From NCBI GenBank assembly GCA_018816345.1, contig JAHIWG010000100.1, positions 1 through 36,568 of the forward strand: DNA of 36,568 nt. The letters are read 5' to 3'. The notes below the pieces were generated by a model. That model saw nothing but the letters and a program-made list of their open reading frames with translations. It was not told where the DNA came from and searched no databases. Every line of letters starts with the position of its first letter. Position 1 is the stretch's first letter. This stretch comes from Spirochaetota bacterium. GTDB taxonomy: Bacteria > Spirochaetota > Spirochaetia > Treponematales > UBA12059. The translations under genes and the position numbers were made by a program. This document shows positions 1 through 36,568 of this stretch, piece after piece.

Positions 1-20
1 AAGAGTATCCTCCCATGATA

Positions 21-49
21 GGAGGCGCGGTACGCCGGACCGCGCCTCC
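21..49 (-). terminator. Strong hairpin downstream of selD
   Basis: An 11-bp perfect stem (GGAGGCGCGGT, 21-31, with its complement at 39-49) closes a 7-base loop. It lies just past the selD stop codon at 72. On the selD strand no T-run follows, so it is a hairpin of intrinsic-terminator size without the U-tract. It may act as an mRNA 3' end stabiliser or a Rho-assisted stop. Confidence 0.5.
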
Positions 50-71
50 CTTCGGGGAGCGCCCGATCCGG

Positions 72-1139
72 CTAGCCTTCTGCGGCCTCTACGACCATCG
101 CAGGCCCCTCGCCTCGTTCGGTCACAGTTCCTACGATCGCGGCCGCGTGGCCCGCGGATCGCAGCTCATCGAGGCAGGCCTCGGCCCGCCCGCTAGGTAC
201 GGCGGCCAGGAGGCCGCCCGAGGTCTCGGGCACGAAGAAGAGGCCCCGGAAGGCCTCGTCCAAGCCCGCGGCGAACGCCACGCTAGGCGCGTAGAACGCC
301 CTGTTCCTATGCGCGCCGCCGGGCAGGAACCCGGAGGCCGCTAGCTCGGCCGCGCCCTCTAGGTAGGGTAGCGCCCCCGCGAATACGCGCAGGCCCACGC
401 CGCCCTTGTCGGCCAGCTCCAGCGCGTGACCCGCGAAGGAGAACCCCGTCACGTCGGTGCAGGCGCGCGCTCCGTGCCTGACGAGCGCGCGGAGGGCGTC
501 GCGGTTGAGCCGCTTCATCGACGCTATCGCCCCGGCCAGGACGTCAGACGGGCAGGCCTCGTTCTTGGCGGCCGTCGTTATGGCGCCGGTGCCGAGGGCC
601 TTCGTCAGCACGAGGGCGTCCCCGGGAACGGCCCCCGACTTGAGGAGCACGCTATCGGGATGGGCGAAACCGACGACGGCCATGCCGAACTTCGGTTCCG
701 GGTCCAGGATAGTATGCCCGCCCGCGACGGCGCATCCCGCTTCCGCCGCCTTCTCCGCCCCTCCGCGAATAATCTCGGCGACGGCCTCCGCTCCCAGGTC
801 CGGCGGGAACGCGGCGAGGTTGAGGGCCAGTATCGGCTCGCCTCCCGTCGCGTAGACGTCCGACAACGCGTTCGCCGCGGCTATCGCCCCGAAATCGTAC
901 GGATCGTCGACGACGGGCGTGAAGAAATCAGCGGTAAAGATGATGCACCGCGTATCGTCGACCCTATACACCGCCGCGTCGTCGCCCTCGTCGAGCCCGG
1001 CGAGGAGAGAAGAGGCGCGTTCCTTTGGCACTAGGCCGGCTAATGGACGCAGAACCTGCGCCAGGGCCTCGGGGCCCATTTTAGCCGCTCACCCGGCCGC
1101 CGAGCACATCGACGTAAGCCGTATCTCGTCCCTGTCCAT
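72..1139 (-). CDS. selD: Selenide, water dikinase (selenophosphate synthetase), selenocysteine-containing
   Basis: Makes selenophosphate, the selenium donor for Sec-tRNA, from selenide and ATP. The start is ATG at 1139, behind a strong Shine-Dalgarno sequence (AAGGAGGG). From it the frame reads MDRDEIRLTSMCSAAG, then TGA at 1089-1091, then AAKMGPEAL. This matches the SelD N-terminal pattern IRLT...G(C/U)xxK, so codon 17 is read as selenocysteine at the catalytic position and Lys20 is the conserved lysine. Beginning instead at the ATG at 1079 would remove the active site. The rest is typical: GDDAAVY, the metal/ATP segment TADFFTPVVDDPYDFG, AGGHTI, TDVTGFSFAGH and the C-terminal PETSGGLL. The full length of 355 residues is normal for the family. 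It is divergent from selC-selA-selB, and all components needed to decode its own UGA lie next door. Confidence 0.96.
1044..1063 (-). promoter_or_regulatory. Candidate bacterial SECIS hairpin in selD mRNA
   Basis: Downstream of the UGA at 1089-1091 the mRNA can fold as TGGCGCAG (1063-1056), loop GTT (1055-1053) and CTGCGTCCA (1052-1044). This gives five contiguous pairs, then three more past one unpaired T on the 3' arm. The loop starts 34 bases after the UGA and begins with G, which agrees with the usual bacterial SECIS spacing and apical G. In E. coli fdhF the bulged U is on the 5' arm, so the fit is partial. A competing GGGCC/GGCCC hairpin lies slightly closer to the UGA. Confidence 0.5.
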
Positions 1140-1203
1140 CTTCCCTCCTTTCCGCCGTCCGCGCCCCGGAAAGGGGAAGCGGCGGCTCGATTCGAGCGAG
1201 CTC

Positions 1204-1232
1204 AGGATACCAGCGAAATATCGCGGGCGCAA
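1204..1232 (-). promoter_or_regulatory. Candidate selD promoter
   Basis: On the minus strand TTGCGC (1232-1227) and TATCCT (1209-1204) are separated by 17 bases and sit about 65 bases upstream of the selD start. Both hexamers deviate from the sigma-70 consensus, so this is a weak call based on spacing and position. Confidence 0.3.
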
Positions 1233-1307
1233 GCTCGATAGTTCCGGGGCAGTATCGAACGCCGCCTCGCGAGCCTCGGGGCCGGGGACCGCGATCGGCG
1301 GGGCGCG

Positions 1308-1336
1308 TTGACATCGACCGGCTCCTCCCATAGTAT
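1308..1336 (+). promoter_or_regulatory. sigma-70-type promoter for selC-selA-selB
   Basis: A perfect -35 TTGACA (1308-1313), a 17-base spacer and -10 TAGTAT (1331-1336) predict a start near 1343, about 30 bases before the mature 5' end of tRNA-Sec. It is the only good promoter-like element seen ahead of selC, selA and selB, which suggests one transcript carrying the tRNA and both mRNAs. Confidence 0.65.
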
Positions 1337-1373
1337 TGAAAGCGTCGCGCCCTTGAACGCATGACCGCGACAT

Positions 1374-1462
1374 GGAAGTTGATGGGGTCCGGTGGCTCCC
1401 GCGGTCTTCAAAACCGTCGGTCGCGCCTAGCGCGACGGTGGGTTCGATTCCCGCCTCTTCCG
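1374..1462 (+). tRNA. selC: tRNA-Sec (anticodon TCA)
   Basis: The layout is that of a bacterial tRNA-Sec. The D-arm has a six-pair stem and four-base loop (GGGGTC-CGGT-GGCTCC). The anticodon arm is GCGGT-CTTCAAA-ACCGT with anticodon TCA. A long variable arm contains TCGCGC-CTA-GCGCGA, and the T-arm is GTGGG-TTCGATT-CCCGC, with discriminator G at 1462. The outer acceptor pairs GGAAG/CTTCC are good, but the next two positions are T against T and T against C. The 3' strand from the T-loop to the discriminator is 12 bases rather than the 13 expected for an 8+5 helix. CCA is not encoded (GTA follows), so CCA must be added after processing. selA starts two bases further on. Confidence 0.93.
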
Positions 1463-1464
1463 GT

Positions 1465-2919
1465 ATGACCACTAACGAACGCTTCGCGGGCATCCCGCAG
1501 GTAGAGCGCCTTCTCGAGGACGAGGACATAAGCGCGTACTTCCCCCTCGTATCGCGGCCTCTGGCGGTCAAGGCCGTGGCCCGCGCCCTCTCCGCCGAGC
1601 GAGAGCGGGCCCGCGCCGATCCGTCGTACGTCGCCGACGAGAAGGTATGCCGGGCCGCGGCCCTGTCGGCGCTCAAGGTCATCGAGAGGAAACGCCAGCG
1701 CAAGGTCCTGAACGGGACCGGGATAGTACTCAATACTAACCTCGGGAGGGCTCCCCTCTCCGGGACCGCCTGGGACGGGGCCAGGGAGGCGAATACCGGC
1801 TACGCCCCGGTGGAACTCTCCTTGGAGACGGGGAAGCGCGGCGCTCGGGGCGCGCTTTGCCGGGAGCTCGCGGCGGCGCTCGCGGGGGCGGAGTCCGCCC
1901 TCATCGTCAACAATAACGCCGCGGGGGTCCTGCTCGCGCTTTCCGCCCTGGCCAGGGGCAAGGAAGTGATAGTCGCCCGCGGGGAGCAGGTGCAGATAGG
2001 CGGAGGCTTCCGGGTGCCCGACATCCTGGAACTGGCCGGAGCGCGATTCGTCGAGGTGGGCACGACCAATATCGTCACCGCGGACGATTACAGGAAGGCG
2101 ATAGGCCCGGAGACGGCCTGCGTCCTCGTCGTCCATACGTCCAACTTCGCGCTGCGCGGCTTCGCCTCGAAGCCGGGCTTAGCCGAGCTCGTCCGGGCCG
2201 TCGCTCCGGTTCCCGTCATCGCCGACCAAGGCTCCGGATGCATCGACGCGGGAGTTCCCGGCGAGACGCGAGTCCGGGATTTCATCGAGTCTGGATGCGC
2301 CCTCGCGTGCTTCTCGGCCGACAAGCTCCTAGGCGGGCCCCAGGCCGGCATAGCGGCGGGCCGGCCCGACCTGATAGCGCTTATGGCGGCCCACCCGCTC
2401 TATAGGGCCTTCCGGCCCGGCAAGGCTATCTACTCGCTCCTAGAGGGCACCCTGGTCGAGCGCCTGAACGGCGAGCCAGGCCCCGCCAGCGCGGCCCTCG
2501 CGGTGCCCGCCGACGAGCTCAAGAAGCTAGCGAGGAAGATACGAGGAAGGCTACCTAAAGGGAGCGTCTCGCTAGTAGACACGGAGGCGGCCTCCGGCGG
2601 CGGTTCCGGCCCCGACGAGGTCTTCCCCTCGATCGGGTTGCGCATTACGCCGTCTTCGACCGCGGACGCCCTGCAGTCGGCGCTCCGGAAGGCTCCCGTG
2701 CCGCTCGTGGCTATAATCCGCGACGGCGCGGTGGTCGTCGACATGGCGACCCTCGCCCGCGAGGACCCCGCCGTCGTCGCCGAGACGATAGCCTGGGGCC
2801 TCGACCGCAGCGCCTCGCTGCGCGCCCTTGCGAGCCGCATCGTCAAGGCAGCCGACTCGGGCGATTCGGGCGGCTCGGGCGACGACGACGCCCCGGACGC
2901 CGCCGCCGAGCTCAGATGA
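1465..2919 (+). CDS. selA: L-seryl-tRNA(Sec) selenium transferase
   Basis: A PLP enzyme that converts Ser-tRNA(Sec) to Sec-tRNA(Sec) using selenophosphate from SelD. From ATG at 1465 the protein has 484 residues. The N-terminal domain has the family pattern [27 protein letters not shown] follows at about 83-99, then [10 protein letters not shown] (149-158), [15 protein letters not shown] (172-186), HTSNF and ADQGSG. The PLP lysine is K287 in [14 protein letters not shown]. The C-terminus carries an acidic, Gly/Ser-rich tail. An in-frame ATG at 1372 was not chosen because those 31 codons are the tRNA-Sec gene itself. No separate Shine-Dalgarno sequence exists, because only GT lies between the tRNA and the ATG. 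The stop overlaps the selB start (ATGA). Confidence 0.95.
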
Positions 2920-4826
2920 GGGTCGTCGGCACGGCCGGGCACGTCGACCACGGCAAGACGGCCCTTATCAAGTCGCTGACGGGCATCGACGCCGACCGCC
3001 TTCCCGAGGAGAAGGCCCGCGGCATGACGACCGACCTCGGCTTCGCGTACTACAGGGGCGGGAACGGCGAGTACGTCGGCGTCGTAGACGTCCCCGGCCA
3101 CGAGCGCTACCTCCGCAACATGGTCGCCGGGGCCTGGGGCCTCGACCTCGTCGTCCTAGTCGTGGCGGCGGACGACGGCTGGATGCCCCAGACGGGCCTT
3201 CACGCCTCTATCGCCGCGTCGCTCGCCGCGCCCTCGGTCGTCATCGCCGTGACCAAGGCCGACGCCGTCGAGGCGACGCGCGCGGAACGGGTCGCCCTCG
3301 ATTCGGTCGAGAGGGCCTCGGCCTTATTCGGCTTCAGGCCCGAGGCGGTCCTAGTATCTAACGTCACTGGCGAGGGCTTGGGCGAGCTAAAGGCCGCGAT
3401 AGGCCGCGCGCTCGAGGCGCGCCCCCCCGCGGTCTCCGACGGGGCCTATCTCTACGTCGACAGGGCCTTCTCGCCGCTCGGCGGCGGCACCGTCGTCACG
3501 GGCACCCTCGTGGGAGGCTCCGTCGGCTCCGGCGACGAGCTGGAGCTGCTGCCGAGGGGTGAGCGAGTCAAGGTGCGCGGCGTACAGAGCTACCGCGAGC
3601 GGGTAGAGCGCGCATTCCCGGCCTGCCGCGCGGCCGTCTCGCTCACCGGCCTCAAGGGAGGCGTCGTGCGCGGCGACGTGCTTTCCGCCCCCGGTTCCGG
3701 GGTCGTCTGCGGTAGCGAGCTCCTCGTCAGGTTCCTACCCTTGCCCGGCTCGGAGAGCCTGTTCCCAGCCGACGCGAAGGGCCGGCCCGCCCTTCGCCCC
3801 GGCCTGGAAGCCGAGCTGGCGGCCGGCAGCGCCAGGCGCGACGCGGAGCTATGGCCAATAGGAAAGACAGGCTTCGCGCGGGCCGTCCTTCGTTCGCCCC
3901 TCGCCTTCCCGGCCGGCTGCGGCTTCGTGGCACTCAGGCGAGGCGGGGCGGAGCTGCTTGGCAGGGGCGTCATCGCGCGGCCGATCAGGGCCGCGCCCGA
4001 AGGACGGAAGGCGCTCGCCGCGGCCCTGCCCCGCGCCGTCGCCTCGACCGATGCCCTCGAGGAGGCCGGCTTCGGCCGGGACCGCTCCCTCGCCCTACGC
4101 GTTTCCGTGGCCGTGTTCTACCAAGGCTGGACGGCCGCCCCGGAAGGCGTGCCGCTAGGAGTCGCCTTAAAGGCCGGATTCGAGCCTGCCCCGGCCCCGG
4201 GGGCCGCGGACGAGGCCGCGTTCCTCTTCGACCCTGTACGATGGGCGGCGTACGCCGAGGCCGTAGCCGCCGCCGCGGCCGAGCCCGGGGGCCTCTCGAG
4301 GGCGACGGGAGAATCGATTTTCGCTAGCGTGCTAGGCGCCGCCTCAAGGCAGGCCGACAGCTTGGCGGGAGCCCGCGCCGCCGACTCCAAATCCGCCTTC
4401 GAAGCGAGCGTCTCGAGGCTCGAGGCCCAGAAGGCCCTATCGAGGAACGGGGCGGCGTGGACGGTGCCGGGCTCCGCGAGGGCCTTATCGCCGGCGGAGC
4501 GGGAGACGCTCGAGCGCCTCGTCGCGGCCGGTACTTCGGGGCTGGAGCCCGGCAAGACCGCGCAGAGGGAAGACGCGCGGCCGCTTAAGGCCCTCTGCTC
4601 GTTCGGCGAGGCGGTACCGCTCGACGGCGGCATCTTCTTCTCGCGCGCCGCGTACGAAGCGTGCTCCGCCGCCATACTACGGGGCAGGAAGCCCGGGGAC
4701 CGTTTCACGGTGCCCGAGGCCAAGGAGCGCTCGGCCCTCTCGAGGAAGTATATACTGCCGCTGCTCAACCGCATGGAATCCAAGGGCCTCGTCAAGCGAT
4801 CGGGCGACGAGCGGATAGTGCTGTAG
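2916..4826 (+). CDS. selB: Selenocysteine-specific translation elongation factor SelB
   Basis: A GTPase that brings Sec-tRNA(Sec) to UGA codons marked by a SECIS hairpin. Of its 636 residues, the N-terminal EF-Tu-like G domain shows GHVDHGKT (8-15), switch [16 protein letters not shown] (58-63) and TKAD (113-116). Beta-barrel domains follow ([14 protein letters not shown] near residue 190). The C-terminal half carries winged-helix repeats ending in a segment with [14 protein letters not shown], the part that binds SECIS RNA in the family. The length is usual for bacterial SelB. Its start overlaps the selA stop by four bases, so translation is probably coupled. It closes the selC-selA-selB transcription unit. 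Confidence 0.96.
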
Positions 4827-4866
4827 CCGAGGCGCGGCAGACTTCCCAAGGCTGGCCCGGCCTTCC

Positions 4867-5253
4867 CTAGGCCGGCGCGGCCCGGAACAGCCTCAGGGCC
4901 AGGGCCAGGCCCCCCGCCGTCGCTAGCAGGCCGCCGACGACCTGTAGGCCCGAGAAAGCTATCGCGCGTACGGCCGCGCCGTTACGGAACAGCTCCATCG
5001 TCTCCAGCGAGAACGTCGAGAAGGTCGTGAAGCCCCCGAGGAATCCCGTTACGAGCAGGAGCCAGGCGAGGCGCGGGATCATCGACCGCTCTAGCGCCCC
5101 CGCGGCGAAACCGATGAGCAGGCAGCCGACTAGGTTGACTGCCGTCGTTCCCCACGCGAAGCCGTGAGCAGGAGACTTGGCCGAGAGCGCCGATACGGCG
5201 TAGCGGCACAGCGCCCCGAGCCCTCCGCCCAGCGCCACGAGCAATGCGTTCAT
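4867..5253 (-). CDS. crcB: Fluoride channel FluC/CrcB
   Basis: A small dimeric fluoride-exporting channel of the inner membrane. The start is ATG at 5253, with GGGAGGA just upstream, giving 128 residues. An upstream in-frame ATG at 5307 adds 18 basic residues and has no good ribosome site. Family signatures present are GGGLGALCRY (9-18), GTTAVNLVGC (35-44, with the pore Asn40) and GFLGGFTTFSTFS (70-82, the phenylalanine-box and sodium-site segment). Four hydrophobic segments are seen. No fluoride riboswitch was recognised upstream. The gene is convergent with selB and divergent from acr3. Confidence 0.94.
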   Translation of the reverse strand: MNALLVALGGGLGALCRYAVSALSAKSPAHGFAWGTTAVNLVGCLLIGFAAGALERSMIPRLAWLLLVTGFLGGFTTFSTFSLETMELFRNGAAVRAIAFSGLQVVGGLLATAGGLALALRLFRAAPA

Positions 5254-5376
5254 CAATCCTCCCGACCGCCCGCCGGCTTGGGCATACCGGGCCGCGGACC
5301 GTTTCATGCGATTCGTTTCCTACGATAGCGAAATAGTATGAAATACCGTATAATCGCCGAGTTAGGAGTATGGCAT

Positions 5377-6465
5377 ATGACCATGGATAGCGGAAAGAAG
5401 CGAATAGGGTTCTTCGCGCGGTACCTGTCCGCCTGGGTCGCGCTATGCATAGTCGCCGGCGTCCTCCTAGGAAGGTTCGTCCCCGCGGTTCCCGCCTTCC
5501 TGGGGCGGCTCGAGTACGCGCGCGTGTCGCTACCGATAGCCGCGCTCATCTGGCTGATGATATTCCCGATGATGCTCAAGGTGGACTTCAGGAGCATCGT
5601 GGACGCGGGCAAGCGCCCTAAGGGCCTTGTCGTCACACTCGTCGTCAATTGGCTCGTCAAGCCGTTCACGATGTACGCCATAGCCTGGTTCTTCCTCAAG
5701 GTAGCGTTCGCCAGGCTCATCCCCGGCCCGCTCTCCACCGAGTACCTCGCCGGGGCGGTCCTCCTCGGCGCGGCTCCGTGCACGGCGATGGTCTTCGTCT
5801 GGAGCTACCTGTCCGACGGGGATCCGGCCTACACGGTCGTCCAGGTGGCGATAAACGATATAGTCATCCTTTTCGCCTTCACGCCCATAGTAGCCCTGCT
5901 CCTCGGCGGCACCGAGGCGCGCGTCCCGCTGGACACCCTCCTCATCTCGGTGATCCTATTCGTAGCGCTCCCCCTGATAGCCGGGTACGCGGTCCGGAGC
6001 CACCTGGTCAAGCGGCGGGGCAAGGCCTGGTTCGAGAACGTCTTCTGCAAGCGCTTCGACGGCATCACCGAGCTGGGCCTGCTCCTGACGCTCGTGCTCA
6101 TTTTCTCGTTCCAGGGCCAGACCATCATCGCCAACCCGTTCTCCATAGCGCTGATAGCCGTTCCGCTCGTCATCCAGACATTCATGATATTCCTCATTGG
6201 CTACGGCTGGGCCAAGGCCTGGAAGGTGCCATACGAGGTAGCCGCGCCGGCCGGCATGATAGGCGCGTCCAATTTCTTCGAGCTAGCGGTCGCCGTAGCC
6301 GTCAGCGTCTACGGCGTCTCCAGCGGGGCCACGCTCGCGACCGTCGTCGGGGTCCTCGTCGAGGTCCCGGTGATGCTGACCCTCGTCAGGATAGCCCGCG
6401 CCACGAGGCGATACTTCCCCTCGCAGGGCCCGGGCGAGCCTAGCGGCGATAGCTCCGCGACCTGA
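5377..6465 (+). CDS. acr3: ACR3-family arsenite exporter
   Basis: A ten-helix BART-superfamily carrier expelling arsenite. From ATG at 5377 it has 362 residues. AGGAG at 5364-5368, eight bases upstream, supports this start over the in-frame ATG at 5338, which lies next to a TATAAT (5349-5354) that may be the -10 element. The conserved Cys of the fourth helix is C135 in GAAPCTAMVFVW, and the conserved Glu is E302 in ASNFFELAVAVAV; both are required in characterised ACR3 proteins. Neither an arsR repressor nor an arsC reductase lies beside it, so control is not evident and it stands alone. Its last codons and stop sit inside a 13-bp tandem repeat. Confidence 0.93.
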   Translation: MTMDSGKKRIGFFARYLSAWVALCIVAGVLLGRFVPAVPAFLGRLEYARVSLPIAALIWLMIFPMMLKVDFRSIVDAGKRPKGLVVTLVVNWLVKPFTMYAIAWFFLKVAFARLIPGPLSTEYLAGAVLLGAAPCTAMVFVWSYLSDGDPAYTVVQVAINDIVILFAFTPIVALLLGGTEARVPLDTLLISVILFVALPLIAGYAVRSHLVKRRGKAWFENVFCKRFDGITELGLLLTLVLIFSFQGQTIIANPFSIALIAVPLVIQTFMIFLIGYGWAKAWKVPYEVAAPAGMIGASNFFELAVAVAVSVYGVSSGATLATVVGVLVEVPVMLTLVRIARATRRYFPSQGPGEPSGDSSAT

Positions 6466-6519
6466 GACCGCGACCTGAGACCGCGACCTGAGACCGCGAC
6501 CTGAGGCCGCGACCTCAGG
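6455..6519 (+). repeat. Five tandem copies of a 13-bp unit across the acr3 stop codon
   Basis: The unit CCGCGACCTGAGA occurs at 6455-6467, 6468-6480 and 6481-6493. Variants end in GAGG (6494-6506) and CTCAGG (6507-6519). The acr3 stop TGA (6463-6465) lies in the first copy. The last two copies differ so that CCTGAGG (6500-6506) and CCTCAGG (6513-6519) form a 7-bp stem with a 6-base loop, a possible terminator without a U-run. Because 13 is not a multiple of three, copy-number change would alter downstream frames, but the stop already lies in copy one. Confidence 0.9.
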
Positions 6520-6587
6520 CGGAGTCGGGGCATTGGACAACGAGCGGCCCTCCGTGCGAGACTCTAGCGCCTTAAAAGGAGACCGGC

Positions 6588-7703
6588 GTGCTCGAATATT
6601 TTAATACAGCCAAGCCAGGCGTGACGAGGGCGATGGGCGAAGCCTTGGCGGCCTACGGCCAAGGCTACGCCTTCGTCTCGGCAGACCTGGGGGCGGACGT
6701 AGCGGCCCGGATCGTCGAGTTCTCGTCCCGGGGCAAGATGATCCGCGGGTGCCTAGTCCGCCTCGGGTACGAGCTGGCCAGCGGGCGGGCCCCGTCCGGG
6801 GACGACGAGCGGGCGACCGTAGAGGCCGGCGCCGCCATGGAGCTATTCCAATCGGGCCTCCTGGCCCACGACGATATCATGGACCGGGACCGGGTGCGCC
6901 GAGGCGCCCCGACCCTGCACGTCGGCTACGAGAACGACCTAGCCAGCGGACGCTACGCGGACCCGGCGCACGGGGGCGAGTCCCTCGGCGTATGCGCCGG
7001 CGATATAGCCTTCTTCGCGGCCTTCCGCGCGCTCTCGGAGCTGCCCGTACCGGACTCGGCGGCGCGGCGCGTCATGGCGATAGCCGCAGTCGAGCTGTCC
7101 CTGGTCGGCGTCGCCCAGATGCAGGACGTAGCCAACGGCGCCATACGGGCCGGTTCGGCCAATCCGTTCCGGGAGGCGCCGTGCGAGCCTGACGAGGAAT
7201 CGATACTGCGGCTCTACCGCTACAAGACCGGCCGCTATACCTTCAGCCTGCCCTTAGCCCTCGGGGCCGCTATCGCCGGCTGCAGCGACGCGACGAGAAC
7301 GGCGCTCGAGGAGGCGGGAGAGAGCCTTGGCGTGCTCTTCCAGCTCAAGGACGACGAGCTCGGCATCTTCGCCGACGAGGCGGAACTAGGAAAGCCCGTC
7401 GGGGCCGATATACGCGAGAACAAGAGGACGCTGCACAGGCTACGGCTATACGGCTCGTCCGCTCCCGAGGCGCGTCCCGGCCTGGACGCGATCTTCGGCA
7501 ATCGGGAAGCGGGGGCCGAGGAGGTCCTGTCGGTCCGGAGGGAGCTGGAGCGGCTCGGCATTCGCGCCGAGCTGGGCGCCATGATGAGGCGCTACGCCGC
7601 CGACGCCTCGTCGAAGGCCGGGAGCCTCCTATCGTCCGCGACGCCGGAGGCCTCCGCGGCCTTCCGGGACCTAGTCGCCTATAGCCTAGAACGGCGGGCA
7701 TGA
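6588..7703 (+). CDS. Polyprenyl diphosphate synthase (trans-type, GGPP-synthase-like)
   Basis: Condenses isopentenyl diphosphate with allylic diphosphates to build isoprenoid chains. The start is GTG at 6588, six bases after AAAAGGAG, giving 371 residues. The first aspartate-rich motif is DDIMD (95-99) within LLAHDDIMDRDRVRRGAPT. The second is DDELG (255-259) in FQLKDDELGIF, the DDxLG form frequent in geranylgeranyl diphosphate synthases. The basic GK and RG residues around 49-53 and the ENKRT segment near the C-terminus also fit. Exact chain length cannot be read from sequence. It follows acr3 on the same strand after 120 bases and probably has its own promoter. It is convergent with the diguanylate cyclase gene. 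Confidence 0.9.
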   Translation: MLEYFNTAKPGVTRAMGEALAAYGQGYAFVSADLGADVAARIVEFSSRGKMIRGCLVRLGYELASGRAPSGDDERATVEAGAAMELFQSGLLAHDDIMDRDRVRRGAPTLHVGYENDLASGRYADPAHGGESLGVCAGDIAFFAAFRALSELPVPDSAARRVMAIAAVELSLVGVAQMQDVANGAIRAGSANPFREAPCEPDEESILRLYRYKTGRYTFSLPLALGAAIAGCSDATRTALEEAGESLGVLFQLKDDELGIFADEAELGKPVGADIRENKRTLHRLRLYGSSAPEARPGLDAIFGNREAGAEEVLSVRRELERLGIRAELGAMMRRYAADASSKAGSLLSSATPEASAAFRDLVAYSLERRA

Positions 7704-7737
7704 AGAGCGACGGGAAAACGGGAGGGCGGGCCTGGGG

Positions 7738-8853
7738 CTAGGGCTCTCGCTCGACCCTGTCGCGCCCCGCGGCCTTAGCCCTATAAAGCGCCCTATCCGC
7801 CCTGGCTATGGCTGTATCGGGGTCGTCGCCGCGTCCTAGCATGGCCACGCCTAGGCTGGCGCTCAGCGTTCCCACGACGCCCATGGGAGTCGAGCCGACG
7901 GCCGAGCGCAGGCGCTGCGCCGACTCCATGGCCGCCTCCGGCGTAGCGTACGATATAAGCGCGACGAATTCCTCGCCGCCCCACCTCGAAAGCGAGTCCT
8001 CGGAGCGAAGCGCGGCCGAGAGGCGCCTGGCAGTCTCCTTGAGCGCCTCGTCGCCGGCCTCGTGGCCGAAGTTGTCGTTAACGGCCTTGAAGTGGTCCAG
8101 GTCTATCATCACCAGCGCGTACGTCTCTCCGTATCGCGTCGCCCTGGCCCGAGCCTCCCCGAGGCGCTCGGACAGGTAACGCCTATTACCGAGCCCCGTC
8201 AACGGGTCTATCTTGGATATGACCTCTAGCTCCCGGGTCTTGGCGTACTCCCGGCGTCGCGACCTGCAGGTCCTGAGCCAGACGAGCGACGATATCAAGG
8301 CCATGAGGCAGTAGTCGACGATGATCGCCGAGGCTACCGACGCGGCCACGGCCTCGGTACGGGACGCGATATTGATAGCGCCTATGCAGACCAGTACGAC
8401 GGCCGCCAAGACGGATAGCGAGAAGCGGTTAGGAACGAGGAACTGGGCGGCTATCATCAGGAGGACGCTCATGGCCTGCAGGTAGTAGTCCTGTTCCCTG
8501 TAGGCGTAGATGGCGTACCCGAAGGCCGCTATGCCCGCGAGCGTCACGAGGCCGAGCACTAGCTCCCGCCGCCCCAAGCGCGACGCGGGCTTTAGGAAGA
8601 ACGGAGCGCAGGCGGCGAGGGCGAAGAACGCGATCCTGACGGCGACGAGGCGCGAGAAGGCCGGGTCTCGGCCCAGGCTCGCGTAATCGGGGATGACGAA
8701 CAGGAGGAACGCGCTCCCGAGGAACGGCAGGACGAGGCAGAGGCTCCTATAGACGGTATCCAGCTCGTACGAGCGGTATTCCGCCTCGACGCGGCTCTCG
8801 AGGAACCGGCCTATGAGCAGATCGACTTTTCCTATAGCTTTAATCACGCCCAT
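7738..8853 (-). CDS. Membrane-bound diguanylate cyclase (GGDEF)
   Basis: Makes the second messenger cyclic di-GMP from two GTP. The 371 residues have about six hydrophobic segments between residues 37 and 195, forming an uncharacterised membrane sensor region, and then a complete GGDEF domain. The domain shows DPLTGLGNRRYL (216-227), metal-binding MIDLDHFKAVND, and the active-site loop GGEEF (292-296). The inhibitory I-site RxxD is RSED (283-286), five residues before GGEEF, so product feedback is expected. There is no EAL domain. The ATG at 8853 lacks an obvious ribosome site. The gene is divergent from ettA across 93 bases. Confidence 0.92.
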   Translation of the reverse strand: MGVIKAIGKVDLLIGRFLESRVEAEYRSYELDTVYRSLCLVLPFLGSAFLLFVIPDYASLGRDPAFSRLVAVRIAFFALAACAPFFLKPASRLGRRELVLGLVTLAGIAAFGYAIYAYREQDYYLQAMSVLLMIAAQFLVPNRFSLSVLAAVVLVCIGAINIASRTEAVAASVASAIIVDYCLMALISSLVWLRTCRSRRREYAKTRELEVISKIDPLTGLGNRRYLSERLGEARARATRYGETYALVMIDLDHFKAVNDNFGHEAGDEALKETARRLSAALRSEDSLSRWGGEEFVALISYATPEAAMESAQRLRSAVGSTPMGVVGTLSASLGVAMLGRGDDPDTAIARADRALYRAKAAGRDRVEREP

Positions 8854-8927
8854 GTGGTGCTGACTCTATCACCAAGAGCACGTCGGGTCTATCGACGAGC
8901 GCGGCGCCCCCTCAACTAAGGCGCGAT

Positions 8928-8940
8928 TATATTCTATAAT
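8928..8940 (+). promoter_or_regulatory. Candidate -10 elements directly before ettA
   Basis: TATATT (8928-8933) and a consensus TATAAT (8935-8940) lie immediately upstream of the ettA ATG at 8947. Only GGGGGC separates the second element from the start codon. If TATAAT is used, transcription would begin at or next to the ATG and give a leaderless mRNA. No convincing -35 was found at 16-18 bases. Confidence 0.4.
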
Positions 8941-8946
8941 GGGGGC

Positions 8947-10626
8947 ATGGCCACAGTAGACGACAAGAAGATCATCTATTCGATGAACCGCGTATCGAAG
9001 AAGTACGGTACCAAGCAGGTCCTCAAGGACATATCAATCAGCTATTACTACGGCGCCAAGATAGGCGTCATAGGACTGAACGGCTCGGGCAAGTCAAGCC
9101 TACTCCGTATCCTTAACGGTACCGACACGGAGTTCGCGGGCGATACCAGCTGCTCGCCGGGCTACACGATAGGCTTCCTCGAGCAGGAGCCCCACCTCGA
9201 GCCGGGCAGGACCGTCCGGGAGGTCGTGTCGGAGGGCGTCCAGGAGATAGTCGACGCGCTATCAGAGTTCGAGGCCGTCAGCGAGGCCTTCGGGGACCCG
9301 GACGCCGACTTCGACAAGCTCGCCGACAAGCAGGCCAAGCTACAGGAGAAGATAGAGGAGCTCGACGGCTGGAACCTCGACGCCAGGCTGGACCTGGCGA
9401 TGGAGGCCCTCCGCTGCCCGCCCGCCGACCAGGTAGTGGACGTGCTTTCCGGCGGAGAGCGCCGGCGCGTAGCCCTGTGCAGGCTCCTATTGAAGAAGCC
9501 CGACATCCTCCTCCTCGACGAGCCGACGAACCACCTGGACGCCGAGACGGTGGCGTGGCTCGAGCGGCACCTCCAGCAGTACGAGGGCACCGTGATCGCG
9601 GTCACCCACGACAGGTACTTCCTCGATAACGTAGCCGGCTGGATACTGGAGCTGGACCGCGGCGAGGGCATCCCGTGGAAGGGCAACTACTCGAGCTGGC
9701 TCGACCAGAAGTCCAGGCAGCTGGAGCTGGAGGAGAAGGGCAACTCGGAGCGCGCCAAGACCCTCGAGCGCGAGCTCGAGTGGGTCCGCATGAGCCCTAA
9801 GGGCAGGCACGCCAAGAGCAAGGCGCGCATTACCCAGTACGAGAAGCTGCTCGCAGACGGCGAGCGCGAGAAGGTGCGCGAGACTAAGCTAGTCATAACG
9901 CCCGGCCCGAGGCTCGGTTCCGTCGTGATCGACGCCAAGGGCCTCTCCAAGGCCTACGGCGACAAGGTCCTGTTCCAGGACCTCGAGTTCGCCGTGCCGC
10001 CCGGGGCCGTGGTCGGCATAGTCGGGCCCAACGGAGCGGGAAAGACCACGCTGTTCAAGCTCATAGCCGGCATGGAGCAGCCCGACGGCGGCGTCCTCAA
10101 GATAGGCGAGACGGTCAAGCTCGCGTACGCGGACCAGATGCGCGCGGGCCTGGACCCGGATAAGACGGTCTACGAGCAGCTATCGGGCGGCCTCGACATC
10201 ATGAAGCTAGGCGGCGTCAGGGAGGTCAACAGCCGGGCCTACTGCTCGTGGTTCAACTTCTCGGGCGGCGACCAGCAGAAGAAGGTAGGCGTGCTATCCG
10301 GCGGGGAGCGCAACAGGCTCAACCTCGCCATCATGCTCAAGGAAGGCGCCAACGTCATCCTGCTCGACGAGCCGACTAACGACCTGGACGTCAACACGCT
10401 CCGCGCCCTCGAGGAGGCCCTCGACGGCTTCGCCGGCAGCGCGCTCGTAGTCAGCCACGACAGGTGGTTCCTCGACCGCGTCTGCACCCACCTCCTGGCC
10501 TTCGAGGACGGCGAGGTGATCTGGTACGACGGCAACTGGTCCGAGTACGCCGAGTACCGCCACGAGAAGCTGGGCGGCGCCGCCGACCGCCCGCACCGCT
10601 ATGTATACAGGAAGCTGGAAAGATAA
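8947..10626 (+). CDS. ettA: Energy-dependent translational throttle protein EttA (ABC-F ATPase)
   Basis: A soluble ABC-F protein that binds the ribosomal E site and gates the first elongation steps according to the ATP/ADP state. The 559 residues contain two nucleotide-binding domains. Walker A1 is GLNGSGKSS (43-51) and Walker A2 is GPNGAGKTT. Signatures LSGGERRRVALCRLL and LSGGERNRLNLAIML are followed by DEPTNHLDAET and DEPTNDLDVNT. The inter-domain linker and arm (about 250-320) are rich in Lys/Arg/Glu and contain WVRMSPKGRHAKSKARI, diagnostic of EttA. The length matches E. coli EttA (555). There is no typical Shine-Dalgarno sequence. The last ten codons are copied 139 bases downstream in a partial duplication. 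Confidence 0.95.
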   Translation: MATVDDKKIIYSMNRVSKKYGTKQVLKDISISYYYGAKIGVIGLNGSGKSSLLRILNGTDTEFAGDTSCSPGYTIGFLEQEPHLEPGRTVREVVSEGVQEIVDALSEFEAVSEAFGDPDADFDKLADKQAKLQEKIEELDGWNLDARLDLAMEALRCPPADQVVDVLSGGERRRVALCRLLLKKPDILLLDEPTNHLDAETVAWLERHLQQYEGTVIAVTHDRYFLDNVAGWILELDRGEGIPWKGNYSSWLDQKSRQLELEEKGNSERAKTLERELEWVRMSPKGRHAKSKARITQYEKLLADGEREKVRETKLVITPGPRLGSVVIDAKGLSKAYGDKVLFQDLEFAVPPGAVVGIVGPNGAGKTTLFKLIAGMEQPDGGVLKIGETVKLAYADQMRAGLDPDKTVYEQLSGGLDIMKLGGVREVNSRAYCSWFNFSGGDQQKKVGVLSGGERNRLNLAIMLKEGANVILLDEPTNDLDVNTLRALEEALDGFAGSALVVSHDRWFLDRVCTHLLAFEDGEVIWYDGNWSEYAEYRHEKLGGAADRPHRYVYRKLER

Positions 10627-10810
10627 ATATGGTAGCCGCCGACTTAACGCCTCGCGGGCGGTCGGCGGCCCAGGCAAGGCCGGTTCCGCTTCAACGGAAC
10701 CGGTACGGCTGGCCGGAGGCCAGACGAGCCCGCACCGCTATGTATACAGGAAGCTGGAAAGATAAATAATACAGCCGCCGTCGTCCCGCCTCGCGGGCGG
10801 TCGGCGGCCC
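10589..10810 (+). repeat. Partial tandem duplication (period 139 bp) of the ettA 3' end and its hairpin
   Basis: Bases 10589-10671 recur at 10728-10810 with an exact offset of 139. The first 41 bases, which include the ettA C-terminal codons and stop, are identical. The remainder differs at a few positions, mainly within the hairpin loop. Each copy carries GCCGCCG...GTCGGCGGC as an outer stem around a small CGCC-TCGCG-GGCG inner stem. The 56 bases between copies hold further hairpins. It reads as about 1.6 copies of a 139-bp unit and leaves a second, non-coding copy of the ettA tail just ahead of the GNAT gene. Confidence 0.9.
10680..10703 (+). terminator. Terminator-like hairpin downstream of ettA
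   Basis: CCGGTTCCG (10680-10688) and CGGAACCGG (10695-10703) form a perfect 9-bp stem with loop CTTCAA. A second short hairpin, CTGGCC-GGA-GGCCAG, follows directly. No T-run follows either. They lie between the two copies of the 139-bp repeat. Confidence 0.5.
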
Positions 10811-10823
10811 GAACGGATACCGC

Positions 10824-11318
10824 ATGATAAGGAAAGCCGCGCGGGACGACGCGCCGAGGATAGCGGAAATACACGTCTTCGGGTGGCGCGCCGCCTATAG
10901 GGGCATCGTGCCCGACGAGATACTCTTTAACAGGCTATCGGTAGTCAAACGGGCGCCTTCGATAGCGGACGCGCTCGAGGCCGACGAGGAGACCTACGTC
11001 TACGAGGACGGGTTCGTGCGCGGCTGGATGACCATAGGCGATTGCCGGGACGAGGACGCGAAGGACGATTTCGAGCTGTGGGGGATCTACGTCGATCCGC
11101 TGCTCAAGAGATCGGGCGTCGGCCGAGCCCTGGTCGGCTTCTGCGAGGACCAGGCCCGCGCCCGCGGGAAGCGGCGGATCAAGCTATGGGTGTTCAAGGA
11201 TAACGCGCCTTCCCGGTCTTTCTACGAGGCCATGGGCTTCTCGACCGACGGAAAGGAGCAGCTCATCGAGAAGCTCGGGGCTATAGAGATTCGTTATCAA
11301 AAGTATTTGACTAATTAA
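10824..11318 (+). CDS. GNAT-family N-acetyltransferase
   Basis: Predicted to transfer an acetyl group from acetyl-CoA to an amine; the substrate is unknown. The 164 residues begin IRKAARDDAPRIAEIHV, the usual first strand and helix. The acetyl-CoA loop is GIYVDPLLKRSGVGRALV (the R/QxxGxG/A type, about 88-105). The C-terminal NAPSRSFYEAMGF is the standard motif for single-domain GNATs. The start ATG at 10824 lies 14 bases after the second duplicated hairpin and has no clear ribosome site. Its stop codon overlaps a palindrome that probably belongs to the following tetR gene. Confidence 0.85.
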   Translation: MIRKAARDDAPRIAEIHVFGWRAAYRGIVPDEILFNRLSVVKRAPSIADALEADEETYVYEDGFVRGWMTIGDCRDEDAKDDFELWGIYVDPLLKRSGVGRALVGFCEDQARARGKRRIKLWVFKDNAPSRSFYEAMGFSTDGKEQLIEKLGAIEIRYQKYLTN

Positions 11319-11334
11319 ACATTTCGGTTAATTA
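11312..11334 (+). promoter_or_regulatory. Candidate TetR-type operator
   Basis: An AT-rich imperfect palindrome, TAATTAAAC (11312-11320), ATTTC, GGTTAATTA (11326-11334), has one mismatch per half. It overlaps the GNAT stop and ends seven bases before the ATG of a TetR-family gene. Position and symmetry fit an autoregulatory operator for that gene and the membrane protein after it. Confidence 0.5.
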
Positions 11335-11341
11335 TTCAACT

Positions 11342-11962
11342 ATGAAGATCGCTCCCAATCCGAAAGGCGAAGCGACTGGCACGGAGAACAGGAAGGCCGA
11401 ACTGCTCGAGGCCGCGCTACGACAGTTCGCGCGCTACGGATACCGGCGCGCCAGAGTCGAGGACATCGCCGCCGAGCTAGGCCTCACCAAGGGCGCCGTC
11501 TACTTCTATTGCGCCGGCAAGGAAGCCCTCTACCGGGACTCGGTCGAATGGGCGCTCTCGTCATGGTGCTCCTCCATAGAACGGGCCGTAGCGGGCGTAT
11601 CCAGCGCCGCGGAGCGCTTCGTAACCCTGGCGAGACGCTCGTTCGAGTACCTTTCCGACAACCCCGATCTCCGCTCGGTGATATCGGCCGATCCGTCCAT
11701 CTACAGCCTCGATCCGAAAGAGGATAGGTTCGCTGTCGTGAACGACCGCGCCAGGGAGCTCCTCGCCGCGACGCTCCGGGTCGGCGTCGCCTCGGGCGAA
11801 TTCAGGCCGGAACTTGACGTCGAGAAGGCGTCGCGCTTCCTGTACCAGGTCTATATAACCTTCCTCATAAAAGCGTTCGCCCTCGGCGAGGGCGACGAGG
11901 CGGCCGCGCTCTACGAGGCGGGCATAGACATAGCGATCATGGGCCTCGCGGCCCGATCATAG
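11342..11962 (+). CDS. TetR/AcrR-family transcriptional regulator
   Basis: The 206 residues have an N-terminal helix-turn-helix (about residues 20-65). Characteristic segments are LLEAALRQFARYGYRRARVEDIA and GLTKGAVYFYCAGKEALY, the recognition-helix pattern of TetR proteins. The C-terminal ligand domain is variable and gives no clue to the inducer. No Shine-Dalgarno sequence precedes the ATG; the upstream region is the AT-rich palindrome. A membrane protein follows 22 bases later and is the likely co-regulated partner. Confidence 0.88.
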   Translation: MKIAPNPKGEATGTENRKAELLEAALRQFARYGYRRARVEDIAAELGLTKGAVYFYCAGKEALYRDSVEWALSSWCSSIERAVAGVSSAAERFVTLARRSFEYLSDNPDLRSVISADPSIYSLDPKEDRFAVVNDRARELLAATLRVGVASGEFRPELDVEKASRFLYQVYITFLIKAFALGEGDEAAALYEAGIDIAIMGLAARS

Positions 11963-11984
11963 ATAATAACCGAGGAGGCATTCG

Positions 11985-12635
11985 ATGACAGAAGCGACAA
12001 AGACGGCCCTTGTAGGGCTGCGCGACCTTTCGACGCTCCAATGGTACGTCATCCCCATCCTGGCCGTCGTATTCTACATCTACACGACCGAGATAAAGAA
12101 GGCGCGCCGGAACGGAGACTGGAACGCCGTAATCGCCGGTGCGGCAGTCTTCGGCGCCGACTTCTTCAACGAGACCTGGAACGGCTGGTTCATGATACTG
12201 TCGGGCCGAAGCGCCCTATGGACGGCGCCCGGGCCGACCGCGCTGCGCACGATGGTCGGATGGAACATAGAGATCATGTTCATGTTCTCGATACTCGGCA
12301 TTATCTGGTACCATGCGCTATCGGAATCCCGCGATAAGAAGATACTTGGCGTAGACGAGAAATGGTTCTTCGCCGTCGGCTATTCGGTAATATGCGTCGC
12401 CGTCGAGGTGGCTCTCAACGTCGGGAATCACCTCGTATGGGAATATAAATTCTGGGAACGGAGCGTCGTCGGCGTACCGCTCATCTTCGTAATCGGATAC
12501 TTCTGGTTCTTCGCGTGGGCCGTACTAGCCGTCACGAGGAAGAGCATGAAGGCCAAGGCCGCGGTCGCGGCCGCCCCGTACTGCCTAGCCGCGGCGCTCA
12601 ACGTGGTAGCGGCGCTCCTCGGCTGGCGGTACTGA
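11985..12635 (+). CDS. Uncharacterised integral membrane protein
   Basis: I do not recognise a named family. The 216 residues show about six hydrophobic segments (roughly 17-32, 46-62, 84-105, 125-145, 160-180 and 190-212). Short charged connectors such as TEIKKARRNGDW and ESRDKKILGVDEKW lie between them. Aromatic residues are plentiful (FFNETWNGWFMI, GWNIEIMFMF, GYFWFFAWAV), and Glu, Asn and Trp sit within membrane segments, suggesting a small-molecule or pigment-like binding pocket rather than a simple anchor. It has a GAGG ribosome site, lies directly behind a tetR gene and is convergent with the BtrH-like gene. A role in transport or membrane-linked detoxification is possible but unproven. 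Confidence 0.7.
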   Translation: MTEATKTALVGLRDLSTLQWYVIPILAVVFYIYTTEIKKARRNGDWNAVIAGAAVFGADFFNETWNGWFMILSGRSALWTAPGPTALRTMVGWNIEIMFMFSILGIIWYHALSESRDKKILGVDEKWFFAVGYSVICVAVEVALNVGNHLVWEYKFWERSVVGVPLIFVIGYFWFFAWAVLAVTRKSMKAKAAVAAAPYCLAAALNVVAALLGWRY

Positions 12636-12663
12636 GGCGGCCTGTCTAGGCCGGCCGATACGG

Positions 12664-13773
12664 CTAGAGGCCCTCGAGCGCCTCGGCCGTCCGGCGGGCC
12701 CACGCGCGCTCCGCGGATACGACGGCCTCGGCGGCCCTGGCGCAGTCGGCCGCGACGGCTGTCCGGGCGTCCTTCATTCCGGCGGGCCCCGCCTTGCTCG
12801 ATACCGCCTCCGCGGCCGCCGAGAAGCGCGCGGCGAGGCCGTGCCAGGCCTTTTCCGACTCGGCTGCGGCGGGGATAACCTCGTCGAGCGCGGCCTGGAG
12901 GGCGGCGTCCGCGGTCCTTTCGCGCTCGCGGCGCAGCCAGAGCAGGTATAGGGTCCTGAACGCCGCGCCGCCCGTGCCGTTGCGCTCTATGCTGTCGGAC
13001 ATATACGATAGGGCCGGTCCCAGGAGGTAGGTCGGTACGTACTCGATTAGCCTGGCGAGGTCTTCGGGGAAGCGCCCCAGAGCGGCCGCCCAGGAGCCGG
13101 TAACGGAGCCCGGGTCGACGCGGAGCCCGAGCGCCATCGCGACGAGCTCGTCACGGCCGGGCCGGCGGTAGCCGGGCGACGGTTCGGCCCAGGAGTACTC
13201 GGCCCTAGGCGGCCAGGCCTTCGTCTTCGAGCGCCTCGCTCGGTCTAGGTCGCGTAGCCGAATCTCCATGAGGCCCCCGTGCCCGGTATCGCTCACCCAG
13301 GCCCTATCCCCGTCGACCTTGAACAGCGTTATCACGTGCCAGCCGAAGCTCATATACGCGGGGCCGATCTTCCCCCCGTAGAGATACGGCAAGTAGCGCA
13401 TATCGACGCGGAGCATCACGGGAACGCCTCGCCCCAGGAGCTCGAGCGGCCCGGCCCAGATATCCTCGCCGCCCTGGGGCACGCGCATGCCCCACGGTAT
13501 CCCGGTCAGCTCGAAGTAGCGCTCGCGCATGTCGAGGCTCCTTCCCCCTATGAACGGGAACGATCCTTCTTGGAACGTGAAGGCCGGGGCCGCGCCGTAG
13601 CCGATTATCTCGTCCTCGTGCGCTTCATAGCCGCAGGCGAGCAGGGCGTTGACCATGGCCGAGCTCTCGCAGTGCCCACCCGCTCGAATGCGGCTCGCGT
13701 CCGCCTCGAGCAGCCCGGGCGTGCCCGCCGCCTTCCAGGACGTCGAAGCGCCAAATACCTTGAAAACACCCAT
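12664..13773 (-). CDS. BtrH-like protein (BtrH_N plus DUF4872-type C-terminus)
   Basis: The N-terminal half resembles the BtrH_N family. BtrH transfers a protected acyl group from a carrier protein to an aminoglycoside in butirosin synthesis. The papain/C39-like catalytic set is visible: C35 in GGHCESSAMVNALL, H146 in SFGWHVITLF and D162 in WVSDTG. The segments DEIIGYGAAPAFTF and FPFIGGRS also fit. The C-terminal part (about 210-369) is helical and alanine-rich, as in DUF4872. At 369 residues it is the usual size. The start ATG at 13773 follows GGGAGG. No antibiotic cluster, acyl carrier protein or partner enzyme is nearby, so the substrate is unknown. It lies 99 bases after an AraC/GyrI regulator on the same strand and may be controlled by it. 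Confidence 0.8.
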   Translation of the reverse strand: MGVFKVFGASTSWKAAGTPGLLEADASRIRAGGHCESSAMVNALLACGYEAHEDEIIGYGAAPAFTFQEGSFPFIGGRSLDMRERYFELTGIPWGMRVPQGGEDIWAGPLELLGRGVPVMLRVDMRYLPYLYGGKIGPAYMSFGWHVITLFKVDGDRAWVSDTGHGGLMEIRLRDLDRARRSKTKAWPPRAEYSWAEPSPGYRRPGRDELVAMALGLRVDPGSVTGSWAAALGRFPEDLARLIEYVPTYLLGPALSYMSDSIERNGTGGAAFRTLYLLWLRRERERTADAALQAALDEVIPAAAESEKAWHGLAARFSAAAEAVSSKAGPAGMKDARTAVAADCARAAEAVVSAERAWARRTAEALEGL

Positions 13774-13872
13774 CGATACCTCCCGTACGCCCGTAGCGGG
13801 CCTATGGGCTAAAGGTATCCTTATCGATAGGCGACGACCTTCCTGGCAGTGCTCGCTTCTATCCAGATATTG

Positions 13873-14724
13873 CTATTCCGCCAGGGGCAGGTATAGATCG
13901 ACGTCGACCGATGGCCCCCTGGTTATAGATCGGTACAGCTCGAAGGCGGGCGAGTCGGCCGGCTCCGACTCGGACTCGGGAAGAGCGACGCCGTAGAGGT
14001 ACTCGTAGGCGCTCGCGTAGTCGCCCCGAGGCCCGCGCCACGAGACGGAGAGGCAGGTCGACGCGGGCAGTATAGTCTCGCGCAGCCCCGCGGGTACGAC
14101 TTCCGCCTCCCCGAGGACGGCGCAGGCCGAGTAGCGGCAACGCGCCTCGTCGGTCACGCCGGGATTATCCCACGCTATGCCGACCGCCAGCTCGGGCGCT
14201 CGCGTCCGTCCGGAGGAGAACCAGCGCCTCATCAGGGCCGACCACGCGGCCCCGGCCGCCCGGTCGTAGCGGCCTTCCCTCGCGGCCTCGGCTAGGCGCA
14301 TGGGCTCGACCCTGCGTATCGTCCACGAGAAATCGGCTGTCGCCTCGGGCGGCTGACCGGAGGCCCGCGCTGCCGGGGAACCCGAGCCGGCGATCGCGGC
14401 CGGACGCTCGCGGTACGCCCGCGGGGTGACGCCGAAGCGCGCCTTGAAGTCGCGCGCGAAGGCGCTCGGCGTCGCGAAGCCGCACTCGAGGGCTATCTCG
14501 GTGACGGGCGCCGAGCGGATATAGGCGAGCATCCCGGCTGATTTCTCCAGCCTGAGCCGCTTGATGAAAGCGGCCGGGGTCTCGCCGGAGACGGCCGCGA
14601 ATATCCTATGGAAGTGGTACTTCGAGAAGGCCGCCGCCTCGGCCGCCTCGTCGAGAGATATACGCTCGCCGAGCCGTTCCGCCATCCAGCGCTTGGCCTC
14701 GCCTATCCTATCCGAATAATCCAT
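13873..14724 (-). CDS. AraC-family regulator with GyrI-like effector-binding domain
   Basis: The 283 residues have an N-terminal double helix-turn-helix of AraC type (about 1-105). Landmarks are ISLDEAAEAAAFSKYHFHRIF, GETPAAFIKRLRLEKS, the second-helix segment PVTEIALECGFATPSAFARDF and FGVTPRAYR. A loose Ala/Gly/Pro linker (about 108-128) leads to a GyrI/Rob-like small-molecule-binding domain beginning WTIRRVEP and ending in an ELYRS...DVDLYLPL strand. In Rob, SoxS-like and BmrR proteins this domain senses lipophilic or cationic compounds. It probably governs itself and the BtrH-like gene downstream. Confidence 0.87.
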   Translation of the reverse strand: MDYSDRIGEAKRWMAERLGERISLDEAAEAAAFSKYHFHRIFAAVSGETPAAFIKRLRLEKSAGMLAYIRSAPVTEIALECGFATPSAFARDFKARFGVTPRAYRERPAAIAGSGSPAARASGQPPEATADFSWTIRRVEPMRLAEAAREGRYDRAAGAAWSALMRRWFSSGRTRAPELAVGIAWDNPGVTDEARCRYSACAVLGEAEVVPAGLRETILPASTCLSVSWRGPRGDYASAYEYLYGVALPESESEPADSPAFELYRSITRGPSVDVDLYLPLAE

Positions 14725-14828
14725 ACGGCTATGATAAGGAGGCGAGCGGCCCTGTCAAGGCGAGCGCGGTCGGGTATTTCATCCTCGCGGCGGGTCCGGG
14801 CGGCATAAGCCCCCTCGCGGCGCTTCCG

Positions 14829-15554
14829 TTGACGCTGTTCTCCTCCGCCTGCGGCATCCTTATCTACGTAGCCGCTATCGAGATCGAGCGTAGGATAACG
14901 ACGCCCGCTACTCGGAAGGGGCCGCTCTTCGCCGCAGCGCGGCTATTCGCGCGGCTCGTCATAGCGGGAAGCCTCGCGAGCATGGCGCTCGTGACGGTGG
15001 GGGTCCTGGGGAACGAGTCGGCGCGCGCGGCAGTAGAGTCCGGGCCATGGAGCCTGAGCGGGTACGTCATAGCGGGCCTCGCCATAGCCGCCTTCGGCAT
15101 CATGGCGCGCGTCCCCTTGCCGTCCGAGGAGCCGCCCGCGATTAGGCGCCTCCTCAAGGCCTACGGCGCGTGCGCCCTTATATACGCGCCCATGACCCTC
15201 ATAGAATTCGCGTTTGAACGGTCGGGCCTCCGATGGCTACCGTATCTCTCGACCGATCACCTCTTCTACCTCGCGTGGAACGTAGTCTCGATGAGCGCCG
15301 CAGTCGATTTCATGAGGCCGAGCCGCTCCGGGATACCGATGCTCGACGCGGTGCCGGAGGAACGGGCGCGGGCGCTCGGCCTATCCGGGCGGGAGCGCGA
15401 GATGGCCGTACTCATCGCCAGGGGACTCGCAAACAAGGAGATCGCGTCGGAGCTCGGCATTTCGCCGGGCACGGTGAGGACCCACATCTATAACCTCTAC
15501 CAGAAAGCGGGAGCTAGGAGCCGGGTCGAGCTCCTCAACAAGCTCGAGTCGTAG
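14829..15554 (+). CDS. Membrane-anchored LuxR-type transcriptional regulator
   Basis: The C-terminal 65 residues are a LuxR/NarL-type DNA-binding domain: LSGREREMAVLIARGLANKEIA, ELGISPGTVRTHIYNLYQKAG, ending RVELLNKLES. The N-terminal 170 residues contain about five hydrophobic segments, so the sensor is in the membrane and the DNA-binding domain cytoplasmic. The start is uncertain. The TTG at 14829 has no ribosome site, and the same frame upstream continues a membrane-like stretch (SAVGYFILAAGPGG) without any ATG, GTG or TTG. An AAGGAGG lies near 14737. A missing first helix through a frameshift or an unusual start is possible. The target is unknown. It is divergent from the AraC gene. Confidence 0.72.
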   Translation: MTLFSSACGILIYVAAIEIERRITTPATRKGPLFAAARLFARLVIAGSLASMALVTVGVLGNESARAAVESGPWSLSGYVIAGLAIAAFGIMARVPLPSEEPPAIRRLLKAYGACALIYAPMTLIEFAFERSGLRWLPYLSTDHLFYLAWNVVSMSAAVDFMRPSRSGIPMLDAVPEERARALGLSGREREMAVLIARGLANKEIASELGISPGTVRTHIYNLYQKAGARSRVELLNKLES

Positions 15555-15614
15555 TCCCTATCGTCCGCAGTCCGATGGAGACGCGCGTTCGTCGCGTACC
15601 GTAGAGGGCGGGTC

Positions 15615-15634
15615 TGGCCGGTCATCGCCGGCCA
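15615..15634 (+). terminator. Hairpin after the LuxR-type gene; rest of 15555-15862 without genes
   Basis: TGGCCGG (15615-15621), loop TCATCG and CCGGCCA (15628-15634) form a 7-bp stem 60 bases after the LuxR stop. The T content that follows is modest (ATACGTTTCG). In the remainder, up to the lipoprotein frame at 15863, I see an AT-richer stretch with a lone TTGACT (15692-15697) but no matching -10, and no recognisable RNA. Confidence 0.45.
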
Positions 15635-15862
15635 ATACGTTTCGCCATGAAGGCTCAAATATCATCGCCGCTCCTCGGGCAAACATAGCGTTTGACTTCT
15701 ATTCGTGGATACATGCGGACCATCGGAGAGCCTATCAGTCGTTCGACCGAGTAGCGATAATAGAGCCTATGATATTAATCGTAGTGATTTTAGGCTCCCC
15801 TGATACTCGAGTCGTATGTAATTCAGGTTGGCGTTCGTGTATTCTCTATCCCAGGAGGAGTA

Positions 15863-16204
15863 ATGAGTACGACCAGGATTCGCGACTGTTCCCTTGTCGC
15901 GCTGCTCTACAGCGCGACGCTGCTCGCATGCGGTTCGATTAGTCACGACCCGTCATTCTTCCTCGATGACGAGAGGATAGCGGCCGAAGGTGACACCTGT
16001 AGCTACGTCCGATAGGTCTGTCATATATCGCCGGACGGACTAGTCACCGCCCTAACGGGAGCGGAAGCGTCGACCGAGAGCCGGGTCGCGCTGATGGCAG
16101 GCCGATCAAGGATAGCGCTCGGCGGAGAGGCGGCCTCCGGAACCGTCTTCATCCGCCTGATCGTCGAACCGACGCTATCTACCGTAGCAATCAAGGAAAT
16201 ATAG
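15863..16204 (+). pseudogene. Small lipoprotein frame interrupted by an amber codon
   Basis: ATG at 15863 follows a strong AGGAGGAG. The product begins with a lipoprotein signal: basic N-terminus, hydrophobic LVALLYSATLLA and a lipobox LLAC. After 50 codons a TAG occurs at 16013-16015. The same frame then continues protein-like for another 62 codons (including ISPDGLVTALTGAEAS and SGTVFIRLIVEPTLS) to a second TAG at 16202-16204. Codon use is alike on both sides. The simplest reading is a nonsense-mutated lipoprotein gene of about 113 residues. A genuine 50-residue lipoprotein is the alternative. No family is recognised. The next gene, an S41-like lipoprotein, starts 13 bases later. Confidence 0.6.
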
Positions 16205-16217
16205 GAATGGTTGCACT

Positions 16218-17558
16218 ATGAGGATCATAAGCATGGCGCTCTGCGCCGGTATCTTGTTAGCGAGCGGCTGCAGAAGCGTCGGCGACGAGCCTATTTCTGG
16301 GCGATCGGCCGTCGAGGCCGTATATTCCGTAGACGAGCTTAAACGCGATTTCGTGCAATTCAGGTCAATAATGGATAACAAGACCGCTCGTCTCTATACG
16401 GACAGGGATAGGCTGAGGAAGGCCCTGAACGAGGCGGAGGCAGGATTGACGCGGCCTATGGGGGAACTGGAGTTTTACAGGCTCCTCGCCCCGCTCGTAG
16501 CCGAGCTTCGCTGCGGGCATAGCTTCCTAAGCGTATCCCGCGGAACGGAGCGTTTTATGCGGGACGAGGCGCTCCTTTTCCCCTTATCCGTCAGGATCCT
16601 CGAGGATAAGCTATTCGTCATCCGCGACGGGTACGGTACGGGCGTCGCTCCCGGATCGGAACTGGTTAGCGTAAACGGAAGGACCGCCACCGATATAATT
16701 AGGACGCTCGTCTCTACCGTACCGACCGACGGCGCGGACCGAGGCAGGCCGCGCTACGACTCGGAGCGATGGTTCGCGTCCATGTATTACGCGTATATCG
16801 ATCCGGCGGAGAGCTTCGAGGTGGCCTACGTCGCGCCTGGCGGAACGGGACTTTCGGAGGCGAAGTTGCCGGGCGCCCGAGATCCTGCCTTGGCGAAAAC
16901 CGCGAAGGGCGTCATCTTCGATACGCTCGGCGCCCCGTATTCCATGACCGTCCACGAGCAGTACGCCATCCTAAGGATACCCGTATTCTCATACGGAGAC
17001 TCCCGGGCCTACGATAAATTCCTCAAGGATTCCTTCGTCGAAATAGCCGGGAGGAACTTAGGCACGCTGATACTCGACGTCCGCGGTAACTACGGCGGTT
17101 CTCCGGATATCACCGCGGAGCTCTTCAAGTACTTGATCAGGGAACCCACGGCTTTCTTCTCTAACGATAATCCGTTCTACCTCGCGCGATGGAAGAGGCC
17201 GATAGCGCCCGCGCCGGAGGCATTCGGCGGTCGCTTGTACGTGCTGATGGACGAGGCCGGCTTCTCGATGAGCGGCTTCCTCCTGAGCCTGCTCAAGTAC
17301 CACGGGATCGGCACGCTCGTCGGCGCCCCGAGCTCGGGGGGCTACCAGTGCAGCGACGCCTCGATGGAGACGACCCTCCGGGAGACGGGACTTAGGCTTC
17401 GGTACTCGACGCAGGTCTTCGGCACGGCGGTATCGGGGCAGGAGGCCGGCATCGGCGTCCAGCCCGACCTCCGCGTCGACTGGACCCTACAGGATTACCT
17501 GGGCGACGGAGACCCCGCGCTAGCCGCGGCCCTGAGATCGGCCGGAATCCGGCGCTAG
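16218..17558 (+). CDS. S41-family protease-like lipoprotein
   Basis: A 446-residue exported lipoprotein. The signal peptide ends in a lipobox with Cys18 (LLASGC). A PDZ-like segment (about 125-165, GVAPGSELVSVNGRTATDI) precedes the tail-specific-protease core TLILDVRGNYGGSPD (284-298). The nucleophile region is DEAGFSMSGFLLSLL (346-360), with S351 or S353 in the place of the catalytic serine. The usual following Glu/Lys arrangement (SASE...K) is not obvious; a lysine occurs at 361 and then GTLVGAPSSGG. The catalytic dyad may therefore be altered. It likely acts in the periplasm or on the outer-membrane face. The ribosome site is weak (AGGA), and it follows the broken lipoprotein frame. Confidence 0.8.
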   Translation: MRIISMALCAGILLASGCRSVGDEPISGRSAVEAVYSVDELKRDFVQFRSIMDNKTARLYTDRDRLRKALNEAEAGLTRPMGELEFYRLLAPLVAELRCGHSFLSVSRGTERFMRDEALLFPLSVRILEDKLFVIRDGYGTGVAPGSELVSVNGRTATDIIRTLVSTVPTDGADRGRPRYDSERWFASMYYAYIDPAESFEVAYVAPGGTGLSEAKLPGARDPALAKTAKGVIFDTLGAPYSMTVHEQYAILRIPVFSYGDSRAYDKFLKDSFVEIAGRNLGTLILDVRGNYGGSPDITAELFKYLIREPTAFFSNDNPFYLARWKRPIAPAPEAFGGRLYVLMDEAGFSMSGFLLSLLKYHGIGTLVGAPSSGGYQCSDASMETTLRETGLRLRYSTQVFGTAVSGQEAGIGVQPDLRVDWTLQDYLGDGDPALAAALRSAGIRR

Positions 17559-17586
17559 CCGCGATACCGTCTCGATACGAGGCTCC

Positions 17587-17623
17587 CGGCTCGACGAGCC
17601 GCTCGAGTCTGGCGATAACGCCA
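17587..17623. terminator. Two hairpins between convergent genes
   Basis: CGGCTCG-A-CGAGCCG (17587-17601) and TGGCG-ATAA-CGCCA (17610-17623) lie between the ends of the S41-like gene and dapC. They are symmetrical enough to serve both directions but have no T-runs. Confidence 0.4.
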
Positions 17624-17695
17624 AGGAAGAGGGTATATCCTTGCTCCAGACAGGACGGCTGATCATCGTAGTAACGTACCGGAGAGCCTACGTAA

Positions 17696-18823
17696 TTAAT
17701 CGTACGCCGCGAGCCTCTTCACGCCCTCGGCGACGTCGCCGGGATGGCCGGCCCACGACAGGCGGGCGTAGCCCTCCCCGCGGGAGCCGAACGCGGAGCC
17801 GGGGACGACTATGACGCCGCGCTCGTCGCGGAGCCTTAGGCAGGAGGCGAGCGTATCCTCGCCGGCGCGGCCGGCGAGCCGCAGCCAATGGTAGAAGCCC
17901 CCCGCCGGCGGGGCCGGAGGCGGCTCGTCTGGGAACGCGAGCCTCATCGCCGACTCGAACGCCGCCCACCGGAGCGCCAGCTGACGCCTGGACTCCTCGA
18001 CGGTTTCCGCCGCCGCGCCTAGGAGGGCCAGGGCCGCGGCCTGGGACGGCCTCGCGAGGCAGCTCGTCATGGCGTTGTGCACGAGCCTCGCTGGCGCGAG
18101 GGCCTCGGGGTCGCCGTAGGCCCAGCCGACCCTTAATCCGGGGGCCGCGAAGGCCTTGCTCATGGAGCCGAGCGCTACGACGCCCGAGCGAGTCCCGCCG
18201 TCGAGGACGCCCGCCGGGCGCCGGCCTAGGTATAGCTCACGGTAGACCTCGTCGGAGACGAGGAGCACGCCCCTGCCCTCGCAGGAAGCCGCTACGGCGG
18301 CCAGCTCCTCCGCGCCCGCGCCCGCGCCGGTCGGGTTGGCCGGATGGTTTACGACCGCGACGCGCACGCGGCTCGAGCTCCCGAGGGCGGCGGCGAAGCG
18401 CTCGGGGTCGAGGCTGCCGTCGTCCGCCAAGGAATACGGCCGGGCCGTCGCTCCCGCCATCGCCGCTAGCGTCGGGTACGCGACGAAGCCGGGGTCGGGG
18501 ACGAGCACCTCGTCGCCCTCCCCGGCCCAGGCCTGGAAGAGCGCGAAGAGGGCCGCCTGGCTACCGGCCGCCAGCATGCAACCCTCCTCGGGCGTCCCGA
18601 GGTAGGCGGAGAGCGCCGCCCTGAGTTCCGGGGTCCCGGCGTTTGGCCCGTACGGCAGGCGCTCGCCCGGGCGCGCGGACTCGGCTATCGCTCGCGCGGC
18701 GGCGTCGGGGAGCGCCCACGACGGCTCGCCGAGCCCGAGCGACACGCATCCGGGAGGTGCGCCCGCGCCCATAGCCCGGATAACGCTCGGCGCCAAGGCC
18801 GCGGCGCCGAGGGCGGGCCTCAT
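17696..18823 (-). CDS. dapC: Aminotransferase class I/II, probable N-succinyl-LL-diaminopimelate aminotransferase
   Basis: A PLP enzyme of fold type I, 375 residues from ATG at 18823. Motifs are YGPNAGTPELRAALSAYL (58-75), NHPANPTG (159-166), SDEVY with D191 binding the pyridine nitrogen, and SMSKAFAAPGLRVGW with the PLP lysine K223. An in-frame upstream ATG at 18886 would lie inside dapD and is not chosen. The start overlaps the dapD stop by four bases (ATGA). Its position as the third gene of a dapB-dapD operon makes the succinyl-DAP transamination step the likely role, which follows DapD in the pathway. The sequence alone would only say general class I aminotransferase. Confidence 0.82.
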   Translation of the reverse strand: MRPALGAAALAPSVIRAMGAGAPPGCVSLGLGEPSWALPDAAARAIAESARPGERLPYGPNAGTPELRAALSAYLGTPEEGCMLAAGSQAALFALFQAWAGEGDEVLVPDPGFVAYPTLAAMAGATARPYSLADDGSLDPERFAAALGSSSRVRVAVVNHPANPTGAGAGAEELAAVAASCEGRGVLLVSDEVYRELYLGRRPAGVLDGGTRSGVVALGSMSKAFAAPGLRVGWAYGDPEALAPARLVHNAMTSCLARPSQAAALALLGAAAETVEESRRQLALRWAAFESAMRLAFPDEPPPAPPAGGFYHWLRLAGRAGEDTLASCLRLRDERGVIVVPGSAFGSRGEGYARLSWAGHPGDVAEGVKRLAAYD

Positions 18824-19647
18824 CGGAGCGCCTCCTCGAGGACGAGCGCCGCGTCCGTGCCCTCGTCGCGGTACTTTACGATGCACGGCGCGTACAGCCG
18901 TATCCCTAGCTCCGCGGCGTAGGCTCCCGAGGCGGGGCGCGACCCGGGCACTACGACCGCGCCCGGGGGAATCTCGCCGCGCAGCTCGCGGCCTAGGACG
19001 AGGTCGTATACTACGAGCGAGCCGGACAGTATCGTCCCCGGGGCCAGCACGGCCCGCTCCCCGACTACGACGCCCTCGAGCGCCGCGGACTGCGCCCCGA
19101 GGAAGGCCCCGTCCCCTATGACCACCGGAGTCGCTCCGACCGGCTCAAGCACGCCGCCTATCTGTACGCCGGCCGACAGGTGGACGTTCCTGCCGACCCG
19201 AGCGCAGGAACCGACGAGGACGTGGCTATCGACCATGGAGCCGGCCCCAACGGAAGCGCCTACGTTGACGTACGACGGGGGCATGATCACGACGCCCGGC
19301 TCTATCCTCGCCCCGCGCCTGACGGCGCTTCCGCCGGGCACGAGCCTGACGCCGTCGGAGGCGGAGAATTCGCGCGGCGGGTACGCCGCCTTGTCGCGGG
19401 CTCCGCCGGGCCATCCCGGAATGGCCTCGACGGCGCTGGCCTTGAAGCCGGCTAGGATCGCGGCCTTGACCCAGGGCACGGGCCCCCATCCGCCGTCGTC
19501 GCGCCGCGTCGTCGCGGATACCTCGCCCGACTCGAGAGCCTCGAGCAGGGCCTCGTGGGCCTCGGCCCATCCGGGCACGATAGCGGAGGTCGCGGCCCCC
19601 GGGCCGGCGAGCCCGCGGTAATAAGCCTCGAGCGCGTCGACGGTCAT
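18820..19647 (-). CDS. dapD: 2,3,4,5-tetrahydropyridine-2,6-dicarboxylate N-succinyltransferase
   Basis: Succinylates tetrahydrodipicolinate in diaminopimelate/lysine synthesis. The 275 residues include an N-terminal helical region and a left-handed beta-helix built of hexapeptide repeats (about 105-215: VVIMPPSYVNVGASVGAGSM, SAGVQIGGVLEPVGATPVVI, GDGAFLGAQS). The C-terminal IPPGAVVVPGSRPA and LYAPCIVKYRD are characteristic of DapD. It indicates the succinylase rather than the acetylase or direct aminotransferase route. Start and stop overlap dapB and dapC by ATGA, so the three genes are translationally coupled. Confidence 0.95.
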   Translation of the reverse strand: MTVDALEAYYRGLAGPGAATSAIVPGWAEAHEALLEALESGEVSATTRRDDGGWGPVPWVKAAILAGFKASAVEAIPGWPGGARDKAAYPPREFSASDGVRLVPGGSAVRRGARIEPGVVIMPPSYVNVGASVGAGSMVDSHVLVGSCARVGRNVHLSAGVQIGGVLEPVGATPVVIGDGAFLGAQSAALEGVVVGERAVLAPGTILSGSLVVYDLVLGRELRGEIPPGAVVVPGSRPASGAYAAELGIRLYAPCIVKYRDEGTDAALVLEEALR

Positions 19648-20396
19648 GAAGCTATCCTCTTACGGGCCGGCGAGCGCGATTCCCTATCCGCGTAGAGCAT
19701 CGACTCCAGCAGCTCGTCGGCCATCTCGTCGAAGCCGTGGACGCCCTCGCGTCCTCGTATCCACGCGAGGGCCGCGACCGCCCCGTACCCGTATAGCTCG
19801 CGGCTCTTGGCCTCGTGGGTCACTGTTATGCTCTCGAGGCGGGAGCTCAGGAGTATCTCGTGCGCGCCTACGTCCGTTCCGACGCGCATCGACGCGACCG
19901 AGATGACGTTTGGAGAAACCGAGCCCAGGCTCCACGACGTATACCTCGGGCACGCGCCTATCACGGCGGCGGCCAGGCTCTTCGCGGTGCCGCTCGGCGC
20001 GTCTAGCTTGGCCCTGTGGTGGCGCTCGACTATGGCGACGTCCGACTCCTCGTCCAGGCTCGCGTAACGGCCTAGCAGGAAGGCCATCCTGGAAAGGAGG
20101 GCCGCTCCGAGCGATAGGTTAGGCGCCACGAGGACGCCGATACGCCCCGAGACCATCGGCTCGAGGCCGGGAACGTCCCAGCCCGTTGTCGCTATTACCA
20201 TGTCGACGCCGGCCATGGTCGCCCACTCCGCGTGCTCGGCTACGGCGCATCCGGAGGACGCGTCCAGGACGACGTCTGGGACCGCCCCCGGAGCCCCGCC
20301 TTTGCCTACGCGCCATAGTACGCGGTGGCCGGACGCGGCCAGGGCGATCGCCGCCGCGTCGGAGAGCCGCCCGCGGCCGAAAACGCCGACGGTCAT
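19644..20396 (-). CDS. dapB: 4-hydroxy-tetrahydrodipicolinate reductase
   Basis: Reduces hydroxytetrahydrodipicolinate with NAD(P)H in lysine/diaminopimelate synthesis. From ATG at 20396 it has 250 residues. The N-terminal Rossmann segment is VGVFGRGRLSDAAAIAL, where GRGRL replaces the common GATGRMG loop, so cofactor binding may differ. ATTGWD, VAPNLSLG and the active-site segment ERHHRAKLDAPSGTA (H126, H127, K130) are clear, as is the C-terminal THEAKSRELYGYGAVAALAWI. The reading frame is open further upstream to 20663, but that part overlaps the 3' end of the riboswitch and is not family-like. The stop overlaps dapD. A 43-codon ORF ends across the dapB start. Confidence 0.93.
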   Translation of the reverse strand: MTVGVFGRGRLSDAAAIALAASGHRVLWRVGKGGAPGAVPDVVLDASSGCAVAEHAEWATMAGVDMVIATTGWDVPGLEPMVSGRIGVLVAPNLSLGAALLSRMAFLLGRYASLDEESDVAIVERHHRAKLDAPSGTAKSLAAAVIGACPRYTSWSLGSVSPNVISVASMRVGTDVGAHEILLSSRLESITVTHEAKSRELYGYGAVAALAWIRGREGVHGFDEMADELLESMLYADRESRSPARKRIAS

Positions 20397-20524
20397 GACG
20401 GCCGCCCTTCTGGCGATCGAGCGGCGCTCGGGCCGAGCCGGGTTCCGGCTATAGCAGGTGTCGTGGCGGTAACCGGACGCGAGCCTACGCTCGCGAACGA
20501 TCCCGCGGATCGAAGGGTGCCCAT
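20393..20524 (-). CDS. Putative leader ORF coupled to dapB
   Basis: A 43-codon ORF starts with ATG at 20524, four bases after GGAGG (20533-20529). Its TGA (20395-20393) overlaps the dapB ATG as ATGA, the same overlap used by the other genes of the operon. The GGAGG can pair with CCTCC (20546-20542) in a 5-bp, 8-base-loop hairpin, which would hide the ribosome site. The peptide is Ala/Gly/Ser/Arg-rich, has no lysine and resembles nothing I know. It may be a regulatory leader or a chance ORF. Confidence 0.4.
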   Translation of the reverse strand: MGTLRSAGSFASVGSRPVTATTPAIAGTRLGPSAARSPEGRPS

Positions 20525-20558
20525 GGCGCCTCCAATCCGAGGGAGGGCGCGCGGGTCG

Positions 20559-20588
20559 GACGACGCCTAGCAACAATGCGGCGTCGTC
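20559..20588 (-). terminator. Hairpin at the 3' edge of the lysine riboswitch
   Basis: On the minus strand GACGACGCC (20588-20580) and GGCGTCGTC (20567-20559) form a 9-bp stem with a 12-base loop. The 5' arm overlaps the 3' strand of the proposed aptamer P1 helix by two bases. No U-run follows, so a classical intrinsic terminator is not shown. It may be part of the expression platform. Confidence 0.45.
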
Positions 20589-20784
20589 GTCCCTCTGGCA
20601 CTCCGCGGGCTCCGTGTGGATTTGAGCCCGCGACAGCCGCCGGGTATTAGCCCGGACGTCCAAGGCGCTCGGATACGGTTCCGCGCGCCCTTCGGCGATC
20701 CTCCCCTTTCACGGCTCGTCGACGGGATCCGTTCCCTCGGCGCCGCTACTCATGGGGATCGCTCCTCCATCGGTAGTCGGACGA
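20587..20784 (-). promoter_or_regulatory. Lysine riboswitch (L-box) ahead of dapB
   Basis: Read on the minus strand, the conserved L-box blocks appear in order and spacing. GGAGGAGCGA is followed by GAGTAG near 20768-20740. Next comes GTGAAAGGGGAGGATCGCCG with AAGG after it, the hallmark near 20710-20690. TTGGACGTCC, GGCGGCTGTCGCGGGC and GGAGCCCGCGGAGTGCCAGA follow. These parallel the B. subtilis lysC leader (AGAGG.GCGA, AGAGTA, GAAAGGGGAG..CGCCGAAG, GGCTGTCA). P1 can form between TCGTCC (20784-20779) and GGACGA (20592-20587). The aptamer is about 198 bases. It senses lysine and should switch off dapB-dapD-dapC when lysine is plentiful. Confidence 0.9.
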
Positions 20785-20857
20785 TATCATACCTATACAT
20801 AGAAACGCAAGAGAAAAGCGCGGCCGGGCCTTCAAGCGCCGGCTCCTAGGGTCGCGC

Positions 20858-22030
20858 CTAAAATTCCATCCTGACACCGGGTCCGAGTCCCGGCTCGTCG
20901 CCGGCGCGTCCGATGGTTATGTCGGGGCGCGCGCTACGCGCTATGCGGCCGGCCGAGACGCGCGCGACTATGGCCGCTACGGCCGCGTCGTCGGCGCTCT
21001 CCGGGCACCGGATTTCCGCGACGGAGCGTTCCGCGCCGGGTTCGAAAAAGATTGACGGATGCCCTATCGCCGATACGGCCGCGACGATATCGCTGGCGAG
21101 CACGGCTAACAGGGCGGCGGTCTGGGTCTCTATCCTGCTCGGAGCCGTACCTGAGCCGCGCTCCGTCAGGCGGGACTCCCGACGCCCGCCGCACGAAAGC
21201 TGGGCGATCGAGCGGAGGAGCTCGCGGCTATCGACGTGCCCGCTCTCGGAATCGCTCAGGAACATGTCGTTCACGACGGTCAGCGCCTTGATCCTTCGCT
21301 TCGCCTCGCCGATCGCCGCGCCGTCCCGCTCGTCGCCTTCGTCGATGGATAGCAGGCTTTGAACCATCTGGAGGTTATTCCGTACCCGGTGCTGCAGCTC
21401 TCGAAGCAACGACTCCTTGGCCACGAGGCTATGCTCGAGCTCGTCCCGTACCGCCATGGAGCGGCGGAGCTCGTCTGCGAGGCGATCCGCCAGGCCGACC
21501 CGCTCGTCGAAAGCCGCCGTCAGGCCCGTCAGGAGCCTCCTCGTCATGATCGCGAGCGCCAGGCAGACGACGGCCATATTGCCGGCGATGATGAGGACGG
21601 TCGCCGGCCTGGCCCCGTAGCCTTCCGCGCCGCGATGCAAGGCGAACGCCCATCCGAGCATCACCGCGAGGCTCAATCCGCTCGTCAGCACGACGATGCG
21701 CTGCCTGCCGAAGAGGGCGGAAAGGACGACGGCGGCCAATATCCAGATATAGCCCGCGCCGAGCGGTCCCGTGGCGACGAGCACGACGGTCCCTACGCAG
21801 AGCGACGCGCCGACGAGCACGGCCAGCTTGATCCCGAATGGAATGCGCGGAACGAGCGCCGTAACCACGATCACTATATAGGCTATCGTGTCTATCGCGA
21901 CTATGGCCCATAGCCCTTCGGCGATGCCGGCTACAAGCCCTGGGATAAAGGCGAGCAGGCCGACGCTCGCCGCGAAACGTAGCAGTTGTGAAAGAATCGC
22001 TTCGCGCTCGTTAAATAGAGGATCGTCCAC
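20858..22030 (-). CDS. Membrane sensor histidine kinase, HisKA_2 type, with divergent ATPase region
   Basis: The 390 residues start at GTG 22030, with no clear ribosome site upstream. Five or six hydrophobic segments (about 18-165) form a membrane sensor. A short coiled-coil region leads to the HisKA_2 phosphoacceptor ELQHRVRNNLQMVQSLLS with His214. After it, the expected HATPase N-box of the family (NELVTNALKHA-like) and a clear G-rich ATP lid cannot be found. Residues about 300-390 read ASDIVAAVSAIGHPSIFF and onward without the key Asn. The kinase may be inactive or highly diverged. No response regulator is adjacent. It is divergent from mrp. Confidence 0.78.
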   Translation of the reverse strand: MDDPLFNEREAILSQLLRFAASVGLLAFIPGLVAGIAEGLWAIVAIDTIAYIVIVVTALVPRIPFGIKLAVLVGASLCVGTVVLVATGPLGAGYIWILAAVVLSALFGRQRIVVLTSGLSLAVMLGWAFALHRGAEGYGARPATVLIIAGNMAVVCLALAIMTRRLLTGLTAAFDERVGLADRLADELRRSMAVRDELEHSLVAKESLLRELQHRVRNNLQMVQSLLSIDEGDERDGAAIGEAKRRIKALTVVNDMFLSDSESGHVDSRELLRSIAQLSCGGRRESRLTERGSGTAPSRIETQTAALLAVLASDIVAAVSAIGHPSIFFEPGAERSVAEIRCPESADDAAVAAIVARVSAGRIARSARPDITIGRAGDEPGLGPGVRMEF

Positions 22031-22188
22031 GAAAAAAAATACTAGTCCATGGGCCCGAGATAGTCAAATGCATGTAATATATTGGCATATGCCCACTTAA
22101 CAAGGTCACGTATTACCGTGTAGACTAAGCCGCTACGAACTCGTTTAGAACGCGCCGCGCTCGGCGGTAGCGAGAGGAAAGGATTAGC

Positions 22189-23031
22189 ATGCAAGAGATA
22201 AGCACCGGATCGTCTGAGCCCGCCGCCGGGGGCGCTAGGATAAAGCGCGTCATCGGAGTAGCCAGCGGCAAGGGAGGCGTCGGCAAGTCGACCGTAGCCG
22301 TCCTCCTCGCTCAGGCGCTCGCCGCTAAGGGCCATTCGGTAGGGCTCCTCGACGCCGACATCACCGGCCCCAGCGTGCCTAGGCTGCTCGGCCTATCCTC
22401 GTTCCGCGGCGAGTCCGACGGCCAGCGGCTGGTTCCGATTGTCTCCGAGGAAGGCATCAAGGTCGTCTCGATCAACTTCTACGTAGGCGACGAGGCGACC
22501 CCGGTAGTCTGGCGCGGCCCGCTCCTCTCCAAGGCCATAGAGCAGTTCTGGACCGACGTCCAATGGGGCGAGCTTGACTACCTCGTCGTGGACTTCCCCC
22601 CGGGCACGGGCGACATCCAGATAACCGCCTTCAACAAGCTACCTGTCTCCGGCGTCGTGGTAGCTACGACGCCCCAGTCCCTCGTCTCGATGATAGTCGC
22701 CAAGTCGGTCAAGATGGCGGGGATGGTCGACGCGCCGGTGCTCGGCGTGGTGGAGAACATGGGCTCCATGGTCTGCCCCTCATGCGGCGTCGAGCACAAG
22801 CTCTTCGACTCGCTTGACGGATCGACCGTAGAGCAGGCTCTCGGGCTTCCGGTCCTGGCCCGCTTCCCCTGGCGCGAGGAGGTAGCCCAGGCCGCGTCGC
22901 TTCGCTGGGAGGCTCTGCCCGAGGACTTCCGCAGGCTCGCCGACGGCCTGGCCTCGGAGACGCTCCTGGCGCTCGCCGCGGTCAAGAAGCCGGCCGCCGG
23001 GGAGAAGCCGGCGGCGGCGGGGAAGGCTTAG
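22189..23031 (+). CDS. mrp: Mrp/NBP35-family Fe-S cluster carrier ATPase
   Basis: A P-loop ATPase of the MinD/Mrp group that carries and inserts [4Fe-4S] clusters. In its 280 residues the deviant Walker A is SGKGGVGKST (26-35). LLDADITGPSVPRLLG (53-68) and VVDFPPGTGD (133-142) are the switch segments. The cluster-binding CxxC is C196-P-S-C199 in MVCPSCG. GAGAGGAAAGG provides a ribosome site. The C-terminus ends in a Lys/Ala/Pro-rich tail (KKPAAGEKPAAAGKA). It is followed after three bases by a DUF134-NifX fusion; this neighbourhood is common in anaerobes and points to Fe-S or Fe-Mo-type cluster handling. Confidence 0.93.
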   Translation: MQEISTGSSEPAAGGARIKRVIGVASGKGGVGKSTVAVLLAQALAAKGHSVGLLDADITGPSVPRLLGLSSFRGESDGQRLVPIVSEEGIKVVSINFYVGDEATPVVWRGPLLSKAIEQFWTDVQWGELDYLVVDFPPGTGDIQITAFNKLPVSGVVVATTPQSLVSMIVAKSVKMAGMVDAPVLGVVENMGSMVCPSCGVEHKLFDSLDGSTVEQALGLPVLARFPWREEVAQAASLRWEALPEDFRRLADGLASETLLALAAVKKPAAGEKPAAAGKA

Positions 23032-23034
23032 GCC

Positions 23035-23703
23035 TTGCCTCGGCCGCTGAACGACCGCCGAGTTCGCGGAGGCGCCGCGGCCGGGCTATTCAAGCCGGCC
23101 GGCATACCGACGCGGACCTTGGAGGAGATAGTGCTCGGCCTCGACGGAGCCGAGGCCATACGGCTAGCGGACCTCGAAGGGCTATACCAGGAGGCCGCCG
23201 CGCGGAGCATGGGAGTCTCGCGCCAGACCTTCGGCCGAATTCTGGAGGAAGCGCACCGCGTAGTGGCGGACGCGATCATTAACGGCAAAGCCCTCCGCAT
23301 CGAGGGAGGCCAAGTCATACACGATAAGGAGCAGCATATGCACGACACGGTAGCGGTGCCTACGAGGAACGGGATGGTCGACGAGCACTTCGGCCACTGC
23401 GAGTACTTCACGGTATACAAGATAGAGGACGGCAAGGTGAGCTCCGAGAAGCGCGTCGACAGCCCCGACGGCTGCGGATGCAAGAGCGACATCGCGTCGG
23501 TCCTCGCCAAGGGCGGCGTCTCGCTGATGCTCGCGGGCAACATGGGCGAGGGCGCGGTCCGCGTGCTCAAGGCCAACGGCATAGACGTAGTCCGAGGCGC
23601 CTCGGGCGAGGCGAGGGCCGTCGTCGACGCGTGGCTCGCCGGTTCCGTCAAGGATTCCGGCGTCGGCTGCTCCGAGCACGCCGGGCACGACTGCGCGCAC
23701 TAG
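23035..23703 (+). CDS. DUF134 DNA-binding domain fused to a NifX/NifB-like cluster-binding domain
   Basis: The 222 residues start at TTG 23035, three bases after the mrp stop; the MPRP N-terminus is typical of DUF134. Residues 1-100 form the DUF134 helix-turn-helix-like domain (AEAIRLADLEGLYQEAAARSMGVS, then RQTFGRILEEA and NGKALRIEGG). Residues 104-200 form a dinitrogenase iron-molybdenum-cofactor-type domain (TVAVPTRNGMVDEHFGHCEYF), which binds Fe-S clusters in NifX/NifB relatives. Cysteines lie at 122, 147 and 149 and in the tail GCSEHAGHDCAH. An internal ATG at 23338 (residue 102), preceded by AAGGAG at a six-base distance, stands exactly at the domain junction and may give the second domain alone. 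It does not by itself imply nitrogen fixation. Confidence 0.88.
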   Translation: MPRPLNDRRVRGGAAAGLFKPAGIPTRTLEEIVLGLDGAEAIRLADLEGLYQEAAARSMGVSRQTFGRILEEAHRVVADAIINGKALRIEGGQVIHDKEQHMHDTVAVPTRNGMVDEHFGHCEYFTVYKIEDGKVSSEKRVDSPDGCGCKSDIASVLAKGGVSLMLAGNMGEGAVRVLKANGIDVVRGASGEARAVVDAWLAGSVKDSGVGCSEHAGHDCAH

Positions 23704-23727
23704 GCGTCCCATTGCCCTGCCGGCCGC

Positions 23728-23748
23728 GGCCGGGATACTATCCCGGCC
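23728..23748. repeat. Perfect inverted repeat abutting the EamA start codon
   Basis: GGCCGGGATA (23728-23737), one base, then TATCCCGGCC (23739-23748) directly followed by the ATG at 23749. The repeat takes the place where a ribosome site would be. It may be an operator, a terminator of the preceding gene, or a structure limiting translation. Confidence 0.7.
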
Positions 23749-24603
23749 ATGAGCTATATCGAAAAGGATCGCGGCCTCGGCGCCATAGCGCTCGCCGGGA
23801 CCGCCTTCCTGTGGAGCCTGGCCGGACTCCTCATAAAACTGGTCGACTGGAACCCCTTCGCCATAGCCTGCGGGCGTAGCGTCGTGGCCGCCGTTTTCCT
23901 CCTCGCGTGGATACGAAAGCCTAAGTTCACGTTCTCGGGGCCGCAGGTCGGCGCCGCGGTCGCGAGCTCCGCTACCATGTTCCTGTTCATATACGCCAAC
24001 AAGGCGACGACGGCGGCGAACGCCATCCTCCTGCAATACGGCTCGCCTATATTCACCGCCATTCTCGGAGCCGTCTTCCTCAAGGAAAAGCCGAAGCCCG
24101 AGCATTGGCTGGCCTTCCTCGCGGTCGCCGGAGGCATGGCGCTGTTCTTCATGGGAGACATTGGCGGCGGCTCGATGGCGGGGAACCTCGCCGCCATCGC
24201 TGCCGGAGTCACCTTCGCGGCCTACTTCGTGTTCATGCGCATGCAGAAGGATAGCTCGCCCCTGGAGTCAAACCTGCTCGCCCATATACTAACGGCGACC
24301 ATAGGCTTCGCTATCGCGCTATTCATGCCGGCGCCCGTATTCAGCCTCAAGGCGGTCGCCGCTATCGGGGCCCTCGGCGTGTTCCAGATCGGGCTCGCGG
24401 CGGTGCTCCTGTCATGGGCCATCAAGCGCGTCAGCGCTATCCAGGGCTCTATAATCGCCGGCCTCGAGCCGGTGTTCAACCCGCTATGGGTCTTCCTAGC
24501 CCTCGGCGAGAGGCCGGGAGCGAACGCCCTGGCCGGCGGCGCCGTCATCATATGCGCCGTAGTCGCCTCGTCGGTCGTAACGGCGCGCCGCGCGAGGCGC
24601 TAG
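23749..24603 (+). CDS. EamA/DMT-superfamily transporter
   Basis: The 284 residues comprise ten predicted membrane helices in two EamA repeats, each about five helices. The repeats include GTAFLWSLAGLLIKL, the helix boundary NAILLQYGSPIFTAILGAVFL in the first, and SAIQGSIIAGLEPVFNPLWVFL, the homologous position, in the second. Members export or import metabolites such as amino acids; the substrate cannot be inferred. No Shine-Dalgarno sequence is present because an inverted repeat touches the ATG. It follows the DUF134-NifX gene by 45 bases. Confidence 0.9.
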   Translation: MSYIEKDRGLGAIALAGTAFLWSLAGLLIKLVDWNPFAIACGRSVVAAVFLLAWIRKPKFTFSGPQVGAAVASSATMFLFIYANKATTAANAILLQYGSPIFTAILGAVFLKEKPKPEHWLAFLAVAGGMALFFMGDIGGGSMAGNLAAIAAGVTFAAYFVFMRMQKDSSPLESNLLAHILTATIGFAIALFMPAPVFSLKAVAAIGALGVFQIGLAAVLLSWAIKRVSAIQGSIIAGLEPVFNPLWVFLALGERPGANALAGGAVIICAVVASSVVTARRARR

Positions 24604-24619
24604 GAACCTAAAAGCCGCG

Positions 24620-24649
24620 GTTACGCCCGACGTTCATAACGGGCGTAAC
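24620..24649 (+). terminator. Hairpin after the EamA gene
   Basis: GTTACGCCCG (24620-24629) and CGGGCGTAAC (24640-24649) make a perfect 10-bp stem with a 10-base loop, 16 bases past the stop. No T-run follows. Confidence 0.5.
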
Positions 24650-24695
24650 GCTACGTATCGTATACTCTGAAGCGAGCCCTGCCTGCCCCGCTTTT

Positions 24696-24758
24696 AACTT
24701 TCGACTTTCGACTTACGACTTCTGACTTCTGACTTCTGACTTCTGACTTCTGACTACT
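24696..24758 (+). repeat. Heptanucleotide tandem repeat, nine units
   Basis: Nine consecutive 7-base units are present. The five central ones (24717-24751) are identical GACTTCT, flanked by variants AACTTTC, GACTTTC, GACTTAC and GACTACT. The array is non-coding and lies about 165-225 bases upstream of a sigma-54-type promoter. It could be a slippage-prone repeat or a row of protein-binding sites. Confidence 0.9.
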
Positions 24759-24832
24759 GAAATCTTAGCGCAATTTTTACCCATCGCGACACGCTTTTTC
24801 CCATTTCGTCTTTTCCCCGATGATCGCTTCAG

Positions 24833-24856
24833 GCAGGCTCGCCTGCGTTTTTTTTT
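24833..24856 (+). terminator. Intrinsic terminator-like hairpin with a nine-T run
   Basis: GCAGG-CTCG-CCTGC (24833-24846), one G, then nine T residues (24848-24856). The stem is short, but this is the clearest U-tract on this strand in the window. It would end transcription entering the ferritin operon promoter region from the left. Confidence 0.55.
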
Positions 24857-24920
24857 ATCCCTAACCTCTTTCTATTGCTAGCGCATGATTTATACTAAAT
24901 ACTCCTAGCCCTTCGGCGAT

Positions 24921-24936
24921 TGGCACGCCTATTGCA
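24921..24936 (+). promoter_or_regulatory. Consensus sigma-54 (RpoN) promoter
   Basis: TGGCACG (24921-24927), four bases CCTA, then TTGCA (24932-24936) matches the -24/-12 consensus TGGCACG-N4-TTGCW exactly, with GG and GC ten bases apart. A start near 24947-24949 would give a leader of about 30 bases carrying GGGAGG before the ATG at 24977. An overlapping extended -10 (TG-A-TATACT, 24937-24945) could allow alternative sigma-70 use. Activation would need an enhancer-binding protein, which is not encoded in this window. Confidence 0.75.
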
Positions 24937-24976
24937 TGATATACTTCGTACAATATCTCGTAATAGGGAGGTTACA

Positions 24977-25528
24977 ATGATACGCACGCCTAAAATCGCG
25001 CTCGCCGTGCTGCTGGTGCAAATAGCGACGGCGGCTTCGGGCTACGCGTCGGGCGCCGACAGCGCCTCGGGCTCAGGCTACGGCGCTAGCGGGGCGGCCG
25101 CGGCTATGGGAGGCGGCCTGGCGTTCACGATAGTCGACATGCTGCGCTGGGCGGTCGAGGACGAGTACCTGGCCCGCGGCGAATACGTTGCCATAATGGA
25201 GAAGTTCGGCGTTACGAGGCCCTACGACAATATTAAGGCCTCCGAGGACCTGCATCTCGCATGGCTCGAGGACGAGTACGCGGCGCGCGGCCTGGCCTTT
25301 CCCGCCGACGGATCCGCGACGAGCGTCGTAGCGCCCGCGGACCTGAAGTCCGCGGCCCAGGCCGGCGTCGACGCGGAATTATCTAATATCGGCATGTATA
25401 AGGCCTTCCTGGCCCGGCCCGAGCTTTCCAGGCCCGAGAACGCCTCGGTCAAGGACCTGTTCGAGCGCCTCATGCGCGCTAGCGAGAATCACCTGCGAGC
25501 CTTTAACACCCAGCTGTCGAAGGACTAG
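24977..25528 (+). CDS. Exported ferritin-like protein (DUF2202 type)
   Basis: The 183 residues start at ATG 24977, behind GGGAGG. The N-terminal signal peptide (MIRTPKIALAVLLVQIATA, cleavage near SGYA) sends it across the inner membrane. The mature part is an all-helical ferritin-like bundle. VDMLRWAVEDEYLARGEYVAIM supplies the first Glu-rich helix and ASEDLHLAWLEDEYAARG the second with an ExxH-like arrangement. VDAELSNIGMYKAFL and FERLMRASENHLRAF form the last two. This spacing of Glu and His suggests a di-iron or other metal site. DUF2202 proteins have no settled function. It leads an operon with two Fe-S/membrane proteins under a sigma-54-type promoter. Confidence 0.85.
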   Translation: MIRTPKIALAVLLVQIATAASGYASGADSASGSGYGASGAAAAMGGGLAFTIVDMLRWAVEDEYLARGEYVAIMEKFGVTRPYDNIKASEDLHLAWLEDEYAARGLAFPADGSATSVVAPADLKSAAQAGVDAELSNIGMYKAFLARPELSRPENASVKDLFERLMRASENHLRAFNTQLSKD

Positions 25529-25561
25529 AATAAGCTCGTACCAACATAGAACGGAGGAACC

Positions 25562-26446
25562 ATGCCTACGGTAACGGCTAAGCCTAAGAAGACCTCGCGG
25601 TGGCTACGGCGAGGCATACAGATCTTCTTCTTCCTGCTCGTCGCGCTCGTAGCGACAAACGAAGCCCTGAGCGAGCGCGGCGTCGAGACGCTATCGTTCA
25701 TAGAGGGCGCCTCCCTGCACGCTATCTGTCCCTTCGGCGGCGTCGTGTCGTTCTGGCAATTGGCGACCGCGGGGACGCTCGTCAAGAAGGTGCATGAGTC
25801 GTCGGTCGCCCTCGCGGTCATCGCGCTGGCCCTCTCGGTCCTGTTCGGGCCGGTCGTCTGCGGCTGGGTATGCCCCCTAGGCAGCCTGCAGGAATGGTTC
25901 GGGTCGATAGGTCGCAGGATCTTCGGGAAGCGGTACAATACCTTCGTACCGGCGAGGATAGACAAGCCTCTGCGCTACCTGCGCTATCTCGTCCTGGCCT
26001 GGGTCTCGTATATGACCATTGTATCGGGCAAGCTATTCTTCCAGGACCTCGATCCGTACTACGCCCTATTCAATTTCTGGACCGGAGAGGTCGCCCTCGC
26101 CGGCGCCGCGGCGCTCGTCGCGACGATACTCCTATCGCTCTTCGTCGAGCGGCCCTTCTGCAAGTACGCCTGCCCCTACGGCGCGTTCCAAGGCGTCTTC
26201 AACTTGTTCCGCGTCTTCGGCGTCAAGCGCGTCGCGTCCACCTGCATCTCGTGCAAGGCCTGCGACAGGGCGTGCCCGATGAACATAACGGTATCGGCCA
26301 GCGGCACGGTACGGGACCACCAGTGCATCAGCTGCCTTAAGTGCTCGAGCGAGGAGGCCTGTCCCGTCGCCGACACCGTCGTCCTCGCCGCGGGAAAGGC
26401 CGAGGGCAAGGCCGAGGGAACGGCCGAGGGAAAGGAAGCCGTATGA
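25562..26446 (+). CDS. NapH-like membrane polyferredoxin (4Fe-4S binding protein)
   Basis: The 294 residues have four or five membrane helices with membrane-side cysteine motifs CGWVCPLG (100-107) and CKYACPYG (200-207), as in NapH, YccM and NosR-like electron carriers. Two soluble [4Fe-4S] motifs follow: CISCKACDRACP (228-239) and CISCLKCSSEEACP (255-268); the second has a three-residue insertion before the last Cys. The C-terminus carries a repetitive AEGK tail. Such proteins move electrons between the quinone pool and periplasmic redox enzymes. It lies 33 bases after the ferritin-like gene, and its stop overlaps the next start (ATGA). Confidence 0.92.
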   Translation: MPTVTAKPKKTSRWLRRGIQIFFFLLVALVATNEALSERGVETLSFIEGASLHAICPFGGVVSFWQLATAGTLVKKVHESSVALAVIALALSVLFGPVVCGWVCPLGSLQEWFGSIGRRIFGKRYNTFVPARIDKPLRYLRYLVLAWVSYMTIVSGKLFFQDLDPYYALFNFWTGEVALAGAAALVATILLSLFVERPFCKYACPYGAFQGVFNLFRVFGVKRVASTCISCKACDRACPMNITVSASGTVRDHQCISCLKCSSEEACPVADTVVLAAGKAEGKAEGTAEGKEAV

Positions 26447-27192
26447 TACGCGTAAAGCCCCTTCCGCTCGCGGCCATAGTAGTGGCCTCGATTTTCGGAG
26501 GCGTAGCCGTCAGCAAGGCGGTCGGCTACTGGAGGACGACCTCCAGCAAGGAACCCGTTACGTTCAAGTCGGGCGAGCTAGCCGGCCTGCCTAACCCGGC
26601 GGATATCCGCGGCTCGTATTCGTGGCTTGATATCGAGAAGGCCTTCGGCGTACCAGCCGCCGAAGCCGCCAGGGCGTTCTCTACGGCCGACCGGGCATTG
26701 GATCCCGCCGAGCGCGTCAGCGCGCTCGAGGAACTGTACCTGCCTCTCCTGCCGCCCGGGCTCGAGATAGGCACCGGCGCCGTCAGGCTGTTCGTGTCGC
26801 TGTATACCGGCCTGCCCCTGGATACGGAAGAAGGCACGGCGCTCCCCGCCGGGGCCGTAGCCTACCTGTCGTCCAGGCCGGGCGCCGACAAGGCGGCGAT
26901 AGAGCGCTACGCGATTCCAAACGCGCCGGCCGCGCCCTCGTCGGCCGCGCCCCCGAATTCAGCCTCGCCGGCCGCGCCGGCGCAGTCCGCGGCGCCGGCC
27001 GCGACCGTGGTAGGCAAGACTACCTTCGGCGACCTGTACGCGTGGGGCCTGTCAGAGGCGCAAGTGGGCGCGGCGATAGGGTACGCGCCCGGCCCGAGGA
27101 GCCAGAGCGTCCGCGATAGCGCCTCGGCCAACGGCAAGGAATTCTCCGAGCTCAAGGCCGCGCTCCAGGCGCTCCTCGACGCCTCGCGGTAG
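26443..27192 (+). CDS. Membrane-anchored protein of unknown function, third gene of the Fe-S operon
   Basis: The 249 residues start at ATG 26443, overlapping the preceding stop. One N-terminal membrane segment (LAAIVVASIFGGVAVSKAVG, about 9-28) leaves the rest outside the cytoplasm. Two similar short helical segments occur, IRGSYSWLDIEKAFGVPAAE (55-74) and VGKTTFGDLYAWGLSEAQVG (190-209). They are separated by a domain containing ELYLPLLPPGLEIGTGAVRLF and a Pro/Ala/Ser linker (about 160-188). The pattern (small hydrophobic, Thr/Ser, aromatic, then G-(I/V/L)-(P/S)) resembles segments found beside membrane ferredoxins, but I cannot name a family. It has no cysteine, so it binds no Fe-S cluster itself. 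A scaffold or substrate-docking part of the redox complex is possible. Confidence 0.72.
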   Translation: MIRVKPLPLAAIVVASIFGGVAVSKAVGYWRTTSSKEPVTFKSGELAGLPNPADIRGSYSWLDIEKAFGVPAAEAARAFSTADRALDPAERVSALEELYLPLLPPGLEIGTGAVRLFVSLYTGLPLDTEEGTALPAGAVAYLSSRPGADKAAIERYAIPNAPAAPSSAAPPNSASPAAPAQSAAPAATVVGKTTFGDLYAWGLSEAQVGAAIGYAPGPRSQSVRDSASANGKEFSELKAALQALLDASR

Positions 27193-27196
27193 GCGC

Positions 27197-27224
27197 GTCC
27201 CGCCGGCCGGCCGGCCGGCGGGAC
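27197..27224. terminator. 28-bp perfect palindrome between convergent operons
   Basis: Bases 27197-27210 (GTCCCGCCGGCCGG) are the exact reverse complement of 27211-27224. A second hairpin GCCCGGC-GA-GCCGGGC follows at about 27229-27244. They separate the Fe-S operon from the oppositely directed ABC-exporter operon and are the likely bidirectional stop, again without T-runs. Confidence 0.6.
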
Positions 27225-27266
27225 GGATGCCCGGCGAGCCGGGCGGGCGGCCAAGCGGCCGGAGGC

Positions 27267-27491
27267 CTAGCCCCTCGTCGCGCCGAACACGAACAGGAAA
27301 ATTCCGAGGATCAGCGTGAACACGCTCGCGCCTATGCAGACCTTAGCGGCCGTCTCGTCGCTCATGTTCTTGCCTAGCTTCATCTTTACGAGCTTGAGCA
27401 AGCCGGGCGATTTCTTGATACCGCCGAAGTATCCGACCGCCGCGGTGTACGCGAGGCATGCGATGCCGCCCAGCAGATAGCCAATACCCAT
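27267..27491 (-). CDS. Small membrane protein, last gene of the ABC-exporter operon
   Basis: The 74 residues contain two hydrophobic helices (about 4-23 and 50-70) separated by a basic loop (GIKKSPGLLKLVKMKLGKN). AAGGAGG lies seven bases before the ATG, so expression is likely. It follows the second permease gene after 24 bases. No family is recognised. It may be an accessory subunit of the exporter or an independent two-helix protein. Confidence 0.72.
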   Translation of the reverse strand: MGIGYLLGGIACLAYTAAVGYFGGIKKSPGLLKLVKMKLGKNMSDETAAKVCIGASVFTLILGIFLFVFGATRG

Positions 27492-27515
27492 AGAATACCT
27501 CCTTGCGAGCCACGA

Positions 27516-28517
27516 TCAACTTAGACCCTTGCGGATCTTTGGCATCGCCATGATGAAGATCAGCATGGAAATTCCCAGGACGAGGCCGACGCATACGAGT
27601 ACCGTAGGCCAGTCGGCCCGCTTCGACAGGATGAGGTCGTTCGCCTTGTAGGCCCAGTAGAACGGGCTCCAGTACATCGTCCATTGCCATCGTTCAGCCA
27701 GCAGCTCGTATCCGGCGATCGAACCGGCTATGGGCAGCATCGTCATCTTGACGCCGGCCGCCGCCGCTATCACGTCGTCAGAGCCGAGCCCCTGGAGGAA
27801 CCCCACTATGAACGTCAGCATCATCGAGGTCAGCCCGACCAGCAGGATCATCAGCCAATCGATGTCGCGGTAGCCGAGTATCAGCAACGAGACGACGATG
27901 CTGCCGAGGGTGCTGACGACGCCGAGCAGACTCTTCCCGACAATGAAGCCGTTCTGCGATACCGGCGTGACGTTGATGGCGTTGATGGTATTGTCGGCCT
28001 TCTCCTCGACGATGCCCAGCGAGATGATCATACCGGCCAGCATTATCATCATGAGTATCAGCATATTGACGAGCTTCGTCTTCAACGGCGGGACCGTCTT
28101 CTCGAAGGAGAGCATCTGTGCGGTGGCATCCTCCCGGGTTATCCCGAGCGTAAAGAGCGAATTCAAGAATTTCGCGTAATTAAGGAGCCCCGGATCCTCG
28201 TCTCCCTGGACGATTATCTCATAGCCGGGATCCATAAATACCATGCCGGCGATCTCATCCCGCTTATTCACCCTCCGCTCGAGTTCCTGAACGGAACCGA
28301 ATAGCTCGACCTGCGCGTAATTCTCCATGAAGGCGATATGCTCCGCGCCGTCGTCCTTCAATAGGCCGATTCGGACGGAGCTATCGGTAATGCCGGGCGC
28401 GAATAGGAGTATGCCGACGGCCAGCGCTATCGGCATCGCGATGATCAGGATGAGCATGCTGTCCCTCGTGGCGACGAGGGCGTCCCTGCGGAATATCCTA
28501 AGTATCTTCGCTATCAT
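27516..28517 (-). CDS. ABC-2-type transporter permease (second subunit)
   Basis: The 333 residues have a first helix after a short basic N-terminus (MIAKILRIFRRD, then LILIIAMPIALAVGILLFA). A large extracytoplasmic domain (about 45-165) containing GMVFMDPGYEIIVQGDED precedes five further helices. The central EEKADNTINAINVTPVS is the connector typical of ABC-2 exporters (VEEKE...L...TPVS). It pairs with the neighbouring permease and shares the ATPase two genes upstream. The ribosome site GAGGGG lies before the ATG. The substrate is unknown; such exporters handle drugs, lipids or peptides. Confidence 0.87.
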   Translation of the reverse strand: MIAKILRIFRRDALVATRDSMLILIIAMPIALAVGILLFAPGITDSSVRIGLLKDDGAEHIAFMENYAQVELFGSVQELERRVNKRDEIAGMVFMDPGYEIIVQGDEDPGLLNYAKFLNSLFTLGITREDATAQMLSFEKTVPPLKTKLVNMLILMMIMLAGMIISLGIVEEKADNTINAINVTPVSQNGFIVGKSLLGVVSTLGSIVVSLLILGYRDIDWLMILLVGLTSMMLTFIVGFLQGLGSDDVIAAAAGVKMTMLPIAGSIAGYELLAERWQWTMYWSPFYWAYKANDLILSKRADWPTVLVCVGLVLGISMLIFIMAMPKIRKGLS

Positions 28518-28533
28518 GTACGGCCCCTCATTC

Positions 28534-29724
28534 CTACACCGTTAGGGTTTTCTTGAACTTCTCGTTGGCGATCGCCAATACGGCTAGCCCGCCTACGAGG
28601 AATCCCGCCGACGCCGTCAGTACGTACGGAACATCAGGCTTCCCGAGCATGATCATCTTGAAGACATAGAGTATCGGGTACGTGGGGAAGAACCTGAGCC
28701 ACACGGGGTCGAAGCTGCCTATAAAATACGAGAATCCGGGGAGCATGAACGCGATCATCAATAGGTACAGGACGCCGAACGACTTGCTCATGGAATCGAA
28801 GAAGCTCGCGACTAGGAGGCCTATCGCCGCGAAGGCGAACGTCGTTGCTAGCAAGAAAGGGTAGAACAGGAGGTAATTGGGTTTCAAGCCCATTACGGGA
28901 ATGACGACGATGCTCGAAGAGATCAGCACGGTCGTCATTATCACCATGGTCTTGCTCAGCAAGTACATCCATACGGTGGCCGGCGTCACGGCGAGCGCCC
29001 GTATCACCCCCTGATCCTTGTCCAGGAACAGGTAGGACATGACTATGAAGAAGCCCATGAGGCTGCCGGCGAACGTTATCAATGCGGGCACCGCCGATTC
29101 CCTCGCGTTCAGCCTCTCCGTCGAGCCGAGCTCGCGTACCGCCTGCCTGTCCATCTCCTGCTCGAGGACGTCGACGGACCTTGCGTTATAGACATAGAGC
29201 AGGTTCGTGAGCCGCTCCGTCTCGTATCCTTGCAGAATGTACCGGTACGAGAACGTCCCCCTATCGCCCAGGCTCACGATCGCGCCTACCTGGCCGCTCG
29301 AGTGCGACAGCCGCAGAACGTCCTCCTCGGTATCCAGGAGGAATATGGTCTTCTTTATCCTGCCGTCGTCGACGTCGATTTCCCGCATGGTCCTCGCCAT
29401 GATGGTCTTGGCCGAGTCGAACGAGTACGAGACGGTCGAACCGGTATCCCTATTCTTGACGGCGAAGGAAGCCGGTTTCATGACGATCTCGGTATCCGCC
29501 GCCGGCACGATCTTCCCTTCGTCGATGTATTTCGCGAACAACAGCTCCACCACCTCTGGGCGCGCGTCGTAGAAGACGTATTCTCTCTGCTTGCTGTCCG
29601 GGTTTTCCTTTATGGCGACGAGGAGGATCAGGAGCATGACGACGGCTATGAATATCTCGATGTAGAAATAGAAGCCGCGCATAGCGATCTTCATCTCCTT
29701 TCGATACGTGCTAAGCATCTTCAT
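28534..29724 (-). CDS. ABC-2-type transporter permease (first subunit)
   Basis: The 396 residues have the same architecture as the next gene. One N-terminal helix (FYFYIEIFIAVVMLLILLVA) is followed by a large extracytoplasmic domain (about 45-235, with a TEEDVLRLSHSSGQVGAIVS segment), then a C-terminal six-helix bundle. LDKDQGVIRALAVTPATVW is the connector motif. The ATG lies one base after the ATPase stop, so the two are co-translated. The two distinct permeases probably make a heterodimeric channel. Confidence 0.87.
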   Translation of the reverse strand: MKMLSTYRKEMKIAMRGFYFYIEIFIAVVMLLILLVAIKENPDSKQREYVFYDARPEVVELLFAKYIDEGKIVPAADTEIVMKPASFAVKNRDTGSTVSYSFDSAKTIMARTMREIDVDDGRIKKTIFLLDTEEDVLRLSHSSGQVGAIVSLGDRGTFSYRYILQGYETERLTNLLYVYNARSVDVLEQEMDRQAVRELGSTERLNARESAVPALITFAGSLMGFFIVMSYLFLDKDQGVIRALAVTPATVWMYLLSKTMVIMTTVLISSSIVVIPVMGLKPNYLLFYPFLLATTFAFAAIGLLVASFFDSMSKSFGVLYLLMIAFMLPGFSYFIGSFDPVWLRFFPTYPILYVFKMIMLGKPDVPYVLTASAGFLVGGLAVLAIANEKFKKTLTV

Positions 29725-29725
29725 T

Positions 29726-30580
29726 TTACAGGAGCCCCCTTCCGGTTACTTGGATGAATATCTCCTCGAGGGTCGCTTCTTTCGAGTGCATGGTGACGAT
29801 ATCGTAGGACGTGACGATGCCGGCTAGCTTGCGCCTGTCGCCATCGTCGATGGTCTTCAGCGTTTCCTTCACGGGCCGGCTATCGGCGATGTACTCGACC
29901 TCGATGAGCTTTTGGCCGAATCGCTGTTTCAGGTTCCTCGGCGTATCGATGAGCCGTATCTCGCCGTCTATGATGAAGGCTACCCTATCGCATAGCTCGT
30001 CGGCGATGTACATATTATGGGTAGTGAGGAAGGTCGTGGTACCCTTGGCTTTCTCTTCCTTTATGATATCCTTGATGGTCGCGGCGATGGCCGGGTCGAG
30101 GCCGGTAGTGGGCTCATCCAAGAACCATAGTTCGGGCCTGTTGATCATGGATCGGGCGAAGGTAAGGCGATGCTTCATGCCTTTGGAAAAACTCCCGGCC
30201 CTGTCCTTCTCCCGCCCCTCGAGCCCTACGAGCGCGAGGAGCTCATGCGGGTCCCGGGTCGGGACGTCGAAAAGATCGGCGAAGTACTTCAGGTTCTCGA
30301 GCGCGGTCAGCTTGCTATAGACGTTGGATTGCTCGAACGATACGCCTATCTTGTTGAAACGTTCGTTACGCACCTTGTTCAAGTCGTAGCCGGCTACGGT
30401 CACCTCCCCCTTCTGTAACTTCAAGAGGCCGGTGAGCACGCCCTGCGTCGTCGACTTTCCGGCTCCGGAAGGCCCGAGGAACCCGAAGGTCTCGCCTCTC
30501 TCTATCTCGAAGCTGATGTCGTTCACGGCCATCTTCCCGTCTTTGCTATACGAGTGGGATAGGTTCCTCACGGTGATCAT
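29726..30580 (-). CDS. ABC transporter ATP-binding protein
   Basis: A single nucleotide-binding domain of 284 residues. Walker A is GPSGAGKST (36-44), the Q-loop lies in GVSFEQSNVYSKL, and the signature is SFSKGMKHRLTFARSM, where SKGM replaces SGGQ as in many ABC-2 drug and lipid exporters. Walker B is LWFLDEPTTGLDP and the H-loop is TTHNM. A C-terminal extension of about 60 residues follows the core. AAGGAGG precedes the ATG. It energises the two permeases downstream and is preceded by its tetR regulator. Confidence 0.93.
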   Translation of the reverse strand: MITVRNLSHSYSKDGKMAVNDISFEIERGETFGFLGPSGAGKSTTQGVLTGLLKLQKGEVTVAGYDLNKVRNERFNKIGVSFEQSNVYSKLTALENLKYFADLFDVPTRDPHELLALVGLEGREKDRAGSFSKGMKHRLTFARSMINRPELWFLDEPTTGLDPAIAATIKDIIKEEKAKGTTTFLTTHNMYIADELCDRVAFIIDGEIRLIDTPRNLKQRFGQKLIEVEYIADSRPVKETLKTIDDGDRRKLAGIVTSYDIVTMHSKEATLEEIFIQVTGRGLL

Positions 30581-30624
30581 GCTCGCTTCCTCCTTCGAAT
30601 CTACCTGCCGCCCGCCTGGGCGAC

Positions 30625-31227
30625 CTAGTATCGGGCCCTGTAGAAAGCCTCCTTGAATGTCGCCATGTACGCTTCCAGGTCTCGAAGCTCGCTGTCCATA
30701 TCGAAATCGTCCGCGGCCTTTATGTACTTCATGAATATCTCCTCCGAGAACCCGTCGAGGAACAACTGGATTATCTTCATGACGCGCGCCGGGTCGAGCC
30801 CCTCCTTGAAGACGGAGCGATCGATATTATGTGTATATACCCTGGCGCTCAGATTGGGCATATGGAGATCGGTAAGCTCCCATACCCTTTCGATGGACTC
30901 GCCTTCGAACATCACCTTCCCGAAACTGGCCAGGTAGGGGAACCGCTTGAAGAAGCCCATCTTTATAGTAGCGATCTCGAGCAGGCGGTTTATGGGATCG
31001 CCTTTCTCCCAGTCCACCCCCTTGTTGATCGCGTCGCGTATCAGCTCCATCGTATACGTGCGAAGCGCCGCGAATAGAGCTTCCTTGGATTCGAAGTAAT
31101 GGAACAGGAGCCCCTTCGAGATACCGGCCGAGTTGACGATCGCGTTGGTGGAGGCCTTCGCATAGCCGTTCTCGCCGAATTCCTTCATGGCGCTATTGAT
31201 CAGGGCTTGACGCTTGGCCGGGTCCAT
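30625..31227 (-). CDS. TetR-family regulator of the ABC exporter
   Basis: The 200 residues contain the helix-turn-helix ALINSAMKEFGENGYAKAST plus GISKGLLFHYFESKEALF (about 8-56), a standard TetR DNA-binding domain. The ligand domain is rich in Phe, Met and Ile (KMGFFKRFPYLASFGKVMF), suggesting a hydrophobic inducer. First in the operon, it lies 44 bases before the ATPase gene. Two inverted copies of an 18-bp palindromic element flank its own promoter, so it probably represses itself and the exporter until a substrate appears. Confidence 0.9.
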   Translation of the reverse strand: MDPAKRQALINSAMKEFGENGYAKASTNAIVNSAGISKGLLFHYFESKEALFAALRTYTMELIRDAINKGVDWEKGDPINRLLEIATIKMGFFKRFPYLASFGKVMFEGESIERVWELTDLHMPNLSARVYTHNIDRSVFKEGLDPARVMKIIQLFLDGFSEEIFMKYIKAADDFDMDSELRDLEAYMATFKEAFYRARY

Positions 31228-31269
31228 CCGGGCTAGGATGCTTTGCAGGGGTCCGCCTCCTCTACGCCG

Positions 31270-31327
31270 TTGACCGCTTCGGTCGGTACATACGGAAAAG
31301 CATAATGCGACCGACCAGGGCGGTCAA
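31270..31327 (-). promoter_or_regulatory. Promoter of the tetR-ABC operon with two operator copies
   Basis: On the minus strand TTGACC (31327-31322), 17 bases, TATGCT (31304-31299) forms a promoter. An 18-base element TTGACCGCCCTGGTCGGT (31327-31310) covers the -35 and spacer. The same element, TTGACCGCTTCGGTCGGT, occurs in inverted orientation at 31270-31287, just beyond the expected start site. The two copies share 15 of 18 bases, and each is roughly palindromic (GACCG...CGGTC). This is the arrangement expected for tight TetR repression. Confidence 0.7.
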
Positions 31328-31380
31328 TGGAGGATCGGAGGATTTTTAATAATCGGAACGACCTCGAAAGCCAAAACGGC

Positions 31381-31409
31381 GCGGTTACCGATTTTATGTC
31401 GGTGACCGC
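31381..31409 (-). terminator. Hairpin downstream of the sialate operon
   Basis: GCGGTTACCGA (31381-31391) and TCGGTGACCGC (31399-31409) make an 11-bp stem with one wobble or mismatch and a 7-base loop. On the minus strand it is followed by CGCCGTTTTGG, a weak T-run. It lies 56 bases past the yhcH stop and before the tetR promoter, so it probably ends the sialate transcript. Confidence 0.5.
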
Positions 31410-31464
31410 CGCTTGAGCATCGCTAGGGACCCGATGCCCGCGTTCCGGCCTCGAAGCGCGCGCG

Positions 31465-31971
31465 CTACCTGGCGGGCACCTTGAACACTATCTTACGGAT
31501 CGGGCGTCCGGCATCCCGCGAGACCGTCTCGGGATGAGTACGCGGACGCCTAAAGCCTCCCATATGGGCCTCGCCCGGCTCGATCAAGAGCCACGAGCCG
31601 GGGAGCATGAGGATATCGCGGCCCGTGCCCGAGCCGAACCACTCGACGTCGTCGGGGCCGCCGTACTCGCCGAGGGAGCGGAGCGATCCGCTATCCTCGA
31701 CGCGGTACAGCTCCTCGCCCTCTATGACCACGTGCACGTCGATGAACGCCCTATGGCATTCCAATCGGGCTGGAGGCTCGAACGACGGGCTGAAAAGCTT
31801 GCAATGCGCGGTGATACCCCGGCCCATATCCTGCGGGACGCCGGTATCCTCCGGCCAGTGCGCGAGCAAGCGCGCCACGAATGACGCCATATCCAGGCCG
31901 GATAAGGCCGGGTATACCGACGCGGGCGACTCCCTGGAACCGCTCCATCCCTCTATCGTACCTGTGCGCAT
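31465..31971 (-). CDS. nanQ: YhcH/YjgK/YiaL-family protein (NanQ-like)
   Basis: A cupin-like metal protein family. In E. coli the member NanQ (YhcH) speeds conversion of alpha- to beta-sialic acid or otherwise helps sialate use. In its 168 residues the characteristic segments are LECHRAFIDVHVVIEGEE (His and Glu for metal) and PGSWLLIEPGEAHMGG. The last gene of the sialate operon, it lies eight bases after siaM. ATGAGG precedes its ATG. The sialate setting supports the NanQ role over other YhcH functions. Confidence 0.85.
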   Translation of the reverse strand: MRTGTIEGWSGSRESPASVYPALSGLDMASFVARLLAHWPEDTGVPQDMGRGITAHCKLFSPSFEPPARLECHRAFIDVHVVIEGEELYRVEDSGSLRSLGEYGGPDDVEWFGSGTGRDILMLPGSWLLIEPGEAHMGGFRRPRTHPETVSRDAGRPIRKIVFKVPAR

Positions 31972-31979
31972 CTATATCC

Positions 31980-33257
31980 TCATCCTAGAAGGTTTGGAAG
32001 GAAAAGCACGATCTGCGGGAAGAACGTAAGGAGCAGGAGCGTGACGAATAGCGGGATGAGGAACGGGACCGTCCCCCGCACGAGCGTCTTATAGGGTATG
32101 TTTCCCACCCTGCTCACGACGAACAAGGCGGTTCCCATAGGCGGCGTGAGGATCCCGATCATGAGGTTAAAGACGACGATTATTCCGAAATGCACGGGAT
32201 CGACGCCGGCTTGTATGATGGTAGGCAGGAGGACCGGCACCAGCACGATCAGGAGCGGCAACGCGTCGATGATAGCGCCGAGCAGCAGGAGGATCACGTT
32301 TATGGCCATAAGGAGCGCGAGAGGGTTATCGATATAGACCAGGAAGGCCTCGGCCAGGCGAATAGGCATTCGCTCGCGGGCTATTATCCACTGGAATATT
32401 GATACGCCGAGGATCATGAGGTAGATCGTACCAGTCGTCTTTACGCTATCGAGGACGATGTCGAAGAACTTCTTGAGGTTCAGTTCCTTATAGACGAACG
32501 TGCCTATCAGAAGCGAGTAGCTAGCCGCTATCACCGCGGCCTCGGTAGGAGTGAAGACGCCGGAGAAAATTCCTGAGAGGATTATTACCGGCGTCATCAG
32601 GGCGAGCGAGGCCCTCCGGAACGCGCGCGCCTTCTCCGCGAGACTCGCCCTCGGGCCGACGGGGTAGTTCCGCCTATGCGAGAGGATCGATGACATGATC
32701 ATCAGGGCGAGGGCCGTAAGGAGGCCCGGCACGAAGCCCGCGATGAATAGCCTGTGCACCGACTGGTCCGAGACCAGCGCGTAGATGATGAGCGAGGTGC
32801 TAGGCGGGACGAGCGGGCCGATGATGCAACTGGCCGCGGTGATGCCTCCCGAGAACGCGTCGTCATAGCCCTCGTCGCGCATCGACTTGATCTCTAGCTG
32901 CCCGAGGCCGCCTGCATCGGCCAGGGCCGAGCCGGACATGCCGGAGAAGATGAGGCTGGCCATGATATTGACGTGCGCCATGCCGCCCTTCTTATGGCCG
33001 ACGAGCGTCTTGGCGAAGCTGAATATGCGTTCGGTAATGCCTCCGCCGTTCATCAGGTTGCCGGTGAGCACGAAGAACGGAACGGCGAGCAGGATGAAAT
33101 TATTGGTTCCCTCGAGCATCTGCTCGACGGCGAAGCCGATTAACGGTACTTGCCCCGAGCCCACGAAGTAGACGAGAGCCGAGGCGATGAGGGAGTAGCC
33201 GACCGGCACTCCCATGAACAGCAGGATGAACCAGCAGACGAACGTCGCGGAAAGCAT
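31980..33257 (-). CDS. siaM: TRAP transporter large membrane subunit (DctM/SiaM type)
   Basis: The 425 residues have about twelve hydrophobic segments, the sodium-coupled carrier of a tripartite TRAP system. Typical DctM segments are VPFFVLTGNLMNGGGITERIF, FSGMSGSALADAGGLGQLEI and GPLVPPSTSLIIYA, with VVFNLMIGILTPPMGTALFV near the end. It starts two bases after the siaQ stop. Together with SiaQ and SiaP it imports N-acetylneuraminate. The membrane subunits are separate here, unlike the fused SiaQM of Haemophilus influenzae. Confidence 0.93.
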   Translation of the reverse strand: MLSATFVCWFILLFMGVPVGYSLIASALVYFVGSGQVPLIGFAVEQMLEGTNNFILLAVPFFVLTGNLMNGGGITERIFSFAKTLVGHKKGGMAHVNIMASLIFSGMSGSALADAGGLGQLEIKSMRDEGYDDAFSGGITAASCIIGPLVPPSTSLIIYALVSDQSVHRLFIAGFVPGLLTALALMIMSSILSHRRNYPVGPRASLAEKARAFRRASLALMTPVIILSGIFSGVFTPTEAAVIAASYSLLIGTFVYKELNLKKFFDIVLDSVKTTGTIYLMILGVSIFQWIIARERMPIRLAEAFLVYIDNPLALLMAINVILLLLGAIIDALPLLIVLVPVLLPTIIQAGVDPVHFGIIVVFNLMIGILTPPMGTALFVVSRVGNIPYKTLVRGTVPFLIPLFVTLLLLTFFPQIVLFLPNLLG

Positions 33258-33259
33258 CG

Positions 33260-33760
33260 CTAGACCTCCCGAGCCGCGGCCGGCTCAGCCGAGTAGACGT
33301 CCCGCCCTCGGCCGGATAGTACGAGGATCAGCTGGCGCGCCGTCGTCGCCGCGCTGAGCAGGGAGACGAGTACCGCGTTGATGTACATGAAGCCGGAGCT
33401 GATGCCGAGGCTTACGAGCTGTATGGGCGCCTTTCGTATCGCCATCCATAGGCTGAACCAGGCGAGTACCATCATGCTGAGGCTGCAGACCAGGAGGATA
33501 ATCGATTCCATGACCTTACGAACCTTGGCCGGCACGGCGGTCACTAGCATATCGATACGCACGTGACCGTAGTCCCCCTGCGCCAGGTGGACGCCTATCG
33601 TGCCCATATAGATGAATAGGAACCTCGATAATTCCTCCGTCCAGGAGGGAGGCGCGTTGAAGAAGTACCTTGATACTATCTGCCATAATATCGAGACGAG
33701 TATGGTGCAGAAGAGCACTACCCCGAGTACCTCCTCGGCCTTCTTTAGATAACGTGACAC
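33260..33760 (-). CDS. siaQ: TRAP transporter small membrane subunit (DctQ/SiaQ type)
   Basis: The 166 residues contain four hydrophobic helices (VVLFCTILVSILWQIVSRY, the DctQ helix with FFNAPPSWTEELSRFLFIYM, and two more). The start chosen is GTG at 33760, five bases after AGGGAGG. A TTG in the same frame at 33784 lies within the siaP-siaQ hairpin and is rejected. The subunit acts as a scaffold for SiaM in docking SiaP. It is separated from siaP by a terminator-like hairpin, so less SiaQM than SiaP is expected. Confidence 0.92.
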   Translation of the reverse strand: MSRYLKKAEEVLGVVLFCTILVSILWQIVSRYFFNAPPSWTEELSRFLFIYMGTIGVHLAQGDYGHVRIDMLVTAVPAKVRKVMESIILLVCSLSMMVLAWFSLWMAIRKAPIQLVSLGISSGFMYINAVLVSLLSAATTARQLILVLSGRGRDVYSAEPAAAREV

Positions 33761-33776
33761 GCGAGCCTCCCTATCT

Positions 33777-33803
33777 GAAAACAAGGCCGCCCTTCGGCGG
33801 CCT
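33777..33803 (-). terminator. Intergenic attenuator-like hairpin between siaP and siaQ
   Basis: On the minus strand AGGCCGCC (33803-33796), loop GAAG, GGCGGCCT (33791-33784), then TGTTTTC. The stem is 8 bp and GC-rich with a short T-run, in the 68-base gap after the siaP stop. It would reduce readthrough into siaQ-siaM or protect the siaP mRNA, as is common where a binding protein is needed in excess. Confidence 0.65.
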
Positions 33804-33828
33804 ATCGAATGGTAACCTATCCGCCGTA

Positions 33829-34815
33829 CTATCGCACGGAGTTGATCGCGCGTATCGCCTTATCGCCGAACTTGGCGTTGTACTCGTCGACGATCGGCGC
33901 CACGGCGGCCCTGAACGGAGCCCGGTCAGGATTTGTGATCTTCACGCCCTGATCCGCGAAGAAGCTGATAAGCCTCGCCTCGTCGGCCTTGAAGAGCTCG
34001 GTGTGGTATGCCGCCGCCTCGGCCGCGGACTTGGCTATCAGGTCCTGGACTTCCTTAGGCAGCCTCGCCCAGGTCTTCTCTGACACGACGTAGTTCTGAT
34101 CGTTGAGGATGTGGCCGGTGAGGGCGATGTAGCTCTGCACCTCGTAGAACTTCATGGCGTTAATGGCGGGAAGAGGATTCTCCTGGCCGTCGACGGTATT
34201 GGTCTTGAGCGCCATATAGACCTCGCCGAAGGCCATAGGTACCGCGGAAGCGCCGGTGAGCTGGGCGTAGGCCATATTTGCCTTGGCGTTGGGCACGCGG
34301 AGCTTCAGCCCGCGCATGTCCGCGATGCTATTGATCGGCCTATTGCTGGAGGTCTGGCGCGTGCCGTTGTAACCGTTGCCTAGGATTCGCCATCCCTTGG
34401 CCAGGAGATCGGCCTTGAGCTGCCTGCCGAAATCCGTTTCGGTGGCCCTAACCAGGTGCTCGAAGCCGTCGAAGACGAACGGCAGCTGGAAGATTTCCGC
34501 GTACGGTACCCAGAGTCCGAAGCGGCCGGTCTCGCCGAAGGTCAGGTCGAGCACGCCCGCGGAGACCTGCTCGAGCATGGCGCGGTCGTCCCCTAGCTGC
34601 GACCCAGGATACAGGGTGATGGTCACGGCGTTCTTGCTACGCTCCGCGACGAGCTCGGCGAAGCGGGTCGCCGCCTTGTACTCGAGGCTGGAAGTATTGG
34701 CGACGATGCCCATCTTCAGCTCGATAGTCTTCGCTCCCGGGCTTTCCTTATCCCCTACCGCCCAGAGGCTTCCCGCCGCCGCGATGCACGCGAGCGCTAC
34801 GATTACTCTCTTCAT
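33829..34815 (-). CDS. siaP: TRAP sialic acid-binding periplasmic protein
   Basis: The 328 residues include a signal peptide (MKRVIVALACIAAAGSLWA). The mature part matches the SiaP pattern of H. influenzae: NTSSLEYKAATRFAE, TLYPGSQLGDDRAM, FGETGRF, NGTRQTSSNRPINSIADMRG, KLRVPNA and VDGQENPL. R153 (NGTRQT), R173 (KLRVPNA) and N213 (QENPL) fall where the sialate-contacting R127, R147 and N187 lie in that protein. Specificity for N-acetylneuraminate is therefore well supported. AAGGAGG precedes the ATG, 15 bases after the nanA stop. As an extracytoplasmic receptor it delivers sialate to SiaQM. Confidence 0.95.
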   Translation of the reverse strand: MKRVIVALACIAAAGSLWAVGDKESPGAKTIELKMGIVANTSSLEYKAATRFAELVAERSKNAVTITLYPGSQLGDDRAMLEQVSAGVLDLTFGETGRFGLWVPYAEIFQLPFVFDGFEHLVRATETDFGRQLKADLLAKGWRILGNGYNGTRQTSSNRPINSIADMRGLKLRVPNAKANMAYAQLTGASAVPMAFGEVYMALKTNTVDGQENPLPAINAMKFYEVQSYIALTGHILNDQNYVVSEKTWARLPKEVQDLIAKSAAEAAAYHTELFKADEARLISFFADQGVKITNPDRAPFRAAVAPIVDEYNAKFGDKAIRAINSVR

Positions 34816-34830
34816 CTTTCCCTCCTTATA

Positions 34831-35715
34831 CTAATCCAACGCGTTCTTGAAGCCGCTAAGAATATCCCGAGCGCGACTCTGCCTCTCCTCGCCGAGCGGG
34901 AGGAAGGGCGCCCTGCAATGCCCGCCCTGGACCCCTTGCAGGCTAAGCATGTACTTGAGGGTCTGGTACAACCCGTTATCGACCGCCTGCTCTATGAAGT
35001 CGTTCAGCGCGTGCTGCAGGGCCTGGGCCGCGCGCAGGTCTCCCGCGGCGATGGCGTCGCGGATCCTCAGGACGACGGGCGCGGTTATGTTGAAGGTGCT
35101 GCCTATGGCCCCGTCGGCGCCCGCTATCAGCCCCGAGGCGCAGAGCTCGTCGTAGCCGTTATAGATGATCTTATCGGGGAAGAGCCGCCTGAGGCGCTCA
35201 AGCTGATACATGTTATCGGAAGTGAACTTGATGCCCGCGACCGTGGGAAGCTCGAGCAGCCCGGCGAGCTGCTGCTTGCTGAGCTGCTTCCCGGTGAGCG
35301 CCGGAATGAAATAGACGATGAGCGGCAGCGGGCAACCTTCACCCAGGGTCCTATAATAGGAGACTATCTCGTCGTAGCTGAACTGGTAGTAGAACGGCGT
35401 CACCGATGATATCGCGTCGTACCCCTGGTCCAGGGCGTGCGCGGCCAGCTCGCGCGCCTCGCGCACGTCGAGCGAGCCGACTTGCGCGATCAGCGGAATC
35501 CTCTTCGCCGCGACTTCCGCGGCTAAGGTTAGGACGCGCTTCTTCTCGAGTGTCGATAGCATGAGGTTCTCGCCGGTCGAGCCGTTGACGTAGAGCCCTT
35601 CGATACCCTGGCCGATATTAAACTCGACCGTCTCGGCCAAGCCCTTCTCGAGGATCGAACCGTCCCTATCGAAAGGAACGAGCAAAGCGCTCATGACAGC
35701 GCGTAGATGTTGCAT
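34831..35715 (-). CDS. nanA: N-acetylneuraminate lyase
   Basis: Splits sialic acid into N-acetylmannosamine and pyruvate. The protein is a 294-residue (beta/alpha)8 class I aldolase. The start LRAVMSALLVPFDRDG, GLYVNGSTGE (40-49), SSVTPFYY, VYFIPALTG with Tyr135, and GIKFTSDNMYQLERLR with the Schiff-base lysine K163 follow E. coli NanA closely. NGYDELCASGLIAGADGAIGSTFN and the setting beside SiaPQM distinguish it from dihydrodipicolinate synthase. AGGTAGGAG lies before the ATG. It is first in a nanA-siaP-siaQ-siaM-yhcH transcript from the promoter at 35739-35780. Confidence 0.95.
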   Translation of the reverse strand: MQHLRAVMSALLVPFDRDGSILEKGLAETVEFNIGQGIEGLYVNGSTGENLMLSTLEKKRVLTLAAEVAAKRIPLIAQVGSLDVREARELAAHALDQGYDAISSVTPFYYQFSYDEIVSYYRTLGEGCPLPLIVYFIPALTGKQLSKQQLAGLLELPTVAGIKFTSDNMYQLERLRRLFPDKIIYNGYDELCASGLIAGADGAIGSTFNITAPVVLRIRDAIAAGDLRAAQALQHALNDFIEQAVDNGLYQTLKYMLSLQGVQGGHCRAPFLPLGEERQSRARDILSGFKNALD

Positions 35716-35738
35716 ATACTCCTACCTTTCCCCGTCTT

Positions 35739-35780
35739 CTAGTATACAAGCAGGCTATATCTAGTATACTAGTTTGTCAA
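35739..35780 (-). promoter_or_regulatory. nanA operon promoter with GntR-type operator palindromes
   Basis: On the minus strand a perfect TTGACA (35780-35775) is followed by the 12-bp perfect palindrome CTAGTATACTAG (35772-35761) and TATAGC (35759-35754), a 15-base spacer. A second half-matching site TTGTATACTAG (35749-35739) lies about five bases past the -10. The GTATAC core is typical of GntR-family operators, and NanR repressors of sialate genes belong to that family. Position between -35 and -10 implies repression. A T7 run just upstream (35782-35788 on the minus strand) may end the epimerase transcript. Confidence 0.7.
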
Positions 35781-35820
35781 GAAAAAAACGTCGCCTCTAG
35801 ATACTGAAGTAGCCGAGCGA

Positions 35821-36568
35821 TTATCGGAGACCTCCCGCGCCCCGCTTTAGTAGCTCCTCGACGAGCCTCAGGCATACCAGGTGCATTCTAGGGAGATGAA
35901 AAGGCCCCTTGTAAAGGTTTCCCTTGAGCTCTGTCGAGACGCTGCCGTCGCGGTGCAGGTATCCGAACCACTCTCCGAAGCTGCGGTCGGGGAAATGCGC
36001 GTCGGCCCATTCCCATATCTGGTCGAATCGCTCGGCCCAGAGACTGTCTCCCGTATCGGCGTAGGCCATGAGGGTCGCGATAGCGGCCTCGTTCTGAGGC
36101 CACCAGAATTTCATGTCGTGCCAATACTCCACCCCGGGCAACCCGAGCGCGTCCCTGAAATAGATGATTCCGCCGTACTCGCGGTCCCAGCCCCAGTCCC
36201 ACATCCAGTCGAGGATCTCCAAGCCAGCCGATCGGAGCCTGGCGTCGCCGCCTCGCTCGCGAGCCTCCCTGAGCAGGAACCAGGCGGCTTCCATCGCGTG
36301 GCCCGGGTTGAGCATTCGCCCTTCGAAATGGTCCCCGTTGAAATCCCCGGTCGGACCGACCTGCTCTAGGACCGCGCGCAGGTCCGGCTTCATGAACCTG
36401 CCGATTATGACGTCGGCCTGCCCGTCAATAAACGAGCTCAGGCGGGGAGTCTCCGAAGGCAAGGCCGCCCTTAGCTCCTGGGCCGTGGCTATCAGTATCA
36501 TATGGATGGCCAGGCCGTCGCTCGGGCGCGTCGTGGCATCGAATTTCGGTTCCAGGGCCGCCGGATCC
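35821..36568 (-). CDS. N-acylglucosamine 2-epimerase family protein (5' end cut by window edge)
   Basis: The visible C-terminal 248 residues of an AGE-family (alpha/alpha)6 barrel run open to the right edge. The frame continues without stop past the ATG at 36501, reading LEPKFDATTRPSDGLAIHMI, so the real start is outside. Family features are MLNPGHAMEAAWFLL with the catalytic His, WDREYGGIIYFRD, EYWHDMKFWWPQNEAAIATL with a second His and the WWPQ motif, and FGYLHRDGSV. In a sialate cluster it would convert N-acetylmannosamine to N-acetylglucosamine, taking the place of NanE; cellobiose or mannose epimerase activity is the alternative. It lies upstream of nanA on the same strand. Confidence 0.88.
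   Translation of the reverse strand, partial: DPAALEPKFDATTRPSDGLAIHMILIATAQELRAALPSETPRLSSFIDGQADVIIGRFMKPDLRAVLEQVGPTGDFNGDHFEGRMLNPGHAMEAAWFLLREARERGGDARLRSAGLEILDWMWDWGWDREYGGIIYFRDALGLPGVEYWHDMKFWWPQNEAAIATLMAYADTGDSLWAERFDQIWEWADAHFPDRSFGEWFGYLHRDGSVSTELKGNLYKGPFHLPRMHLVCLRLVEELLKRGAGGLR

Follow-up and report, generated by a model that had tools for sequence, protein, structure and literature searches.

A tRNA-Sec gene abutting selA is conserved across a family of Spirochaetota and may release a leaderless selAB messenger on maturation

Results

The window analysed here is a stretch of 36,568 nucleotides from a Spirochaetota bacterium of the lineage Spirochaetia; Treponematales; UBA12059 (contig JAHIWG010000100.1 of assembly GCA_018816345.1). 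It opens with a selenium cassette in which a divergent selD on the reverse strand is followed, on the forward strand, by selC, selA and selB. The selC gene, coding for tRNA-Sec(UCA), lies at 1374-1462, and a spacer of just two bases, GT (1463-1464, read directly), separates it from selA (1465-2919), which codes for a selenocysteine synthase of 484 amino acids. The product of selA scores 428.2 bits against the TIGR00474 equivalog model, above the curated cut-off of 267.9, identifying it as a member of the SelA family, and in family relatives the conserved SelA N-terminal motif (IPQVERLL and variants) starts no more than about 10 codons from the selA ATG. The gene for the Sec-specific elongation factor, selB (2916-4826; TIGR00475), overlaps the selA stop codon in an ATGA. 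In four other genomes with a comparably tight selC-selA junction the selA-selB distance is -4 to +4 nt, an overlap or close abutment through which SelB synthesis would probably follow SelA translation by translational coupling.

The divergent selD (72-1139, reverse strand; TIGR00476) was listed as an open reading frame from the ATG at 1079, which lacks the N terminus. The true start is probably the ATG at 1139-1137, from which an in-frame UGA (1091-1089, reverse strand) is read through as Sec, giving LTSMCSAAG-U-AAKMGPEAL, so that SelD is itself a selenoprotein; the motif around the UGA is repeated in eight relatives. A Shine-Dalgarno-like sequence, AGGAGGGAAG, lies 5' of this ATG. Far from the cassette, the window also holds an ordinary lysine riboswitch (20588-20777, reverse strand; 90 bits).

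The tRNA gene was recovered both as a match to Rfam family RF01852 at 1374-1461 (65.1 bits, with a gathering score of 47) and as an ARAGORN call of tRNA-Sec(UCA) at 1373-1463, the one-base shift at each end being explained by the 7-bp acceptor stem of this tRNA-Sec. From the T stem to the conserved G there are seven bases (CTCTTCC), which places G73 at 1462, with two bases left before the selA ATG at 1465-1467. The initial annotation had read the discriminator and the start codon at these same positions, and its coordinates proved correct. As expected of a bacterial tRNA-Sec, the gene combines a UCA anticodon, a long variable arm and G73 with a covariance-model score above the gathering threshold, and it takes up the 7/5 fold, with a 12-bp acceptor-plus-T branch and a bulged acceptor nucleotide after position 5. 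If an 8-bp acceptor stem is imposed instead, positions 6-7 appear mismatched with 66-67; decay of the tRNA was considered as an explanation and rejected, since the known bulged 7/5 fold fits. Pair 6-67 is A-U in G004, G008 and G389, G-C in G033 and G047, and U-U in the window and most other genomes. Genes for tRNA-Sec with a bulged 7-bp acceptor stem and a 12-bp acceptor/T branch form a published class that includes Spirochaetes (Santesmasses et al. 2017, PMC5330540). The present gene resembles the members of that class in the seven residues between T stem and G73, in the acceptor bulge, and in its occurrence in a spirochaete near selA and selB; the distance to selA is not discussed in that paper's passages on 7/5-fold tRNA-Sec.

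Two further observations concern tRNA-Sec genes elsewhere in the survey. In G022 (3372-3460 of locus L098; public contig SPCK01000169.1) a tRNA-Sec-like gene has the anticodon loop CTTGAAAAA rather than CTTCAAAA, its position 71 is a T, and an apparently intact selA adjoins it; an anticodon variant, decay or a sequence error are candidate readings. Four genomes (G276, G319, G338 and G385) have two tRNA-Sec matches each.

A single sigma-70-like promoter (TTGACA-17-TAGTAT; 1308-1336, forward strand) was found in the interval 1080-1700, where 0.2 would be expected by chance on the basis of shuffles of the same interval. It is the sole match between selD and selA, in agreement with the initial annotation, which had seen only this one promoter. 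Of the 14 family genomes with the tight junction, 12 have a TTGACN-17/18-TAGTAT motif 5' of selC, one has a cut contig and one shows no match; no terminator was seen. At five loci (L095, L054, L097, L055 and L051) just 5-7 nt separate the end of the -10 hexamer from position 1 of the tRNA, so that transcription would start at about the mature tRNA 5' end. An alternative is that the selA mRNA starts independently of selC, from its own promoter within the tRNA gene; a separate selA promoter had been counted against the regulatory idea from the outset. The search of 1337-1700, which was for sigma-70-like sites, returned none; the tRNA sequence is, moreover, fixed by its own function, and since nothing was found in favour of such a promoter we regard it as very improbable.

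The selA frame is also open upstream, from an ATG at 1372 through the tRNA to 1464 on the forward strand, so that SelA could be 31 residues longer than annotated and be translated through the tRNA. Across relatives, this open frame is not conserved: spacer lengths are unequal modulo 3, and G001, G002, G003 and G022 have the frame closed. Furthermore, the TIGR00474 alignment begins only at residue 40 of the extended open reading frame. We therefore reject an N-terminal extension of SelA as scarcely credible and judge the open stretch fortuitous.

The initial annotation had called for the selC-selA spacing to be compared in related genomes. We searched 23 genomes of the family, a group of uncultured spirochaetes, in 15 of which SelA was found. 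In 14 of these 15, all independent assemblies, selA starts 1-6 nt after G73, demonstrating that the tight gap is conserved and excluding both chance and a sequencing error that hides a longer spacer. The exception, G011, has another type of tRNA-Sec and of SelA, with a 170-nt leader. All of the spacers in the 14 tight genomes are too short to hold a Shine-Dalgarno site, and they have diverged (T, GT, AT, TT, CT, AAT, TAC, GAC, CCT, TACC and CTACCT). Because the spacer sequences are almost all different and their lengths differ modulo 3, the junction must have outlived repeated mutation.

We extended the comparison to 326 Spirochaetota genomes. Many members of the phylum have selC directly 5' of selA, at distances from 1 nt to hundreds. 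Outside the family, clear gaps of 1-4 nt were found in three genomes from two other families (1 nt each in G059 and G101, which share a family, and 4 nt in G389, from another order). Gaps of 1-5 nt were also seen in G285, G385 and G299, where in-frame ATGs further downstream make the start ambiguous; G348, which has an apparent 4-nt leader and a real start that is probably further in, was left out. Other relatives have leaders of 11-170 nt, several with a Shine-Dalgarno site, including GGAGG in G157 (18 nt), AAGGTGG in G028 (32 nt) and GGAG in G190 (13 nt). Leaders of 11-39 nt in G303, G315 and G354 also have none, so that the absence of a Shine-Dalgarno site is not peculiar to tight junctions. 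In G416 (L132) the stretch from tRNA-Sec to the conserved SelA start (GTAAGCACAAGGATAAATTA) holds no ATG, GTG or TTG, for which a non-standard start, a start inside the tRNA or an error are candidate readings.

On a tree of 78 SelA sequences the tight state changes about six times, at least four of them on well-supported branches. The junction has thus been gained or lost several times in the phylum and is not indispensable. Within the family clade, which spans about 5.1 substitutions per site of the SelA tree, leaders nevertheless remain at 1-6 nt. The rate of change of ln(leader+1) is 0.18 in the family versus 2.3 and 3.1 in two neighbouring groups whose tree length is similar or larger and whose leaders span 1-155 nt, a 13-17-fold difference that is to be read as approximate because it comes from a quick SelA tree and a rough model of Brownian change on a log scale. 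This slow change in leader length suggests constraint.

These data bear on an alternative in which the short spacer has no regulatory role: a compact operon was inherited with it, translation of the cut mRNA suffices, and selection tolerates the spacing without favouring it. The frequency of the selC-selA order in the phylum, over gaps from 1 nt to hundreds, lends this some weight, as the order itself is then probably old. So does a second tight pair in the source genome, where the tRNA-Leu(UAA) gene precedes a 158-aa open reading frame without evident link to the tRNA and the junction is not conserved. We nonetheless consider an absence of any regulatory role quite unlikely, given that leaders vary far less in length within the family than in neighbouring groups at similar SelA divergence. 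With respect to the tRNA-Leu pair itself, the tRNA gene (contig C87:22494-22578, reverse strand, of G000; L156) is separated from the ATG by 3 nt (CTC), and in G019 (L226) the homologous 158-aa frame lies about 120 nt from the tRNA, with promoter-like and Shine-Dalgarno-like sequences of its own. Judging by this wide spacing, the junction in the source genome may have arisen by deletion.

What a tight junction would mean for the mRNA depends on how the tRNA 3' end is made. No surveyed tRNA gene of the source genome has an encoded CCA, and the genome carries RNase Z (336 bits, above the curated cut-off). As RNase Z cleaves CCA-less tRNAs immediately after the discriminator (PMC8549757), a cut after 1462 is expected, leaving a selA mRNA that begins 5'-GU-AUG, with the spacer as its leader. 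The two-base leader that the initial annotation had foreseen is therefore predicted by the junction, the CCA-less tRNA genes and RNase Z together. It had also proposed that the tRNA fills the whole ribosome-binding region of selA, which holds, as the ATG lies 2 nt past G73, and that the folded tRNA should hinder initiation. In support of the latter, opening the start region (-18 to +15) of the window's selA is predicted to require 12.6 kcal/mol before the cut and 0.7 after it. Across 20 tight junctions, three of them ambiguous, the mean cost is 12.9 kcal/mol for the precursor and 2.4 for the product, versus 8.6 and 6.8 kcal/mol for 25 leadered junctions, although the processed footprint is by construction shorter at its 5' end, which exaggerates the drop, and Vienna energies ignore tertiary structure. 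The genome does otherwise use Shine-Dalgarno sites: in a 376-kb sample, made up of the loci of tRNA matches and sampled contigs, 60% of called genes have an anti-Shine-Dalgarno energy of -4.5 kcal/mol or lower, versus 30% of control positions. The value for selA is +0.3 kcal/mol.

Processing might instead act in the opposite direction. SelA would then be made mainly from the uncut precursor, the cut mRNA would be leaderless and poorly translated or unstable, and the tRNA and the enzyme would be alternative products of one transcript. Such repression has been proposed in print by Mukai for selB-selC overlaps, an analogous arrangement, and would keep both SelA and SelB low, a low level being, as Mukai argues, desirable for SelB (PMC8124441). 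Against it, the uncut precursor is without a Shine-Dalgarno site and, in most tight genomes, its start region is predicted to be some 9-12 kcal/mol costlier to open. Moreover, leaderless mRNAs are a common form in Leptospira, a spirochaete of this phylum in which UTRs shorter than 10 nt are found on about 440 mRNAs (PMC5243855), making translation from short leaders plausible in spirochaetes. On this evidence we think repression by processing unlikely.

Discussion

The selC-selA locus shares several features with tRNA punctuation: the tRNA is flush with a start codon, with no Shine-Dalgarno site between them, CCA is not encoded, and the 3' processing enzyme is present. Starting from what is observed directly (the junction and its conservation, the promoter, the CCA-less tRNA genes and RNase Z), we infer co-transcription, cleavage and leaderless initiation, and any regulatory use of them, as follows. 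Transcription from the promoter at 1308-1336 would yield an RNA carrying selC, selA and selB, from which RNase P would trim the tRNA 5' end and RNase Z, because no CCA is encoded, would cut right after the discriminator at 1462. The 3' product would be a selA-selB mRNA that starts 5'-GU-AUG and is translated as leaderless, and the uncut precursor would be translated poorly, its ribosome-binding region being covered by the acceptor and T stems. One tRNA-Sec and one messenger for SelA and SelB would thus come from every cut, as in mitochondrial tRNA punctuation. That maturation of the tRNA-Sec 3' end yields a leaderless selAB mRNA is, with moderate confidence, the reading that we favour. A point against it is that in E. 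coli nucleotides ahead of a 5' AUG generally weaken leaderless translation, so that leaders of 1-6 nt might be poorly translated.

Several known systems share parts of this design. In animal mitochondria tRNAs abut open frames and their excision frees mRNAs with no leader or a very short one; there, punctuation is the principle of a whole genome, whereas here it would apply to a single bacterial operon in a genome that otherwise uses Shine-Dalgarno sites. The selAB operon of E. coli is autoregulated via a SECIS-like element bound by SelB, and so is likewise controlled in translation at the selA start, but by a different RNA element. In Alphaproteobacteria selC is nested in the 3' end of selB, so that processing of tRNA-Sec would cut the sel mRNA and leave a downstream frame leaderless (PMC8124441). 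In that case selC lies inside the selB frame and the downstream gene is ORF1 or ORF2, whereas here selC precedes selA and interrupts no protein gene. We rejected assignment to this nested-gene class (Mukai 2021), the open frame through selC not being conserved in relatives.

The closest precedent is a selCAB operon from one termite-gut lineage (contig 3300006045.a:Ga0082212_10006574), in which Mukai noted in 2021 that tRNA-Sec extends to position -2 relative to the selA start codon (PMC8124441). Both the -2 junction and the selC-selA-selB order are shared, and the author suggests a control of SelA and SelB expression; the leaderless-mRNA idea, with repression as its outcome, was proposed there for related arrangements. 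The junction itself has therefore already been remarked on in print, in one remark on one metagenome contig, without a comparative series or an analysis of promoter, leader length or processing. As far as the literature consulted shows, what is new here is that the junction is conserved across the family and recurs in other families, along with the comparison to leadered relatives and the arguments from processing and accessibility.

A stronger form of the favoured reading, in which tRNA-Sec maturation is a conserved on-switch for SelA and, by coupling, for SelB, we advance only tentatively. In this form the RNase Z cut would both make the tRNA and free the leaderless selAB messenger, and might be sensed through binding of SelA or SelB to the uncut tRNA moiety. 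The relatives provide a natural series of one operon, with leaders of 1-6 nt, of 11-40 nt and longer, that makes control of a bacterial messenger by tRNA processing directly testable. Should the cut prove to be such a switch, no regulator would be needed to couple tRNA-Sec to SelA and SelB, the two proteins that act on it.
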